In this document: positions 1 through 64,000 of the stretch, one piece after another
Layout of the letters: the number at the start of each line of letters is the position of its first letter
Numbering within the stretch: position 1 is the stretch's first letter
Assembly (NCBI GenBank): GCA_026413885.1
Contig: JAOAKA010000002.1
Coordinates: 221,558 to 285,557, forward strand
Direction of reading: 5' to 3'
DNA from: Sulfolobales archaeon
Lineage (GTDB): Archaea; Thermoproteota; Thermoprotei_A; Sulfolobales; NBVN01
Length of the DNA stretch: 64,000 nt
Program-made: the position numbers and the translations under genes
Notes under the pieces: generated by a model
Told to the model about the DNA's origin: nothing
What the model saw: the letters and a program-made list of their open reading frames with translations, nothing else
The model's database searches: none

Positions 1-891
1 GAGGCTCTTAATGAATTCTAGAGCCTCTGGGTAGATGTCCCTCGGCAGTGCGAGTACAGCCACCCCCTCAGACGCTGAGTTTAGAGGGTCTACTCCGAGT
101 AGCTCTAAAAACTTTCTCGTAGCTTCACGTATAGGTATTGAGTCTCTATCTATTACTATAGTTAGCTGAGTGCCTCTAACCCACTCATATAGAACTGAAG
201 CAAGACCACCTCGAGTGGGGTCTTTAGCCGCGTGAATGAGTTCTCCAAAGCGGTCTATCAGTGGGAGCATTAAATCGTGCAGGGGCTTTACATCGCTGAT
301 GAGGCCTGAGACCTTGTCGAGTAGTCCTAGCTGGGCAGCCGCTATAACAGCTCCGTGATCTGCTATAGGTCCTGAGACTACGACTACATCACCAGCTCTT
401 ATTCTGCGGTCTACGAGGGGTGTTCTAGCTATTCCTATGCCGGAGGAAGTCACTACGATGCCGTCTATAGAGCCCTTCGGCATGACCTTAAAGTCTCCTC
501 CAACTATGTGAGCACCTACTTGAGCAACTGTAGACACGAAAGACTCAATGACTTCTTCAACTAGAGTCTCACTAGTTCCTTCTTCAACTACGACGGCGTC
601 AACTAGTGCTAGAGGCCTGCCCCCCATCATTAAGAGGTCGTTGATAGTTCCAGAAGCCGCTAGCTTCCCTATATCACCTCCGGGAAACCTCGGAGGCTTA
701 ACAGTGTAGGAATCAATAGTTAAGACTAGATATACACCTCCACCTATATCGATTACAGCACCATCATCCATGAAGTCCAGTCCGTAGCCTCCAGGTGTAT
801 TCCGCATGTGTGGTGGGACTTTAGAAGCTATATACTTAGCTATGAAGTCAATCATCTCCAGGCCTCCAGCTCCATGTTCTAACTTAATCAC
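1..891 (-). CDS. hypE: HypE / AIR-synthase-related protein, 3' end truncated by window edge
   Basis: Not in the ORF track because it runs off the window. Reverse-strand translation from GTG at 891 gives VIKLEHGAGGLEMIDFIAKYIASK...DDGAVIDIGG...FPGGDIGKLAASGTINDLLMMGGRPLAL, which matches HypE-type motifs, and stays open to base 1. Confidence 0.8.
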   Translation of the reverse strand, partial: MIKLEHGAGGLEMIDFIAKYIASKVPPHMRNTPGGYGLDFMDDGAVIDIGGGVYLVLTIDSYTVKPPRFPGGDIGKLAASGTINDLLMMGGRPLALVDAVVVEEGTSETLVEEVIESFVSTVAQVGAHIVGGDFKVMPKGSIDGIVVTSSGIGIARTPLVDRRIRAGDVVVVSGPIADHGAVIAAAQLGLLDKVSGLISDVKPLHDLMLPLIDRFGELIHAAKDPTRGGLASVLYEWVRGTQLTIVIDRDSIPIREATRKFLELLGVDPLNSASEGVAVLALPRDIYPEALEFIKSL

Positions 892-1023
892 TACTGAATC
901 CCGCTTCTACGGAGGTCTCATAAGTAATAAGCTTCCAGACTGTGAAACACTCTTCTTCAGCCGGCTCACTCCAATTTCTATAGCCTGTGAGGATTCAGAT
1001 AGCTCTCTAGGGAGAGGTCGGAG

Positions 1024-1647
1024 CTAGGGATCTAAAATCTTCAATGCGGCATTTACTATAGCTCTAGCACAAGCCTCTCGATCTCTATAGCATATCGATA
1101 GCACTAATACATCTCCTTCACTACAGCTTCTGAGGGCTATATCTCTTAGAACTCCTTCAGCTCTCTCTAAACCACCACTCACCGGCATCACAGGGGTTTC
1201 ACTACAGTAGACTATGATCGCTCCCTCAGCTCCTTCTCGAACTACTTGATCTCTCAGCTTTAGATACCCGATCTTCTCACTCAGTAGGTTCCTGAAGTTC
1301 TTCAACACTACTCCAAATGATCTACAGCTATTGCATAGAGAGCTTATGTCTACTGGACCGAGGTATTCTACTACCTGCTTTAGATACTCTACTAACTCCC
1401 TACCTTCTTCAGTGAGAATCACTCCCGCAGCTCTATCTATATCTACGAGTCCACTCAGCTTCATTCTCCTGACGAGAGTTTTAACTGATGCCTCCCCCAG
1501 TGTGAGGCGCTTAGCTAGTACCAACCTACCGATAGGTGCTTCTAGGTATAGACTCATTAGAGCTGAGTATACGTGGTAGATATCGAAAGAGGGTTTAACA
1601 CCACCAGCGGGTTCGGAGACCTTCTTCAACTTGCTGAGCAAGCTCAT
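1024..1647 (-). CDS. DUF4443-like winged-helix transcriptional regulator
   Basis: N-terminal winged-helix pattern (GRLVLAKRLTLGEASVKTLVRRMKLSGLVDID) followed by a conserved C-terminal domain. Confidence 0.6.
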   Translation of the reverse strand: MSLLSKLKKVSEPAGGVKPSFDIYHVYSALMSLYLEAPIGRLVLAKRLTLGEASVKTLVRRMKLSGLVDIDRAAGVILTEEGRELVEYLKQVVEYLGPVDISSLCNSCRSFGVVLKNFRNLLSEKIGYLKLRDQVVREGAEGAIIVYCSETPVMPVSGGLERAEGVLRDIALRSCSEGDVLVLSICYRDREACARAIVNAALKILDP

Positions 1648-2402
1648 TGCTCAAAATCCCCACTCACACGAAGCAATCTAGCTCTGGGAGCTGCTGCTAT
1701 GTATGCTGCAGTCTTTCTAGCGGGTAGAGATACATTGTACACTTTAGTTAAACCTATTACTGCTTCAGTTACCGTAGCGTTATGTGCGTGAGCATGTATA
1801 GCTACATCTGGTTTTGTTTCCCGTAGTACTTCCTCTAGCTGTCTGCAGCCCATGTAGGGATATATCTTCTCCGGCTCCCCTCTGATAGTTTGATATGTTG
1901 GAGCATAGTGAGTTAGAAGCACTACGAAGTCAGACACCTTAGAGACTTCCTCAATCAGCTTCCGCAGGACCTTCACTCTCCTTCTATACACAGTCTCGAG
2001 TTGAGGCATATTCTTACTCTGCCAGTAGGTGAGTTTATCGAGAGACCCTCTACTACCGACTATTCCTATAGAGATGCCTCCAGTCTTCAGTATGGTGACG
2101 GAGTCATTCAGCCATATAACGTAGTTGAAGTTCTTAATCAAGTAGTCCTCTATTTCGTGATATTCATCGTTTCCAAATATGGAGACTATGGGGATATCTC
2201 TAAATCTTAAAGCTACTTCTCTCAGTACTAACTCCATGCCGCTGGTATCTCCTCTATCTATTATATCACCAGCTAGGAGAACTGCGTGTAGCTCTTCAGG
2301 TGGGAGAGTTCTTAGAGAAGCTTTTAGAACACCCAGATACTGAGCTCCGTGAACATCGCCGAACGCCAGCAGTTTCACTATTGAAGCCATGCCCCCCTCC
2401 AT
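1644..2402 (-). CDS. metallophosphoesterase
   Basis: GDVHGAQ, GDIIDRGD, GNDE and HAHAHN motifs of calcineurin-like phosphoesterases. Confidence 0.85.
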   Translation of the reverse strand: MEGGMASIVKLLAFGDVHGAQYLGVLKASLRTLPPEELHAVLLAGDIIDRGDTSGMELVLREVALRFRDIPIVSIFGNDEYHEIEDYLIKNFNYVIWLNDSVTILKTGGISIGIVGSRGSLDKLTYWQSKNMPQLETVYRRRVKVLRKLIEEVSKVSDFVVLLTHYAPTYQTIRGEPEKIYPYMGCRQLEEVLRETKPDVAIHAHAHNATVTEAVIGLTKVYNVSLPARKTAAYIAAAPRARLLRVSGDFEQ

Positions 2403-2444
2403 AAACTGTGTAAAGCTTAAAAACAGCGTGTAGAGTCCTCAGGG

Positions 2445-2669
2445 GTGCTGTCTCTGGTTAAGCTAGTTGGGACTAACGCTGGAGGACACCTAGGGTGGGC
2501 CACTAAGAGATGTAAGATATGCTCTAAGAATCTGTTAGTTGGTGAGGATACAGTATATCAATGCAGTAACTGCTCCACTAAACACGGCACATACTTCTGC
2601 TCGAGTGATGCGAAAGTGCTTCACTATAGATGCCCGTACTGCAAGCAACCGCTAGAACCCATCATGTAG
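2445..2669 (+). CDS. small zinc-binding (treble-clef/RING-like) protein
   Basis: 74 aa with paired CxxC motifs (CKIC, CSNC, CPYC). Confidence 0.55.
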   Translation: MLSLVKLVGTNAGGHLGWATKRCKICSKNLLVGEDTVYQCSNCSTKHGTYFCSSDAKVLHYRCPYCKQPLEPIM

Positions 2670-2873
2670 CTGGCTTAAGCATTATAAAACATAAAACACC
2701 TGCGGAAGAAGGTTCTACTAGAGTGGTTGATTCTCTAGTGTACAGTGATTGTGAGACTCCAGTAGTATGAGAAGACCTGAAATCTCCAGGTTCTAGGGTA
2801 GGTTTGTTGAATGGGGTGAATGGTTGGTTTTCTAAATATATTTGGATAGCCTATACATACGACTGGGCTCGCA

Positions 2874-3980
2874 TTGAGAGAAACATCACTCGCAGTTTTA
2901 GGTGGAAAAGAACTGTGGGATAGATTCACAGAACATGATTTAAGTAGAGCTCTAGCGATATACTTCTTAGCGTCGACTAGAGTATCCACGATACCGGGAA
3001 TAAGCCCTGCCGGAGCTACACCTGAGTTAACTCTCTACACTCCAGCACTAGACGTAGAGTATCTAGTATTTGGTGAACCTCGCAGAATGAAGATAGTGCC
3101 GACGACACCGGAAGGAATACCTACACCGGCTCTACTCACGCGTGCGGCGCTAAATATCGCTAAGATACCCTACTTAGTAGTCGATTGCGGAAGCTATGTA
3201 GATCCCCTAGTACCACATGTAGATATCGGTGGTAGAGCTGTTGGAGGTAGAATAGATCTAGAGGACGCTCTCCCTCAGGGGACAGCTCTAGAACTCTTTG
3301 AAAACTCTCGCACGTTAGGAAGGATGTTGGGCTCAGAAGACTTTCTACTAGTTGTTGGTGAATCTATGCCTGGAGGAACTACGACGGCGATGGCCATTAT
3401 GGAGTCTCTAGGCTATAGAGCTGTAGGTAGAGTAAGTAGTGCCTCCCCGAAGAACCCCCACGACCTGAAGAAGGCGGTTCTAGAGAGAGCTGTAGTGCGA
3501 GTCGGAAAGAAGCTGCCCATCCACAACGTTTTTGAAGCCGTTACACACTTCGGAGACTCTCTACACATATCTCTCGCAGGCTTTCTAGCAGGTGCTGTAG
3601 AGGCTGGGTCTAGAGTTCTACTAGCTGGAGGAACTCAGATGTGCGCAGTTCTAGCTATAGCTAAGTCGATAGGGCTAGATCTGGAGGGGAAGGTAGCTAT
3701 AGGCACTACCAGCTGGATAGTTAGAGACAGAAGTTCCGATATTCTAGGTCTAGTTGGAGATATAGCTCCCGAGGTACCGATAGTCTACTCAGACATAGAC
3801 TTCTCTAAAGCTCCACATCCAGGTCTTCGCGCGTATGAGGAGGGGTTTGTTAAAGAAGGAGTTGGTGCTGGAGGAACTATCGTAGCCAGTATGTTAATTA
3901 AAGGATTGAGTAGAAGCGAACTTCTCAAAGCCGTGTATGAAGAATACGAGAGAGTGGTTAAAGATGGTTGGAGAAGTTAG
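2874..3980 (+). CDS. cobT: nicotinate-nucleotide--dimethylbenzimidazole phosphoribosyltransferase-like protein (archaeal CobT family)
   Basis: FGESMPGGTTTAMAIMESLGY-like region and AGGTQMCAVLAIA motif; TTG start; first gene of a cobamide cluster. Confidence 0.85.
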   Translation: MRETSLAVLGGKELWDRFTEHDLSRALAIYFLASTRVSTIPGISPAGATPELTLYTPALDVEYLVFGEPRRMKIVPTTPEGIPTPALLTRAALNIAKIPYLVVDCGSYVDPLVPHVDIGGRAVGGRIDLEDALPQGTALELFENSRTLGRMLGSEDFLLVVGESMPGGTTTAMAIMESLGYRAVGRVSSASPKNPHDLKKAVLERAVVRVGKKLPIHNVFEAVTHFGDSLHISLAGFLAGAVEAGSRVLLAGGTQMCAVLAIAKSIGLDLEGKVAIGTTSWIVRDRSSDILGLVGDIAPEVPIVYSDIDFSKAPHPGLRAYEEGFVKEGVGAGGTIVASMLIKGLSRSELLKAVYEEYERVVKDGWRS

Positions 3981-5073
3981 ATACTTCGATGATAGAACTA
4001 TAGTTGTGCGATTTAGGGAATCGATGGAGGTGGTTTCAACTCTCCCAGTGGTCTCCCCGAGCGGACTGAGTAGCGGACCTATAGACACCGTAGTCTTTAG
4101 AGAAGTAAGTGAAGAAGACGTGTGCTGCGACCTCTTAGGCTACTACAGGAAGGCGGTTGAAGAAGTCGGTGTCGAGAGAGCTCTAGTTGTACTCACATCC
4201 GCCTCGCTGAAGCAGAAGTTTAAACACTTTCACATCGAGGAGGGGGGTACCGATATCTACATGACTGTGAGTTTAACACCTGCGTCTTGTCTTGAATCGA
4301 GAGTTTATAAACCGATATCTATTGGAACAATAAACATCGTAGTTGCGACTAATACCTCTCTCACACACAATGCGATGGTAGACCTACTGAGAGCTATAGT
4401 AGAAGCTAAAACACTGGCTTCAGTAGAGTCACTGCTTTACTGCGGGAGTAGGGCTTCCGGAACTATATCTGACTCAGTATCAGTTCTACGTCCAGTCAGT
4501 CTGGAAGGCGTGGTTCTCTTCGCTGGAATCTCAACAGATATCGGAAATGCTGTGGCTAGAGTCGTTCACGAACAAATAGTTAGTGAGTCAGTAAGTAGAG
4601 ATTTAAGTAGGAAGCTCAGCGATGTAGTAGGTGTAGATATCGATACTCTAGGAAGACTGTTCTCTAAGATCTACGAGATGTATCCCATAGACAACTTAAG
4701 TAGCTCTGAAGTCACTTCTTTCGCGCTCAAGAGACTTAAGAGAACTCTATCTGACCCGAACGTGTGGAGCTTACTTATAGCTGCTAGAGAGCTCGACCTC
4801 CACGGGATCTCCGGCAGTATACCCGGTCTTAGTAGAAGTGAGTTTCTAGCTGATAGTAAGAGGCTGGTAGCAGACGAGATCTTGGGGATGTCTCTAGCTG
4901 CGTACCTGGCTGGAGTCAACGGAATTATGACTATGTATTGGGTTGAGAGACTTAAGGAGGAAGGTCTACTGGAACATCAAGACCTCGGAATCTTTGAAGA
5001 CGATGTAGTGTCAGCACTGCTGGCTTTCATGATAGTTGACTCCATTAGGGAGTTAGGCTATGGAGAAACCTAG
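3964..5073 (+). CDS. cbiS: CbiZ-type adenosylcobinamide amidohydrolase fused to a C-terminal CobZ/PgpA-like alpha-ribazole phosphatase domain (CbiS-like)
   Basis: CbiZ-like N-terminus (VVATNTSLTHNAMVDLLRAIVEAKTLA...AGISTDIGNAVARVV); helical C-terminus ending GIFEDDVVSALLAFMIVDSIRELGYG resembles PgpA/CobZ. ATG at 3964 preferred over 3937. Confidence 0.75.
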   Translation: MVGEVRYFDDRTIVVRFRESMEVVSTLPVVSPSGLSSGPIDTVVFREVSEEDVCCDLLGYYRKAVEEVGVERALVVLTSASLKQKFKHFHIEEGGTDIYMTVSLTPASCLESRVYKPISIGTINIVVATNTSLTHNAMVDLLRAIVEAKTLASVESLLYCGSRASGTISDSVSVLRPVSLEGVVLFAGISTDIGNAVARVVHEQIVSESVSRDLSRKLSDVVGVDIDTLGRLFSKIYEMYPIDNLSSSEVTSFALKRLKRTLSDPNVWSLLIAARELDLHGISGSIPGLSRSEFLADSKRLVADEILGMSLAAYLAGVNGIMTMYWVERLKEEGLLEHQDLGIFEDDVVSALLAFMIVDSIRELGYGET

Positions 5074-5593
5074 AGTGACATGTCTACTACTAGCTGGTGG
5101 TGCTGGAACTAGATTCGGTAGCTCTACGAAGTTCCTTAGAGAAGTGTGTGGTGAGCCTATAGCTCTCAGACTCCTCCACCAGTTAGAGAGTGTGTGTAAA
5201 TACGTAGTTGTAGCTATATCTCACCGCACGATTAAAGCAGCTAGAGCACTCTGTGAGAGTCCTTCAACTCTCTGCGTGGAGTTTCCGGGGACAGATTACG
5301 TCAGCGATTTGAATCTAGCTCTAAGAATACTTCCTAAACCTATACTTACAGTAGCCGCCGATATAGTAGCTAGAGATGGAGTCATTCAGAGATTTCTTGA
5401 AGACTCTCTCTCAAAGAACGTAGACGTAGTTACAGCTGTTGTAGTGAGTCACAACAAACTCCCGAATCCGGTGGGTTTAGCCCTCTTTAATAGTGAGGGA
5501 GGGTCGTGGGCTGATGTAAATCTAGGCGGAGGTGCGGTCTTAGATGTCGACACAGAGGAAGATCTTGAGAGCGCCGGGAGAATCTGTGAGTAG
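5060..5593 (+). CDS. cobY: GTP:adenosylcobinamide-phosphate guanylyltransferase (archaeal NTP-transferase type)
   Basis: LLLAGGAGTRFGSSTKFL NTP-transferase signature; position inside the cobamide cluster. Confidence 0.8.
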   Translation: MEKPRVTCLLLAGGAGTRFGSSTKFLREVCGEPIALRLLHQLESVCKYVVVAISHRTIKAARALCESPSTLCVEFPGTDYVSDLNLALRILPKPILTVAADIVARDGVIQRFLEDSLSKNVDVVTAVVVSHNKLPNPVGLALFNSEGGSWADVNLGGGAVLDVDTEEDLESAGRICE

Positions 5594-6680
5594 CTGCCGC
5601 CATCACGGCGGGACGTCCCCCAGAGATTTTCTAGATTTTTCAGCACCACTAAATCCTCTAGGCACTCCAAAAGTAATCAAAGAGTTAATTAGGGAATCAG
5701 TAGCTAGAGGCGACTACTCGAAATACCCGGACTACCTATATCGCAGACTTAGAGAGTCTATAGCTAGTTTTTACGGGCTAGAGAGCAAGTTTGTAATTCC
5801 ACTCAACGGGGGAAGTGAAGCACTATATATTATAACTCTCTCATTAAGACCTGATAGTCTAGCAGTTTTCGAACCGACATTCGGTGACCACAGGTGTTTA
5901 GTAGAAGCACTGAATATAGAGCTAGTCTCAATACCATACGTAGAGCGTGGAGGACACTACGAGTTTCCAATGAGCTGCTTAGACGGCCTGAAGAAAGCCT
6001 CCGGCCCGAACACGATACTCCTGCTCTCAAACCCAAACAACCCTACTGGAGCAATGCTGCCGGTAAAGCAGCTAACAGAACTACTCGATACAGTAGGCAG
6101 CTCCGCAGTCGTGATTGATGAAGCCTTCTTAGAACTCTGCCATTCCTGCGGTAGTGTTAGCGCACTTAAACTAGCTAGAAGCTATGAGAATTTAATAGTT
6201 GTTAGAAGTCTCACAAAAACCTACTCTACCCCAGGCTTAAGAATCGGCTTCCTATACACTGAGAACAGAGGTTTTCTAAATGCTATAGAGTCCTCTAGAG
6301 CGCCGTGGAACATTAACTCAATAGCTGAAGCAGTCTTCAGTGAAGCACTTGAAAATCACTCTAGTGAACTGAAGTCATTTATAGAAGTCTCGCAAGCAGT
6401 AGTTAGAGAGGAAAGCAGGTACCTAGAACACAGTTTAAAGTCTCTCGGAGTGCATGTATACACTTCTACAGCACCATTTCTACTAGTGAAACATAGTGCT
6501 CCAACAAGTGAAGTCTTGAAGAAGCTCTGCGAGTGTAAGGTGTTTATCAGAGACGCGTCAACATATCCATATCTAACACAATATCATGCTAGAATATCAG
6601 TGAGACTCAGAGATGAAAACGAAGTGCTTATACGTGCGTATGAAAAGGTAGTTAGAGATGGCGCTTCTTCAAGGTCTTAG
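5586..6680 (+). CDS. cobD: threonine-phosphate decarboxylase / histidinol-phosphate-type aminotransferase (CobD)
   Basis: CRHHGG...DFSAPLNPLGTPK, SNPNNPTG, SLTKTYSTPGLRIGF PLP motif. GTG at 5586 puts the HGG motif in the usual N-terminal position. Confidence 0.8.
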   Translation: MSSCRHHGGTSPRDFLDFSAPLNPLGTPKVIKELIRESVARGDYSKYPDYLYRRLRESIASFYGLESKFVIPLNGGSEALYIITLSLRPDSLAVFEPTFGDHRCLVEALNIELVSIPYVERGGHYEFPMSCLDGLKKASGPNTILLLSNPNNPTGAMLPVKQLTELLDTVGSSAVVIDEAFLELCHSCGSVSALKLARSYENLIVVRSLTKTYSTPGLRIGFLYTENRGFLNAIESSRAPWNINSIAEAVFSEALENHSSELKSFIEVSQAVVREESRYLEHSLKSLGVHVYTSTAPFLLVKHSAPTSEVLKKLCECKVFIRDASTYPYLTQYHARISVRLRDENEVLIRAYEKVVRDGASSRS

Positions 6681-7428
6681 ATCACTACTATCACTACTAA
6701 CGAGAATACCGGTAGGCTCTCAAAGTATCGATAGAGCTGCTCAGTACTTCTACCTGGTGCCGCTTATCGGGTTTATTGAGGGCTTCTCGATCTCTCTATC
6801 TCTAGTGATACTGAGATTTATTTGTGAGTGTAACTTGATGGTGTCCTCACTATACTTGATAGTACACCTGGTAGTAGTAGGAGGCATACACTTCGATGGA
6901 TTTGCTGACTATTCTGATGTAATAGGGTCTCAGAAGCGCGGTAGAGAGGCTGTCTCCATTTTAAAAGACCCTAGAAGAGGAACTTTCTCAATAGTCGCAC
7001 TCGTAGGTAACTTCCTTATCAGTGTGGTGAGTTTAAATAATATACTCGAGAACTCAGCGAGTAGTACGAATATAGTGCCTCACTTAATTTCTATCTACGT
7101 AGCTTCTACTGAATCTATGTTTCTAACATGCTATATAGGCAAAGAAGAACCCTACGAAGGTATGGCGAAGCTGTTTTCGAAACACTCTAAGAAAAGCGGG
7201 AGCCTGGTGAAGAACTTAGTCACATACACATCGCTTCTTATAGCTCTACAGTTGCTCTGGCGTTCTAGTGTCCTAGCTATTGCTAACGTTTTAATATCTG
7301 CAGCTACTTCCGTGCTAGTATCGAGAGACGCCGATAGGAGAGTGGGGTTTGTAAACGGTGACATCTTAGGGTTTTCCTATGAAATTAGTAGAGTGTCAGC
7401 TCTAGTTCTAACTGCTCTAGCAGCTTGA
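6658..7428 (+). CDS. cobS: adenosylcobinamide-GDP ribazoletransferase (cobalamin synthase)
   Basis: LLTRIPVG N-terminus, GGIHFDGFADYSDVIGS...ILKDPRRGTFSIVAL motifs. Confidence 0.9.
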   Translation: MALLQGLRSLLSLLTRIPVGSQSIDRAAQYFYLVPLIGFIEGFSISLSLVILRFICECNLMVSSLYLIVHLVVVGGIHFDGFADYSDVIGSQKRGREAVSILKDPRRGTFSIVALVGNFLISVVSLNNILENSASSTNIVPHLISIYVASTESMFLTCYIGKEEPYEGMAKLFSKHSKKSGSLVKNLVTYTSLLIALQLLWRSSVLAIANVLISAATSVLVSRDADRRVGFVNGDILGFSYEISRVSALVLTALAA

Positions 7429-7439
7429 GGTGAGACTCT

Positions 7440-8432
7440 GTGTTCTTCTGGTTAAGCTTCCTCGACCTCGGAGAAGCTGTGGCTATCCTACTGCTGGCGC
7501 ATCTGATGGACTCTCTCTATCCCTACCACAGCGGTGTGCTACTGCTCACTCACCCCGTGCATACGTCGTACACCGCAGCTGTTAAGCTAGGGAAGCCTTA
7601 CTCATCTAGAGCTAGAGGTGTAGTCACATGGTTTATAGTTGTTATATCTCACTTAGTTATCTACTGGCTACTTCTACGTGTAGCACTAGCTGTTAGTAGA
7701 GTTTTCTACATACTGCTGTCAGCATACGTTCTGAAGACCTCATTCTCGATCAGGTTGCTGCTCGATATTGTTAGAAGCTCGTGTAAATCTCTAGAGAGTG
7801 GTGATTTAGATAGTGCTAGATATTGGACTAAGCAGATTGTGAGGAGAGATCTAGACAGCCTAGGTGAGTCACATATAGCATCTGCCTCTATAGAATCTCT
7901 AGCTGAAAGTCTGGTTGATGGATATATATCACCACTCTTTTACTACGCATTCTTCGGACCTTTAGGGGCTCTATTTCAAAGGCTTGTTAACACTTTAGAC
8001 AGCGCCCTCGGATATAAGGAATCTGGATTTAAAGATGTCGGGTGGTTTTCGGCTAGGTTAGATACTGTTGTAAACTTTATCCCAGCTAGAGTAACAGCAC
8101 TAATAATAGTGCTGACATCAACGTTCTTAGGTAGAGACCCAGCTAGAGCACTAGCGATTCTAGCTAGAGACCGCCGTAGGACTGAGAGCGTTAACGCAGG
8201 CTACCCTCTTTCAGCTATAGCTGGAGTTTTAGGTGTCTGGCTGGAGAAAGTAGGTCACTACACTATAAACAGCGAGGGTAGAGCTCCCGGTTGGAGAGAT
8301 ATTGAAGCATCGCTTAAAGTAGCTAAGCTATCTGTTGTCACGTGGTTAGCTATACTAATCACTCTACTAGCTATCTCAAGCTTTTCTGCTGTAAATTCGA
8401 AAGCACTATGTGAGCTAACCTCGCTATGCTGA
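7440..8432 (+). CDS. cbiB: adenosylcobinamide-phosphate synthase
   Basis: Membrane protein with SHIASASIESLAESLVDGYISPLFYYAFFGPLGALFQRLVNTLDS motif typical of CbiB/CobD. Confidence 0.9.
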   Translation: MFFWLSFLDLGEAVAILLLAHLMDSLYPYHSGVLLLTHPVHTSYTAAVKLGKPYSSRARGVVTWFIVVISHLVIYWLLLRVALAVSRVFYILLSAYVLKTSFSIRLLLDIVRSSCKSLESGDLDSARYWTKQIVRRDLDSLGESHIASASIESLAESLVDGYISPLFYYAFFGPLGALFQRLVNTLDSALGYKESGFKDVGWFSARLDTVVNFIPARVTALIIVLTSTFLGRDPARALAILARDRRRTESVNAGYPLSAIAGVLGVWLEKVGHYTINSEGRAPGWRDIEASLKVAKLSVVTWLAILITLLAISSFSAVNSKALCELTSLC

Positions 8433-9089
8433 TTTCTGAGAAGCTGTTAGTAGAGCATAGAATCTCGCTAGTCTGTTTTTACCTTCAGCTAGTGCTTCAT
8501 TTACTACTCTAACAACCTCGTGAATATCCTCTACAACGAAGCTCCCGGACTTAAGTAGGTTCGTTACTCTAATACCGGTCTTGAGTTCTACGAAAATTCC
8601 TCGCTTACTGATTGATAGTATACCGCTGTGCTTCATTCCCGCTTCACGAGCTATCTTAAGTATGGAGGTAGCTTCTCGGAGTGTTAGCGCTGATATATGG
8701 AATATTGGTCCAGTAGCCACTAACCAAAGTCTACTAATAGGTGGGGAACTACGCAGTATGAAGTATATCTCACCTTCTTCAACTGCTGAGTGTTTTTTGA
8801 ATATTACAGTAGAGGCCTTCCTATGCCACGGCATGAGTGCGTCAACTACTGTTATTCTACCACTGCAGGAGCTAGCTGGAAACGACTCCTTCCTTCTGAA
8901 GAGAGCTTGAAGAATGTGGTAGATATCTGGGTCGAGATAGCCGATCTCGAGGTCTTCAAGCATTTTCTTCAGCATCTCATCTCTAGTCTTCACCCATAAA
9001 GCCCTGTCTACTATACCCACAGATAGCCCACAGGTAAGTTCTAGAGTAGGTAAAGAATTCAGTAAGTATTTTAAGGTATCAATAACCAC
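8424..9089 (-). CDS. taw3: tRNA wybutosine-synthesizing protein 3 homologue (Taw3)
   Basis: FPASSCSGRITVVD motif and conserved LWLVATGPIFHISALTLREA...GMKHSGI pattern. Confidence 0.8.
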   Translation of the reverse strand: MVIDTLKYLLNSLPTLELTCGLSVGIVDRALWVKTRDEMLKKMLEDLEIGYLDPDIYHILQALFRRKESFPASSCSGRITVVDALMPWHRKASTVIFKKHSAVEEGEIYFILRSSPPISRLWLVATGPIFHISALTLREATSILKIAREAGMKHSGILSISKRGIFVELKTGIRVTNLLKSGSFVVEDIHEVVRVVNEALAEGKNRLARFYALLTASQKSA

Positions 9090-9106
9090 GAGTTTTAGGT
9101 GATAGT

Positions 9107-10318
9107 GTGAAACTACTGGAAAACATTAAGCCTCAGAGCGAGGGCCAGCGAAGACTACTTGAAGTTCTTCGAAATGATTCGTACGCAATAGTTGGCGTAT
9201 TTGGACCTACTGGTAGTGGTAAGTCTCTATTTTCTCTCGCATACGGTATAGAGTCTGTAGCTGTAGGTAAGTTTAAGAGATTCGTAGTCGTTAAACCAGT
9301 AATTGATGTAGTTACCGGTAGAGAGTTAACACTAGCAGAGGCTGGTGAAGAATACTCTAGTCTAGCTAGAGAATATTTAATCGATGTGCTAGGAGCCTTC
9401 ATAGACCAAGCGAGAATATCGGAACTCATCGACTCAGGAAAGCTGATCGTGATAGATGGACACTACCTTAAGGGCAGGACATTCGATGAGTCACTCATAT
9501 TCATAGATGACGCACAGCACGTCCACCTCGAGATACTTCTCGAAGTTATAGTGAGAATCGGTAGTAGGAGTAGGTTGATAATAGCAGCAGACCCCATATT
9601 CCAGACTCTGAGAGGTATTCAATACGACCACATAACAACTCTCAGAGAGATACTTCTAAGTGAGAGTAACGCCCAAGTCGTAGACTTGGGAGTGGAGGAC
9701 ATCGTGAGAGAGGGTGCGAAAACCGGTGTGAGATTCCTGCTTGAGTATATTCTAAGGTCTAGAAAGCTTCAAGAAGTAGAAGCTAAAGCTATTCAAGTGA
9801 TGAAGCTACACTCACCAGATGCCGATATAGTTACAGTAGTAGAGATAGAGGATATAGCTAAAAAGCACGGTATATCGCTAGACCACGTTCCAAAATATCT
9901 TGTAGTGGTTAAGCCGGGTCACCTAGGCCGCTTAGTCGGAAAAGGTGGTGAGAGGATCTCAGCGATAGAGAAAGAGCTCGGTGGTAGAGTTAGGGGGATA
10001 GAGCTAGACTTAGACTTAACTAGCTACATAAGGTCTATCCATCCAGTTTCCTGGATATGGAAGAGAACTAGGATAGATCTGGTGGGTCCCTACCTAGCAA
10101 TAAAGATTGAAAGCGATAACTTAGGTCCTTTAGTAGGTCAGAAGGGGTCCTATATAAGGTTCCTCGAGGAGGTAACTATGAAGCTCATGGGTCTTGGAGT
10201 CCGGATAATACCGACTTCAGAAGGAGAGGAGGTGGAGAAGTCTAGAAGGAAGTCTAGGAAGTCTTCTCGAGGTAGAGATCGAGCACGATCTGATAGTAGC
10301 GGGGGCCAACAGATCTAA
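9107..10318 (+). CDS. PhoH-like P-loop ATPase with C-terminal KH-type domains
   Basis: GPTGSGKSLFSLAYG Walker A, LIFIDDAQH Walker B, two KH-like segments (HLGRLVGKGGERISAIEKELGG; NLGPLVGQKGSYIRFLEEV). Confidence 0.75.
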   Translation: MKLLENIKPQSEGQRRLLEVLRNDSYAIVGVFGPTGSGKSLFSLAYGIESVAVGKFKRFVVVKPVIDVVTGRELTLAEAGEEYSSLAREYLIDVLGAFIDQARISELIDSGKLIVIDGHYLKGRTFDESLIFIDDAQHVHLEILLEVIVRIGSRSRLIIAADPIFQTLRGIQYDHITTLREILLSESNAQVVDLGVEDIVREGAKTGVRFLLEYILRSRKLQEVEAKAIQVMKLHSPDADIVTVVEIEDIAKKHGISLDHVPKYLVVVKPGHLGRLVGKGGERISAIEKELGGRVRGIELDLDLTSYIRSIHPVSWIWKRTRIDLVGPYLAIKIESDNLGPLVGQKGSYIRFLEEVTMKLMGLGVRIIPTSEGEEVEKSRRKSRKSSRGRDRARSDSSGGQQI

Positions 10319-11105
10319 CTATACGTGATTTAAGAACTCTAGCTCTAATACCTATAGACTCACACTTCTCTAGGTATAAATTCTGAGCTCGTGAAATAGC
10401 TTCAATCTTCGATTCGGCAGTTACGAAATCGTAGACGTGCACCACTCCCGCACTTCTCAGAGATATTACTGCGTCTTCAAAGTACTCATACGCCAGCTCC
10501 GGAAGCGGCATTAAGACTCTATTGAAGCAATTCGAGCAAGATCTCGCTACTTCTCTAGCGTCTCCGAGTACTGGAATAACGGTGTCGGAAACCTTGTTGA
10601 GCTCGATATTCTCTACCATGTACCTATATGCGTCTGGATTTATGTCTACCGAGATAATACGCTTTGGTTTCGAGTGTCTAGCTATTATAATTGAGAAGAG
10701 TCCCGCGCCAGCAAACATATTTAAGATCTCCTCACCGGGGTTGACTAATCTAGCTACCCTAATGTGTTCGTAGTTTAGTGTCGGCGATATGTATACCTTA
10801 GCTATATCTACTTTAAACAGACACCCATGCTCTCTATAAGTTGTCTCACTCCTCAATTCTCCAGCTATATGAACGTACTCTCTAACTCTGTGACCACCGC
10901 TTACCGGAGTTACCGCGAGCCAGACAGACTTAACGTGGGGAATTCTCTTCATGATTTCCACTGCGAGTTTTTTATATAGTTCAACATCTAGTTCAAGATC
11001 GATGGGCTTTCTGAGAATAGCGATATCACCTATAATCTCTAGTCTCCTCCAGATCCTACCGGCTAGAGACTCTCCGACAACTGCTCTAGCTATATCTCGA
11101 ATCAA
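10254..11105 (-). CDS. Trm5-family class I SAM-dependent tRNA methyltransferase
   Basis: EILNMFAGAGLFSIIIARHSKPKRIISVDINPDAYRYMVENIELNK SAM-binding region; VLMPLPELAYEYFEDAV. Confidence 0.75.
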   Translation of the reverse strand: MIRDIARAVVGESLAGRIWRRLEIIGDIAILRKPIDLELDVELYKKLAVEIMKRIPHVKSVWLAVTPVSGGHRVREYVHIAGELRSETTYREHGCLFKVDIAKVYISPTLNYEHIRVARLVNPGEEILNMFAGAGLFSIIIARHSKPKRIISVDINPDAYRYMVENIELNKVSDTVIPVLGDAREVARSCSNCFNRVLMPLPELAYEYFEDAVISLRSAGVVHVYDFVTAESKIEAISRAQNLYLEKCESIGIRARVLKSRIVRSVGPRYYQIVLDLYLEKTS

Positions 11106-11205
11106 GTGTCTACCCCAAGATCGCTCTCACTAGCTCTTACCTAAAGACTTCACTCACTCTAAAGCATGTTTCAGCTACGGGAGATGCTCAGATATTCTGT
11201 TACGT

Positions 11206-11320
11206 GAGTTAAGACATTACCTTAACTCTAGCTAAGAATTTCTATAGTGTTCTGTATCTCGAGGTACAGAACGACATCTACTCAAGTATTTTCGAGGTTT
11301 TAAGAAAATAGTTGAGTAGA
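11206..11320. repeat. Series of three adjacent inverted repeats (candidate structured RNA or regulatory element)
   Basis: GAGTTAAG/CTTAACTC (11206-11228); GTTCTGTATCTCGAGGTACAGAAC (11249-11272); TCTACTCAAgTATTTTC/GAAAATAgTTGAGTAGA (11277-11320). Confidence 0.8.
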
Positions 11321-11385
11321 CCAGCTTATCTCAACGCAAATTTGTATTTAATAACTCCTCAACAACTGACTCTATTGGTGGAATA

Positions 11386-12084
11386 GTGCCTAGATTGAGT
11401 TCTGGATACGTAATAGCTGGTGCATATGCTTATAAAATAAGGAGAACGGCTTTTGCTCAATTAAGAAATGCTGTAAGAGAAGGTACTGTGAGGAGTGGAG
11501 ATATAGCTTACGCTGTTGCTCAACTCAACAGATTTCTCTACAGCATACTTGTGGAGAATCTCAAAGTAGATAAAGGTGACATCGTCAGAGTAGTGATAGA
11601 CTACGAACTAGTTTCTGGTAGGATCGACTGGAAGCTAAATACACTTAAGATAGAGGTATTCAAGAGGTTTCCAGATGAAGAAATAAGGAAGATTATTGAA
11701 TCTAAGCTACCTGTAGCTGAAACAATAATGACTGGTGTGGTTGAATACTCTATAGAGAAAATTGGAGAGACAGATGATGGAGATGTAGTTCTAGCATTAA
11801 AGCTGGGAGGAAGAGAAGTCGGAGCTCTAGTTCTCACACCTATAGACCAGGAGTTTGTCTACCTCAAGAAAGCAGCTGTAATAGAGCCCTCACCCGTAAT
11901 TGTCGAGAAGCAGAGAGTGCCACTAGATGGGAAAACTATTGAAGAAGCAATGAAGAGTAGCATAAGTATACTAACTACCGCAGCTAAATACGTTAGTGAT
12001 GAAGAAGCTCGAAAGATGTATGAAACAATAAAGAGAAGAGTCATCCCTACAGCTGTTGTTGAAGCAGTGAGGGAGGAAGAGTAG
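11386..12084 (+). CDS. DUF2258 family protein
   Basis: Sequence pattern SSGYVIAGAYAYKIRRTAFAQLRNAVREG... recalled as the crenarchaeal DUF2258 family. Confidence 0.65.
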   Translation: MPRLSSGYVIAGAYAYKIRRTAFAQLRNAVREGTVRSGDIAYAVAQLNRFLYSILVENLKVDKGDIVRVVIDYELVSGRIDWKLNTLKIEVFKRFPDEEIRKIIESKLPVAETIMTGVVEYSIEKIGETDDGDVVLALKLGGREVGALVLTPIDQEFVYLKKAAVIEPSPVIVEKQRVPLDGKTIEEAMKSSISILTTAAKYVSDEEARKMYETIKRRVIPTAVVEAVREEE

Positions 12085-13183
12085 GGTATATATCTTCAAA
12101 TCTCTTAATCGCTTTTTTAAATACCTCATAACCTACTGTTAGAACTCCTTCTCTATCAACCACTACCTCATCTCCTACGATAATTGTCTCAATAGGTAGG
12201 TCTCCCTCTAACACCGCCCTTACAGCTGAGTGTAGTGTGCGTGGTGTAGGCCAGCCGGGTGGTTCAGATTGATTGTATACTACTACACTACTCCTACTTC
12301 CCTCTCTAAGAGACGAGCTTTCGCGTTGACCAATTAAATCTGAAGTAATCTTAGTTCCGGAGAGGAGAGCGTCGAGGGGGTCTGCACCTTGAGACCAGAG
12401 TAGTTCTTTTACCGCCTCACGAGTGCTGTAGGACGGTCTAATCCCTATGCCGACCCCACTAAATCTTTTTCGATTTCGAAGCATTCTACCGTAGTATATA
12501 GCTGGAAGGTCTGTGTCTACGAGGGGGTTTATGGCTACAGCCTCAATGTCCTTGAGGCTGCTCTGAGGAGCTCTCTCTAGTTCTAGTAGGAATATAGGTA
12601 TACCTGCTTCTCTTGCTAGAGCTAGGTAATTATCTCTAAGTTCGCGACATATTGTAACTCCTACTTTAACTCCCTCCACCCTCCCGTGCCATCTTCCGAG
12701 GAGAAGCTTTAGCTCATTTAACTGCTGCTGGTCATCTAAGCCGCAGTTAAGTGGAGGTGCTAAAGTCACGTTTACACCGACATCTCTTGCCGCTCTAGCT
12801 ACCTCATCCAGATATGCGTCAACAACTAGTACCTCCGTATTACCCTTACTAACTAGTTCAGCTAGAGAGAGAACCGATATGTAGTACATATCGGTTCTCT
12901 TAACTGCTTTCAACATCTCTCTTAAGAGAAACCAATCTATATCTTCTAAGCTATATCTCAGTGGATATAGACTGAGTACAGTGAAGCCCGAGGAAAACCC
13001 CTTGGTGATGAGTCTGCCGGTACCACTCAGTAGGAGCTCTGGGTAGAGTACCTCTTCAGGTGCCTCACCCTGTCTTAAAGACTTGATGACCCCGTTTTCT
13101 ATATAGAGATATCCCTTACTTATGTAGTCAACTTCACTATCAACTACTAGAATTGAAGCACTATCTATAAGTATCTTAACCAC
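12047..13183 (-). CDS. amidohydrolase-superfamily-like protein lacking the canonical HxH metal motif
   Basis: Layout resembles metal-dependent amidohydrolases, including C-terminal RTLHSAVRAVLEGDLPIETIIVGDEVVVDREG; usual GFxNxHTH is GFSSGFTV. Confidence 0.6.
   Translation of the reverse strand: MVKILIDSASILVVDSEVDYISKGYLYIENGVIKSLRQGEAPEEVLYPELLLSGTGRLITKGFSSGFTVLSLYPLRYSLEDIDWFLLREMLKAVKRTDMYYISVLSLAELVSKGNTEVLVVDAYLDEVARAARDVGVNVTLAPPLNCGLDDQQQLNELKLLLGRWHGRVEGVKVGVTICRELRDNYLALAREAGIPIFLLELERAPQSSLKDIEAVAINPLVDTDLPAIYYGRMLRNRKRFSGVGIGIRPSYSTREAVKELLWSQGADPLDALLSGTKITSDLIGQRESSSLREGSRSSVVVYNQSEPPGWPTPRTLHSAVRAVLEGDLPIETIIVGDEVVVDREGVLTVGYEVFKKAIKRFEDIYPTLPPSLLQQQL
12868..12900. repeat. Perfect 15-bp inverted repeat with 3-nt loop inside a coding region
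   Basis: AGAGAACCGATATGT-AGT-ACATATCGGTTCTCT read directly. Confidence 0.95.
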
Positions 13184-13197
13184 GGCTGAAACACCAC

Positions 13198-14085
13198 CTA
13201 TAGTCTCCTCTCACTCTCTCGAGCTGCTTCTAAGACTAGCTTTAGAGATAGGTACTTCTTCTCTCTAGCTTCTCTCAGAGCATCCCACTCGTGGAGTATT
13301 CTAACTGCTTCATTAGCTACTCTAACTAAGTCAACTAATCCTACTTCAGGGTCAAATTCATCTGTAGCTCTATTAGCTATAGCTACACATACAGCTCCAG
13401 CTCTAACTCCATATATACCGGCTAGTGTGAATATAGTTGACGCCTCCATTTCGAAGTTTAGAATATTTAACTCCTTAAGCTTCCGCTCTATACCTCTCCA
13501 CCTCTCCGGTAGATAACCTCTGAAACCAGGTCTCCCCTGACCTACATAGAAGCTATCACTACTCGCTGTTATACCTACGTGGTATCTCACACCTAGTACT
13601 TCAGCTGCTTCAATTAGAGCTAGTAAGACATCGTAACTCGCAGCAGCCGGGTACTCAGGGTCTACGTAGATCTTGCTGACACCGTCTAGTCTCATAGCTG
13701 CTGAAGAAATCACTAAATCCCCCAGCTTAATGTGATTCCAAAGAGCTCCACTCGTACCAACTCTTATGAAAGTATCAGCTCCAGCTCTAAGTAGCTCCTC
13801 TAGGACTATAGCTGTAGACGGACCGCCTATTCCCGTAGATGTAGCCGCCACTGCGGTACCTCTATATCTACCGGTATACGTTACGAAACCTCTATGTTCA
13901 GCTACGAGTTTACTTTCATCCCAGAACTTAGTTATCAGTGGAATCCTCCCCGGATCTCCAGGGAGTAAGACATATCTCGGCACATCGCCCGGCTTTAAGT
14001 GTATGTGGTATAATAGTCCTTCCTTAGTTATAGGTTCTCTAGCAGATCCACTCAATAGTAGCACCCAGAAGCTCTGTTTCCACAA
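13198..14085 (-). CDS. uridine/purine nucleoside phosphorylase
   Basis: YVLLPGDPGRIPLI, GIGGPSTAIVLEELLRAGADTFIRVGTSGAL and LNFEMEASTIFTLAGIYGVRAG motifs of the PNP_UDP_1 family. Confidence 0.9.
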   Translation of the reverse strand: MWKQSFWVLLLSGSAREPITKEGLLYHIHLKPGDVPRYVLLPGDPGRIPLITKFWDESKLVAEHRGFVTYTGRYRGTAVAATSTGIGGPSTAIVLEELLRAGADTFIRVGTSGALWNHIKLGDLVISSAAMRLDGVSKIYVDPEYPAAASYDVLLALIEAAEVLGVRYHVGITASSDSFYVGQGRPGFRGYLPERWRGIERKLKELNILNFEMEASTIFTLAGIYGVRAGAVCVAIANRATDEFDPEVGLVDLVRVANEAVRILHEWDALREAREKKYLSLKLVLEAARESERRL

Positions 14086-14192
14086 GATATTTTAGTTGGG
14101 GCCGACCTCCGTATTTAGAACACTGCCTCGGGAAAGCCCAGATAGAAAAACATGTAGAAATAGCTTTTTCACATAGTTAGTGCTCTAGATCT

Positions 14193-14585
14193 TCAAGTAG
14201 CTTTTGCTCTTAGGTCTTGAAACACTTTACTGAGTTCCTCGATCAAGTCTTTAGCAGCTCCAGGCTCTACTATAGCTACTGAAGCAGCAGCTACTTGAAT
14301 TCCGGAAACTTCTCCCAGTCTCTTCTTGCTCGGCACGTAGATGTAGGGAACCTTCTTCTCGTCGCAGAGATATGGTAGGTGGAGAACAACTTCAGGTGGG
14401 TCTACATCAACAGCAATTACAACTAGTTTAGCTTGACCTCTCTCAACTGCTTTAGTAGTTTCATTAGTCCCCTTCTTTATCTTACCATTAGACTCTCTAG
14501 CTTTTTTAATAGCTTCATACGCTTTCTCTGATACAGCTGGAGGTACTTCGAATCTTACGTGAGGTAGTTTCTTGCTCATCCTCAT
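14193..14585 (-). CDS. rpl7ae: 50S ribosomal protein L7Ae
   Basis: [55 protein letters not shown]. Confidence 0.97.
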
Positions 14586-14725
14586 TCACCTTCGTCGCAC
14601 TTCTAGTTAGTGACTCAGTCTTTTAAGCTTTAACAAGCTTCAAAGAGGTCGGCTAAGCTGTGGAGAGACAATAGCTTTGAAAATACGTAAATAAGCTTCA
14701 GTAAGCATCTGTAACTGGACTGTAA

Positions 14726-16000
14726 GTGCTAATATACTTTGAAACCTATGGATGTGCGCTAAATAGAGCAGATACTGCTTTAATGAAGTCTATAGTAGTT
14801 GAGAAAGGCTATGAGATCACTAATTACGCAGAGAAAGCAGATGTAATAATTGTTAATACCTGTACAGTGCGCTTAGATACAGAGTTGAGAGTTCTTAGAA
14901 GACTCTCCGAACTACATAGAAAGTATGGGTGCAGCAAGAAGATAGTTGTCTCAGGGTGTATGGCGACAGCTCAGCCGTATACAGTAAAGAAGGTGGCTCC
15001 TAGAGCAATTCTAGTATCTCCACAGAATGTAACTAAGCTGGTTGAAGCCATTGAAGGTGGCAGCGACTTAATTTTAGGTGTGAGAGATACCTCATACTTA
15101 AAACCATATGTTGATGGAGCTATAGCAGCTGTACCAATAGCTGAAGGATGCATTGGAGACTGTTCTTTCTGTATAACTAAGCTAGCTAGAAGAAGACTCC
15201 GCTCATACAGTCTTAAAGACATTGTTAGAGTAGTTAAAGAAGCTGTCTCAAGAGGAGCTATTGAAGTAGAGCTTACAGCTCAAGATACTGGTTCCTACGG
15301 TCTAGACTTAGGACACGTTAATCTACCAGACTTAGTTCGAGAAATTGTAGATAGTGTTCAAGGAGACTACATGCTGAGAATCGGGATGGCTAATCCAGAT
15401 ACTCTAGCCAGAGTTCTAGACGGTGTGGTAGAGGTACTTAAAGAACAACGTGTCTACAAATACCTCCACATACCTCTTCAATCAGCCGACGATAGAGTTT
15501 TAAAGATCATGAGGCGTAGATATACGTACGACGAGTTTCGCGAGATAGTTGCTGAACTTAGGAGAAAAATTCCTGGAGTGGCTATAGCTACAGACATAAT
15601 TGTAGGTCACCCGGGAGAAGATGAGGAAGCCTTTCGAAGAACTATAGAAGCTGTAGTAGAGCTACAGTTCGACAAGGTACACGTAGCTCAGTACACTATA
15701 AGACCTCGAACAGAGTCTGCAGCTATGCCTCAAGTACCTGAAAATGTGAAGAAGAGAAGGTCGACTATTCTCAGTAGAGTAGTTGAAGAAATATGTTTAA
15801 GCATTAACCGCGAGTATGTAGGTTCTCTAGCTAGTGTAGTTTTAACACATAGAAGTATTCGTGGAGACACTACAGGCAGGACGATAAACTACAAGCCTGT
15901 AGTCATTCTCGGCGGTGGAGTAAATGTGGCTTTAGGAACCAAGCATTTAGTTCACCTATCTACTGCGACATTCTATGACTTACGCGGATACGTTCTATGA
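14726..16000 (+). CDS. tRNA N6-threonylcarbamoyladenosine methylthiotransferase (archaeal e-MtaB type radical SAM)
   Basis: FETYGCALNRADT, NTCTVR, GCIGDCSFCITKLARRRLRSYS radical-SAM cluster motif, C-terminal TRAM-like region. Confidence 0.9.
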   Translation: MLIYFETYGCALNRADTALMKSIVVEKGYEITNYAEKADVIIVNTCTVRLDTELRVLRRLSELHRKYGCSKKIVVSGCMATAQPYTVKKVAPRAILVSPQNVTKLVEAIEGGSDLILGVRDTSYLKPYVDGAIAAVPIAEGCIGDCSFCITKLARRRLRSYSLKDIVRVVKEAVSRGAIEVELTAQDTGSYGLDLGHVNLPDLVREIVDSVQGDYMLRIGMANPDTLARVLDGVVEVLKEQRVYKYLHIPLQSADDRVLKIMRRRYTYDEFREIVAELRRKIPGVAIATDIIVGHPGEDEEAFRRTIEAVVELQFDKVHVAQYTIRPRTESAAMPQVPENVKKRRSTILSRVVEEICLSINREYVGSLASVVLTHRSIRGDTTGRTINYKPVVILGGGVNVALGTKHLVHLSTATFYDLRGYVL

Positions 16001-16074
16001 GAGCTGAGAGATCTATACCTCTCCACACAGATGTGTGGAAAATTAATCACTCCAACTACAACACTCTTCTCCAC

Positions 16075-16965
16075 CTAGCTTAACTCAACTACTACCGGCT
16101 CACTGAGAGATGGTGCTTCTACTAGTGCTTCACTATGTTCGAGTTTATTTATCGTGGAGACAACATCGGCGTTGAGATTCATAGACCTAGAGATAGCTAC
16201 TATATCGTCAGCTGATTTCAGAGTTTTCACTATCTTGATGTTGGTGTTATTCATGACTTCGTAGTCTAATCCAGCTGGAGACTGTGTTACCACCACTAAA
16301 CCTACACCGAGCTTTCTCACTTCCGCTAGATATCTCTGCAGCAGCTTACTCCTAGCCATAACGTTGTGTGCTTCTTCCACTACAGTGAATACATTGCCCT
16401 CTATAACACCTCGCTCTTTTACATACTTAACTGCGTTGAGAGTTCCTAGAGCTACCAAGCGTTTGAGCTCCAGAGTCTTTAAATTACTTAAATCGAATAC
16501 TGTCAGCCTACCCCTGTGCAGTAGGTCTATCTTTCCGATATCACTTGGTGAAACTACTTTGAAGATTTTACCGTATCTAAGTAGGAGTGAGAGTTTTCTA
16601 GCTAGAGACGCCTTAGTCTCCACTTCCCACCTAGCTTCAGGCTCGTATGCTTCAACTAAGTCGACTACGTGCTCGACATCTTTAGACTTCTTCAATACTT
16701 TCGCTAGTAGGTATGACTGAGGAGAGGTTAGATCTAGAACTTCCTCAAGAAGAAACACCGCGTCCAGAGGGTCTTCAATAGGTATTGAGACTGGGTCACT
16801 AGATCCTACTAGAATAGCTCTATCCGCTATATCGGAGTACTCACCGTACCAATCTAAAACGACTACAGCTCCAAAATGCTTCAACTCTTGAGAGAGTCTC
16901 ATAGCGAATCTAGTTTTTCCAGACCCTGTCGAACCAACGATCAAGCAGTGTCTTAAGAAATCCAC
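16075..16965 (-). CDS. HerA/DUF87-type P-loop ATPase (C-terminal portion as called; coding similarity extends upstream, see findings)
   Basis: DFLRHCLIVGSTGSGKTRFAMRL Walker A, FTVVEEAHN Walker B. Confidence 0.85.
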   Translation of the reverse strand: MDFLRHCLIVGSTGSGKTRFAMRLSQELKHFGAVVVLDWYGEYSDIADRAILVGSSDPVSIPIEDPLDAVFLLEEVLDLTSPQSYLLAKVLKKSKDVEHVVDLVEAYEPEARWEVETKASLARKLSLLLRYGKIFKVVSPSDIGKIDLLHRGRLTVFDLSNLKTLELKRLVALGTLNAVKYVKERGVIEGNVFTVVEEAHNVMARSKLLQRYLAEVRKLGVGLVVVTQSPAGLDYEVMNNTNIKIVKTLKSADDIVAISRSMNLNADVVSTINKLEHSEALVEAPSLSEPVVVELS

Positions 16966-17093
16966 TGGTTCTATGTAGACAGGTAGCTTAGGTAGCGAGC
17001 TAGTTCTCCCTATCAGTATTCCCCCACCGAGTCCACTAACGCTGTTCTGTGTAGAGTAGACGACCTCTATAGCGCTAGACCGGTGGAGATTTA

Positions 17094-17357
17094 CTATAAA
17101 GGGACATTACCGCAGCTAGATGAAACAATCTTAGCACTATCTCCGAGAATATACTTCAATAGTGGTGTTAGATAGTCGGCGCAAGGCTTCTTCGAGACTA
17201 CTTCGATGAAGACTCTGATACCGCCGCTGGAATACTCCTCTATAATTCTCACCTTACTTGACTCACAAGCTACTACAGCAGCTCTCATTAAGTCGAGAGC
17301 TCTAACATCAGTCGGCTTCTTAGTCAGCAGCCACAGATTCTCGCAGACCATAACCAC
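17094..17357 (-). CDS. Upstream ORF, probable N-terminal part of the HerA-like ATPase in the 0 frame
   Basis: 87-aa ORF ends ...GNVPL* immediately before the ATPase frame. The -1 frame is open from the overlap into the ATPase and has no ATG/GTG/TTG before GTG at 16965. Confidence 0.5.
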   Translation of the reverse strand: MVMVCENLWLLTKKPTDVRALDLMRAAVVACESSKVRIIEEYSSGGIRVFIEVVSKKPCADYLTPLLKYILGDSAKIVSSSCGNVPL

Positions 17358-17424
17358 CCCACTAAGAGCATAGCTTAAAAACTGTAGCTATATTTACACT
17401 CTCCGAAAAAACTTGGGTTTAAAT

Positions 17425-18297
17425 ATGGATCTCCGGTACCTAGACATACCCGAGCTTAGACTAAAGTACTATGTTTTTGGGTCCGGTGGTTCTCCCCGGG
17501 TATTAATTACAGCTGCTATTCACGGTGATGAAGTTACTGGAGCATATACCGCCTACAAGTTGATTAACTACCTAAAGACTAGTGAGAGAGTTAAGGGAAC
17601 AGTAACTGTAGTACCGGTAGTCAATGTTTTGGGGTTTATTGCGAGAACGAGGTTTAATCCTATAGACTATGTCGATATGAATAGAGTGTTTCCGGAAGGA
17701 GCTGGTTCACTCACTACGAGAAAGATAGTTAGATTCATCTGGGAGATAGCTTCTTCATCTGACTACGTGCTAGACCTACACTGCGCTGGTTTAAACTCCT
17801 ATCAATACGTTCTCGCTCTCTATAGAGAGTTTTCAAAAGTTAGAGAGTTTACAGATAGAATACCTTGGGATACAGTTGTTGAATCTACGGGAACACGCGG
17901 TCAGCTCTTTATTGAGGCAACACACATAGGCATACCTGCGGCAATTATAGAGACGGGAGGTGGTAGCGGCTATTACAGTGTGAAGTGGGGGGAGGCTCTA
18001 TTTAACTCAGTGATAGGAACTCTTTCAAATATTGGGGTGCTAAGTAGTGAAAGTCCTGCTAGCAGTTACCTCAATAGAAAGTACTACGGCAGGCTCGTTC
18101 ACGTGAAGACACCGGTAGAAGGATTTCTCACTTCAACTGTAGAACCAGGAGCATTTACGCGAAAGGGAGACCTACTTGGGGAGGTAGGCGGCTTTCCCAT
18201 ATACTCACCAACTACAGGTAGAGTAATACGGGTAGATAGAGACGTCTTTCTACCTAGTGAAGATAGTGTTGCCAGTATAGCACCTCTCGAAGAATAG
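17425..18297 (+). CDS. succinylglutamate desuccinylase/aspartoacylase family (M14-like) protein
   Basis: AAIHGDEVTGAYTAYKL, DYVLDLHCAG, AAIIETGGG motifs. Confidence 0.85.
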   Translation: MDLRYLDIPELRLKYYVFGSGGSPRVLITAAIHGDEVTGAYTAYKLINYLKTSERVKGTVTVVPVVNVLGFIARTRFNPIDYVDMNRVFPEGAGSLTTRKIVRFIWEIASSSDYVLDLHCAGLNSYQYVLALYREFSKVREFTDRIPWDTVVESTGTRGQLFIEATHIGIPAAIIETGGGSGYYSVKWGEALFNSVIGTLSNIGVLSSESPASSYLNRKYYGRLVHVKTPVEGFLTSTVEPGAFTRKGDLLGEVGGFPIYSPTTGRVIRVDRDVFLPSEDSVASIAPLEE

Positions 18298-18424
18298 CGT
18301 ATCTATTAGATATACCCCTAAACACTAAAACTGGACACAGAACTCTAACCAACCGCAGTCTAAAGATAGTGAGTTGAAAGTAACTACGTATTTTCTTCCT
18401 TCAGTACTTTCACAGCTTGAGAGA

Positions 18425-20200
18425 TTAGTCGTGAATGTATACCGCTTTTACACTCTTTTTATCTCTGCCTCGGCGTTCAAGCTTGATGAATCCAATACGC
18501 ATTAGCTGGAGGATTCTTCCTACATCGAATTCTGCAATAGATTCTTCAGCTACTCCTCGAAGAACTCTGAGTTTGAGATTCTCTGGTTTAATTAACTCAA
18601 TTTTAACGTAGCTGTCTACTGGAACCCATTGTACTATCTTTAATCCCTCCTTCCTTACTAACTCTAAGTCTGTCCCAACGTATCTGACTTCCACGAGTTC
18701 CCTTATTCCTCCCTCTAGAGCTATATTGCAGAACTCCATCAGTCTTATAGACCCGTCTTTAAGTAGGTGCTCTAAGTCCTCTCTACCTATGAAGACCTCG
18801 ATGTCGTCACTCACCCCCAGATCGATTGTTCTAAACCCGAGGGATGTATTTGAAGGGTGATAACTCAGCTTTAGAGACCTTAAACTAGGTTCTCTAGGAA
18901 CACCTCTAACTACGATTCTCACTGGGTTGAATACAGCCATTACTCTAGGAGCTACTAAATCCACCTTCTTTCTATTTAGTGAAGCTATGTTTTCCCAGCT
19001 AATTGTGGCGTCTGTTCCCTTAACTCCAACCTCCATAATTATATCTCTAATGACTTCCGGACTTATCCCCCGTCTCCTCAGAGACCTCAGAGTTCCAAAT
19101 CTAGGGTCATCTACCTCTACAGCTCCCCCACTCTTTTTGAGGAGCTCCTTAATCTTACTCTTACTGAGAATCATTTCCTCTAGCTTCAATCTCCCAAGAT
19201 TTATTACCTCCGGGTACTCCCACTCCAGTGCTCTATAGACGTATAGCTGCTTTAGAGTGTTTATTGCGTGTTCTTTTCCTCTAAGTATGTGTGTAACTCC
19301 CATAAGCCTGTCGTCGACTCCCGCTGCGAAATTGTATGTAGGCCACACCACGTATCTATCACCTGTGAGTGGGTGTGGGTATCTAGTGGTGTTTATTACT
19401 CTAAAAGCTACCCAATCGATTAGGGATGGGTCGTGGCTAGCTAGGTCTGTTTTAACTCTAACAACCGCCTCTCCCTCCTCGAAGTAGCTGGAGAGCATTT
19501 TATCAAATAGCTCTAGAGCTTCATTCGGACTCTGAAATCTGTGTGGGCACTCTCTCCTCTCCAGCTTGAATTTTCTAAATTCATCACGCTTACATAGATC
19601 TACATAAGCCCCTCCTCTAGAGATAAGCTCTCTAGCAACTCTATAGTAGAGCTCCATCCTCATAGACTGAACGTATTCTTCATCCCACGAGATGCCGAGC
19701 CACCTCAAGTCTTCTCTAATAGCTTTGTATGCTTCTGGTAGCGGCTTCTTAATTCTGGGATCGGTATCTTCAAATCTAAGTATGAATACACCTCTATACT
19801 CTCTAGCGTATTCATAGCTAAGTAGAGCCGGTCTCGCATTTCCCAAATGTATGTAGAAATCTGGGTTAGGTGCGAATCGAGTTCTAACTACTCTATACTT
19901 ACCTACATTAGGTAGTGGAGGGAGGACTTTCTCCTTTCTATGCTTTAACTGTTCAGCCTCCTCGAAGATATCTGAAAATCTTTCTCTCACCAGCTTATGC
20001 TGCTCTTCGGGAGTGAGGCTGTTTACGTAAGCTACAACTTCTCTCACTACTTCTACTATCTGTCTAGCATACTTCCTTAATTCAGGCAGCTCCCCCAGCA
20101 ACTTACTGATGACAGCACTCTCTAGAGCTCTACCACCGTGGTCTACAGCGTTCTTTAACGCGTGTTTTAGTGCGAGTTCTCTAACTTTCTCGACTTCCAC
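18425..20200 (-). CDS. gltX: glutamyl-tRNA synthetase (archaeal type)
   Basis: RFAPNPDFYIHLGNARPALLSYEYAREY (HIGH region) and EMILSKSKI KMSKS-like motif. Confidence 0.95.
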   Translation of the reverse strand: MEVEKVRELALKHALKNAVDHGGRALESAVISKLLGELPELRKYARQIVEVVREVVAYVNSLTPEEQHKLVRERFSDIFEEAEQLKHRKEKVLPPLPNVGKYRVVRTRFAPNPDFYIHLGNARPALLSYEYAREYRGVFILRFEDTDPRIKKPLPEAYKAIREDLRWLGISWDEEYVQSMRMELYYRVARELISRGGAYVDLCKRDEFRKFKLERRECPHRFQSPNEALELFDKMLSSYFEEGEAVVRVKTDLASHDPSLIDWVAFRVINTTRYPHPLTGDRYVVWPTYNFAAGVDDRLMGVTHILRGKEHAINTLKQLYVYRALEWEYPEVINLGRLKLEEMILSKSKIKELLKKSGGAVEVDDPRFGTLRSLRRRGISPEVIRDIIMEVGVKGTDATISWENIASLNRKKVDLVAPRVMAVFNPVRIVVRGVPREPSLRSLKLSYHPSNTSLGFRTIDLGVSDDIEVFIGREDLEHLLKDGSIRLMEFCNIALEGGIRELVEVRYVGTDLELVRKEGLKIVQWVPVDSYVKIELIKPENLKLRVLRGVAEESIAEFDVGRILQLMRIGFIKLERRGRDKKSVKAVYIHD

Positions 20201-20636
20201 TAACTACGACACCCTCTCTAGCTACTACTACGAAACACTTTAACGGTCTAGATAGAGGGTCTTCATGTATGAGTAAGACGTAGCCCTCTAAGCTAGATCT
20301 ACTACTCCTAACCTCACCCTTATTCGTTACTACGTAAGCCAGTAGGTCACTATTTCTTACGTAATCACCTACATCTACTTGAGGATATACTTCAGCACCG
20401 GAGACTTCGACTACATATATCTTCGAGTTTTTCGCGATGTCTACACAGACATTCTTTCTTCTATTACATATTCTTAGATCAGCATTGCTAAACCTCTCCT
20501 CTAGGAGTTGGAGAGCTAGTGTGTGACACTCTACTTTCACATTATCTCTAAAGCACTCTGTCGGCTTATAGTACTTCACTACTTCCTCTAAATCCTTCAG
20601 GACCCTGACTGAAGCTTCACCAGGTTTGAGAGACAA
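20181..20636 (-). CDS. DUF2118-like protein
   Basis: Small archaeal protein overlapping the gltX start; pattern recalled as the DUF2118 family. Confidence 0.6.
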   Translation of the reverse strand: MSLKPGEASVRVLKDLEEVVKYYKPTECFRDNVKVECHTLALQLLEERFSNADLRICNRRKNVCVDIAKNSKIYVVEVSGAEVYPQVDVGDYVRNSDLLAYVVTNKGEVRSSRSSLEGYVLLIHEDPLSRPLKCFVVVAREGVVVSGSRES

Positions 20637-20646
20637 GACAGCACCA

Positions 20647-21654
20647 CTAGTACGATCTTCTAGTTACGTAGTAAGCTAGTTCTTTAAGCATTTCTCTAGC
20701 TTCTACATCACTAGGATTAGTTGAGTATAGAGAGTCTATACCTTTTCTCACATAGTCTTCAGCCAGACTGTTACTGAATTCTAGTGCCCCAAGTTCTACT
20801 ATAGTATTAGCAGCTCTCTCAAGTTCTTCTCGAGTAGCTCCAGGTTTTCCGAGAGAGTTCAATATTGTCTTTCTTTGATTCTCACTCGCTCTCTCTAGAG
20901 CGTAGAGTACGAGTACGGTCTTCTTACCCTCTCTGAGGTCGCTATACTTAGGCTTTCCCAGAACTCTCTCATCAGCCACTAGTCCGAGTTCGTCATCTCT
21001 TATTTGAAAAGCTATACCTATGTTTACAGCAAACTCCTTCAGTTTAACTAGGTCTTCATCTTGAGCTCCAGCAGCTATAGCACCTATTAAAACAGAGGAC
21101 TTAAAGAGAGCAGCTGTTTTCTTACTAACCATCTCAATGTATTCTGCAACACTGACTCTATCTCTTGAAGCAAATAGTAAGTCCATAGCCTGTCCTTCAG
21201 CTACGGTAGCAGCGGCCCAGGTAAGTTCTCTAACAGCTGAAATAACCCTCTCGTAGCTCAAACCATAGTCAGCCAGCCTGAGTAGGGCTTCATAAGACTT
21301 CGCAAACAGGAGGTCTCCAGCTACAATTGCTAGAGCTTCACCCCAGACCTTGTGAACTGTTGGAACACCCCGCCTGAACTCGTCTCTATCCATAATGTCG
21401 TCGTGTATCAACGTGAAGTTGTGGAATATCTCAACAGCTGCCGCAGCCCAAGAAGATATCTCTGGAGAGAGTCCATACATCTTAGAAGATAAAACAACTA
21501 GCAGAGGTCTAAGTCTCTTACCACCAGCTTTAATTAAATGAGTTGAAGCACTATAGAGCTCTATAGGTTCACCACTAACTAACTCCATAATTCTTCTATG
21601 AGTTATACTGCTTACAATACCTGCGAAATTCACAATATTCTCTGAGAGCTCCAA
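20647..21654 (-). CDS. polyprenyl synthetase (geranylgeranyl diphosphate synthase type)
   Basis: GGKRLRPLLV, LIHDDIMDRDEFRRG and FQIRDDELGL motifs. Confidence 0.92.
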   Translation of the reverse strand: MELSENIVNFAGIVSSITHRRIMELVSGEPIELYSASTHLIKAGGKRLRPLLVVLSSKMYGLSPEISSWAAAAVEIFHNFTLIHDDIMDRDEFRRGVPTVHKVWGEALAIVAGDLLFAKSYEALLRLADYGLSYERVISAVRELTWAAATVAEGQAMDLLFASRDRVSVAEYIEMVSKKTAALFKSSVLIGAIAAGAQDEDLVKLKEFAVNIGIAFQIRDDELGLVADERVLGKPKYSDLREGKKTVLVLYALERASENQRKTILNSLGKPGATREELERAANTIVELGALEFSNSLAEDYVRKGIDSLYSTNPSDVEAREMLKELAYYVTRRSY

Positions 21655-21791
21655 TATCTCACCTCTACTACGATATCACCTACAGTAAAATTTCTAAAAC
21701 CTCCACACGCAGGTGGAGGCACTGTAGACTGAGGTCGGGAATTATGAGAGATATTTAAATACTTCACACAACACACTTTTGGGAACTAGGG

Positions 21792-22448
21792 ATGAGCTAT
21801 TCAAGTGCTGAGATAAGCTTAGCAGAATCCAACATGGTTGAACAACTCACTAATATCTACAGGTTGATGTCCGATGAGATACGAGAGCTCAATAGCATGA
21901 TTAGAGAGACAGATCTAACTCAGAGTATTCTCGTCGAGAAGAGGTATGATAAAGTTAGAAAACTAAAGAATGATGTCGAGAGCGCCTCAATGAGCTTAAT
22001 GGAGTACTTCATTAAGGTTGCTGAGTACATATCATCAAGAGAGCTATACGTCATGGTTGTAGATGAGACTATAAGAGTGGCTGAAGACCTCGAAGCAGCT
22101 GCTTACAGACTGTACCTGGTAAATAAGCTAGGAGGCAGGATACCCGATAGAATATACGTTATACTTAGTGAAGTATCTAAGAAGATAATCTCGCTGGTAG
22201 ACTTATTGAGTGATATGATTAGAAACATAGATAACAGTAAAGTAATTAAAGAGATGTTTTCTGAAGCGATGAAGATGGAGGACTCTATTGACGAGCTATA
22301 TAGAGAAGGAGGACTTGAGTGCTTAAAGATCTCCGGTGACTTTATTGGGGCATCAATACTTAAGGAAGCACTAGATAAACTAGAAGATTCCGCTGATATA
22401 GCTAAGAGGGTGGCAACCTATATCTGGTTCCTCTCATCATTTAAATAA
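21792..22448 (+). CDS. DUF47/PhoU-like helical protein
   Basis: All-helical 218-aa protein with paired PhoU-like repeats (EAMKMEDSIDELYREG...LDKLEDSADIAKRVATYIWFL). Confidence 0.6.
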   Translation: MSYSSAEISLAESNMVEQLTNIYRLMSDEIRELNSMIRETDLTQSILVEKRYDKVRKLKNDVESASMSLMEYFIKVAEYISSRELYVMVVDETIRVAEDLEAAAYRLYLVNKLGGRIPDRIYVILSEVSKKIISLVDLLSDMIRNIDNSKVIKEMFSEAMKMEDSIDELYREGGLECLKISGDFIGASILKEALDKLEDSADIAKRVATYIWFLSSFK

Positions 22449-22464
22449 GTTAAAGAATTGTGGA

Positions 22465-23007
22465 ATAGTCTCCGGATATTTAATAGGCTCCAAGGTAGTT
22501 GTTTTTGACGTAGAGAAAGCTAGATGTTTATTTTCCCACGGATTCTACGGTAAGCCTGTAGGTGTGAGAAAACCTAAGGAAGTCGATATAGATTTACCAC
22601 TAGAACTCTCTCTAATTGAAGCACTATTTCTATGTAGAGAAGAGGTTCTAAAGGTTTATTCTGGAAGCAGAGAAATCAGCGTAGAAGAACTTCAAGACCT
22701 AGTAAGTAGAGTTTTCAGCAACTTCGAGGAACTTTACTTAGTCTACGAAGACGTGAAATCTCAGGGATTCACCATCAGATCCGCACTTAAGTATGGAGCA
22801 GATTTTGCGATATACAGAACTAGACCCGGTCTAGAACACGCACCATATCTCGTAAAAGTAGTGTCTAAAAATCAGCTACTAGACCCAGGAGACATGGTCG
22901 GCTGGGGAAGGATTTCACATAGTGTCAGAAAAACCCTACTTATAGCGGTCCCAGATAGAAGAGAAAAAGAAGTTAGTTACGTTGTGTTAAAGTGGTTTAA
23001 ACCTTAG
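22465..23007 (+). CDS. endA: tRNA-splicing endonuclease
   Basis: GSKVVVFDVEKARCLFSHGFYGKPVGVRKPKE...PLELSLIEALFL...GFTIRSALKYGADFAIYRTRPGLEHAPYLVKVV. The track starts at GTG 22564, but the conserved N-terminus continues to a putative ATA start at 22465 (or 22483). Confidence 0.85.
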   Translation: MVSGYLIGSKVVVFDVEKARCLFSHGFYGKPVGVRKPKEVDIDLPLELSLIEALFLCREEVLKVYSGSREISVEELQDLVSRVFSNFEELYLVYEDVKSQGFTIRSALKYGADFAIYRTRPGLEHAPYLVKVVSKNQLLDPGDMVGWGRISHSVRKTLLIAVPDRREKEVSYVVLKWFKP

Positions 23008-23113
23008 CTATCTTCATCAACTACCTAGTTCGACACACTCTCTGTTACGGTTAAAGCTAGTGGCTCGGCTGGTGTGGTAACGTATCTGGAAGTCTAAATA
23101 AACTACTTAACGT

Positions 23114-23665
23114 GTGAATATTGCAGTGATGACTCGAGTAGTGGTGCTAAGGCTCGGTCATAGGCCTGGTAGAGATAGGAGAGTTACAACTCATGTAGGT
23201 CTAGTAGCTAGAGCTTTTGGAGCCTCCGGTATAGTCATAGCTGATGTTAGCGATGTGTCTGTAGTTAGCAGACTGAAGAGAGTATGTGAGATCTGGGGTG
23301 GTAGAGACTTCCTAGTTGTAGATGGTGTTAACTCTCTAGAGTATGTGACAAATTGGAAGAAACTCGGTGGAGTAGTTGTTCACCTAACTATGTACGGTAT
23401 ACACATCGATAGCGTAGTTGATGAAATCAGGTCTCTGGAGAGAGACATACTAATAGTTGTTGGAGCCACTAAAGTCCCTAAAGTATACTACGAGTTAGCA
23501 GACTATAATGTAGCTATCGGACATCAGCCTCACTCAGAGGTAGCTGCGTTAGCTGTATTTCTAGATAGGCTTTACCTTGGGAGAGAACTAAGACTTATCT
23601 ACTCTGATGCGAAATTATGTATAGAGCCGAGTCCGCGAGGAAAGAAGGTGGTGATGTGTGAATAA
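23114..23665 (+). CDS. tRNA (cytidine(56)-2'-O)-methyltransferase (aTrm56)
   Basis: VVVLRLGHRPGRDRRVTTHVGLVARAFGA and GATKVPKVYYELADYNVAIGHQPHSEVAALAVFLDRL. Confidence 0.92.
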   Translation: MNIAVMTRVVVLRLGHRPGRDRRVTTHVGLVARAFGASGIVIADVSDVSVVSRLKRVCEIWGGRDFLVVDGVNSLEYVTNWKKLGGVVVHLTMYGIHIDSVVDEIRSLERDILIVVGATKVPKVYYELADYNVAIGHQPHSEVAALAVFLDRLYLGRELRLIYSDAKLCIEPSPRGKKVVMCE

Positions 23666-24185
23666 CCAGCTCGAGGGTTTACTGAAGTTTATTGAGGGTT
23701 ACCTAGGTGTCGAAGGCGTGAAGATCTTTCAAGTTCTATTTAATAGCGATAGAGAGCTCGGCTATAGTGATATTATAGCAAGAACAGGTTTAGATGAGCA
23801 GACTGTGAGAAGAGTACTCTATGAGCTAAACGACTTAGGCTTAGTTGTCTACAGAAGAATTCAGTCTCCTGAAGATGGGAGATTTATCTACTACTGGTTT
23901 ATAAACTCCTATGGATTAAATCAAGCACTCTTAAATAGAAAGAGACTAGCTCTAGAAAAGCTGAGAACGAGACTAGACCACGAAGCTAGAACAGTGTTCT
24001 TTTTCTGTTTAAATGATGGAATTAGGCTATCTTTCGATGAAGCCATGGAGTTAGACTTTAAGTGTCCTAAGTGTTCCTCACTATTAGTGCAGGAAGATAG
24101 AAATCCCTACGTAGACTCTCTGAGAAAGCTAGTCGAGAAGCTAGGCAAAGAGATCGAGAATGAGCGGAGGTCTACGTCTTATTGA
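23658..24185 (+). CDS. tfe: transcription factor E (TFE alpha)
   Basis: N-terminal winged helix plus C-terminal zinc ribbon (FFCLNDG...FKCPKCSSLLVQEDR). Confidence 0.88.
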   Translation: MNNQLEGLLKFIEGYLGVEGVKIFQVLFNSDRELGYSDIIARTGLDEQTVRRVLYELNDLGLVVYRRIQSPEDGRFIYYWFINSYGLNQALLNRKRLALEKLRTRLDHEARTVFFFCLNDGIRLSFDEAMELDFKCPKCSSLLVQEDRNPYVDSLRKLVEKLGKEIENERRSTSY

Positions 24186-25128
24186 CTTATTCTCAGGTGC
24201 TGGCGGTTTTTCACGAGGGTTTAGAGATTTAGGCTACAAAATTATTCTAGCAGTAGATAACGACAGATCTGTGGCTAAGACATATTCAGCTAACTATCCC
24301 GGGTCCGAAGTTCTTAACGAAGACATAAGGAGTGTATCGTGCGACGATATTAGGTACGTGGCCAATAGCACATCGGTAGACGTAGTGATAGGGTCGCCAC
24401 CATGTGAGTCTTTCACAGCTGCTAACCCAAATAGACGGCGCGACCCTCTAGATAGACTATATTCAGACCCTGCCGGTGTCTTAGTTCTAGAGTTCATTAG
24501 AATAGTTGAGTGTGTAAAACCCAGAGTGTTCGTGATGGAGAACGTACCCAGCCTAATTGAAGGCGGGTTAAAACACGCTATTAGAGCAGAATACGCTAGA
24601 GCTGGATATGGATCTATATTCTACAATATCCTGAGAGCTGAGGACTACGGGTCGCCGTCAAAGAGAACTCGCATATTTGTGTCTAATGTCAGAATAGACC
24701 CACCTAAGATAGGTGTTAGAAGAACTGTGTGGAATGCGATCGGGGACCTGCCGAAACCTTCTCGAGATCCAGAAATACCGAATCACGAGACACCTCCATC
24801 TCTGAGCACTAAGAAACTTAAGAAGATCGCGAAGCTGAGGTTTGGAAAGGCTTTAGTGAAGTATAGAGGTTCTAGAGGCAGACTCTACCCGAACTTGATA
24901 AAGTTAGACCCGCTGAAGACTGCTCCAACAGTTCTAGGTTCATCTAGGTTTATACACCCATACGAGCTGAGACTACTAACTGTGAGAGAGCAGGCTAGGC
25001 TAATGAGCTATCCAGACGACCATGTCTTCTTCGGAGGTAGGGACGAGCAGTACAATCAGGTTGGAGAGTCTGTGCCTCCAGTTCTCTCGAGTGCTATAGC
25101 TAAGTATTTACTGAAGTACCTGATTTAG
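24160..25128 (+). CDS. DNA (cytosine-5)-methyltransferase family protein
   Basis: DLFSGAGGFSRGF (motif I), GSPPCESFTAAN (IV), FVMENVPSL (VI), YGSPSKRTRIFV (VIII), QVGESVPPVLSSAIAKYL (X). Confidence 0.9.
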   Translation: MSGGLRLIDLFSGAGGFSRGFRDLGYKIILAVDNDRSVAKTYSANYPGSEVLNEDIRSVSCDDIRYVANSTSVDVVIGSPPCESFTAANPNRRRDPLDRLYSDPAGVLVLEFIRIVECVKPRVFVMENVPSLIEGGLKHAIRAEYARAGYGSIFYNILRAEDYGSPSKRTRIFVSNVRIDPPKIGVRRTVWNAIGDLPKPSRDPEIPNHETPPSLSTKKLKKIAKLRFGKALVKYRGSRGRLYPNLIKLDPLKTAPTVLGSSRFIHPYELRLLTVREQARLMSYPDDHVFFGGRDEQYNQVGESVPPVLSSAIAKYLLKYLI

Positions 25129-25546
25129 CAGCTTTAAAGTACACCTTATCCATAAAGTTGAAGCCGGATAGGAGATCCTGCCTTACTGTCTCTACTATCA
25201 CTATGTAGCCCCAGAGTGATATGATCATCTTGTAGGTAGATTCACCACGCTTTAAACTTATTACATAACCCCACGCTAAGAAGTCGACTCCTCTTCTAAA
25301 CTCAGGTAATTCCTTACCTATAACTACAGAGACTTCATCGTTTTGCTTAAGCTTCAGTAGCTTACTATGTATATCGAACTTTATCTTTAGGTCGCCACAG
25401 TCTATAGTGTATATCGTTACCTCTGGTATGTAGGACTTCACAACTTCAACCACTCTACCTCTAGCTTCTAGAAGTCCCTGAATCTGGGTACTAACACCCC
25501 TCGAGCTAGTTTCTACTTCTTCCGGTGTCCGCTCTAAAGCAGCCAT
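25100..25546 (-). CDS. rpoG: DNA-directed RNA polymerase subunit Rpo8/RpoG
   Basis: Small beta-rich protein resembling crenarchaeal Rpb8 homologues (KIKFDIHSKLLKLKQNDEVSVVIG...DFLAWGYVI). Confidence 0.75.
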   Translation of the reverse strand: MAALERTPEEVETSSRGVSTQIQGLLEARGRVVEVVKSYIPEVTIYTIDCGDLKIKFDIHSKLLKLKQNDEVSVVIGKELPEFRRGVDFLAWGYVISLKRGESTYKMIISLWGYIVIVETVRQDLLSGFNFMDKVYFKAAKSGTSVNT

Positions 25547-25616
25547 ATTCTCTCAACACTAAACAAATTCACTGAAGTATATAAGTACTTAGCCGAGTAG
25601 CTGCTGATTAGTGAAA

Positions 25617-25625
25617 ACTTATAAG
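25617..25625 (+). promoter_or_regulatory. TATA-box-like element upstream of the tRNA 3' half
   Basis: ACTTATAAG about 25-30 nt before TGAGGGGCAGCGG; the same ACTTATAA motif precedes tRNA-Thr at about 45444. Confidence 0.6.
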
Positions 25626-25644
25626 TAGGTTAACCAACGTAGTA

Positions 25645-25709
25645 ATGAGGGGCAGCGGCCGAGCGGGAGATCCCCCGTGACCGGGGTTCGAATCCCCGCC
25701 CGGCTACCA
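25645..25709 (+). tRNA. Solitary tRNA 3' half with GC-rich 5' leader (candidate split tRNA; initiator-like U72-A73-CCA)
   Basis: TCCCCC-GTGAC-CGGGG-TTCGAAT-CCCCG-CCCGGCT-A-CCA gives the 39-43, variable, T-arm and 3' acceptor segments; no matching 5' acceptor AGCCGGG or D-arm adjacent. Confidence 0.65.
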
Positions 25710-25715
25710 ATCTAC

Positions 25716-26003
25716 CTACGTAGTTTGAGAATACTTCTCTATGTATATTGCTTTAACTACTAGGGGTTTGCTGTCTCTTGGACACGTTCCGACGATTTTA
25801 CCTACGTAGTCACCTTTCTCGTATTTTCTCGGTGATTCATAGCTGCAGCTAGGACACCTAACTACTTCAACTAATTCTTCTCTTACTGCTTTAGGCTTAG
25901 AGCTAGTTAATGAAATAAGCCAGGGCAGTAAGGCTGTCAACACGAGCAGGAGGAGGGCTATTAGTAGCGCCATTATGAGGGCGTCGAATTGCTGGAACAA
26001 CAT
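25716..26003 (-). CDS. small membrane-anchored zinc-ribbon protein
   Basis: N-terminal TM helix, CPSC...CPRD motif. Confidence 0.5.
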   Translation of the reverse strand: MLFQQFDALIMALLIALLLLVLTALLPWLISLTSSKPKAVREELVEVVRCPSCSYESPRKYEKGDYVGKIVGTCPRDSKPLVVKAIYIEKYSQTT

Positions 26004-27100
26004 TATTTGACACCTACAGTGTTTCCTACACCTACCACTACTACGGTACCTCCTTCTCTAACTTTCTCTCTAATAACTCTCTGTACGAGTTCGTAGGACT
26101 TAACTACTCCCTCATATATATTCCTAGAGATTGGGCTGAGGGCTTCTATCTCACTCATTTTAACTACCACCGCATCTATAGGTATCGAGTATTTACTAGC
26201 AACTCTCTCCATAGCTATCTTCTCCGGACCTATGTCACCTATAGCCGCTCCCGTACCGTAAGCTACTTCACCAGATTCCTCGCTTTCAAGTTTTAATGCG
26301 GCATCAACAGTAATTATTCTATCAATAGTTCCCCCTAATTCTTCAACGAGTTTCTCTAGAGCTTCCCCGGGCCAGCCGACATTAGAGCCCGGACCAGATG
26401 CTTTAATAACGTATATCTTCCTTCCGTCAACTTCGGTCTCATATAGGTCTGTTCCCTCAGATATCTCTCGCGAGTTTTCCTGCAGATTTACGAGCATTTT
26501 AGCCACCAGAGGACCCACACTATCTCCTATAGGTATTCCCGACGTAAACGCGTTCAGAGAGTTCACGTAGGCTCTAGCTATTTCTACTAACTCCGGCATC
26601 TGAATAGCTAGCTGCATTACGAGTATCCAGTTATTGTACTTAAGTCCCAGCTCTAGGTAGTGTCTAACTAGCTTATTCAGTAATCTGAGTACACTTACGA
26701 CTTCTAAAACAGTTTCAACAGAATATTGAATGCTTCTCTCAGTGGTATCTAAAACCTTCCGCACATACTCTCTAACTGAGTTTTCCCGCACTCTAATAAG
26801 GTGTTTAAACCTCCTTATAATGTCTGTAGGCTCTATATCTACAGGTCTAATGAGGAAGAAGTTATCGGTAAAACCTTCGAGAATCTTAGATGGTTCTTTA
26901 ATTCCTATGCTACTCATATAAGCTACAGCTTTTCTTCTGGCATCTACCTCCATTTCCTCGATAGCATACAGTTTTCTTCTAACGAAAGAAGAAAATCTAT
27001 GTAGCTGTATTCTCTGAGGTATGTCTGTGAAGTTCATGAGTAATGATGCTAAGAAGAGCACAACAATTAAATACGATGCTACATCACTACTCCCATTCAC
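26003..27100 (-). CDS. DUF1512-like membrane-anchored protein
   Basis: N-terminal TM segment; long conserved domain recalled as archaeal DUF1512. Confidence 0.6.
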   Translation of the reverse strand: MNGSSDVASYLIVVLFLASLLMNFTDIPQRIQLHRFSSFVRRKLYAIEEMEVDARRKAVAYMSSIGIKEPSKILEGFTDNFFLIRPVDIEPTDIIRRFKHLIRVRENSVREYVRKVLDTTERSIQYSVETVLEVVSVLRLLNKLVRHYLELGLKYNNWILVMQLAIQMPELVEIARAYVNSLNAFTSGIPIGDSVGPLVAKMLVNLQENSREISEGTDLYETEVDGRKIYVIKASGPGSNVGWPGEALEKLVEELGGTIDRIITVDAALKLESEESGEVAYGTGAAIGDIGPEKIAMERVASKYSIPIDAVVVKMSEIEALSPISRNIYEGVVKSYELVQRVIREKVREGGTVVVVGVGNTVGVK

Positions 27101-27208
27101 AGTTCACACCATATATGTAGAAGTTGCTACGTTTTTAACTTCTTTAGCGGTCATTTAGGGATGGAGCTTCATCACCGAGTCACTATTGGAGTCTTCAATC
27201 ATCCCGAG

Positions 27209-27297
27209 TGCCGCCGCGGGGATTTGAACCCCGGATCTCCGGATCTCTCAGGCGACCGTATGAGTCCGGCGCTTTAACCAGGCTAAGCCACGGCGGC
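27209..27297 (-). tRNA. tRNA-Met(CAT), elongator type, with a 14-nt intron after position 37
   Basis: Acceptor GCCGCCG/CGGCGGC-A; anticodon stem CCGGA/TCCGG; loop CTCATA-[CGGTCGCCTGAGAG]-A; T-arm CGGGG-TTCAAAT-CCCCG. Confidence 0.9.
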
Positions 27298-27524
27298 GCT
27301 CCATAAGTTAGGGTGTTGAAAACTTAAATAGCTTAGTGATGTAACGAAGACGCAGCTCTAGAGAGTCTATCTCAGTAAGATGTGTTTTGAGAGATATGTA
27401 GATAAAACTAACCTACTACGACACTGTTACTTATACTTTAACTACACTTTCAATAGCACAGGATCTCCTAGAACACTGCTAGAAAACTCGACTGACTACT
27501 TTAAATATCTCTAGGTGATAGATT

Positions 27525-28805
27525 CTATGCTATCGGCTCGACATTCATTACGTCGAGTAGGACCGCTTTAATGTTCTTTCCGGTAATTTCTGAGAAGCTA
27601 GGTGTGGTTCTTCCACTATCTCCATCTACAAGCTCTTTGACGTAGAGTCCCCCGTCTGTTTTTACTAATACCTCTAGAAGGTATTTAGATATAACATTAA
27701 GACTGAGTTCGTAAACTCTTCTGCGGCGGACCACGTCTCTTCTTCTCTCTAGTACTCTGGTGGGAGTTCTCTGGTAGACTACTCTATTGCTGAGACTCAG
27801 AATCTTCGATATATCGTTTTCACTCAGCCCTTCTAATACAAATGCTACTACTCTATACGTCTTCCTGGTATTTCTCGTCTTGATCGCTCTCACATACTCT
27901 CTCGTAGTTCTACCACTTACCACTATGCGGATCCACGGTGATAGCTCTAAGCTCTGAGAGTATGCACTAGGAGGAATGCGTTGACTAGGGTTCTTTGCTT
28001 CGATAACTATCGGTCTACCGTCTCCCAGCATTCTGGCATCCACATCTTCACGTCCAGCTGCGTGTAATACGAGGTCTCTAATATTGAAAGCCTTTAGATA
28101 TTCTAAGCATAGATCATATATGGATAGCCTATACTTTCTAGATCCATCTTTCTTAAACCAGGTTGCTTGAGATATGTATCTCCCAATCTTCACATATCTT
28201 CCTCCCAGCAGGAGAGGCAGTATTCTTAGAGAAACATCTCTACTCACTAGATCTACAACAACTACGACATCTGGATTGCTGAAGTTAGGCGGTATTGACA
28301 GCTCTCTAGAGATATACTTACCGATAAATCTCTTAACTTCTCTACGCACACTCTCCCAGGTATCGAGACCTAGTAATCCAATTACTTCCTGTTCTCTCTT
28401 TTCGTACTCTGAACCGGCTTTAACACCTACAAGAAAACTAGTTACCTCACTACTCACTTCTCGAAGCTTCTCGAGAGCTCTCTTCCCCAACTCAAGCATA
28501 ACTCTATCTAGTTCAGACCCACATATATGACACGGTTTTACCTCACTTCTAGATGATATCGGTAGGAGTAGTCCACTATTTACCGCTAAGATCTCGAGTT
28601 CTTCTTTACTCAGCACGTTCTCGCTGAGAAACATTGCGAGTGAAGTCTTGACTGCTCTACCTCTCTCTGAGTTATCTAGCCCTCTACCTAGTCTAGCGAA
28701 GAGTCTACCTAAACAGCGGTCGCAGAGGGGGAACTTCAGTAAGACTCTCAGAGATGCTTCAAGAACCCTACCGTAGTCTCTCCACCTACTCTCCAGGTCC
28801 TCCAC
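27525..28805 (-). CDS. pus10: tRNA pseudouridine synthase Pus10
   Basis: FPLCDRCLGRLFARLG and CHICGSEL N-terminal zinc motifs; AGREDVDARMLGDGRPIVIEAKNP catalytic-domain motif. Confidence 0.92.
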   Translation of the reverse strand: MEDLESRWRDYGRVLEASLRVLLKFPLCDRCLGRLFARLGRGLDNSERGRAVKTSLAMFLSENVLSKEELEILAVNSGLLLPISSRSEVKPCHICGSELDRVMLELGKRALEKLREVSSEVTSFLVGVKAGSEYEKREQEVIGLLGLDTWESVRREVKRFIGKYISRELSIPPNFSNPDVVVVVDLVSRDVSLRILPLLLGGRYVKIGRYISQATWFKKDGSRKYRLSIYDLCLEYLKAFNIRDLVLHAAGREDVDARMLGDGRPIVIEAKNPSQRIPPSAYSQSLELSPWIRIVVSGRTTREYVRAIKTRNTRKTYRVVAFVLEGLSENDISKILSLSNRVVYQRTPTRVLERRRDVVRRRRVYELSLNVISKYLLEVLVKTDGGLYVKELVDGDSGRTTPSFSEITGKNIKAVLLDVMNVEPIA

Positions 28806-30144
28806 CTAGTTTATCTAGGTCTAGTCCCTTGACTCTCAGCTTACCTCTCTTTAAATCTTTCAACATCTTATTCACTAGTTCATAGTAGTCGAGAAGCTCT
28901 CTAACGTCAGTAACTCCTCTACCGGACCCTAAAGCTATTCTTCTAATTCTGCCTCTGTCTATCACACTAGGGTTATCGAGCTCTCTATAGGTCATAGAGT
29001 CAATTATGTTTATCCATATATCTATCTTTTTCTCACTTCCCTTAAGTATTTCATCACCTATCTTCAGCATAGATAGTCCAGGCACTAGATCTAGTACTTT
29101 TCTCAGAGGACCCAGCTTCTTTATGGATTTAAGCTGGTGGTATATATCTCTCATGCTCATCTTCCCGAGAGTTACCGCCTTCTCCAGTCTCTTCTTAATT
29201 TCATCACTTTCTTCGATGGCTTTGAACTTCTCTAGAAGACTCTCAATATCTCCTAGTCCAAGTACTCTAGCAACAAACTTCCTAGGATTAAATAGCTCGA
29301 AGTCTTCTAGTTTTTCACCATCTCCTACAAACTTTATCTTAGCACCTGTAGCAGCTACAGCGGATAGAGCTCCACCACCTCTAGCCGTACCGTCTAGCTT
29401 AGTAATTATTATAGAGCCTATAGGTGTCCATTCATGAAACTTCTTAGCTAGGTCAAATGCTTTCTGACCCATTGATGCGTCTACTACCAAAACTACTTCT
29501 GATGGCTTTATTGCTTCAGCTATATCTTTCATCTCTCTCAATAAATCTTCTTCTCTACCGTAGCCGTGCCTACCGGCTGTATCAACTACAACGATATCGC
29601 AGAAGTACTCGTTCAATAAAGTCTTTATAGCTTTCTTCGATATCTCTATCGGGTCTCCAATTTTCTCTCCGTAGAATGGGACACCTATAGCTTCTGCTAA
29701 CTGCTTAAGCTGCTCATATGCGGCTGCTCTATATATATCCGTTGTTGCAAGACCGACTCTATACCCACGCTTCTTGTAGAAGAGAGCTAGCTTACCTGCC
29801 GTAGTTGTTTTCCCACTGCCCTGAATACCGACCAACAGCACTATCCACGGAAAACTCTTCGGGAAGGGTTCCAGAGAGATATCGCCCCCCAGTAGCTTCG
29901 AGAGCTCATCATATACTATCTTAATAAACCACTCCTTTCTTAAAACTCCAGGAGGGGGTTCTTCTTTAAGTGCTCTCTCCCTGATTCTGGAAGTAAGTTC
30001 TGAAACTACTTTGATGTTGACATCTGCTCTAATCATCTCTTTCTGTAACTCCTTTATGAAGCTACCTACAGCTTCTTCATAGCTCTCTGAAGACCTTAAG
30101 AAAGAGGAGACTAAGTCTCTAATTCTACCGAAGACTGTGGACAT
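28786..30144 (-). CDS. srp54: signal recognition particle protein SRP54
   Basis: GIQGSGKTTTAGKLA, DTAGRHGY, TKLDGTARGGGALS, C-terminal M domain. Confidence 0.97.
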   Translation of the reverse strand: MSTVFGRIRDLVSSFLRSSESYEEAVGSFIKELQKEMIRADVNIKVVSELTSRIRERALKEEPPPGVLRKEWFIKIVYDELSKLLGGDISLEPFPKSFPWIVLLVGIQGSGKTTTAGKLALFYKKRGYRVGLATTDIYRAAAYEQLKQLAEAIGVPFYGEKIGDPIEISKKAIKTLLNEYFCDIVVVDTAGRHGYGREEDLLREMKDIAEAIKPSEVVLVVDASMGQKAFDLAKKFHEWTPIGSIIITKLDGTARGGGALSAVAATGAKIKFVGDGEKLEDFELFNPRKFVARVLGLGDIESLLEKFKAIEESDEIKKRLEKAVTLGKMSMRDIYHQLKSIKKLGPLRKVLDLVPGLSMLKIGDEILKGSEKKIDIWINIIDSMTYRELDNPSVIDRGRIRRIALGSGRGVTDVRELLDYYELVNKMLKDLKRGKLRVKGLDLDKLGGGPGE

Positions 30145-30163
30145 AACTCTTCCTAGTGGTTTC

Positions 30164-30565
30164 TTAAACTCTTAATACACGCATTATTTTTCTAACTCCC
30201 ATTACCTCCCAGTACTCAACCTCACTTCCATTTCTAATCTTACTAGCTACATCTGCTTCACTTGGGAGTTCTACTTCGAAAGTCTCGTATGTCTCTAAAT
30301 CCATTAGCTGAACTCTATCTCCGAGAGTAGCTATAACTTGTGCGGCTTTCTTCACAACTATTGGGACTTCAACTCTCTGATCAGCGGGAGCAACGAGAGT
30401 TTTTCGAGAACCACTGAATATACTTATAGCAACTACGTGAGCTTTAGCACTACCGTGTTTACCGGTTTTAGCTTTAGTAATCTCAACTATTCTACAGGGT
30501 TCTCCATCGATAACTATATAACTCCCCTCTCTAAGTTCTCCCAGCTCAGCGTATTCGACACTCAG
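30164..30565 (-). CDS. eif5a: translation initiation factor aIF5A
   Basis: Translation from CTG at 30565: (L/M)[76 protein letters not shown]..., including the hypusination site. The track shows only the C-terminal 63 aa. Confidence 0.93.
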
Positions 30566-30631
30566 CTAAATCACCTCAACTATGCAGCTCTTTAAAGCTT
30601 TTAAAACCTCACTAAATCTATAGTACACGGC

Positions 30632-30706
30632 GCCGCGGTAGTATAGCCCGGCCTAGTATGCGGGCCTGTCGAGCCCGTGACCCGGGTTCAAATCCCGGCC
30701 GCGGCG
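30632..30706 (+). tRNA. tRNA-Asp(GTC)
   Basis: GCCGCGG/CCGCGGC-G73; anticodon stem-loop CGGGC-CTGTCGA-GCCCG; T-arm CCGGG-TTCAAAT-CCCGG. Confidence 0.95.
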
Positions 30707-30970
30707 CTTCACACCTACATCTTCTTAAACTAAGATTCTCACTCTACTACATAGTTGAGTTCTCTGAGGAGACCCGCAGTAGGAGAGCTATTTGTATTAG
30801 AGTAGAATATTTAGTTGCTGAGGTCTTTATTTTGAAATAAAGTTAAATAGTTTTCTTAAATTTTCTTCTGAGACCGTGAAGATTAGATGAGAGTAAATAA
30901 GTAGGTTATTAGGGGTGTGGGTATGGGGGGATATACTTAAATTTACTGTTATGAGGGGGTACTATGGGAG

Positions 30971-31333
30971 ATGAGAGAAGTTAGATACCTAGTATATGGG
31001 AAGCACGTATACGGCAGTCTCTACGGATGTAAGTATGACTTACTAGCTGACCAAGAGTTTCTTAAGAAAGTTGTTGTTGATGCTGCTAGAGTGGGAAATA
31101 TGACTTTACTCGAAGTTAAGACCTGGCTTATAAGTCCTGGAGTTAGTGTAGTAGCAATAATACTGGAATCACATATTGCTATACATACGTGGCCTGAGTA
31201 CGAATTCGCCACGGTAGACGTCTATTCATGTGGAAAACACTCAAAACCTGAAGAAGCTTTTAAGTATATCGTCCAGCTTCTTAACCCAAAACGTTTTGAA
31301 TATACAGTAACAGATAGGTCGTATCTTGAGTAA
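30971..31333 (+). CDS. pyruvoyl-dependent S-adenosylmethionine decarboxylase family proenzyme (AdoMetDC, or the derived crenarchaeal ArgDC)
   Basis: [24 protein letters not shown] autocleavage and active-site motif. Confidence 0.9.
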
Positions 31334-31349
31334 CTGGTTTGAGAGGTAG

Positions 31350-32279
31350 TTAGGTGAGTAGAGACAGTATTAATGCGAGTATTCCAGTTATCATAGCTAT
31401 CTTTAAGATAGATCTAACTTTAATTGCTGTTAGAACCAGGTTTGAACTTCTGAGGAGTTTTACAGCAGAGAAAATAACTACGACTACTGTTGCTGTAGCT
31501 AGTGGAAGATACACTGAGATATTGTATAGCTCTGAGTATAGAGGCAGTACAGCCAGAGGTGGAACTACTAGCAGGATTATTGAAGCAACTAGTGCTGAAG
31601 CTCTCAAACCAATAGTTCTAGGTAGAGACTTCACACCGCGCACTGAATCTGCGTAGTAATCTTCAATAGTCTTAACTATCTCTCTACCTAAAAGTAGAGT
31701 AAACGCTATCGATATAGGCACTATAGCAGAGTATAGAGCACTATCTCTCCCAACTTGAGTATAGACTACTAGAGACCCGTACAGTATTGAAGCACTCCCC
31801 TCGAAGCTAACGACTACGTTTCCCAGCACTCCCCACTCTTTGATTTTCGCTGAGTAACTGTAGACTAGGAGAGAGTTTAGTGCTACAAAAGCAAGAGATA
31901 GATACCCAAACCAGGCTGAGAGAGCTACACCTGCCACACCTAGAGCTATAGAGAAGTATAGTACCTCTCCGAGGCTGACTCTCCCAGATGGTATGGGTCT
32001 ATAGGGCTTATTCACAGAGTCAACTCTGTAGTCAAAGTAGTCATTAATAGCGTATCCACCAGCAGATACCAGAGCTACAACAGCGATAGCGATAAGTATA
32101 TCTAGAGGATTCAGCGAGAATTCAGTGGCTCTAGAAGCTGTGAGAACCCCTAAGACAACACATAGAACCGCAGCTACAACGTTGTGAGGTCTTATCAACT
32201 CAACATACGCCGATAACTTACTACTTAAGTTACTCAGTCTCCGTTTTTCTTCTCTAAGTGGCTTAATCAAGAGAGACAC
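31350..32279 (-). CDS. UbiA prenyltransferase, digeranylgeranylglyceryl phosphate synthase type
   Basis: NDYFDYRVDSVNKPYRPIPSG motif and multiple TM segments. Confidence 0.9.
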   Translation of the reverse strand: MSLLIKPLREEKRRLSNLSSKLSAYVELIRPHNVVAAVLCVVLGVLTASRATEFSLNPLDILIAIAVVALVSAGGYAINDYFDYRVDSVNKPYRPIPSGRVSLGEVLYFSIALGVAGVALSAWFGYLSLAFVALNSLLVYSYSAKIKEWGVLGNVVVSFEGSASILYGSLVVYTQVGRDSALYSAIVPISIAFTLLLGREIVKTIEDYYADSVRGVKSLPRTIGLRASALVASIILLVVPPLAVLPLYSELYNISVYLPLATATVVVVIFSAVKLLRSSNLVLTAIKVRSILKIAMITGILALILSLLT

Positions 32280-32437
32280 CTAACCCACTCTTTAATAATG
32301 GAGAAACTCTTTAAGTGTCGTAGAGCCTAAATCTACAGACATATATAGCTACCTCTTCTAAGTACTTAGTCCTTAAGCTTAGTTCCACTCAGAAAGTTAA
32401 AATATTTAGCTACATCTACCAGTAGCTGAATCACAGA

Positions 32438-34408
32438 TTACTCAAAGAATACTAGTTCACCAGTGTTATCGAGGACTCTATAGCCTGGATACTTAACTAT
32501 CAATTCTCTGAATTCCTCAGACTTCAAGTAGTTAATTAAGCCCTCGACCGCCGGAGTCTTAATCGACTCTACACTTACAGCTATATCGAATCTCTCGTGA
32601 GCTAGAGGTATGAATTCTAGTCCATATTTAGATGCTACATACTTTGCTGCCACACCGACATCAGCTCTACCAGTCAGCACGCTAACTGCCACACCGGTAT
32701 GTGTCCTAGCTTCTGTATAGTAGCCTTTAATCCTATTCACTAGCTCCTCAAAAGATATACCTAGACTGCCGGCGAGATCCTCCAGTATTGAGTCAACTAG
32801 CACTCTTACACCACTGTATTTACTCCTATTTACGAATACGACATCGTCTCTCAGTAAGTCTCTGAAGTCTCTAATATTCTTTGGATTACCTCGAGCTACT
32901 ACGAGACCAACCTCTCTGAGATAGCCTACTGTGAGCACTACTCTATCCCTATAGCCGAGCTTTCTAACGTAGGTTTCGTTGTACGTTCCCGTCTCTCTAT
33001 CGAGTATGTGTACACCAGCTATATCTGCTACCCCTCTAGCAACAGCATTTAGACCAGCCAACGATCCAGCTACTATATACTTAAACGAGAACTTCCTACC
33101 TAGAGTCCTTAAGACGTCTGCGAGTAAGTAGTCGTGGCTTCCCAACCCAAGAATATCCACGGTTCTGCGGTTACTGAATCTATAAACTGAAATCACACTG
33201 CCGGCATCTAAATACGGTACCCCTGCCTTAACTCTTGTAAATCCATCAGCTAGCTGGAGAACGTTTACAGACCCAGAGCGATAGCCTATAGGATAGGCAA
33301 CCACTTTCCCCGACTTCTTTCTAAGTACTACTGGAACTAATCTGTCAACACCTAAATACCCAATCACTTTCTCAGCCAGTACGGCTTCTTCCAGCTGCTC
33401 CAGATAGCTCTCTCTTAAACCCAGGAACCTAGAGACCACGGGCTTCACAAGTATGTTGAAAACCATCATCATAGATAGAGGAAAACCTGGAAGACCGACT
33501 ATAAGTCTATCTCCAACCAGAGAAGCGAACGCCGGCTTTCCCGGTCTAACCTTCAGTCCATGGAATAGCATGTTGTGACTACCTAGTTTCTCTACTACTC
33601 TATAAGCTACGTCACCGACACCAGCTGAAGTACCCCCACTAGTAACTACTATATCGCATTCATCTACAGCTCTGCGTAGAACTTCTTGAAGGTCTTCCTC
33701 ACTATCTCTCACGATACCGTAGAAAACTACTTCAGCACCTAGCTCTCTGAGAGCCGCCTCGAGATAGTGAGAATTAACGTCGTAGACTGTTCCCGGCTTT
33801 AACTGCTCACCAACTCTAACTAGCTCATTACCTATAGACACAACTCCAACTTTAATCCTCCTATACACTTTAACACTGGATATACCAGCTCCAGCTAGTA
33901 CGACTAAGTCAGCAGAACCTAGAAGGGTTCCTTCAGAAGCCACAACATCTCCAGAAAATAACTCACTTCCACCATAAGCTACGTTATCACCGGGTGCGAT
34001 GCTGCGGTGGACGTAGATTACATCACCAACTCTCTTAGTATACTCCACTGGAACGACAGCATCTGCGCCTCGAGGCAGCATAGACCCTGTAGCTACTTCG
34101 ACACATGTGCCGGGCTCTACACGGTAGTTAGGTTCTTCACCTACGTTAACAGAACCCAGAATTCTGAGTTTAGCTGGATTGTCTTCTTCCACACCTTCAA
34201 GATCTGATGAGCGAACTGCGTATCCATCTACTTCAGACCTATCGAACGGTGGGTAGTCACCTAGAGCTAGAACATCTTCTGCTAGTACACGCCCTAGTGC
34301 TCGGCGGAGATCTACCTCTTCGATATCGAGCTGTTTAGAGAGCAGATGCTTTTCTAGTTCTTTTTGGGCATCATCTATAGTAACTAGCTTATGAAATACT
34401 TTAGCCAC
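32438..34408 (-). CDS. moeA: molybdopterin biosynthesis protein MoeA fused to a C-terminal substrate-binding-protein-like domain
   Basis: MoeA core (DYPPFDRSEVDGYAVRSSD, TSGGTSAGVGD, GLPGFPLSMM) followed by SHDYLLADVLRTLGRKFSFKYIVAGSLAGLNAVARGVADIAGVHI. Confidence 0.9.
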   Translation of the reverse strand: MAKVFHKLVTIDDAQKELEKHLLSKQLDIEEVDLRRALGRVLAEDVLALGDYPPFDRSEVDGYAVRSSDLEGVEEDNPAKLRILGSVNVGEEPNYRVEPGTCVEVATGSMLPRGADAVVPVEYTKRVGDVIYVHRSIAPGDNVAYGGSELFSGDVVASEGTLLGSADLVVLAGAGISSVKVYRRIKVGVVSIGNELVRVGEQLKPGTVYDVNSHYLEAALRELGAEVVFYGIVRDSEEDLQEVLRRAVDECDIVVTSGGTSAGVGDVAYRVVEKLGSHNMLFHGLKVRPGKPAFASLVGDRLIVGLPGFPLSMMMVFNILVKPVVSRFLGLRESYLEQLEEAVLAEKVIGYLGVDRLVPVVLRKKSGKVVAYPIGYRSGSVNVLQLADGFTRVKAGVPYLDAGSVISVYRFSNRRTVDILGLGSHDYLLADVLRTLGRKFSFKYIVAGSLAGLNAVARGVADIAGVHILDRETGTYNETYVRKLGYRDRVVLTVGYLREVGLVVARGNPKNIRDFRDLLRDDVVFVNRSKYSGVRVLVDSILEDLAGSLGISFEELVNRIKGYYTEARTHTGVAVSVLTGRADVGVAAKYVASKYGLEFIPLAHERFDIAVSVESIKTPAVEGLINYLKSEEFRELIVKYPGYRVLDNTGELVFFE

Positions 34409-34483
34409 TAATCAGTCCCCGCAAGAAGCAGTGTGGGAGTGTAATAAACCTATATAGCACTAATGGGAGGTAGTGCTCTAAGT

Positions 34484-35545
34484 CTACTTACCACCGAAGC
34501 CCTTCTTGCTTAAGACTACTGCTAGAACAACTAGAAGTATAACTGAAGTTAGAGCTAGAATGTAGAGTTCTAATCCGTACTTAGGTACTTGAACGTAGTT
34601 TGTAACTGTAGCTGTAGCTCCAGGTAGGTAGTAGATCTTCGCATAGGTTTCAGTAACAATACTGGTGGTTACAACTGTAGAAGTCTCAACCGCAGGTGCT
34701 AGTGGTAATAGAGTGTTTTCAGCGTATGGATAAGCACTAACAGTAGCTATATCACCATGTCTTGCCGAGAACGTACTTAATATGTAGCGCTGGTCTTCAA
34801 TTGTCTCAACTAGTATATCGAGTACTCTAGGGAGAAATCTAATGTCCTCTCGACTAACACCGGTATAGACTATGGGGGTGTCTTCACCTTCTACTCCAAC
34901 TCTAATTAATCTATCAGGTGAAGACTCATCGTACGCAGAAATAGCTACTAAATACCTCCACGTAGCTACATTATAACCCACCGATTCGAAAATTACTACC
35001 GCAGGAACTTCAGCTACTATCGTATTGTTTACTACATATAATCTATCTAGAGCTATAGACTCACCGCCAGCGAGCACTAGCTTAGACAGATAGCCGCCGA
35101 GATTTGGAGCTACAATTACACACGCACACCACGCATCTACAGCTCTAAGTCTCACATTAAGACCTAGAGTCTCAGTCTTACTGCTACTGCAGTTCCCCAC
35201 GATATATATGTGAGCTATTTGTGGAGAGAAACCTAGAGGTGAATTAAGTGGGTTAGCAACCTTAGTGAAGCCTAGAGATATCTTAACAACTCCCCCTACG
35301 ACCTCAATCGAGAAACTCCTTAAATCAAAGTACTCAGCTCTATACGTGTCAGAGACAGCTCGGTACTTGTAGCCCCCGGGACCGTACTGATCTCCCTCGG
35401 GGTCTATGTAGCTAATCTTAGAAGGGCTTGAAGCTCCGGAGACAAATTCGAGGAGTCCAGCAATGTTGGCGGCTGCTATAGTAAACAGTAGTAACACAGC
35501 GATAGCTTTAGGTAAGCTATTTACGTATACAGCCATGCGACTCAC
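34484..35545 (-). CDS. secreted, C-terminally membrane-anchored protein with a glucodextranase-C/DOMON-like domain
   Basis: N-terminal signal/TM helix; DPEGDQYGPGGYKYRAVSDTYRAEYFDLRSFSIEV domain; C-terminal TM helix and basic tail. Confidence 0.65.
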   Translation of the reverse strand: MSRMAVYVNSLPKAIAVLLLFTIAAANIAGLLEFVSGASSPSKISYIDPEGDQYGPGGYKYRAVSDTYRAEYFDLRSFSIEVVGGVVKISLGFTKVANPLNSPLGFSPQIAHIYIVGNCSSSKTETLGLNVRLRAVDAWCACVIVAPNLGGYLSKLVLAGGESIALDRLYVVNNTIVAEVPAVVIFESVGYNVATWRYLVAISAYDESSPDRLIRVGVEGEDTPIVYTGVSREDIRFLPRVLDILVETIEDQRYILSTFSARHGDIATVSAYPYAENTLLPLAPAVETSTVVTTSIVTETYAKIYYLPGATATVTNYVQVPKYGLELYILALTSVILLVVLAVVLSKKGFGGK

Positions 35546-35624
35546 CTACCTCTAAATCCAAGATACCGTATAAAAATCCTAGCTATCTCTCAGTATTGCG
35601 GTGTAGTGAGTCTCTGCATCTCAT

Positions 35625-37442
35625 TTACTGAGTTCTCACAACTTTAGATAGTCTTCTTGGTTTATCTACGTCTACCCCTTTACGTACAGCTAAGCTGTAG
35701 GCTAGAAGCTGTATAGCTACAGCTATGCTAATAGGCATAAAGTGTCTTTTAAGGCTAGGCACTCTTACCTTAGCGAGAGATGTTTTCTCGTCATTACTTG
35801 TGTGAGATATCAAGACTGTCGGACTCCCGTAATCTAAAACTTCCTCTACGACCTTCAACATATCGCTAGCAGCACCTCGTTCTAGCGGCTCTATGAATAT
35901 CGTGAACATATTTCTATCTAGTATAGCTATAGGACCGTGCCTCAGCTCACCTCCTTCAACTCCTTCAGCGTGTATGTAAGCAGCTTCCTTAATCTTCAGA
36001 GCTCCTTCTAGAGCTAGTGGATATGTTATTCCTCTCGACACCACATAGCCGCTTGAGCAATTCGCAATAGATTTAGACGCTTCTTCTACTTCAAGGCGAA
36101 CTCTATCTAAGTTACCTAGAAGAACTCTATATACTTCCTCCACCTCCCTCCAGACCTCAGAGAGAATTTCGGAAGTAGGCTTTGAGGCTATCTCCGAGAC
36201 AGATCTCGCCAATATATACAGTAGTGTTAGAGTTGAAGTAAATGTCTTAGTAGCTGGAACAGCTAGCTCCGGCCCGGCAGCAATCGATAAGTAGATATTT
36301 GAGAATCTCGTTAATCTTGAGTTTATGTTGTTAGTAACTCCGATTACTGTGGCACCTCTGAGTCTAGCTTCATATGCTGATCTAACTACTTCAGAAGTCT
36401 CTCCAGACTGACTTATAGCTAGCACAGCATCACCAACACCTACACTTTCGAGGTAGTATAGTGGGAACTCTGAAGCACTAACTACAACCGGTACCTTACC
36501 GGCTAGCTCAGAGAGATAGTACGAGAAAACAAATCCAGCGTGAAGACTAGTGCCATTAGCTATTACGAAGAATCTATTACTCTTTAAAGCGATCTTTGAG
36601 GCGAGTTCTAGGTATCTCGCCTGCACTGCGGACGCTGTTCTGAGAATACTGTAGGGAGCTTCATATATTTCGCGCATCATGTGGTGTGGAAATCCATCTA
36701 CATCTACTAGAGATTCTTTAAGGTTGTAAACTAGAAAACTCTTAGTAATAGTGTTCCCATCAATACCTGCGAACCCGATTTTTCCCTCACTACTTATGAA
36801 GATGAGTTCACCAGCTTCTATACTGGTGTACTCTGAGACCATGCTGTATAGACTTGAGAGAGTTGATGAGACAACAACTACATCTCCACCTAAGCCTACG
36901 TATACTGGTTGGTGAGATGTGTAAATAGCTGCTGAACCATCTCTAAATAGAGCTGCTATAGCTACTATACCTTCGAGTCTAGCTACTGCTTCAGCGAAAG
37001 CTCTAGCATAGCTCAATCCTCCTCTCACATAGTCTTCTACTAGGTGGGCTACAAGCTCGAAGTCAGATTTAGAAACTACTCTATGATCTCTGTCTACTAA
37101 CTCTGCGTATAGCTCTTCGTAGTTTCTGATAGCTCCATCACCAGCTACAGCAACAACTTGCTCACAGTCTGTATGTGGATGTGCGTTTCTAGAGTCGGCT
37201 TTACCATGTGTGGAGTACCTAGTGTGACCGAGAACTACACTCATACGCATATCGCTAAGTGAGTACCTAGTGAAGAGTTCGGAGATTGGGCACGAGTCTT
37301 TTACTATACCTACCCTACTGTTCTCTATCCACGCAATTCCACTGCAGTCTTTTCCTCGAAACTCCATTCTGCTTAGCGCTAATTTAGCTAGTGGAAGTAC
37401 GTCGATGTTCTTATTCGATCTGATAAATATAAATCCCCCCAA
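35625..37442 (-). CDS. glmS: GlmS-like glucosamine-6-phosphate synthase with degenerate glutaminase site
   Basis: GHTRYSTHG, NAHPHTD and two SIS domains (SQSGETSEVV; ANGTSLHAG); N-terminus MGGFIFI instead of MCGI. Confidence 0.85.
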   Translation of the reverse strand: MGGFIFIRSNKNIDVLPLAKLALSRMEFRGKDCSGIAWIENSRVGIVKDSCPISELFTRYSLSDMRMSVVLGHTRYSTHGKADSRNAHPHTDCEQVVAVAGDGAIRNYEELYAELVDRDHRVVSKSDFELVAHLVEDYVRGGLSYARAFAEAVARLEGIVAIAALFRDGSAAIYTSHQPVYVGLGGDVVVVSSTLSSLYSMVSEYTSIEAGELIFISSEGKIGFAGIDGNTITKSFLVYNLKESLVDVDGFPHHMMREIYEAPYSILRTASAVQARYLELASKIALKSNRFFVIANGTSLHAGFVFSYYLSELAGKVPVVVSASEFPLYYLESVGVGDAVLAISQSGETSEVVRSAYEARLRGATVIGVTNNINSRLTRFSNIYLSIAAGPELAVPATKTFTSTLTLLYILARSVSEIASKPTSEILSEVWREVEEVYRVLLGNLDRVRLEVEEASKSIANCSSGYVVSRGITYPLALEGALKIKEAAYIHAEGVEGGELRHGPIAILDRNMFTIFIEPLERGAASDMLKVVEEVLDYGSPTVLISHTSNDEKTSLAKVRVPSLKRHFMPISIAVAIQLLAYSLAVRKGVDVDKPRRLSKVVRTQ

Positions 37443-37523
37443 CTCGTTAAACCAAGTACACTTCGAGAGTATTTAAAATATGTGTAGTATCTTAAACTTC
37501 AATAACCTATATTTTCTGGATGA

Positions 37524-38762
37524 GTGAGATTGCCTCCGCAAGCAGTAACCATCGGAGTTGTCGGTAAGACGAATGTAGGTAAGACAACGTTTTTCTCAGC
37601 TGCTACTCTACTAGAGGCTAAAATCGAGAACAGACCGTTTGTAACTATAGAACCCAACGTAGGTATAGCTTACGTTAGAAAACCCTGTGCTCACGTAGAG
37701 CTAGGGCTATCTTACTGCAACCCCAAGAACTCTATCTGCTTCAGTGGGTATAGATTCATACCTGTTAAGCTATATGATGTAGCTGGTCTCATAAAGGGAG
37801 CTCACAGAGGGAGGGGGTTGGGAAACAAGTTCATGGACGACTTAAGGCAGGCGGACGTCCTCCTCCACGTAGTAGATATGTCTGGTGAAACAGATGAGGA
37901 AGGAAACCCGGTTAGACCTGGTTACTACGACCCACTCGATGAAATAGAGTCTATAGAGTACGAGATAAATGAGTGGTTTCACGAAGTAATAGTTCGCGAC
38001 TGGGATAGGTTTTCCAGAGGCTTAGATACCCTACCTTGGGATGAAGTAGTGGCTAGAATAACCAGGAAGGTATCTGGTCTATCTATAAGAAGAGAGCATG
38101 TAGTTGAAGCACTGAGAGAAACCAGGCTGGAGAACACCAAGCCTGGGTCGTGGAGGGAGGGGGAACTCAGGCTACTTACTCGAAGACTGAGAGAACACGC
38201 TAAGCCGATAGTCATAGTTGCGAATAAGATGGATATTCCAGAAGCTGAAGATAACTATAAGAGAGCTCTCAATGCTTTAAGCAACAGAGCGATCGTAGTG
38301 CCTGTTAGCTCTCTCTTTGAGTTGGCTTTAAGGAAAGCCGCTAGGTCGGACTTGATTAAGTACACACCTGGTGATGCAGACTTTCAGATAGTAGATGAAT
38401 CTAAGCTAACTATTAAGCAGAAAACTGTGCTAGATAGAATAAGAGACTTCATGAAGAAGTATGGAGGTTCAGGTGTTCAAAAAGCTCTAGACATAGCTGT
38501 CTTTAACGTACTTAAAATGATTGTTGTATATCCGGTCGAGAACATATCTAAGTTAAGTGATAAAGACGGTAACGTGCTTCCAGACGCCTACCTAGTTAAG
38601 CAGGGGACTACAGCACTAGAGCTGGCTGAATTAGTTCACACAGAGCTAGCTAGAGGCTTCATAGCTGCCCACATAGTAAATAGAAATAAGAGAACTGGTG
38701 CGGACTACAGACTATCTGATGGAGATGTAGTTAAGATTGTATCAGCTACAGCTCGCGGTTGA
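37524..38762 (+). CDS. YchF/OLA1-related (Obg-type) GTPase with TGS domain
   Basis: GVVGKTNVGKTTFFSAATL, DVAGLIKGAHRGRGLGNKFMDDLRQADVLLHVVD, NKMD, C-terminal TGS-like region. Confidence 0.9.
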   Translation: MRLPPQAVTIGVVGKTNVGKTTFFSAATLLEAKIENRPFVTIEPNVGIAYVRKPCAHVELGLSYCNPKNSICFSGYRFIPVKLYDVAGLIKGAHRGRGLGNKFMDDLRQADVLLHVVDMSGETDEEGNPVRPGYYDPLDEIESIEYEINEWFHEVIVRDWDRFSRGLDTLPWDEVVARITRKVSGLSIRREHVVEALRETRLENTKPGSWREGELRLLTRRLREHAKPIVIVANKMDIPEAEDNYKRALNALSNRAIVVPVSSLFELALRKAARSDLIKYTPGDADFQIVDESKLTIKQKTVLDRIRDFMKKYGGSGVQKALDIAVFNVLKMIVVYPVENISKLSDKDGNVLPDAYLVKQGTTALELAELVHTELARGFIAAHIVNRNKRTGADYRLSDGDVVKIVSATARG

Positions 38763-38854
38763 AGTATACTGCTTTACAGTAGAGACTTTCTCTACATAGT
38801 GCGCTAATCTCACTGTTTATTAGTTACATAATCTAGAGCTGTCTGGAGCTGGAA

Positions 38855-41224
38855 GTGAGGCTTAGGTTCTACCTACTCGATGTAAGTTACGAAATCCACG
38901 GTGGTGTTCCAGCTATACTTCTGTGGGGTGTGTCTGATGACGGTAGAAGAGTTTTAGTGATAGATAAAAGCTTCAGACCTTACTTTTACGCAATCTTAGA
39001 GGAAGGAGTTAGAGAAAGCGACGTCATAAGTAAGATTAAGCTTCTATCTAGAGGAGACTCACCCGTAATCTCAGCTGAAGTTTCACAGAAGAAATACTTT
39101 GGAAAACCGGTTAGAGTAGTTAAAGTAGTTACTGTGAAGCCTGAAGCAGTTAGAGAGTATAGAGAGCACGCTAAGAAAGTAAGAGGTGTTGTAGATGTTG
39201 TTGAAGCAGATATCAGGTTCAGTATGAGGTACGTGCTAGATAATAACGTACCCCCCTGCCAGTGGTATGAAGCCGATGTAGAGCCTGTGGAGGGAGTCGC
39301 TGGATATAGAGTCAGCTCTCTCTATGGATTAGTAGGTAGGTTAAAACCTCTAGATATCGCGATCCCACCGAAACTCAGAGTTTTAGCTCTAGATATAGAA
39401 GTCTACAACCCGAGAGGTGCTGTAAATCCATCTCGCGACCCCGTGATCGTAGTTTCCATGGCTACTTCTGATGGAGACTTCAAGCTACTTACAGCTTTAG
39501 ATGGACCTCAGCCTCAAGATAGAGAGCTTATTAGAGAATTCGTAAACTATGTCCTTACCTATGACCCAGACATAGTTGTTGGATACAACTCCGGTAGATT
39601 CGACCTTCCCTACCTAGTTGAGAGAGCTGATAAACTAGGGCTAAATCTAGATATAGGCAGGGTTAGAGGAGGTATTCCGAGGCCGTCTGTTCACGGACAC
39701 TACTCTATACCTGGGAGACTTCACGTAGATCTATACGACTTTGCTGAAGAAATACCGGAGATTAAAGTAAAGTCTCTGGATGCGGTAGCAGACTACTTAG
39801 GAGTTGTAAAAAGAAGTGAGAGAACTCTGATACCTGGTCACGAAATATTTAAGTACTGGGACGATAGAAGTAGGAGAGGTGTACTACTGAAATACGCTAG
39901 AGACGACGTAGTATCTACTTTAAAGCTATCTGAGAAGTTCCTCCCCTTTGCGATGCAGTTATCATCGCTAACAGGCTTACCTCTAGACCAAGTAGGAGCA
40001 GCATCTGTAGGCTACAGACTCGAGTGGTATTTAATGAGGTCTGCTGTGGGGATGAACGAGCTCATACCTAATAGAGTTGAGAGAGAGTATGAACCTTATA
40101 GAGGAGCCATAGTTCTAGAGCCTAAGAAGGGTGTTCACGACAACATAGCTGTTCTAGATTTTACCTCAATGTATCCAAACATCATGATCAAGTTTAACAT
40201 AGGTCCAGACACCTATGTTGAAGAAGCATCTGAGAGCTGCTATAGAATATCGGGAACTAGCTACTGCTTTAGAAAAGAACCTCCAGGTTTCTATAAAAGT
40301 GTTCTCGATACACTACTCAGACTGAGAAAAACCGTCAGAGAGGAAATGCGTAAACACTCACCAGACTCTCCCGAGTATCTAGTTCTAAGTGAGAGACAGA
40401 GAGCTTTAAAGATCTTGGCAAACGCGGCTTACGGATATATGGGCTGGGTTGGAGCTCGCTGGTACTTTAAGCTCGGTGCTGAAGCTGTTACAGCAGTAGG
40501 GCGAAATATTATCGAGAGAGCTATCTCGGTAGCGAAGAACCTAGGTCTTGAGGTTATATACGGAGATACTGACTCGATATTTGTTTCAAATAAGCCTGAG
40601 GTAGCTAAGTTCTTAGATGAAGTTATGCGAGAACTAGAACTCGAAATCAAGGTAGATAAAACATATAAGAGAGTCTTCTTCACTGAAGCTAAGAAGAGGT
40701 ACGTTGGAATCTTAGATGACGGTAGAATAGACATCGTCGGCTTTGAAGCTGTTAGAGGAGATTGGTCGGAAATCGCGAAAGAAGTTCAGGAAAATGTAGC
40801 TAAAATAGTGCTAGAGACAGGTGATGTCAAAAAAGCTGTTGACTACGTAAAAAATGTCGTAATAGAGCTGAAGCAGCAGAAGATATCTCTAGAAAAGCTA
40901 GTGATATGGAAGACAATTACGAAATCTCTAGATGAATACGAAGTTAGCGCGCCTCACGTTGCAGCAGCTAAGAAAATGGTGGGTCTAGGCTTTAAAGTAG
41001 AGAAGGGTAGTAAGATAGGATATGTCATCATAAGAGGTCAGGAGCAAATATCATCTAGGTCGATACCATACTTTATCGCTAAACCTAGTGATATTGATGT
41101 AGATTACTACGTAAAACACCAGATAATACCTGCCGCCTTGAGAATATTGGAGTATTTCGGTATCACTGAAAAGCAACTTGAGACTGCTTCAAAGACTGGA
41201 AAAACCCTACTAGATTTCAAGTGA
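38855..41224 (+). CDS. family B DNA polymerase
   Basis: Exo motifs (LALDIEVYNP; VGYNSGRFDLPYL) and Pol motifs (DFTSMYPNIMIKFN; KILANAAYGYMG; YGDTDSIFV). Confidence 0.97.
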   Translation: MRLRFYLLDVSYEIHGGVPAILLWGVSDDGRRVLVIDKSFRPYFYAILEEGVRESDVISKIKLLSRGDSPVISAEVSQKKYFGKPVRVVKVVTVKPEAVREYREHAKKVRGVVDVVEADIRFSMRYVLDNNVPPCQWYEADVEPVEGVAGYRVSSLYGLVGRLKPLDIAIPPKLRVLALDIEVYNPRGAVNPSRDPVIVVSMATSDGDFKLLTALDGPQPQDRELIREFVNYVLTYDPDIVVGYNSGRFDLPYLVERADKLGLNLDIGRVRGGIPRPSVHGHYSIPGRLHVDLYDFAEEIPEIKVKSLDAVADYLGVVKRSERTLIPGHEIFKYWDDRSRRGVLLKYARDDVVSTLKLSEKFLPFAMQLSSLTGLPLDQVGAASVGYRLEWYLMRSAVGMNELIPNRVEREYEPYRGAIVLEPKKGVHDNIAVLDFTSMYPNIMIKFNIGPDTYVEEASESCYRISGTSYCFRKEPPGFYKSVLDTLLRLRKTVREEMRKHSPDSPEYLVLSERQRALKILANAAYGYMGWVGARWYFKLGAEAVTAVGRNIIERAISVAKNLGLEVIYGDTDSIFVSNKPEVAKFLDEVMRELELEIKVDKTYKRVFFTEAKKRYVGILDDGRIDIVGFEAVRGDWSEIAKEVQENVAKIVLETGDVKKAVDYVKNVVIELKQQKISLEKLVIWKTITKSLDEYEVSAPHVAAAKKMVGLGFKVEKGSKIGYVIIRGQEQISSRSIPYFIAKPSDIDVDYYVKHQIIPAALRILEYFGITEKQLETASKTGKTLLDFK

Positions 41225-41308
41225 CTGTTCTTCAATCATGTTTACGGGAAGATAATGTCTTGATTTAAACTACAAACATGGTTAAGCAGTACTATGGGAG
41301 ATCCTCAC

Positions 41309-42763
41309 TCACATGCTATGCGATGAGAATATGCGGCAGAACTTCTCGATATGGTATTTGAAGAATCCCACCTTCACCAGCCACCTACCGTAGTCAACTA
41401 GAGCCTTGATCACTCTAGCTGCTCTCTCTGGAGATATGTACATGGGTATACCCATAGATTCCGCTTCTTTAGCGTAGGTAGCTGTGTAAGAACCTCCAGT
41501 AGCAACACCGACAATAGGGACTACTCTACCGGTTTCTCTAAATACTTTTCTAACTCTATCTAGGAACTTCCTATTCAGCTCCGGAGTTATACCTGGGACC
41601 ATGTAGTACGGCAACCACATTACAGCATCTATCTTATCGTCTGAGGTAAGCAATATCTCGATTGCTTCAACTAAGTGTTCATCTACAGCAGAACCTGTTA
41701 CATCAACAGGGTTGTATGGAGATGCGAATGGTAGTAGGACTTTTCTCAGCCTTCCGACTGTTGATTCAGAAAGTCTGGGAACGCTTAGCCCTAGCTCTGA
41801 GAGAGCATCTGTAGCCATAACTCCAGAGCCCCCACCGACAGTTAAGACAGCTACTCTACCACCTGCGGCTGGAGGTTGTGTAGCTAACCCTATGGCTAAG
41901 TCAAATAATTCCTCCATACTGTAGGCTCTCACAGCTCCAGACTGCTTAAATATAGAGTCGTATATGGCATCTGAACCTGCTAGCGACCCTGTGTGAGATG
42001 ATGCTGCTCTAGCTCCAGCCTCAGTTCTACCGGATTTAAGTACGATAACTGGTTTGTACTTAGTGACCTCCCGGAGAACTTTGAAGAACTCTCTTCCTTT
42101 CTCTATACCCTCTACATAAAGTGTTATTACTCGCGTATCTTCATCATCTCTGAGGTAGAGAAGCACATCTACCTCATCTACGTCGGCTTTATTACCGTAG
42201 CTCACGAACTTACTTATTCCTATTCCCTTCATCGCCGCCCAGTCAAGTACAGCTGAACCAAATGCGCCAGACTGTGATGCGAAAGCTATGAAGCCGTGAG
42301 CTGGGTAGCCTTGCCTCTCCTTCGAGAGGAAGAGGGTGTTCATACCTGTCTTAGGGACATAGACACCGACACAGTTCGGTCCTATCAATCTCATTCCATA
42401 CTTCTTAACTATTTCGACGAGTTTCTTCTCTCTTTCAGCGCCTTCAGGACCTGTCTCCTTGAATCCTCCAGAGATGACTATGAGGCCTTTAACACCCTTT
42501 CTACCAGCTTCTTCTGCTACCTCTGAAACTCTTTCTGCCGGCACAGATATCACGACTACGTCTACTTCCTCCGGAATATCGAGTAGTGTTGAATAACACG
42601 GAACTCCGAGTATTTCTCTAGCTTCTGGATTTATAGCGTAGAGATTTCCTTTAAACAGCTCCTTCAGGTTTTTGAGGAGTTCATACCCAACTTTACCAGG
42701 TTTTCTCGAAGCCCCGACGACCGCGACTACTTTCGGTGTGAAAAAGAACTCCACCTGATTCAT
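41309..42763 (-). CDS. ADP-forming acetate--CoA ligase alpha-type (CoA-binding/succinyl-CoA synthetase-like) subunit
   Basis: VVGASRKPGKVGYELLKNL, LIGPNCVGVY, SHTGSLAGSDAIYDSIFKQSGAVRAYSMEELFD. Confidence 0.9.
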   Translation of the reverse strand: MNQVEFFFTPKVVAVVGASRKPGKVGYELLKNLKELFKGNLYAINPEAREILGVPCYSTLLDIPEEVDVVVISVPAERVSEVAEEAGRKGVKGLIVISGGFKETGPEGAEREKKLVEIVKKYGMRLIGPNCVGVYVPKTGMNTLFLSKERQGYPAHGFIAFASQSGAFGSAVLDWAAMKGIGISKFVSYGNKADVDEVDVLLYLRDDEDTRVITLYVEGIEKGREFFKVLREVTKYKPVIVLKSGRTEAGARAASSHTGSLAGSDAIYDSIFKQSGAVRAYSMEELFDLAIGLATQPPAAGGRVAVLTVGGGSGVMATDALSELGLSVPRLSESTVGRLRKVLLPFASPYNPVDVTGSAVDEHLVEAIEILLTSDDKIDAVMWLPYYMVPGITPELNRKFLDRVRKVFRETGRVVPIVGVATGGSYTATYAKEAESMGIPMYISPERAARVIKALVDYGRWLVKVGFFKYHIEKFCRIFSSHSM

Positions 42764-42861
42764 TGAATCAGCCCCACTACTCGAGAAAATACGTCTAAAA
42801 AGCTTTACTCTACAGCTATTTTCTGCATAGACTTGAGTGATGTTGCACAGCTAGCACTTCC

Positions 42862-43503
42862 TTAAAATCCCTCAAATTTAGGTAGCGGTAGCTTACTCGC
42901 GTTTACTAGCTGTAGAGCTAGATTTACCATCTCTTTCTGTTCTCTGAATACTCCTCTGAGAGCTACAGTCATCATAGTCATCGATTCTTCAACTCCTCTT
43001 ATTAGAGCACACGTATGTAGAGCTTCTTGAAGAACTAGAAGTCCTCTGGGATTAAGTACTTCCTCTAGAAAATCTGCTATTTGCTCAGTTAGTCTCTCCT
43101 GTATCTGCAGCCTACTCGAGAGGACCTTTATGACTCTAGCAAATTTGCTAAAACCGAGAACTCTTCCTGATGGCACATAGACTATGTGAGTATATCCAAA
43201 GAAGGGGAGGAGGTGGTGTTCACAGATGGACTTCGTTGGAATATTGGTTACCGCAACTAATCCCTCACGTCCTTCATATTCTTCAACTTCGAAAGTCTTA
43301 ACGTAGGCTAGAGGGTCTACGAAGTACCCCATAGCTAGTTCTTCAATCCACATACGTGAAACTCTCCTAGGTGTTTCTCTAAGTCCTTCTCGCTGGAGGT
43401 CTTCTCCCAGAATCCTCAGGAAGTCCTCTACTAGCTTCTCTATAGTCTTCTCCTTCGAGTCGATATCTAACTTACTACTACGTTCCTGTACATATTCTCT
43501 CAT
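42862..43503 (-). CDS. folE: GTP cyclohydrolase I (FolE-type)
   Basis: GEDLQREGLRETPRRVSRMWIEEL, SICEHHLLPFFG, HTCALIRGVEE zinc/active-site motifs. Confidence 0.92.
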   Translation of the reverse strand: MREYVQERSSKLDIDSKEKTIEKLVEDFLRILGEDLQREGLRETPRRVSRMWIEELAMGYFVDPLAYVKTFEVEEYEGREGLVAVTNIPTKSICEHHLLPFFGYTHIVYVPSGRVLGFSKFARVIKVLSSRLQIQERLTEQIADFLEEVLNPRGLLVLQEALHTCALIRGVEESMTMMTVALRGVFREQKEMVNLALQLVNASKLPLPKFEGF

Positions 43504-44815
43504 CTACCTCTCCAGTCTTCAACTTATCTCTTAAAGCAATTATAGTCTTAAGACTTGCTACAAGTTCATCTATTTCCTCTTTAACGTTGTAGACGTAGTA
43601 ACTCGCTCTAACACTACCCGCTAGACCTAATCTACGATGTAGTGGGTGAGCGCAGTGCATACCTGTCCTGACGGCGATTCCGAACATATCTAGAGCCGTA
43701 CCCACAGTGTGGTGATTTAACTCTTTAACGTTAAATGCGATAACACCACCTCTGGCTTCAGGGTCTTTAGGACCGTAGACTTCGACTGCATCTCTAAGTT
43801 CTTCGTTAAATCTCTTGAAAGTATATCTAACTAGTTCCTTCTCATGCTCTCTAACGGAATCCATACCTAGCTTCATGAGGTACTCTACAGCGGCTTTAAG
43901 TCCGACAGCTCCACCGACATTCGGAGTTCCAGCTTCAAACCTCCACGGGAGGTCGTGCCAGACCACGCCCTCTAGTGTTACCTCCTTAATTGTGTCTCCC
44001 CCCGTCTTAAACGGCTCTAATTCCTCCAATATCTCCCTCTTTCCCCACAGAACTCCTATCCCCATCGGACCGAGCATTTTATGACTGCTGAAGCCTAGAA
44101 AGTCTACTCCTAGCTCGCGGACATCTGTAGGCATGTGTGGCACGTATTGTGCGCCGTCAACTACAACTATAGCTCCATATTCGTGAGCTAGTTTAGCCAC
44201 TCTCCTCACTAGATCCGCAGTAATTGTTCCGAGTACGTTGCTCATTAGAGTAACTGCTATAACCCTGGTCTTTCTGTTTATGAGTTTCTCGAATTCTTCG
44301 TATGTGAGTTCACCACTATCTGCTACATCTACGTAGACTACTCTCGCACCTCTGATCTTTGCTAGCTTTCTCCACGGAAGCATGTTTGAGTGATGTTCCA
44401 TCACTGTAACGAGTATTTCATCTCCGGGACCTACATTCGCCATGCCCCACGTAAAAGCGACTAAGTTTATAGCTTCAGTTACATTGTAAGTGAATACTAT
44501 CTCCTCCCAGCTTCTAGCATTAATGAATCTAGCCACGTACTCATGTGCTTCTTCATACATCTGACTTGCTTCTTGTGATAGTAGGTGAAGCCCTCTGTGC
44601 ACATTTGCGTTGTGCCACAGGTAGTACTTAGCTATTGCTGCTACAACTTGCTTAGGTTTTTGAGATGTAGCAGCATTGTCGAGATATATCAGCTTCCTAC
44701 CTCTAACAACTCTATCGAGTATAGGGAAATCCTTTCTGATGTCGTATGGATTAAACACTCTACTTGACACCCGAGAGAATCTGTTTAAGTAGCTTAATAA
44801 TGTCCTGAGAGTCAT
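43478..44815 (-). CDS. sufS: SufS-type cysteine desulfurase
   Basis: YLDNAATSQKP, EHHSNMLPW, SSHKMLGPMGIGVLWG and RTGMHCAHPLHRRLG. Confidence 0.95.
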   Translation of the reverse strand: MTLRTLLSYLNRFSRVSSRVFNPYDIRKDFPILDRVVRGRKLIYLDNAATSQKPKQVVAAIAKYYLWHNANVHRGLHLLSQEASQMYEEAHEYVARFINARSWEEIVFTYNVTEAINLVAFTWGMANVGPGDEILVTVMEHHSNMLPWRKLAKIRGARVVYVDVADSGELTYEEFEKLINRKTRVIAVTLMSNVLGTITADLVRRVAKLAHEYGAIVVVDGAQYVPHMPTDVRELGVDFLGFSSHKMLGPMGIGVLWGKREILEELEPFKTGGDTIKEVTLEGVVWHDLPWRFEAGTPNVGGAVGLKAAVEYLMKLGMDSVREHEKELVRYTFKRFNEELRDAVEVYGPKDPEARGGVIAFNVKELNHHTVGTALDMFGIAVRTGMHCAHPLHRRLGLAGSVRASYYVYNVKEEIDELVASLKTIIALRDKLKTGEVDERICTGT

Positions 44816-45365
44816 CTATAGGTTTACTAACCTTCACTCCTTTCTCATATGCTTCAGCCCTAGACTTAAAGCCTCCAATCACTTTCTCGAGCTCATCTAT
44901 CTTTAGGTATCCATCATATGACTCTCTATATACTTCCTTCCCACTCTTAATGTAGAGAAGAATCGTCGTAGGCGACGCATGAACTGCGTAGTATGTGAAT
45001 GTATTACTAGCTACTGGAGACTTACACTCACGTGCAAACCAATCACAGAGTGCTATAATGAAGTAGTGGTCTGGAAATCTATGGTAGTTCTGTCTTACAT
45101 AGGGAAACCAGTGAAGGTCATACTTTCTACACGCAGAACAGCGAGTATTGTCGAAATATATGATATAGTAGCCGTCCACCTTAGGCATGAAAATATCTCC
45201 GACATTAGCTGAAAACAAGATCCATACGTCTTTTTCTCTGTCATAGATATAGAGTCCGTGAGGGCAGTCGGGACCGACTTCCTTATACTCAGATAGAAGC
45301 TCGGGACTACCCCACATTCTCTCAATCACCTTAACTATATTGCTTTGTTCCATTACCACCACCAA
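44760..45365 (-). CDS. thioredoxin-fold protein with a CxxC (CSAC) motif
   Basis: YYIIYFDNTRCSACRKYDLHWFPYVRQ... ASPTTILLYIKSGKEVYRE pattern. Confidence 0.65.
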   Translation of the reverse strand: MVVVMEQSNIVKVIERMWGSPELLSEYKEVGPDCPHGLYIYDREKDVWILFSANVGDIFMPKVDGYYIIYFDNTRCSACRKYDLHWFPYVRQNYHRFPDHYFIIALCDWFARECKSPVASNTFTYYAVHASPTTILLYIKSGKEVYRESYDGYLKIDELEKVIGGFKSRAEAYEKGVKVSKPIDDSQDIIKLLKQILSGVK

Positions 45366-45477
45366 AACACTAACAAAAATTGCGAACTAATATTAATTTC
45401 TAACAATCTTCGGTTAAGAGTAAGTAATCTCCTCTAACTTGAAACTTATAAAAACGCCAACAAATAAATCCTGCGGA

Positions 45478-45551
45478 GCCGCCGTAGCTCAGCCAGGTAG
45501 AGCGCCGGCCTCGTAAGCCGGTGGCCGCGGGTTCAAATCCCGCCGGCGGCT
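45478..45551 (+). tRNA. tRNA-Thr(CGT)
   Basis: GCCGCCG/CGGCGGC-T73; anticodon stem-loop CCGGC-CTCGTAA-GCCGG; T-arm GCGGG-TTCAAAT-CCCGC. Confidence 0.95.
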
Positions 45552-45989
45552 TAACCCCCTAGAGAATCAGTAACTTTCAGTAGCATACGGACCCACTATC
45601 TTTATTGTCCTTCTTAATGATTACTGAGTGTATTTAGTAGAGTACTACCTCTCTGCCGCCGGCTGCTGTACTTTAGAATACGCTACTGTTTTCGAGAACT
45701 AACGCTGGTGCTGTAGGGATAGATGTGAGCATATAGGTTACCGATTCAGACCCCTAAGTTAGTAATCACAAATAACGTAACTACTGCAGACAACGAGACC
45801 GGGTTAGGATTTGTTCTTAAAGAGTTAGTAGGTCTGGCCTATTTTCTCCCTGCAACTTCAGCAATAACCACAAGGTCGTAGAAATTCGCAGAATAAATAG
45901 TTAAATACTCCATTAAGAGTAAAAGCGAGTACCGTACTGCTAGTCACACACTAATGAACTTCTTAAGCATCCTAGAGTTCTAGGTAATT

Positions 45990-48044
45990 TTAACTAGGAG
46001 AAGCTCTTTTCTCACTGTTTTCTGCTTCCTCTCTAACTCTTCTATATTCCCTAATTATTTCTTCAAGGTCGTGAAGTGTGAGTTCTCTTTCTCTTCGTTC
46101 TCTAGCTTTTCTTATTTCTCTAACTCTCTCGACTACTTCCACGATCTTGCTGCGGACTTCTGAATTTACTATAGCTATGTCTTCAACTGAACTATAATCT
46201 ACTTCTTTAATAGCAGGTATAGCTACGTCGTTAACTACTCTAACTAAGTAGTCATCTGGAAAGCTAGTAGGTAGAACTAATCTTATCTCGAGTTTTTCAA
46301 TGAGCTGAGAGAATTTCTCTAGATTCTCTACAGCAAGGTTCTCCACGAAGACTAACTCGCCCTGCTTTAGCTCTCTCAAGTTCTCTAATTGCTCGATCGT
46401 GCGTATCTTCCTTATTACAATCAATCTACCTTCGGCAACACTGGGTAAGAGTGCGAGGAGTTTAGTGTAGTGCTCTCTAGTTCTCTCATACTCAAATCTT
46501 AAGTTATCAAGGTCTCTCACAGCGTTAATCATTCTCTGAGTTAATTCATACACTTTCCGGTCTCTCATTAATTCTCGAGAAACACTTGCTAGCCCTGATT
46601 CTAGGAGTGACCGCATTTTAGAGAGTTCTCCTTCTAGTGTCTTTATCCTGGATAGCAGTTGCTGTCTCTCTATTTCAAGTGATTCAACTGTTCTCTCAAG
46701 TTCTCTGATTTTCTTCCTCATTAGCTCATTCACTTCAGCCAGAGCTTTAGCTTCATGAACTGCTTCAAGAACTTTATCAGTTGATTCCCCGCTGCTGAGA
46801 GCCTCAGCTATTATTTCTTCAATCACAGCTGCTACTGGGAGACCTTCAACAATCTTAACTCTGTATTTCTCTAAGTTAACTAGAGACCTATCTAGATCCA
46901 TTTCGCTTAGTTCTTCTTCGAGTTCTCTAATTTTTCTCTCGACAGATCTGTAGGCTTCTACAGCAGCAGCAAGAGAGTCTCTCGTGTGGTTATCCTTGAC
47001 TTCGAAGCCGTAGAGAGCTGCGTAGCTCCTAGCTATAGATTCCTTCTCGTAGACAGATAGATTGCGCTCAGGTGAGTAGACCTTAGCTCCAACAGTAGCA
47101 GCAACTTTTCTTATAAACTCCGGAGGCTGCTGCTTATCTGTAGCAACAATAACTACTCTACCGAGACCTCGGAGAAGAGCTACTACATCCTCTCTATCTA
47201 ACCCTCGAGCAGATTTAAGCATAATTAAGCGTCCACCGAGGTCTAATACAGCTACACCTACCTCAATTCCTGGGTCCAGCCCGACTATCAGGTATTTCTG
47301 TTCTTGCTCTTGATGTAGTATCTGCTTTATAGATGATAAACTAACTACAGGTCTAACTCGAACAACTACATCGTGTCCGCGGAGGTTTTTTATTAATCCG
47401 TAAAGTCTTTCTCTATCACAATATGCTGTAAAGACTGCTGAATCGACTCCTCCTTTACTTCTCCTCAGAGTTAAGTCGTACTCTATAGAGTTGGCTTTTA
47501 AAGTCTCTTCTACTTTTCTAACTACTTGAGCTACGGAAGCTCTCAGATTGCGCTTAAATCTGCTAGCACTAGAACCACCCGCTCTACCAGACCTTCCTCT
47601 ATGTACGTATATCTTGACTTTCTTGCTGAATACCTCAATCTCTTTTCCAAAGCCTTTACTCGCTAGTAGCGCTATAACTACTGCTGAAAGCTTTGAATCA
47701 AGTTTTCCGTGAGGGACCTCGAGACCTGCTTGTTTAGCAGCTACACGTAGGTCTCTCAAGCTTTTCTCATCTACATTTACTTGAACAATTCTAACTCCGG
47801 GAGGAATCAGCTTTATGAAATTCGAGACATTTTTAATAGACCCTCCGAGCTCTAGTAGGTTATCTACAGCAAGTACACTAGGTTTTAGCTCCCACAGTAT
47901 TCTAATTAATCTACTCGCAGAAACTTCATCTATCTTCACTAAACTTCCATCACGTATTAATGCTGCGAAATAGATGAAATCACTCAGCTTGCTACCAGAT
48001 TTAACTATATCCACACCAAGATAGGACTCAGCACTATATTCCAT
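45990..48044 (-). CDS. DUF460 protein: RuvC/RNase H-like fold with a long coiled coil
   Basis: IVGLDPGIEVGVAVLDLGG and NHTRDSLAAAVEAYR motifs; extended Glu/Lys/Leu heptad region. Confidence 0.7.
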   Translation of the reverse strand: MEYSAESYLGVDIVKSGSKLSDFIYFAALIRDGSLVKIDEVSASRLIRILWELKPSVLAVDNLLELGGSIKNVSNFIKLIPPGVRIVQVNVDEKSLRDLRVAAKQAGLEVPHGKLDSKLSAVVIALLASKGFGKEIEVFSKKVKIYVHRGRSGRAGGSSASRFKRNLRASVAQVVRKVEETLKANSIEYDLTLRRSKGGVDSAVFTAYCDRERLYGLIKNLRGHDVVVRVRPVVSLSSIKQILHQEQEQKYLIVGLDPGIEVGVAVLDLGGRLIMLKSARGLDREDVVALLRGLGRVVIVATDKQQPPEFIRKVAATVGAKVYSPERNLSVYEKESIARSYAALYGFEVKDNHTRDSLAAAVEAYRSVERKIRELEEELSEMDLDRSLVNLEKYRVKIVEGLPVAAVIEEIIAEALSSGESTDKVLEAVHEAKALAEVNELMRKKIRELERTVESLEIERQQLLSRIKTLEGELSKMRSLLESGLASVSRELMRDRKVYELTQRMINAVRDLDNLRFEYERTREHYTKLLALLPSVAEGRLIVIRKIRTIEQLENLRELKQGELVFVENLAVENLEKFSQLIEKLEIRLVLPTSFPDDYLVRVVNDVAIPAIKEVDYSSVEDIAIVNSEVRSKIVEVVERVREIRKARERRERELTLHDLEEIIREYRRVREEAENSEKRASPS

Positions 48045-48921
48045 TAAATAGCCCCTTAACGTAACCTACAGCTCTCTCCAAGTCTATTACAACTCCGTAT
48101 CGACGCTTAAAAAACTTCAGTAAATTACTTACATCATTTCTCAGATATCCTTCAGATCTCGGATCTTCTCTGTGCAGATACTGAGGCCAGTCTATTATGT
48201 AGGGTAGCTCGGTAGGTCCTCTCAGAGAGACAACTACATTGTATTCACTTAGGTCTGCGTGAACTATTCCAGCGTTTAAGTAAGCTACTCTCAGAGCTGT
48301 CAGTATCAGTTTAAGTATATTTTCCGGGTCTCTGGCGTCTCTATAGTCGCAGAGGTCTACTCCCTCTATAATCTCCATAACTACCGTGTGTCTACTCCAT
48401 CCGAATGCCTTTGGAACTAGTTCAGTCTGCTTAGATAGAATTGAGAGAGCTCTATACTCTCTCTCAGCAGAGACCTTGGAAGCTTCAAGCCAGGAGGGCT
48501 GATTCACTAAGTAGTCTCTAGACCTCACTACTTTTTTAAAGCTTATTCTACCTATCTTATAGAACTTTACTACAACTACATCACCTGAAGGTGTTTTAGC
48601 TAGGTGAAGAACACTCTCCTTACCCGTACCGATTGGAGGACCTATGTGAGATATTACGTCTCTCTCAACTAGGTCTAATAGAGCCAGACAGTCTAAGCCG
48701 AGGAAGGTAAGACGGTGTGCTGCTCTAGTTGGGTGTGTTTCAACTAGTTTGAGCTTCCTTAAGTTCTCGATCTCTTCCGCGAAAGATTTCTCGTGTAGTC
48801 GTGTTTTTCTAAATAACAGTTCTTCAGGTACATATTCATACACACTGACGTATCTATCTAGTAGAGCCAGTATAGATAGACCACATCTACTTACATGCTT
48901 ACATACTCTAGCTAGCTTCAA
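48034..48921 (-). CDS. rio2: Rio2-family serine/threonine protein kinase
   Basis: N-terminal winged helix; IGTGKESVLHLA, VHADLSEYNVVV, IIDWPQYL motifs. Confidence 0.92.
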   Translation of the reverse strand: MKLARVCKHVSRCGLSILALLDRYVSVYEYVPEELLFRKTRLHEKSFAEEIENLRKLKLVETHPTRAAHRLTFLGLDCLALLDLVERDVISHIGPPIGTGKESVLHLAKTPSGDVVVVKFYKIGRISFKKVVRSRDYLVNQPSWLEASKVSAEREYRALSILSKQTELVPKAFGWSRHTVVMEIIEGVDLCDYRDARDPENILKLILTALRVAYLNAGIVHADLSEYNVVVSLRGPTELPYIIDWPQYLHREDPRSEGYLRNDVSNLLKFFKRRYGVVIDLERAVGYVKGLFNGI

Positions 48922-49050
48922 GTAGACTCGCCCACTCTACCTCCAATGTAATCATACTAGACCTCAGTACTATATCTACTTACGAATTCTTAGCAGCATC
49001 TATCGAGCTCTCTTAAGTCTTCTCCAGTTGCTTCAGTATTTTTGATATGT

Positions 49051-49299
49051 ATAAACGTGTTGATGAAGAGAGCAAAGATAATAGCTAGAGAGTACTCTAA
49101 CTACTTGGTGAATTGTTTGAGCACTAAGAAAACCATTGAGTTAGATCTAATTGAAGAATACGTGTACAGAGGTGAAAGTAGATTTAGATTTAAAGTTAGA
49201 GGAACCAACTTAATAGTAAACGTTAGAGCCGGCGACGTCAACGAAGCTATAGAAAAAGCTATTGAAGTACTGAAGAGAGTTGGGTATATAAGTAGTTAG
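49051..49299 (+). CDS. small conserved-looking hypothetical protein
   Basis: ORF with coherent alpha/beta composition; flanked by non-coding sequence. Confidence 0.45.
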   Translation: MNVLMKRAKIIAREYSNYLVNCLSTKKTIELDLIEEYVYRGESRFRFKVRGTNLIVNVRAGDVNEAIEKAIEVLKRVGYISS

Positions 49300-49518
49300 C
49301 GCTATCACAGCTCGACTACAACCTCCAGGTTTCTAAGCCGCTAATTACTTAAGATACTCTCTAGAATCTCGTAGATAGTTTGGGAGTAACAAAGCTACTT
49401 GAAGCGTCACACCTTATTTAGCGGGGACTAGATGGGATATAGTTGAGAAGACATTAAATCCCACTCCATATCTGCTTAAATACATGTTTTAAGTTCTAGA
49501 TCTAGATTTTCGATTGGT

Positions 49519-50901
49519 GTGACTGTGTCTGAAAGCGCTATATCTAAATTAACAGTGTGCCGCACTACTCTAGCTAGATCAAAACTCCATTCTGACGTGT
49601 TGGAAGTGCTGGAAGCAGGAGTTAGAGCAGCCGATCCTGAGTCTTCTATTCGAAGAGTTATTACTAGGAGTGAGGATGGCGTGTGTGTGCTTAATGAGTG
49701 CTTTAACACTCGAAACCGCCGTATTCACGTAATCGGTTTTGGTAAAGCTGGTCAAGGCATGTCTCTGGGCTGTGAGAGCATCCTCGGAGACTTAGTGAGT
49801 GGAGGAGTAGTCATAGTTCCCTCAGTAGACCCAGCTAGAACTCCGAAGAGATTAGAGGTAGTTGAAGGAGATCACCCGATCCCTAGAGAAAAGACTCTGC
49901 TAGCCAGTCGCAGACTAGTTAGCTACGTTGAAGAAAATCTGAGAGAGGGAGACGTCGTCATAGTCTTAATCTCGGGTGGTGGGTCAGCTCTCTTCGAGGT
50001 GCCCTACCCCCCTCTAACACTAGATGAAGTAGCTACTACAACAAATATACTTATGAAGGCTGGTGCTGATATTGTTGAACTCAATACGGTACGTAAGCAC
50101 CTCAGCTTGGTTAAGGGTGGGAGGCTTCTAGAATTTCTCAGGAAGTCCTATAGAGTATTCTCCTTAATAATCTCAGACGTAGTCGGAGACCCTATAGAGT
50201 TTATTGCTTCAGGACCTACTGAAGCTGATACTACCACCTATCGAGATGTTTATGAAGTCCTACAGAGGAGAGATGTATGGAACTCTATTCCGATTAGTGT
50301 TAGAGAGCTCGTAATGAGGGGTCTAAGTGGTGAAATACCGGAAACCCCTAAGCCTGGAGACCCTCAGCTATCTAAAGTTAGAAATATCGTAGTCTCTAGC
50401 AACATTATATCTCTACTGGAGATGGAGAAGAAAGCTAGAGAGCTCGGCTACAGGACTACCATACTGACTTCTACAATGGTTGGAGAAGCTAGAGAAGTAG
50501 GTAGGTTTCTAGGGGGGGTCGCGAGACACGTAGCTAGGTACAAGAAGCCGGATGAGAGAGTAATGCTGCTACTAGGTGGAGAGACTACCGTAACTGTTAG
50601 AGGACGCGGTATTGGTGGAAGAAATCAAGAACTCTGCGTAGGTTTCGCTATATCTGTGAGAGGTCTCAGCAACGTAGTTCTAGTATCTGCTGGTTCAGAT
50701 GGAGTTGATGGTAATAGTCCAGCTGCTGGTGGTATCTGTGATGGAAGCCTAGTCGATGAAGCTCTGAGAGCTGGTTTAGATCCACATAGATACCTGAGCA
50801 ATAACGACACCTATACACTTCTCAGTAAGCTAGGTAGAGCGATAGTAACTGGACCTACGGGAACTAATGTAAATGACTTAGTAGTTCTAGCTATAGAGTA
50901 G
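49519..50901 (+). CDS. gckA: glycerate 2-kinase (GckA/MOFRL family)
   Basis: GFGKAGQGMSLGCESIL, EGDHPIPREKTL, LISGGGSALFEVP, GGRNQELCVGFAI, TGPTGTNVNDLVV. Confidence 0.92.
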   Translation: MTVSESAISKLTVCRTTLARSKLHSDVLEVLEAGVRAADPESSIRRVITRSEDGVCVLNECFNTRNRRIHVIGFGKAGQGMSLGCESILGDLVSGGVVIVPSVDPARTPKRLEVVEGDHPIPREKTLLASRRLVSYVEENLREGDVVIVLISGGGSALFEVPYPPLTLDEVATTTNILMKAGADIVELNTVRKHLSLVKGGRLLEFLRKSYRVFSLIISDVVGDPIEFIASGPTEADTTTYRDVYEVLQRRDVWNSIPISVRELVMRGLSGEIPETPKPGDPQLSKVRNIVVSSNIISLLEMEKKARELGYRTTILTSTMVGEAREVGRFLGGVARHVARYKKPDERVMLLLGGETTVTVRGRGIGGRNQELCVGFAISVRGLSNVVLVSAGSDGVDGNSPAAGGICDGSLVDEALRAGLDPHRYLSNNDTYTLLSKLGRAIVTGPTGTNVNDLVVLAIE

Positions 50902-50910
50902 GGAACCTCC

Positions 50911-52278
50911 TTGAATGTAGTAGATATAGCATTAATCACACTACTATCACCACTAGTGCTAATTCTATCTCTACACTCACTGTATCTCATAGCCGGTAGT
51001 AGAGTCGACATGAAGTATGACTCTAAACCCACTTCAGAAAAAACTGTTAGTGTAGTTGTCCCTATAAAAAATGAACCTCTAAGCCTAGTTCTCGACTGTG
51101 TTAAACACCTAAGTAAAGTTATGAAAAACCTCGGCAGTAGGTCTCACATATACATAGTATCTGACGATGAGGAAGAGTACGTTGAATCATTGAAAAATGA
51201 ATTGAGGAGTTTAAATACGCCGGTAGCAGTTGAAGTAGTGAGACATGGAGGTAGGGGAGGACGTGTTGGATCACTGAATTTTGCTCTTAGAGAGGTAGTA
51301 GATAGTGATACACTACTTGTTCTAGATGTGGACGCTCGACCTAGTGAGGAGTTCTTTGAAGAACTACTGAAGTGTGCTCGAAATCATGATGTTTGTGTAG
51401 GCCGCTGGGTTGGGTATTGGTCTAGGAATACTCGAGTATCGGCAGCTCTAGCTTTTTCTACTGAATTAGTATCGGCAGCTCTATATGGGGGCAGGCGATC
51501 TTTTGGATTACTTATCTTTCCTCTAGGCTCGGGAACACTCTTCAACGTAAATTCTCTAAGATCTGTCGGAGGCTGGGAAGACGGGACAATGCAGGACGAC
51601 GTAATCATAGGTATGAAGCTTCACGGAGCCGGCTATAGCATTGAACACTCTCCCAGAGCTGTGGTTAGAGTCTTAGTGCCGTCTTCCTATAGAGCTTTCA
51701 GAATTCAGCAGCTTAAGTGGGCTTATGGTTCGCTAGAGAGTTTGAGATATAGCTTTAAGTATCTAAATAGAGACATAGGCTTTCTGAAGTCTTTCGAAGC
51801 CAGACTGTACACGCTTCAGTACCTACCCGGTCTCACTGTTTTAGTAGCTTCATTAATTGTACCTAGTCTAGCATTAGCTGTAGGAGTAGATCTAAGTCTA
51901 CACACTGTACTCCTCATAGGAATACCTACTTCTCTATATGTAGCGACTGTTCTCAAGAATGCTGTAAAGCGGGGGTATAGACCACTTAAAACCCTCAGAA
52001 CTTTGGGATGTGCCTCAGCTATAGGTTTAGCAGTAGCACCAGTAGTAATTAAGGGACTCGTCATGGGTGCTCTAGGAATGCGTCCGAGAGCTCCAGTCAC
52101 ACCTAAAGGACCTGAAGACCGCGAGAAATTCGGTGAGTATATAGAAGAGTACACTGCTGCCGCGATTTCACTCTCTCTAGGGATATCAGCACTATTCAGC
52201 GGCTACTACATGGTATCTGGACTAGGCTTTCTACCAGCTGTAGCTCTACTCTATACGTTGCTGAGAGCTACTAGATAA
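50911..52278 (+). CDS. membrane glycosyltransferase family 2
   Basis: VVVPIKNEPLSLV, LDVDARPS, QDDVIIGMKLHGAGY, QQLKWAYGSLE; C-terminal TM helices. Confidence 0.88.
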   Translation: MNVVDIALITLLSPLVLILSLHSLYLIAGSRVDMKYDSKPTSEKTVSVVVPIKNEPLSLVLDCVKHLSKVMKNLGSRSHIYIVSDDEEEYVESLKNELRSLNTPVAVEVVRHGGRGGRVGSLNFALREVVDSDTLLVLDVDARPSEEFFEELLKCARNHDVCVGRWVGYWSRNTRVSAALAFSTELVSAALYGGRRSFGLLIFPLGSGTLFNVNSLRSVGGWEDGTMQDDVIIGMKLHGAGYSIEHSPRAVVRVLVPSSYRAFRIQQLKWAYGSLESLRYSFKYLNRDIGFLKSFEARLYTLQYLPGLTVLVASLIVPSLALAVGVDLSLHTVLLIGIPTSLYVATVLKNAVKRGYRPLKTLRTLGCASAIGLAVAPVVIKGLVMGALGMRPRAPVTPKGPEDREKFGEYIEEYTAAAISLSLGISALFSGYYMVSGLGFLPAVALLYTLLRATR

Positions 52279-52323
52279 CCTCGCGCACTAAGCTCAAATT
52301 ACTCTCACTACTTCTTAGAACAG

Positions 52324-53211
52324 CTAGTCGAGAGAGATCCAGTCTAAGCTAGCTGCATCAAGATTTACAATTAGGTAGCCCAGGTAGTTAGTCTCTATCG
52401 CACCTCGAATACTTAGAATAGTGCCTTCAGGCAATTCTGCGAATCTCAGGCGGTGGCTAATGAGGTAGATACTGCAGTTAGTTTGAGCTGAGGTTCTAAC
52501 TACTTCAGCTTTAATTATTGCTGGAGTTCTGTAATCACTTTCAGATATCTTAGCGATTAACTCAGAGTTTCTCACATCTACGTAAGGTCCTAGGAAGTCT
52601 CTTACCCTATCGCAATTCACTATTCTTATAGTCACCTTTCTACTTCGATATCTACCCTGAAGATATCTCTTCGTAATGAAGTATGCGTGTATTTTAAGAT
52701 CTATAGATTCTGAAACTTCAGCTAATTCTACGACTGCTTCACTGAGGCTTAAGTGCTCCAACACTCTCTCTAGGTAGAGAGAGCGCACTTCACTATATGC
52801 TTCAGGTTTATCGAGACAGTGTATATCTATATCTGAACTACTCTGGCTATAGCCCCCTAGGTAAGACCCAGCGATACCGCACTTCAATCCGCGTGATGCG
52901 AGTAGCTGGAGAAGCTTCTGCGCTTCTATATCTCCAACTCTAAGTCCATCCAATATCCACCTACGTATCTCCACAATATCTTGCTCTGGGACTATCGGAA
53001 CTCTTCTCCCAATCTCTCTCAAGTTCTTTAGATAATGGAGGTAGTACCTATTGACGACTTCTATAGATTCCGAGAACCTCTTAAACTTCCTACCGTCTAC
53101 TACTCTAGGCAGAGCTACATATCCTCCCGGTGGGTGCGCACAGCCTTTTATAACCCATACACTTCCATCTCTAAGTCTCACTATATCGCCCTCTAGTAGC
53201 TGGGTGCTCAC
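52324..53211 (-). CDS. nucleotidyltransferase-domain protein
   Basis: CGIAGSYLGGYSQSSSDIDIHCL (GSxxxG...SDxD) nucleotidyltransferase motif. Confidence 0.7.
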   Translation of the reverse strand: MSTQLLEGDIVRLRDGSVWVIKGCAHPPGGYVALPRVVDGRKFKRFSESIEVVNRYYLHYLKNLREIGRRVPIVPEQDIVEIRRWILDGLRVGDIEAQKLLQLLASRGLKCGIAGSYLGGYSQSSSDIDIHCLDKPEAYSEVRSLYLERVLEHLSLSEAVVELAEVSESIDLKIHAYFITKRYLQGRYRSRKVTIRIVNCDRVRDFLGPYVDVRNSELIAKISESDYRTPAIIKAEVVRTSAQTNCSIYLISHRLRFAELPEGTILSIRGAIETNYLGYLIVNLDAASLDWISLD

Positions 53212-53332
53212 GAATTCCAGTCCCTCGAGTAGTTGCCTACAGCTAGTTAGATAAAGATAACGTATTCACTCAGTCCTATAAATTCTTCAATGAGATACGT
53301 ATTCTTCGAAAGGTTGAAAATAAGTGATTAAG

Positions 53333-54544
53333 CTATATCCCCAGAGACCCGATAAACTCCTTTATTCTTTCTACTCCTTCCTCGATGAGTTTAGCGTCTA
53401 CTGCGAAACTGAGTCTTATGTATTCTCTACCGGCTTTATCTGGGAATGCTGTCCCCGGGAGAGTTACTACGTATTTACTGTAGAGGAGCTTCTCGACGAA
53501 TTCCTCAACTGTGAGTTTAGCCGCATCAAGGACTTTCTTAATTCTCGGGAATATATAGAATGCTCCAGTACTGGGCCAGACTTCGAATCCTCTTATCTCA
53601 CTCAATTTTCTAGTAATAACATCTCTTCGATATTGGAATAGCCTGATCATTTCTTTAACGGGCTCCCACGGACCTCTTAAAGCCGCTATAGCTGCTCTCT
53701 GAGCGAAAGATACTGGACAAGACCAAATATTTACAGCTAGTCTAGTCAGTTTTGAAGCTACTTCCTCTCTAACGACTAAATAACCCAATCTCCATCCAGT
53801 CATTGAGAAGGTCTTGGAGAAGCCGTTTATGTAGAGCACGCGATCTCTCCAATCACTGAAAGTTAGGAACGACCTAAACGGCTGGTTGTCGTATATGAAG
53901 TTGTCGTATATTTCATCTACTAAGACCATGATGTTGTGTTCTCTCGCTATCTCGTATATTCTCTCTACTTGTGTAGGTGTGAAGAGAGCTCCCGTTGGAT
54001 TGTGGGGATTGTTGACTACGACCGCCTTAGTTCTGGGAGTTATAGCTGCTTCAATAGCTTCAACATCTAGTGCGAATCCTCCAGTAGGTCCAAGCCACTT
54101 CAGTGGGATATATACTGGTTTAGCTCCTAGAAATCTAGCTACCTCCGGATAGGCTGGATAGGAAGGTTCCGGCACGATTATCTCGTCTCCGGGGTTTATA
54201 TAAGCTGAGAGTGCGAGAAATATAGCTCCTTTAGCACCGGGAGTTATTATTATTTCAGAGGGTTTTACATTAGATCCATATCTTCCATTTAAGTAATCAG
54301 CTACAGCTTCACGAAGCTCTCTAATTCCAGGAGTCTCAGTGTAGCCTGTGAATTTAGAGTCCAGAGCTTTCTTTGCTTCATCTATGATATGCTGAAATGT
54401 CGGAATATCCGGCTGACCTACCCCAAAGCTTATTACTCTATGACCAGCTCTCTCTAGCTCACGAGCTTTAGCTATGTACACAAAGGCTACCTCACCGAGA
54501 AGTTCAGCAATTATGGGCTTCATGTCCAGTGTAGAGGGTTTCAT
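53333..54544 (-). CDS. class I/II PLP aminotransferase (aspartate aminotransferase-like)
   Basis: VNNPHNPTGALFTP, NGFSKTFSMTGWRLGYLV. Confidence 0.93.
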   Translation of the reverse strand: MKPSTLDMKPIIAELLGEVAFVYIAKARELERAGHRVISFGVGQPDIPTFQHIIDEAKKALDSKFTGYTETPGIRELREAVADYLNGRYGSNVKPSEIIITPGAKGAIFLALSAYINPGDEIIVPEPSYPAYPEVARFLGAKPVYIPLKWLGPTGGFALDVEAIEAAITPRTKAVVVNNPHNPTGALFTPTQVERIYEIAREHNIMVLVDEIYDNFIYDNQPFRSFLTFSDWRDRVLYINGFSKTFSMTGWRLGYLVVREEVASKLTRLAVNIWSCPVSFAQRAAIAALRGPWEPVKEMIRLFQYRRDVITRKLSEIRGFEVWPSTGAFYIFPRIKKVLDAAKLTVEEFVEKLLYSKYVVTLPGTAFPDKAGREYIRLSFAVDAKLIEEGVERIKEFIGSLGI

Positions 54545-54642
54545 ATACTACCCCATAATAAGATTACTGCTAATTTTTAAGCCGTAAAGTAGCTGAGATG
54601 TGTATCTGAGAGCTACGTGCTTATTTTAAGTTTTGAAACTAT

Positions 54643-55668
54643 TTGCGGGAGACCACTTTGAAACCGAAGGTCTTCATAACGAGAGAACTCTTTAAAGAAC
54701 CTATAGAGAGGATATCTCAGTACTACGAAGTTGAGGTATGGGATAGATATCACCAACCACCTTACGAAGTGCTCTTAGGTAAGGCTAGGGAGGTGGAAGC
54801 TCTAGTATCTCTACTTACAGATAGAATAGACTGCAGACTACTTCAGAGTTCTCCGAGACTCCGGATAGTTGCTCAATACGCTGTAGGATTCGACAATATC
54901 GACATAAACTGCGCTACTAAGCTGGGAATATATGTTACAAATACACCTGGAGTCTTAACAGAATCAACTGCTGAACTCACATGGGCTCTAATACTAGCTG
55001 TTAGTAGAAGGATTGTTGAATCCGATGTATTCGTCAGATGGGGTGAATGGTATAGATCTAGTACTGCTTGGCACCCCAAGATGATGTTGGGATTTGAGTT
55101 GATGGGGAAGACTCTCGGAGTTGTAGGGTTGGGTAGGATAGGTAGGCGTGTAGCTGAAATCGGTGTTAGAGGCTTCGGCATGAAGGTGGTCTACTACGAT
55201 GTGGTGAGGAACTACGAAGCTGAGAGAGAGATTGGTGCTGAATTTCGAGAGCTGCGAGACCTACTCAGAGAAGCAGATATCGTAACTATTCACGTACCTC
55301 TAACCCCTCAAACAAAACATGTAATTAATGAAGACTATCTGAGGTTGATGAAGAAGACAGCTATTTTAGTGAATACTGCTAGAGGTGCTGTAGTAGATAC
55401 AAACGCACTAGTGAAAGCCCTCAGAGAGGGCTGGATAGCTGGAGCAGGAATAGACGTATTCGAAGAAGAGCCTTTGAGTCCCAATCACCCGCTAACCGCT
55501 CTAAAGAATGCGGTGTTAGTTCCACATATAGGTAGTGCTACTTATGAAGCGAGGTACTCTATGGCTGATGCAGTAGCCGACAACTTAATAGCTTTCTACG
55601 AAGGTAAGCTACCACCGAACTTAGTAAATAGAGATGTAGTGAACCTACGCTCACCCGGATTTAAGTAG
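54643..55668 (+). CDS. gyaR: D-2-hydroxyacid dehydrogenase (glyoxylate reductase type)
   Basis: GVVGLGRIGRRVAEIG, VNTARGAVVDTNALVKAL, GAGIDVFEEEP. Confidence 0.93.
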   Translation: MRETTLKPKVFITRELFKEPIERISQYYEVEVWDRYHQPPYEVLLGKAREVEALVSLLTDRIDCRLLQSSPRLRIVAQYAVGFDNIDINCATKLGIYVTNTPGVLTESTAELTWALILAVSRRIVESDVFVRWGEWYRSSTAWHPKMMLGFELMGKTLGVVGLGRIGRRVAEIGVRGFGMKVVYYDVVRNYEAEREIGAEFRELRDLLREADIVTIHVPLTPQTKHVINEDYLRLMKKTAILVNTARGAVVDTNALVKALREGWIAGAGIDVFEEEPLSPNHPLTALKNAVLVPHIGSATYEARYSMADAVADNLIAFYEGKLPPNLVNRDVVNLRSPGFK

Positions 55669-56059
55669 GTACGGTTTCTACGAGCACTTCTTTTAGCTCA
55701 CCCTCTCTTAGAATCCAGGCTCTAGCTAGACACTCACTTTCATCTACAATTACCCATGGAATCGGCCACAGCCTCATACCGTCGATATCGAGTGAGCTCG
55801 GTAGCGCTCCCAATTTGTGGGTGTGGAGTAGAGCAACTACTTCATATCCTGATGCTTCTGAAAACCTAAATGCTTCAACTATAGCTCTTGGATCTAGGAA
55901 AAACCTATATTTGTCTTCAGATATGTTCTCGCCTAAAACAATATCTTCAATAAAGATATTCCCGCTTTCAGTAAATCCTACAGCTAGCCCCGCCAGTTCT
56001 TTTCCGTAAATTCTTGAGGTAGCACATACTAGCTCGATGATGTATTTAGATACTACCAG
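55661..56059 (-). CDS. JAMM/MPN-domain metalloprotease-like protein, CTG start (56059 or 56107)
   Basis: Absent from the ORF track. Translation: LVVSKYIIELVCATSRIYGKELAGLAVGFTESGNIFIEDIVLGENISEDKYRFFLDPRAIVEAFRFSEASGYEVVALLHTHKLGALPSSLDIDGMRLWPIPWVIVDESECLARAWILREGELKEVLVETVPT*, with JAMM core HTHxxxxxPSxxD. Confidence 0.8.
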   Translation of the reverse strand: MVVSKYIIELVCATSRIYGKELAGLAVGFTESGNIFIEDIVLGENISEDKYRFFLDPRAIVEAFRFSEASGYEVVALLHTHKLGALPSSLDIDGMRLWPIPWVIVDESECLARAWILREGELKEVLVETVPT

Positions 56060-56072
56060 TCTGACTATAGGT

Positions 56073-56327
56073 CTACCCCACTCTAGAGAGAGCTCTTCTA
56101 ACGTCAGCCGGTAGGTCTTCGTACTCTACTACCACGTTCTTTAAATCCTGGAAAGACTGGTGGCTCAGCAGGTCCCACTCTTCTTCTCGATCTCCAACTG
56201 AGTGCCTTCCTTTAAGTGATTCATGTATTACTACAAATCTCCCTACAGATGTAGTTACGACTTCACAAACTCTCTCCACTACCCCCTTTCTATACCTATA
56301 TACAGCTTCTCTAGCGGCTTTAAGCAT
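56073..56327 (-). CDS. small hypothetical protein
   Basis: 84-aa ORF directly upstream of the JAMM gene on the same strand. Confidence 0.5.
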   Translation of the reverse strand: MLKAAREAVYRYRKGVVERVCEVVTTSVGRFVVIHESLKGRHSVGDREEEWDLLSHQSFQDLKNVVVEYEDLPADVRRALSRVG

Positions 56328-56432
56328 ATCTACCCCACTTTACGCTGGTAATTGAAATAAAAGCATTGAGACAGAGTTCTAACTAGACCGATGATGTGTA
56401 CCCGGCAAGTAGGTAGTGATGCCTTCTCAGTG

Positions 56433-56789
56433 TTACTCTGAGGTCCCAGAGCTATACTTACCTATGTTTCTACACACACTAAGCACTAGAGTTGAGGTTT
56501 CCTCATATAGTTCCTCAGGATCTATAGAGCAATCAATTCCTCTAACTATATAAGATATAGACTTCATTTCACCGAAGACTTCAGCACCCTCTATAACGAC
56601 CCTCCTCCCGGATGGTAGAGTTATTTCTTCTGAATAACAGAGTCTAGAGTCACTCGTAGAGACACTCTTCACACATTTAAAGCAGTATGGAAGCCCAGGG
56701 AGATCTCCGACTGCGTGTGGTTCCTCAGAACACACCACTACTACCTTGAGGAAGTCCCGTATCACATACTCCTTACAGTAGGCGTTCAC
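56433..56789 (-). CDS. hypothetical protein, Cys-containing
   Basis: ORF 118 aa with LPYCFKC; located in a same-strand gene series. Confidence 0.45.
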   Translation of the reverse strand: MNAYCKEYVIRDFLKVVVVCSEEPHAVGDLPGLPYCFKCVKSVSTSDSRLCYSEEITLPSGRRVVIEGAEVFGEMKSISYIVRGIDCSIDPEELYEETSTLVLSVCRNIGKYSSGTSE

Positions 56790-56803
56790 TCACAGACACC
56801 TAC

Positions 56804-57694
56804 CTATTCCGCAGACTTCTCGCTTTCACGTCTCTCTCCCAGCCCCACAGTGCGGACCAATGTTGTTAAACCAGTTACTAACTCCATTGGTAGTATTATC
56901 TTCGTCGATGGACTTTCAGCTATTTTAGATATAGCTTCTAGATACTGCAGAAAGAGTGTATTAGCAGCCACTCTCGAAGCTGACTCGTTAACTAGCTCTA
57001 GAGACCTCGATATTCCCTCAGCTCTAAGTACAGCTGCTTGCTTATCTCCTTCAGCTTTCTTTATCTGAGACTCTCTATAGCCTTCAGCCTCAAGTATAGC
57101 TGCCTGCTTCTTACCGTCCGCCTCAAGTATCATCGCTCTCCTATTTCTCTCCGCAGCCATCTGCTTAATCATAGCTTCCTGCACATCTCTAGGAGGCTTT
57201 ATCTCCTTGATCTCGACGGAGGTAACCTTAATACCCCATCTATCGGTAATCTCATCTAGTTTAGCTCTTAGAGTGCTATTGATATATTCTCTCTTTGCTA
57301 ATACATCATCTAGTAGTAAATCTCCAACAACTGCTCTAAGAGTGGTCATAGCTATCCCGGTTGAAGCCGTTATGTAGTTACTGACAGATGTGATAGCTAG
57401 AGCTGGGTCGAAGACCTTTATGTAGACTAGTAGGTCTATATCTACGGGTGCGTTATCTTTAGTTATACAAGTCTGTGGTGGTATATCTATCACGAACTCC
57501 CTCAAGTCTACTTTAACCGCACTATCGATTAATGGAACGAGAACCACTAATCCCGGTCCTCGAACACCGACCATCCTACCTAGTCTGAAGACTATGAGTC
57601 TCTCGTACTCGGGGACTATCCTGATACTTCTAGCCACTATGGAGGCTACAAAGACTAACGCCAAAACTACTGTAATTAAGGTGAATATATCCAA
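56804..57694 (-). CDS. SPFH/Band 7 (stomatin-like) protein
   Basis: RIVPEYERLIVFRLGRMVGVRGPGLVVLVPLID..., ADGKKQAAILEAEGYRES, N-terminal TM. Confidence 0.95.
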   Translation of the reverse strand: MDIFTLITVVLALVFVASIVARSIRIVPEYERLIVFRLGRMVGVRGPGLVVLVPLIDSAVKVDLREFVIDIPPQTCITKDNAPVDIDLLVYIKVFDPALAITSVSNYITASTGIAMTTLRAVVGDLLLDDVLAKREYINSTLRAKLDEITDRWGIKVTSVEIKEIKPPRDVQEAMIKQMAAERNRRAMILEADGKKQAAILEAEGYRESQIKKAEGDKQAAVLRAEGISRSLELVNESASRVAANTLFLQYLEAISKIAESPSTKIILPMELVTGLTTLVRTVGLGERRESEKSAE

Positions 57695-57764
57695 GTGCTC
57701 ACCTGACCTATCTCTATCGATACATATATATATTTCTGCAGAAGCCTGGTGTTCTCCCGATGAT

Positions 57765-59045
57765 CTACGGACTCTGTTCTTCGGGCAATCTCTCTATATA
57801 TAGAAATAGCCCTCTAACATCTCTCACAACAACTCGGCTACCAGCTGAGATCTTACCACTTAATGAATAAGCAGTCCAGTCCTCCCCCAAGATGTAGACA
57901 ACTCCGGGAGTGGTAGGCCCCACATCAGTTTTAGCTACTCCCACAGACCCTACTAAAACCTCTCTTAGCTTAGGCTTTCTGAGTCTAATTGCTTGAGAGG
58001 CTTTAAGCATTATGAACCCTAGGAAGACCCCTAAGATGCTCAGCGCTACAGCTACCCCGATCGCTAAGGGCTCGAGTGCTGGTGTAGGTCTACTCCTCAG
58101 ATTTAAATATAGTCCTAGTGTGAGTAGCGCGAGACCAGCTATGCTGAATCCCTGGAGACCTGGACTGAGGAATTCTACTAGTACTAGTAGAGCACCTGAC
58201 AGCATTAAGGTTAGTACTAGAATATCTGGAGGTATCACACTCATACCGTAGAGAGCTATAGCTATGAGTAGTACTCCAGCTATTGCGTAGCCCTGGAAAC
58301 CTGTTACCAGTACTTCAGCAACTACCAGGAATAACCCTAGGCTAATAGCTAGAGAGTAGATTAGAGGGTCTGATATTACAGATAAAACTCCATCCCAGAG
58401 GTCCTTAGTGAGCAGCTCAGTAGGCTTCGAAGAGTTTAAGTCTCTCAGCACGTCGTCTAATGAATCTACCTTCCTAGCTATACCGTAGAAAGCAGCTTCT
58501 TCATCTGTCAGCGTGAGTGACTCAGTAGCGAATTTCTCAACTAATTTAACTATCGACTCGTTTCTAAAAGACTTGCTGGCTAGAGCTCTAAATCGAGAAG
58601 CTACGTAGTTCACTACTTTAGGGTCGTCAGGCTGCGGCCTTGCGGCACCTATTACTGAGCCTGAAGCCATGTAGATTCTCCCGCAGGCTACCGCTATGAG
58701 GGCAGCTGCAGATACTGCTTTACCACCGGGAGGTATGTAAACCACGCACTCTATATCGCTGGAGATAAGATACTCAACTATGCTATCAGCTGAAGCTAAA
58801 TATCCTCCGTAACTATCTACATAGAGAATTAAGAGACCTCCCACAGATACTCTATCTACGGCTCTACGCACTAGAGATACTGTGCCGCCGTCAACAATTC
58901 CAACAACCTCTACTACAATAGCCTCTGAAAATACGTGCAGCACTGCAGCTGTGAGTAGTATCGGTAAGAGAGCTGTAGAGAGCTTCAAACTAACCCTAGT
59001 TGTAGCTTTTCTCAGAGATATATCTATAGCTATTGCTTGAAACAT
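57765..59045 (-). CDS. NfeD family ClpP-like membrane serine protease
   Basis: IPPGGKAVSAAALIAVACGRIYMASGSVIGAARPQPDDPKVVNYVAS protease domain with candidate Ser and Lys; multiple TM; C-terminal OB-like NfeD domain. Confidence 0.9.
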   Translation of the reverse strand: MFQAIAIDISLRKATTRVSLKLSTALLPILLTAAVLHVFSEAIVVEVVGIVDGGTVSLVRRAVDRVSVGGLLILYVDSYGGYLASADSIVEYLISSDIECVVYIPPGGKAVSAAALIAVACGRIYMASGSVIGAARPQPDDPKVVNYVASRFRALASKSFRNESIVKLVEKFATESLTLTDEEAAFYGIARKVDSLDDVLRDLNSSKPTELLTKDLWDGVLSVISDPLIYSLAISLGLFLVVAEVLVTGFQGYAIAGVLLIAIALYGMSVIPPDILVLTLMLSGALLVLVEFLSPGLQGFSIAGLALLTLGLYLNLRSRPTPALEPLAIGVAVALSILGVFLGFIMLKASQAIRLRKPKLREVLVGSVGVAKTDVGPTTPGVVYILGEDWTAYSLSGKISAGSRVVVRDVRGLFLYIERLPEEQSP

Positions 59046-59231
59046 GCTCTAGCGGTTTTCGACAGTGTATGAAGATGTAGGCTCGCCTACCGGCTAGTAA
59101 GTGGGCTTTAAGTCTTCCGTGCTGGATCTACCTTAGTGTGGTCTTAGTGTCTGTAAGACTCTACGTATCTCTATTAGGTTAAGTTATCAACTAGAGAACA
59201 CCCCCAGACCTACGTGTGAGAAGGTAAGGTT

Positions 59232-59927
59232 CTAGATATACGCATCTCTGGTTTTGTAGAGACTGTAGGCAGAATACGCTAGTAGTCCTAGACCTGTTAG
59301 ACCGCCGATTAAGAGGAGTGTCAAGAGTGTCGTAACATGAAGCTCGCTCATTCCGTACTGTGATGCTACGTTAGATAACTCGGAGGCACTACTTAATGCG
59401 TAAGCACAGTAGTAAGCTATATTCGACAGGATCACTATAGGCAGAGGTATAGTTGAGAGCGCCATCATGTAGCCCATAGCCCTCCTCCTCTTCAGAAAGG
59501 ACATAGCCATCACGCAGGGGAGAGCTAAAACAAGTGCTGAAACTGCGAAGGGCAGCGAGTACGTCCCGCCTAGAACAAAGAAAATCACCATGCCCCATAT
59601 ATAGCTTCTATAGGCTCTCCTAACCTCCACTATCTTATTCGTGAATTCGTATACTGCGAGACTACATAACCTAACCACTTTCTTCATTTCTTCTGTAGAT
59701 AGCTTCTGATTCCTTAATGATGGTGCCTTACTGTAGACCTCCCTAACCTTGTTGTTTATGAGTCTAGCGAGCTCGACATTATCATACCTAATATTCTCTA
59801 TAACGTAGTCGAGAGAGTATCTAGCTCTCTCAACATACTTCCTCACCACCTCTGAGGAGATGGTATTTTCAATTTTCACTAGGAGATCTCGTGCTTCACG
59901 CAGCAAAGTGGTGCTCTCCAAGACCAT
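59232..59927 (-). CDS. hypothetical membrane protein (N-terminal helical, four or so TM segments)
   Basis: Cytosolic helical N-terminus followed by hydrophobic helices. Confidence 0.55.
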   Translation of the reverse strand: MVLESTTLLREARDLLVKIENTISSEVVRKYVERARYSLDYVIENIRYDNVELARLINNKVREVYSKAPSLRNQKLSTEEMKKVVRLCSLAVYEFTNKIVEVRRAYRSYIWGMVIFFVLGGTYSLPFAVSALVLALPCVMAMSFLKRRRAMGYMMALSTIPLPIVILSNIAYYCAYALSSASELSNVASQYGMSELHVTTLLTLLLIGGLTGLGLLAYSAYSLYKTRDAYI

Positions 59928-60009
59928 CAGACCTCGAGAAAGAATGTGAGTACGTATTTAAAAAAATTAGAAAAAATGTGGGTGAGTCTTCAGACTTCTT
60001 GGACTACCG

Positions 60010-60120
60010 CTATTTCTTCTTCCTAGCTCCAAATAGCTTCATGAAGCAGTACGCTGTGAGCCCTAAGATGAAGAACCACGACATCGATAGGAAGAATAGT
60101 GCGGCGGGGTCGAAAGGCAT
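60010..60120 (-). CDS. 36-aa single-TM peptide, candidate small subunit (MetS-like) of the adjacent SNF transporter
   Basis: Translation MPFDPAALFFLSMSWFFILGLTAYCFMKLFGARKKK*; same strand, starts 11 nt downstream of the transporter stop; too short for the ORF track. Confidence 0.65.
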   Translation of the reverse strand: MPFDPAALFFLSMSWFFILGLTAYCFMKLFGARKKK

Positions 60121-60130
60121 CTCGCATCAC

Positions 60131-61690
60131 CTACCCAGCAGTAACTAGCTTCCTGTTTTCAGCTAGCTCTCTAGCGTACCTCTTCTTGATGCCGTAGTAG
60201 GTCTCTAAAGCCCCCACGATCAATGCTAGCACTATGGCTACTCTAGCAGCAACTACGAGTGGATCAGTCTTAGCGAAGACTCCACTGATGTAGTAGTCAT
60301 ACGTAGTCCCAGCTAAGAGTATGAGAATGTAGATTGGTGTTAAAGTCATTAGAATGTACTTGAATAGAGTGGGAACCTTCATTAAGGCGCCTTCGTGTAG
60401 CTCCTTCCAGAGGTTGTTTGGTTTGAAGAGATATACTGCTACAAGCACATCGAAGAATCCTAGTACCACCAGTATGTAGCTACCTACCCAAGTATCGAGT
60501 TCGTCGAAGTAGGTTAGTGTTGGGTCGAGTGCTACAGGTAGACCTAGTAGGAAGTAGATGATGAACACTAGAAGCGCGCCGATCTTCCTCTTAATACCGA
60601 GATCCTCCTCAAGCATTGCGGTGAGGTAGTTATACATAGCTATAGCGGAAGTCCATCCGGCGAAGAAGAGGAGTAGGAACCACATGGTGCCGAAGACCCT
60701 CCCAATACCCCCTAGCGTTGTGAAGACATTCGGCAGCGCCATGAAGGCTAGACCGGCCGAGCCTATTTCACCAGCTCTTATTCCCTCTATGAACTCCGTT
60801 CCCAGATAGGCGAAGGCTATAGGTATCGCAATAGTTCCCCCGAGCACTACTTCAGCAAATTCATTCAGAGCTGTGGTAGTTAGAGCGGAGAGTGCTATAT
60901 CGTCGTCCTTCCTAACGTAGGACGCGTAGTTCTGGATTATGCCCATCCCAAGACTTAAGGTGAAGAATATCTGACCAGCAGCAGCTAGCGATATACGCCA
61001 GAAGTTGCTGCTCAACGTGTTGAAGTCCGGCTTCCAGATGTATTCAAGGCCGATTATCGAGCTCCACTCAGGCTTTATAGGTGAACCAGTCGTTATAGAT
61101 CTTATCGCCAGTATTACCGCGAAGACGTAGAGGAGGGGCATCATCACCTTGTTGAAGGCCTCAATGCCTTTTGAAACCCCTCTATATGCCGCTACGAACA
61201 ATATAACAACTGGTATAAGCCAGGTAGCTAACACCATCGGTGTGTTAGCTATGTGGTCCAGGAAGAATTTCACTGTGTTAGCACCGTAGTAAGCTCCCGA
61301 CGCGCTGTAGATCGCGTAGGCGGCTGTCCACCCGATCACGTGTATGTAATATGAGTTCAGTAAGGTAGTCACTGCGAAGGCCAGCATCCCACCGATCATT
61401 CCGAAGATTAGAGCTGTCTTCGGCTTCAGAGTCTCTCTAGACATCAGGTAGAACATAGGTCCGAGCGTTCCATGTCCATACTTACCGCCATATCTACCGG
61501 TAGCCCACTCAACCCACATTAACGGTATGCCTAGTATTAGGAGTGCTATGAAGTACGGTATCATGAACGCGCCTCCACCGTTAGCTGCGAGAACTCTCGG
61601 GAATCTCCAGAAATTCCCCAGACCTATAGCGTTACCGGCCATAGATAATATTAGCCCTATTCGAGTGGCCCACACCTCTCTTTCACTCAC
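60131..61690 (-). CDS. sodium-dependent transporter of the SNF (neurotransmitter:sodium symporter) family
   Basis: WATRIGLILSMAGNAIGLGNFWRFPRVLAANGGGAFMIPYFIALLILGIPLMWVEWATGR. Confidence 0.95.
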   Translation of the reverse strand: MSEREVWATRIGLILSMAGNAIGLGNFWRFPRVLAANGGGAFMIPYFIALLILGIPLMWVEWATGRYGGKYGHGTLGPMFYLMSRETLKPKTALIFGMIGGMLAFAVTTLLNSYYIHVIGWTAAYAIYSASGAYYGANTVKFFLDHIANTPMVLATWLIPVVILFVAAYRGVSKGIEAFNKVMMPLLYVFAVILAIRSITTGSPIKPEWSSIIGLEYIWKPDFNTLSSNFWRISLAAAGQIFFTLSLGMGIIQNYASYVRKDDDIALSALTTTALNEFAEVVLGGTIAIPIAFAYLGTEFIEGIRAGEIGSAGLAFMALPNVFTTLGGIGRVFGTMWFLLLFFAGWTSAIAMYNYLTAMLEEDLGIKRKIGALLVFIIYFLLGLPVALDPTLTYFDELDTWVGSYILVVLGFFDVLVAVYLFKPNNLWKELHEGALMKVPTLFKYILMTLTPIYILILLAGTTYDYYISGVFAKTDPLVVAARVAIVLALIVGALETYYGIKKRYARELAENRKLVTAG

Positions 61691-61730
61691 TCACATCTCA
61701 CCTCGACACTCTCGCAGCTAGCGAAAACTT

Positions 61731-61761
61731 CGCCTTATATTTTTTTCGCCTTATATTTTTT
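61731..61761 (-). promoter_or_regulatory. Tandemly duplicated TATA-like promoter element upstream of the SNF transporter
   Basis: Plus strand CGCCTTATATTTTTT TCGCCTTATATTTTT, i.e. AAAAATATAAGGCG repeated on the minus strand. Confidence 0.6.
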
Positions 61762-61911
61762 ATGGAGCTATATGTTTTTTATAGAACTATTCAACAACCG
61801 TTCAGTGTGTCTGAGCTGCTTTGTCTGCGAGCTAGCTAGCGGCACTCTAGCTTCGTGTTGAGGCAGTGTAGAGAACGCTGATGCTGGCTGCTGTAGCCTG
61901 GAGAAGATTGG

Positions 61912-61985
<74 letters not shown>

Positions 61986-62082
61986 ACCGCTATGTGTAGG
62001 TCCTCCCTGGTTTTAAGCTTTGAGTTCTCTATCTGTCGGCCTTCTACATCTGATAAGTGAACTTCTTCAGCTATAGATAGAC

Positions 62083-62772
62083 TTAGCGGTGTCTTTCGAG
62101 AGTCGACACTGTGTGTGACACCAACTCAGAGAAAATCTCTCTCCTCAATTCTCTATCTGCTTTTTTATATTTCCTCAGCAGCTCTACCGCCTCCCTCCGC
62201 AGTTTGATTTCGAGCACGCTGTTGAATATCCATGAAGTTAGTCTGCAGAGGTTTCTCGGGTATTCGGAGATCGCCGCACTCTCGTAGTCAAATATCTTAA
62301 CCTTATCGTCGTATGTGAGCACTACATGTTTATGTGCTCTACTGAGTTCTCTGTGATCTATTTCGAGGACGTCTAGTCCTCTGCCAGCTGATAGAACTTT
62401 CAGTATTAGCGGCAGTCTTTCCTCGTGTTTATGTAGTATCTTTATTACTGGGACTCCTCGGATTAGCTCCATTAACACGTAGCTCCTTCCGCACTCTATA
62501 AGCTTGGGAGATATTGGGTAAGCTTTCCTCACAATCTCACACTCTGTGAGTAGGTCTTCTCTCTTCGAGTCTGTTCTCAAGATCTTCAGTGCCGCATGCT
62601 CCCCACTCCGTAGTTCTACTTCTAGTACTACTGATGAGTGTCCCTTATCGATCAATCTGACTAGACCTACTACTCCAGCTCTCTCTAACTCGACTAGCCT
62701 ACTATTGATGCATTCCCGGTTGTAGCTTGGATAGCAGAGGTAGCTGAGGAGATCAGACTTCGACGTTCGCAT
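62083..62772 (-). CDS. RIO-like archaeal serine/threonine kinase
   Basis: LIDKGHSSVVLEVELRSGEHAALKILRTD, VLEIDHRELSRAHKHVVL, VKIFDYESA. Confidence 0.75.
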   Translation of the reverse strand: MRTSKSDLLSYLCYPSYNRECINSRLVELERAGVVGLVRLIDKGHSSVVLEVELRSGEHAALKILRTDSKREDLLTECEIVRKAYPISPKLIECGRSYVLMELIRGVPVIKILHKHEERLPLILKVLSAGRGLDVLEIDHRELSRAHKHVVLTYDDKVKIFDYESAAISEYPRNLCRLTSWIFNSVLEIKLRREAVELLRKYKKADRELRREIFSELVSHTVSTLERHR

Positions 62773-63367
62773 GGTACTCCTTCATGTCTTCCTCCTCTAC
62801 TCCAAGTCTATACATTAGCTCTGAGATTACGGAGTCTAGTACTACTTGAGCTACTATTTCGAACTGTGTCCCTAGTGGGGCTAGTGGTTCGTGGAGTCCC
62901 AGGAGCTGCCTGATCTCCCACCTATCTTCGTGACTTACTTTAGTTCTCCCCGGTATAGCTACGACTAAATCTGCTTTTTTAGCTAGAGGTGAGTCTGGAA
63001 ACGATGTAAGTGCCACTACTTTCATACCCAGACTTCTAGCTACTTCCGCAGCTGCTACTACCGCCGCAGACCTCCCGGAGCCTGAGATAGCTATCAATAG
63101 GTCTCCAGCTCTCGCAGCTGGTGTAACTGTTTCACCTACTACGTACGCTGAGAAGCCTAAGTGCATGAGCCTCATAGTGAAAGCTCTACCGACGAGTCCA
63201 GACCTACCTACACCTACAACGAAAGCCTTCCTATTCTCTCTATAGATAGATTCGAGAACCTTCACAAAAGCCTCGATTTCAGGCTCGGAGATAAAGTCCG
63301 CCGCAGCCTCCAAATACTTAACCAGAGACTGATACACCCTTCTGAATACCTTCAAATATCCCTTCAA
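62753..63367 (-). CDS. hxlB: 6-phospho-3-hexuloisomerase (SIS domain)
   Basis: VGVGRSGLVGRAFTMRLMHLGFSAYVVGETVTPAARAGDLLIAISGSGRSAAVV. Confidence 0.92.
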   Translation of the reverse strand: MKGYLKVFRRVYQSLVKYLEAAADFISEPEIEAFVKVLESIYRENRKAFVVGVGRSGLVGRAFTMRLMHLGFSAYVVGETVTPAARAGDLLIAISGSGRSAAVVAAAEVARSLGMKVVALTSFPDSPLAKKADLVVAIPGRTKVSHEDRWEIRQLLGLHEPLAPLGTQFEIVAQVVLDSVISELMYRLGVEEEDMKEYHANVEV

Positions 63368-63449
63368 AAGGTTAGTGAAAAGAAATATAAGCTAAGCGCC
63401 GCACACAGACCCTAAAACGCAGCACTACCCACTCTAGAGTAGCTAGCCT

Positions 63450-64000
<551 letters not shown>

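Follow-up and report, generated by a model that had tools for sequence, protein, structure and literature searches.

What does a full-length homologue of GlmS do when the glutaminase half of the protein has lost its catalytic residues? This question is raised by a gene in the window, the stretch of 64,000 nucleotides of a Sulfolobales archaeon that was analyzed here, for which an earlier note, made from the letters of the DNA, had described a GlmS homologue with an inactivated glutaminase domain. The gene was found where the note had placed it, at 35625..37442, and lies on the minus strand, which the note had not given. The open reading frame, running from 37442 to 35625 with the stop codon included, is full-length and encodes a protein of 605 aa with a TTG start. 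This protein scored 435.2 bits with the GlmS equivalog model TIGR01135 (cut-off 418.05) and 439.5 bits with NF001484 (cut-off 381), and its nearest solved structures, both by sequence and by fold, were those of GlmS. Since the cut-off of TIGR01135 is passed, this model by itself would misname the protein as GlmS. A class II glutamine amidotransferase-like domain, predicted to be catalytically dead, covers approximately residues 1–240 (36723..37442, minus strand; PF13522 and PF13537), and the synthase/isomerase half, made of two SIS domains (two stretches of PF01380), approximately residues 241–602 (35637..36722, minus strand). The pLDDT was mostly >87 across the amidotransferase-like domain, with a mean of 91 for the model of the protein.

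The start of the gene reads TTG-GGG-GGA-TTT-ATA, and the second codon, GGG (37437..37439, minus strand), places a Gly at the position of the catalytic Cys1, as had been claimed. The second change reported, in the oxyanion-hole motif HNG, was equally confirmed: the motif reads GDG, with Asp102 (37137..37139, minus strand) at the position of Asn98 of E. coli. An upstream in-frame start yielding an N-terminal Cys, raised in the earlier note as a possible objection, was looked for and not found: no ATG, GTG or TTG other than the TTG start precedes the GlmS homology within the open frame. An in-frame TGT does occur six codons upstream (37460–37458), but it cannot provide an N-terminal Cys because it falls within the spacer that follows a TATA-like box and is not preceded by a start codon. 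This putative box, TATTTTAAATA, was recognized by eye approximately 30 bases ahead of the TTG (37470..37480, minus strand), a distance consistent with a leaderless transcript. In the relatives of this protein, the start aligns with this M-G-G and is often an ATG codon.

The residues of 63 paralogues of this type and 18 canonical GlmS proteins were aligned and compared using the E. coli numbering. Position 1 was Gly in 63/63 paralogues and Cys in 18/18 canonical proteins; position 98 was Asp in 62 paralogues and Glu in the remaining one, versus Asn in all of the canonical proteins; and position 74 was Tyr or Phe in the paralogues, versus Trp in 18/18 canonical copies. Arg73, Gly99 and Asp123 were invariant in both groups (Arg73 and Asp123 in 63/63 paralogues), and His77 and His86 were missing from parts of the paralogue clade. 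The window protein retains R73, N84, H86 and D123 (its own R75 and D127 corresponding to R73 and D123), and its SIS half keeps K483, E486, H502 and K600, equivalent to K485, E488, H504 and K603 of E. coli, in agreement with the retention of the substrate-binding motifs and of both SIS domains described previously. Ser303, Ser347, Gln348, Ser349, Thr352, Glu481, Lys485, Glu488, His493 and His504 were invariant in the SIS half of the paralogues, and Lys603 was present in 62/63, the other one being an alignment gap. The paralogue can be told from canonical GlmS by a Pro in place of Ala400 and a Gly in place of Ala496, both near the sugar site, and the site itself has the GlmS motif SQSG and Lys603 and not the SRSG and Arg of GlmD-like proteins. 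The mean pairwise identity of the paralogues was 53% in the SIS half versus 40% in the amidotransferase half, compared with equal values (50 and 51%, respectively) in canonical GlmS. This faster drift of the amidotransferase half is expected if catalysis was lost there while selection continued on the SIS half. The inactivation of the glutaminase domain is well supported by the residues compared.

The genome containing the window also encodes a second GlmS, as the earlier note had proposed to look for; it is intact, with the start VCGI (also given as MCGI) and the motifs HNG and TDTE, and is 32% identical to the paralogue. A second GlmS match of the intact, glutamine-dependent type was likewise present in all 21 paralogue-bearing genomes of a 60-genome set. 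The loss of the Cys is lineage-wide for this paralogue only; a loss common to all of the GlmS proteins of the lineage is ruled out, since the canonical copies keep the Cys. A profile built from the paralogue detected it in 65 of the 159 genomes of the order, always with at least 714 bits, and canonical GlmS reached at most 548 bits, a sharp separation. The paralogue also occurs outside the order in other Thermoproteota, including six genomes of family f35, presumably the Thermofilum lineage, and there the gap in score narrows: a protein of 589 bits in genome G393 has the Gly, and one of 614 bits in G363 (L265; MCGIFG, HNG) keeps the Cys. The latter is nearer the paralogue profile than the canonical copies listed, and possibly stands near the split of the two lineages.

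In a tree built from the SIS columns alone, the 21 paralogues formed one clade with support of 100/99. Being a single clade, they share the substitutions by descent, and the “two independent losses” of the earlier note must be corrected to changes that are both fixed in this group and not separate events in the window gene. The loss of the glutaminase has a single origin, which in the reading favoured here predates the separation of several families of Thermoproteota. Some SIS-only relatives (in G043, G053, G033, G016 and G051) were considered as further-decayed members of the clade and were rejected, as the tree places them elsewhere. No published account of this paralogue was found in the literature searched; in Sulfolobus tokodaii, work on amino sugars reportedly treats ST2186 as GlmS and ST2245 as an epimerase.

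The commonest neighbour of the paralogue was NagA, the GlcNAc-6-phosphate deacetylase, identified by TIGR00221 over its cut-off. It was directly adjacent in 19/62 loci of the order, which span six families (f1, f2, f4, f5, f9, and f11) and show all four relative orientations, a pattern that speaks for a pairing selected repeatedly and against the inheritance of a single operon. In 6/6 genomes of f35, NagA immediately preceded the paralogue on the same strand, beside PTS enzyme I. By contrast, NagA was found beside canonical GlmS in 0/25 loci (flanks of 1.5–2 kb). Over the 159 genomes, 47 contained both genes, nine only NagA, 18 only the paralogue and 85 neither (Fisher p 1e-16, from counts that are phylogenetically non-independent); at the level of genera, in the 60-genome set, the association gave p = 0.001. 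In genome G007, the gene begins approximately 40 bases after NagA, and the cluster also holds a GH84-type beta-N-acetylglucosaminidase, a relative of BadF-type GlcNAc kinases, AnmK and a PBP4B-like serine hydrolase. In the genome of the window, the paralogue is not adjacent to NagA; NagA (detected by HMM) and GH84 share one contig, in a cluster that also includes a PBP4B-like gene, and a candidate BadF-type kinase is present as well.

The association has exceptions in both directions. The 18 paralogue-bearing genomes without NagA include the complete genomes G057, G067, G100 and G110 and the whole genus g10, in five genomes of which (L045–L048, L051) the paralogue adjoins a conserved gene of ~160 aa. 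At least four of the nine genomes with NagA and without the paralogue have SIS-only or PRK02947 candidates instead.

Other genes are also found in these clusters. PTS EI, HPr, EIIA and EIIC are encoded beside NagA and the paralogue in G078 (L217:8270–12420), and PTS components occupy the same position in the f35 genomes (L258–L262, L268), which are crenarchaea; an amino sugar may be taken up by this PTS in the form of its 6-phosphate. Genes for AnmK and for a PBP4B-like serine hydrolase cluster with NagA and GH84 (L039:2518–4868; L217:2444–4757; L087:6436–7575), which in archaea without peptidoglycan suggests the salvage of bacterial cell-wall sugars.

The product of NagA is glucosamine-6-phosphate (GlcN6P), whose usual consumer in salvage is NagB. 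NagB (PF01182) was absent from all of the genomes searched (60 and 45), the Glucosamine_iso domain of PF01182 had no match in the window protein, and no GlmD over the cut-off was detected in 22 genomes. Two other types of SIS protein were observed near NagA. A PRK02947 protein is located beside it in many of these genomes (e.g., L087:4689–5435) and might act as an etherase or as another deaminase. Ten genomes with the NagA–paralogue pair, each closed or near-complete, lack it (G101, G111, G131, G135, G145, G153, G071, G086, G089, and G048). SIS-only proteins with a GlmD-like SRSG motif, located beside NagA or BadF-type kinases (L218:2698–3813, L056:3597–4664, and L057:7989–9050), are likely a second type of deaminase.

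From the linkage to NagA and the missing NagB, we infer that the paralogue is probably a GlcN6P deaminase that retains a dead glutaminase domain. The SIS half would open GlcN6P and, through an enolamine/imine route involving the conserved Glu488, His504 and Lys603, would release fructose-6-phosphate and ammonia, i.e., the sugar chemistry of GlmS would run in reverse with no need for glutamine. The dead glutaminase would neither feed ammonia in nor waste glutamine, and the retained amidotransferase fold would be structural, serving for the closure of the active site or the exit of ammonia. The salvage of GlcNAc would then be complete, from beta-N-acetylglucosaminidase through a kinase or the PTS, NagA and the paralogue to glycolysis. 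All of the members of this route (GH84, NagA, a candidate BadF-type kinase and the paralogue) are encoded in the genome of the window. This direction and this substrate of the reaction, together with the structural role of the fold, are the most likely ones. The dead glutaminase of the earlier note stands, and its three readings (an ammonia-dependent enzyme, a partner supplying ammonia, or a regulatory pseudo-glutaminase) keep some probability beside a fourth that is favoured by the gene context, the deamination of GlcN6P beside NagA.

A variant of this deaminase may also be envisaged, with a low probability, in which the dead glutaminase acts as an amino-acid-sensing lid: Arg73 and Asp123 would grip the backbone of glutamine without cutting it, and glutamine or glutamate would gate the release of ammonia from GlcN6P. 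If true, the breakdown of amino sugars would be tied to the nitrogen status.

An ammonia-dependent GlcN6P synthase, converting fructose-6-phosphate and free NH4+ into GlcN6P for UDP-GlcNAc when glutamine is scarce, is unlikely. The intact SIS catalytic residues, including Lys603, and the dead glutaminase would suit such an enzyme, and the deaminase reaction could in principle run both ways. However, an intact glutamine-dependent GlmS is found alongside in every paralogue-bearing genome of the 60-genome set, and the neighbours are catabolic (NagA, GH84, AnmK, kinases, and PTS) and not GlmM or GlmU. Furthermore, the GlmS of E. coli uses free ammonia poorly.

The deaminase could alternatively be the adjacent PRK02947, leaving to the paralogue another step on amino-sugar phosphates, such as isomerization, epimerization or the handling of MurNAc-derived sugars. 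PRK02947 is beside NagA in genus g1, in G020, G038, G148, G160, G070 and G078 and in several f35 genomes, and G020 carries NagA and PRK02947 without the paralogue. We nevertheless regard this assignment as improbable: PRK02947 is missing in genomes of the Sulfolobaceae type, of f5 and of the Staphylothermus type that keep the NagA–paralogue pair, and AnmK is often found together with a PBP4B-like protein in the clusters containing it, a context that would fit an etherase-like role of PRK02947.

There is even less reason to expect a regulatory pseudo-glutaminase with no catalysis of its own, assembling with the intact GlmS into a mixed complex or sensing amino acids. The constant presence of canonical GlmS in the 60-genome set and the conservation in 63/63 of Arg73 and Asp123, which hold the alpha-groups of glutamine, agree with this role, but a pure regulator would not need the SIS catalytic residues, which are all invariant, and the strong linkage is to nagA and not to canonical glmS. 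Finally, an artefact or a decaying gene (a wrong start codon, a sequencing error or a pseudogene), to which the TTG start and a second codon beginning within a run of G might point, has practically no probability, and a purely local pseudogene or sequencing error is ruled out, by the same substitutions in 63/63 relatives with full-length frames from many assemblies, including closed genomes.

The paralogue, as a probable GlcN6P deaminase, is a candidate for the missing deamination step in the GlcNAc catabolism of archaea of the Sulfolobales/Desulfurococcales type and of the Thermofilum lineage. The whole clade, which standard models would label GlmS, is predicted from its residues to be unable to act as a glutamine-dependent synthase. 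If the proposal is right, a biosynthetic amidotransferase was converted into its catabolic opposite through the loss of its ammonia supply.

Among the known systems, GlmS (TIGR01135, EC 2.6.1.16) resembles the paralogue in the whole domain order, the SIS catalytic residues and the overall fold, in addition to the score above the equivalog cut-off. The paralogue differs from it in the replacements of Cys1 by Gly, Asn98 by Asp, Trp74 by Tyr or Phe, Ala400 by Pro and Ala496 by Gly, and in being a separate clade that exists beside an intact GlmS and is linked to NagA. It corresponds, in nature, to the C1A mutant of E. coli GlmS made in the laboratory (structure 3OOJ). The GlmD of Thermococcales (NF041128; PDB 2CB0, 2DEC) shares the SIS fold, the same proposed reaction and the Arg found at position 503 of most paralogues, but it is a SIS-only GlcN6P deaminase with an SRSG motif and no amidotransferase domain, and the window protein scored 85.5 bits with its model, below the cut-off of 580. 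Similarly, NagB-II of Shewanella (NF046059; PDB 8EOL) has the SIS fold and is paired with a NagA-type salvage, but it is a SIS-only GlcN6P deaminase of ~330 aa, versus the 605 aa of the window protein, which reached 126.1 bits with this model (cut-off 430). Some relatives of the class II amidotransferases, such as beta-lactam synthetase, have, like the paralogue, kept an Ntn-type glutaminase fold without the catalytic Cys, although the partner domain is an ATP-dependent synthetase and not a sugar isomerase.
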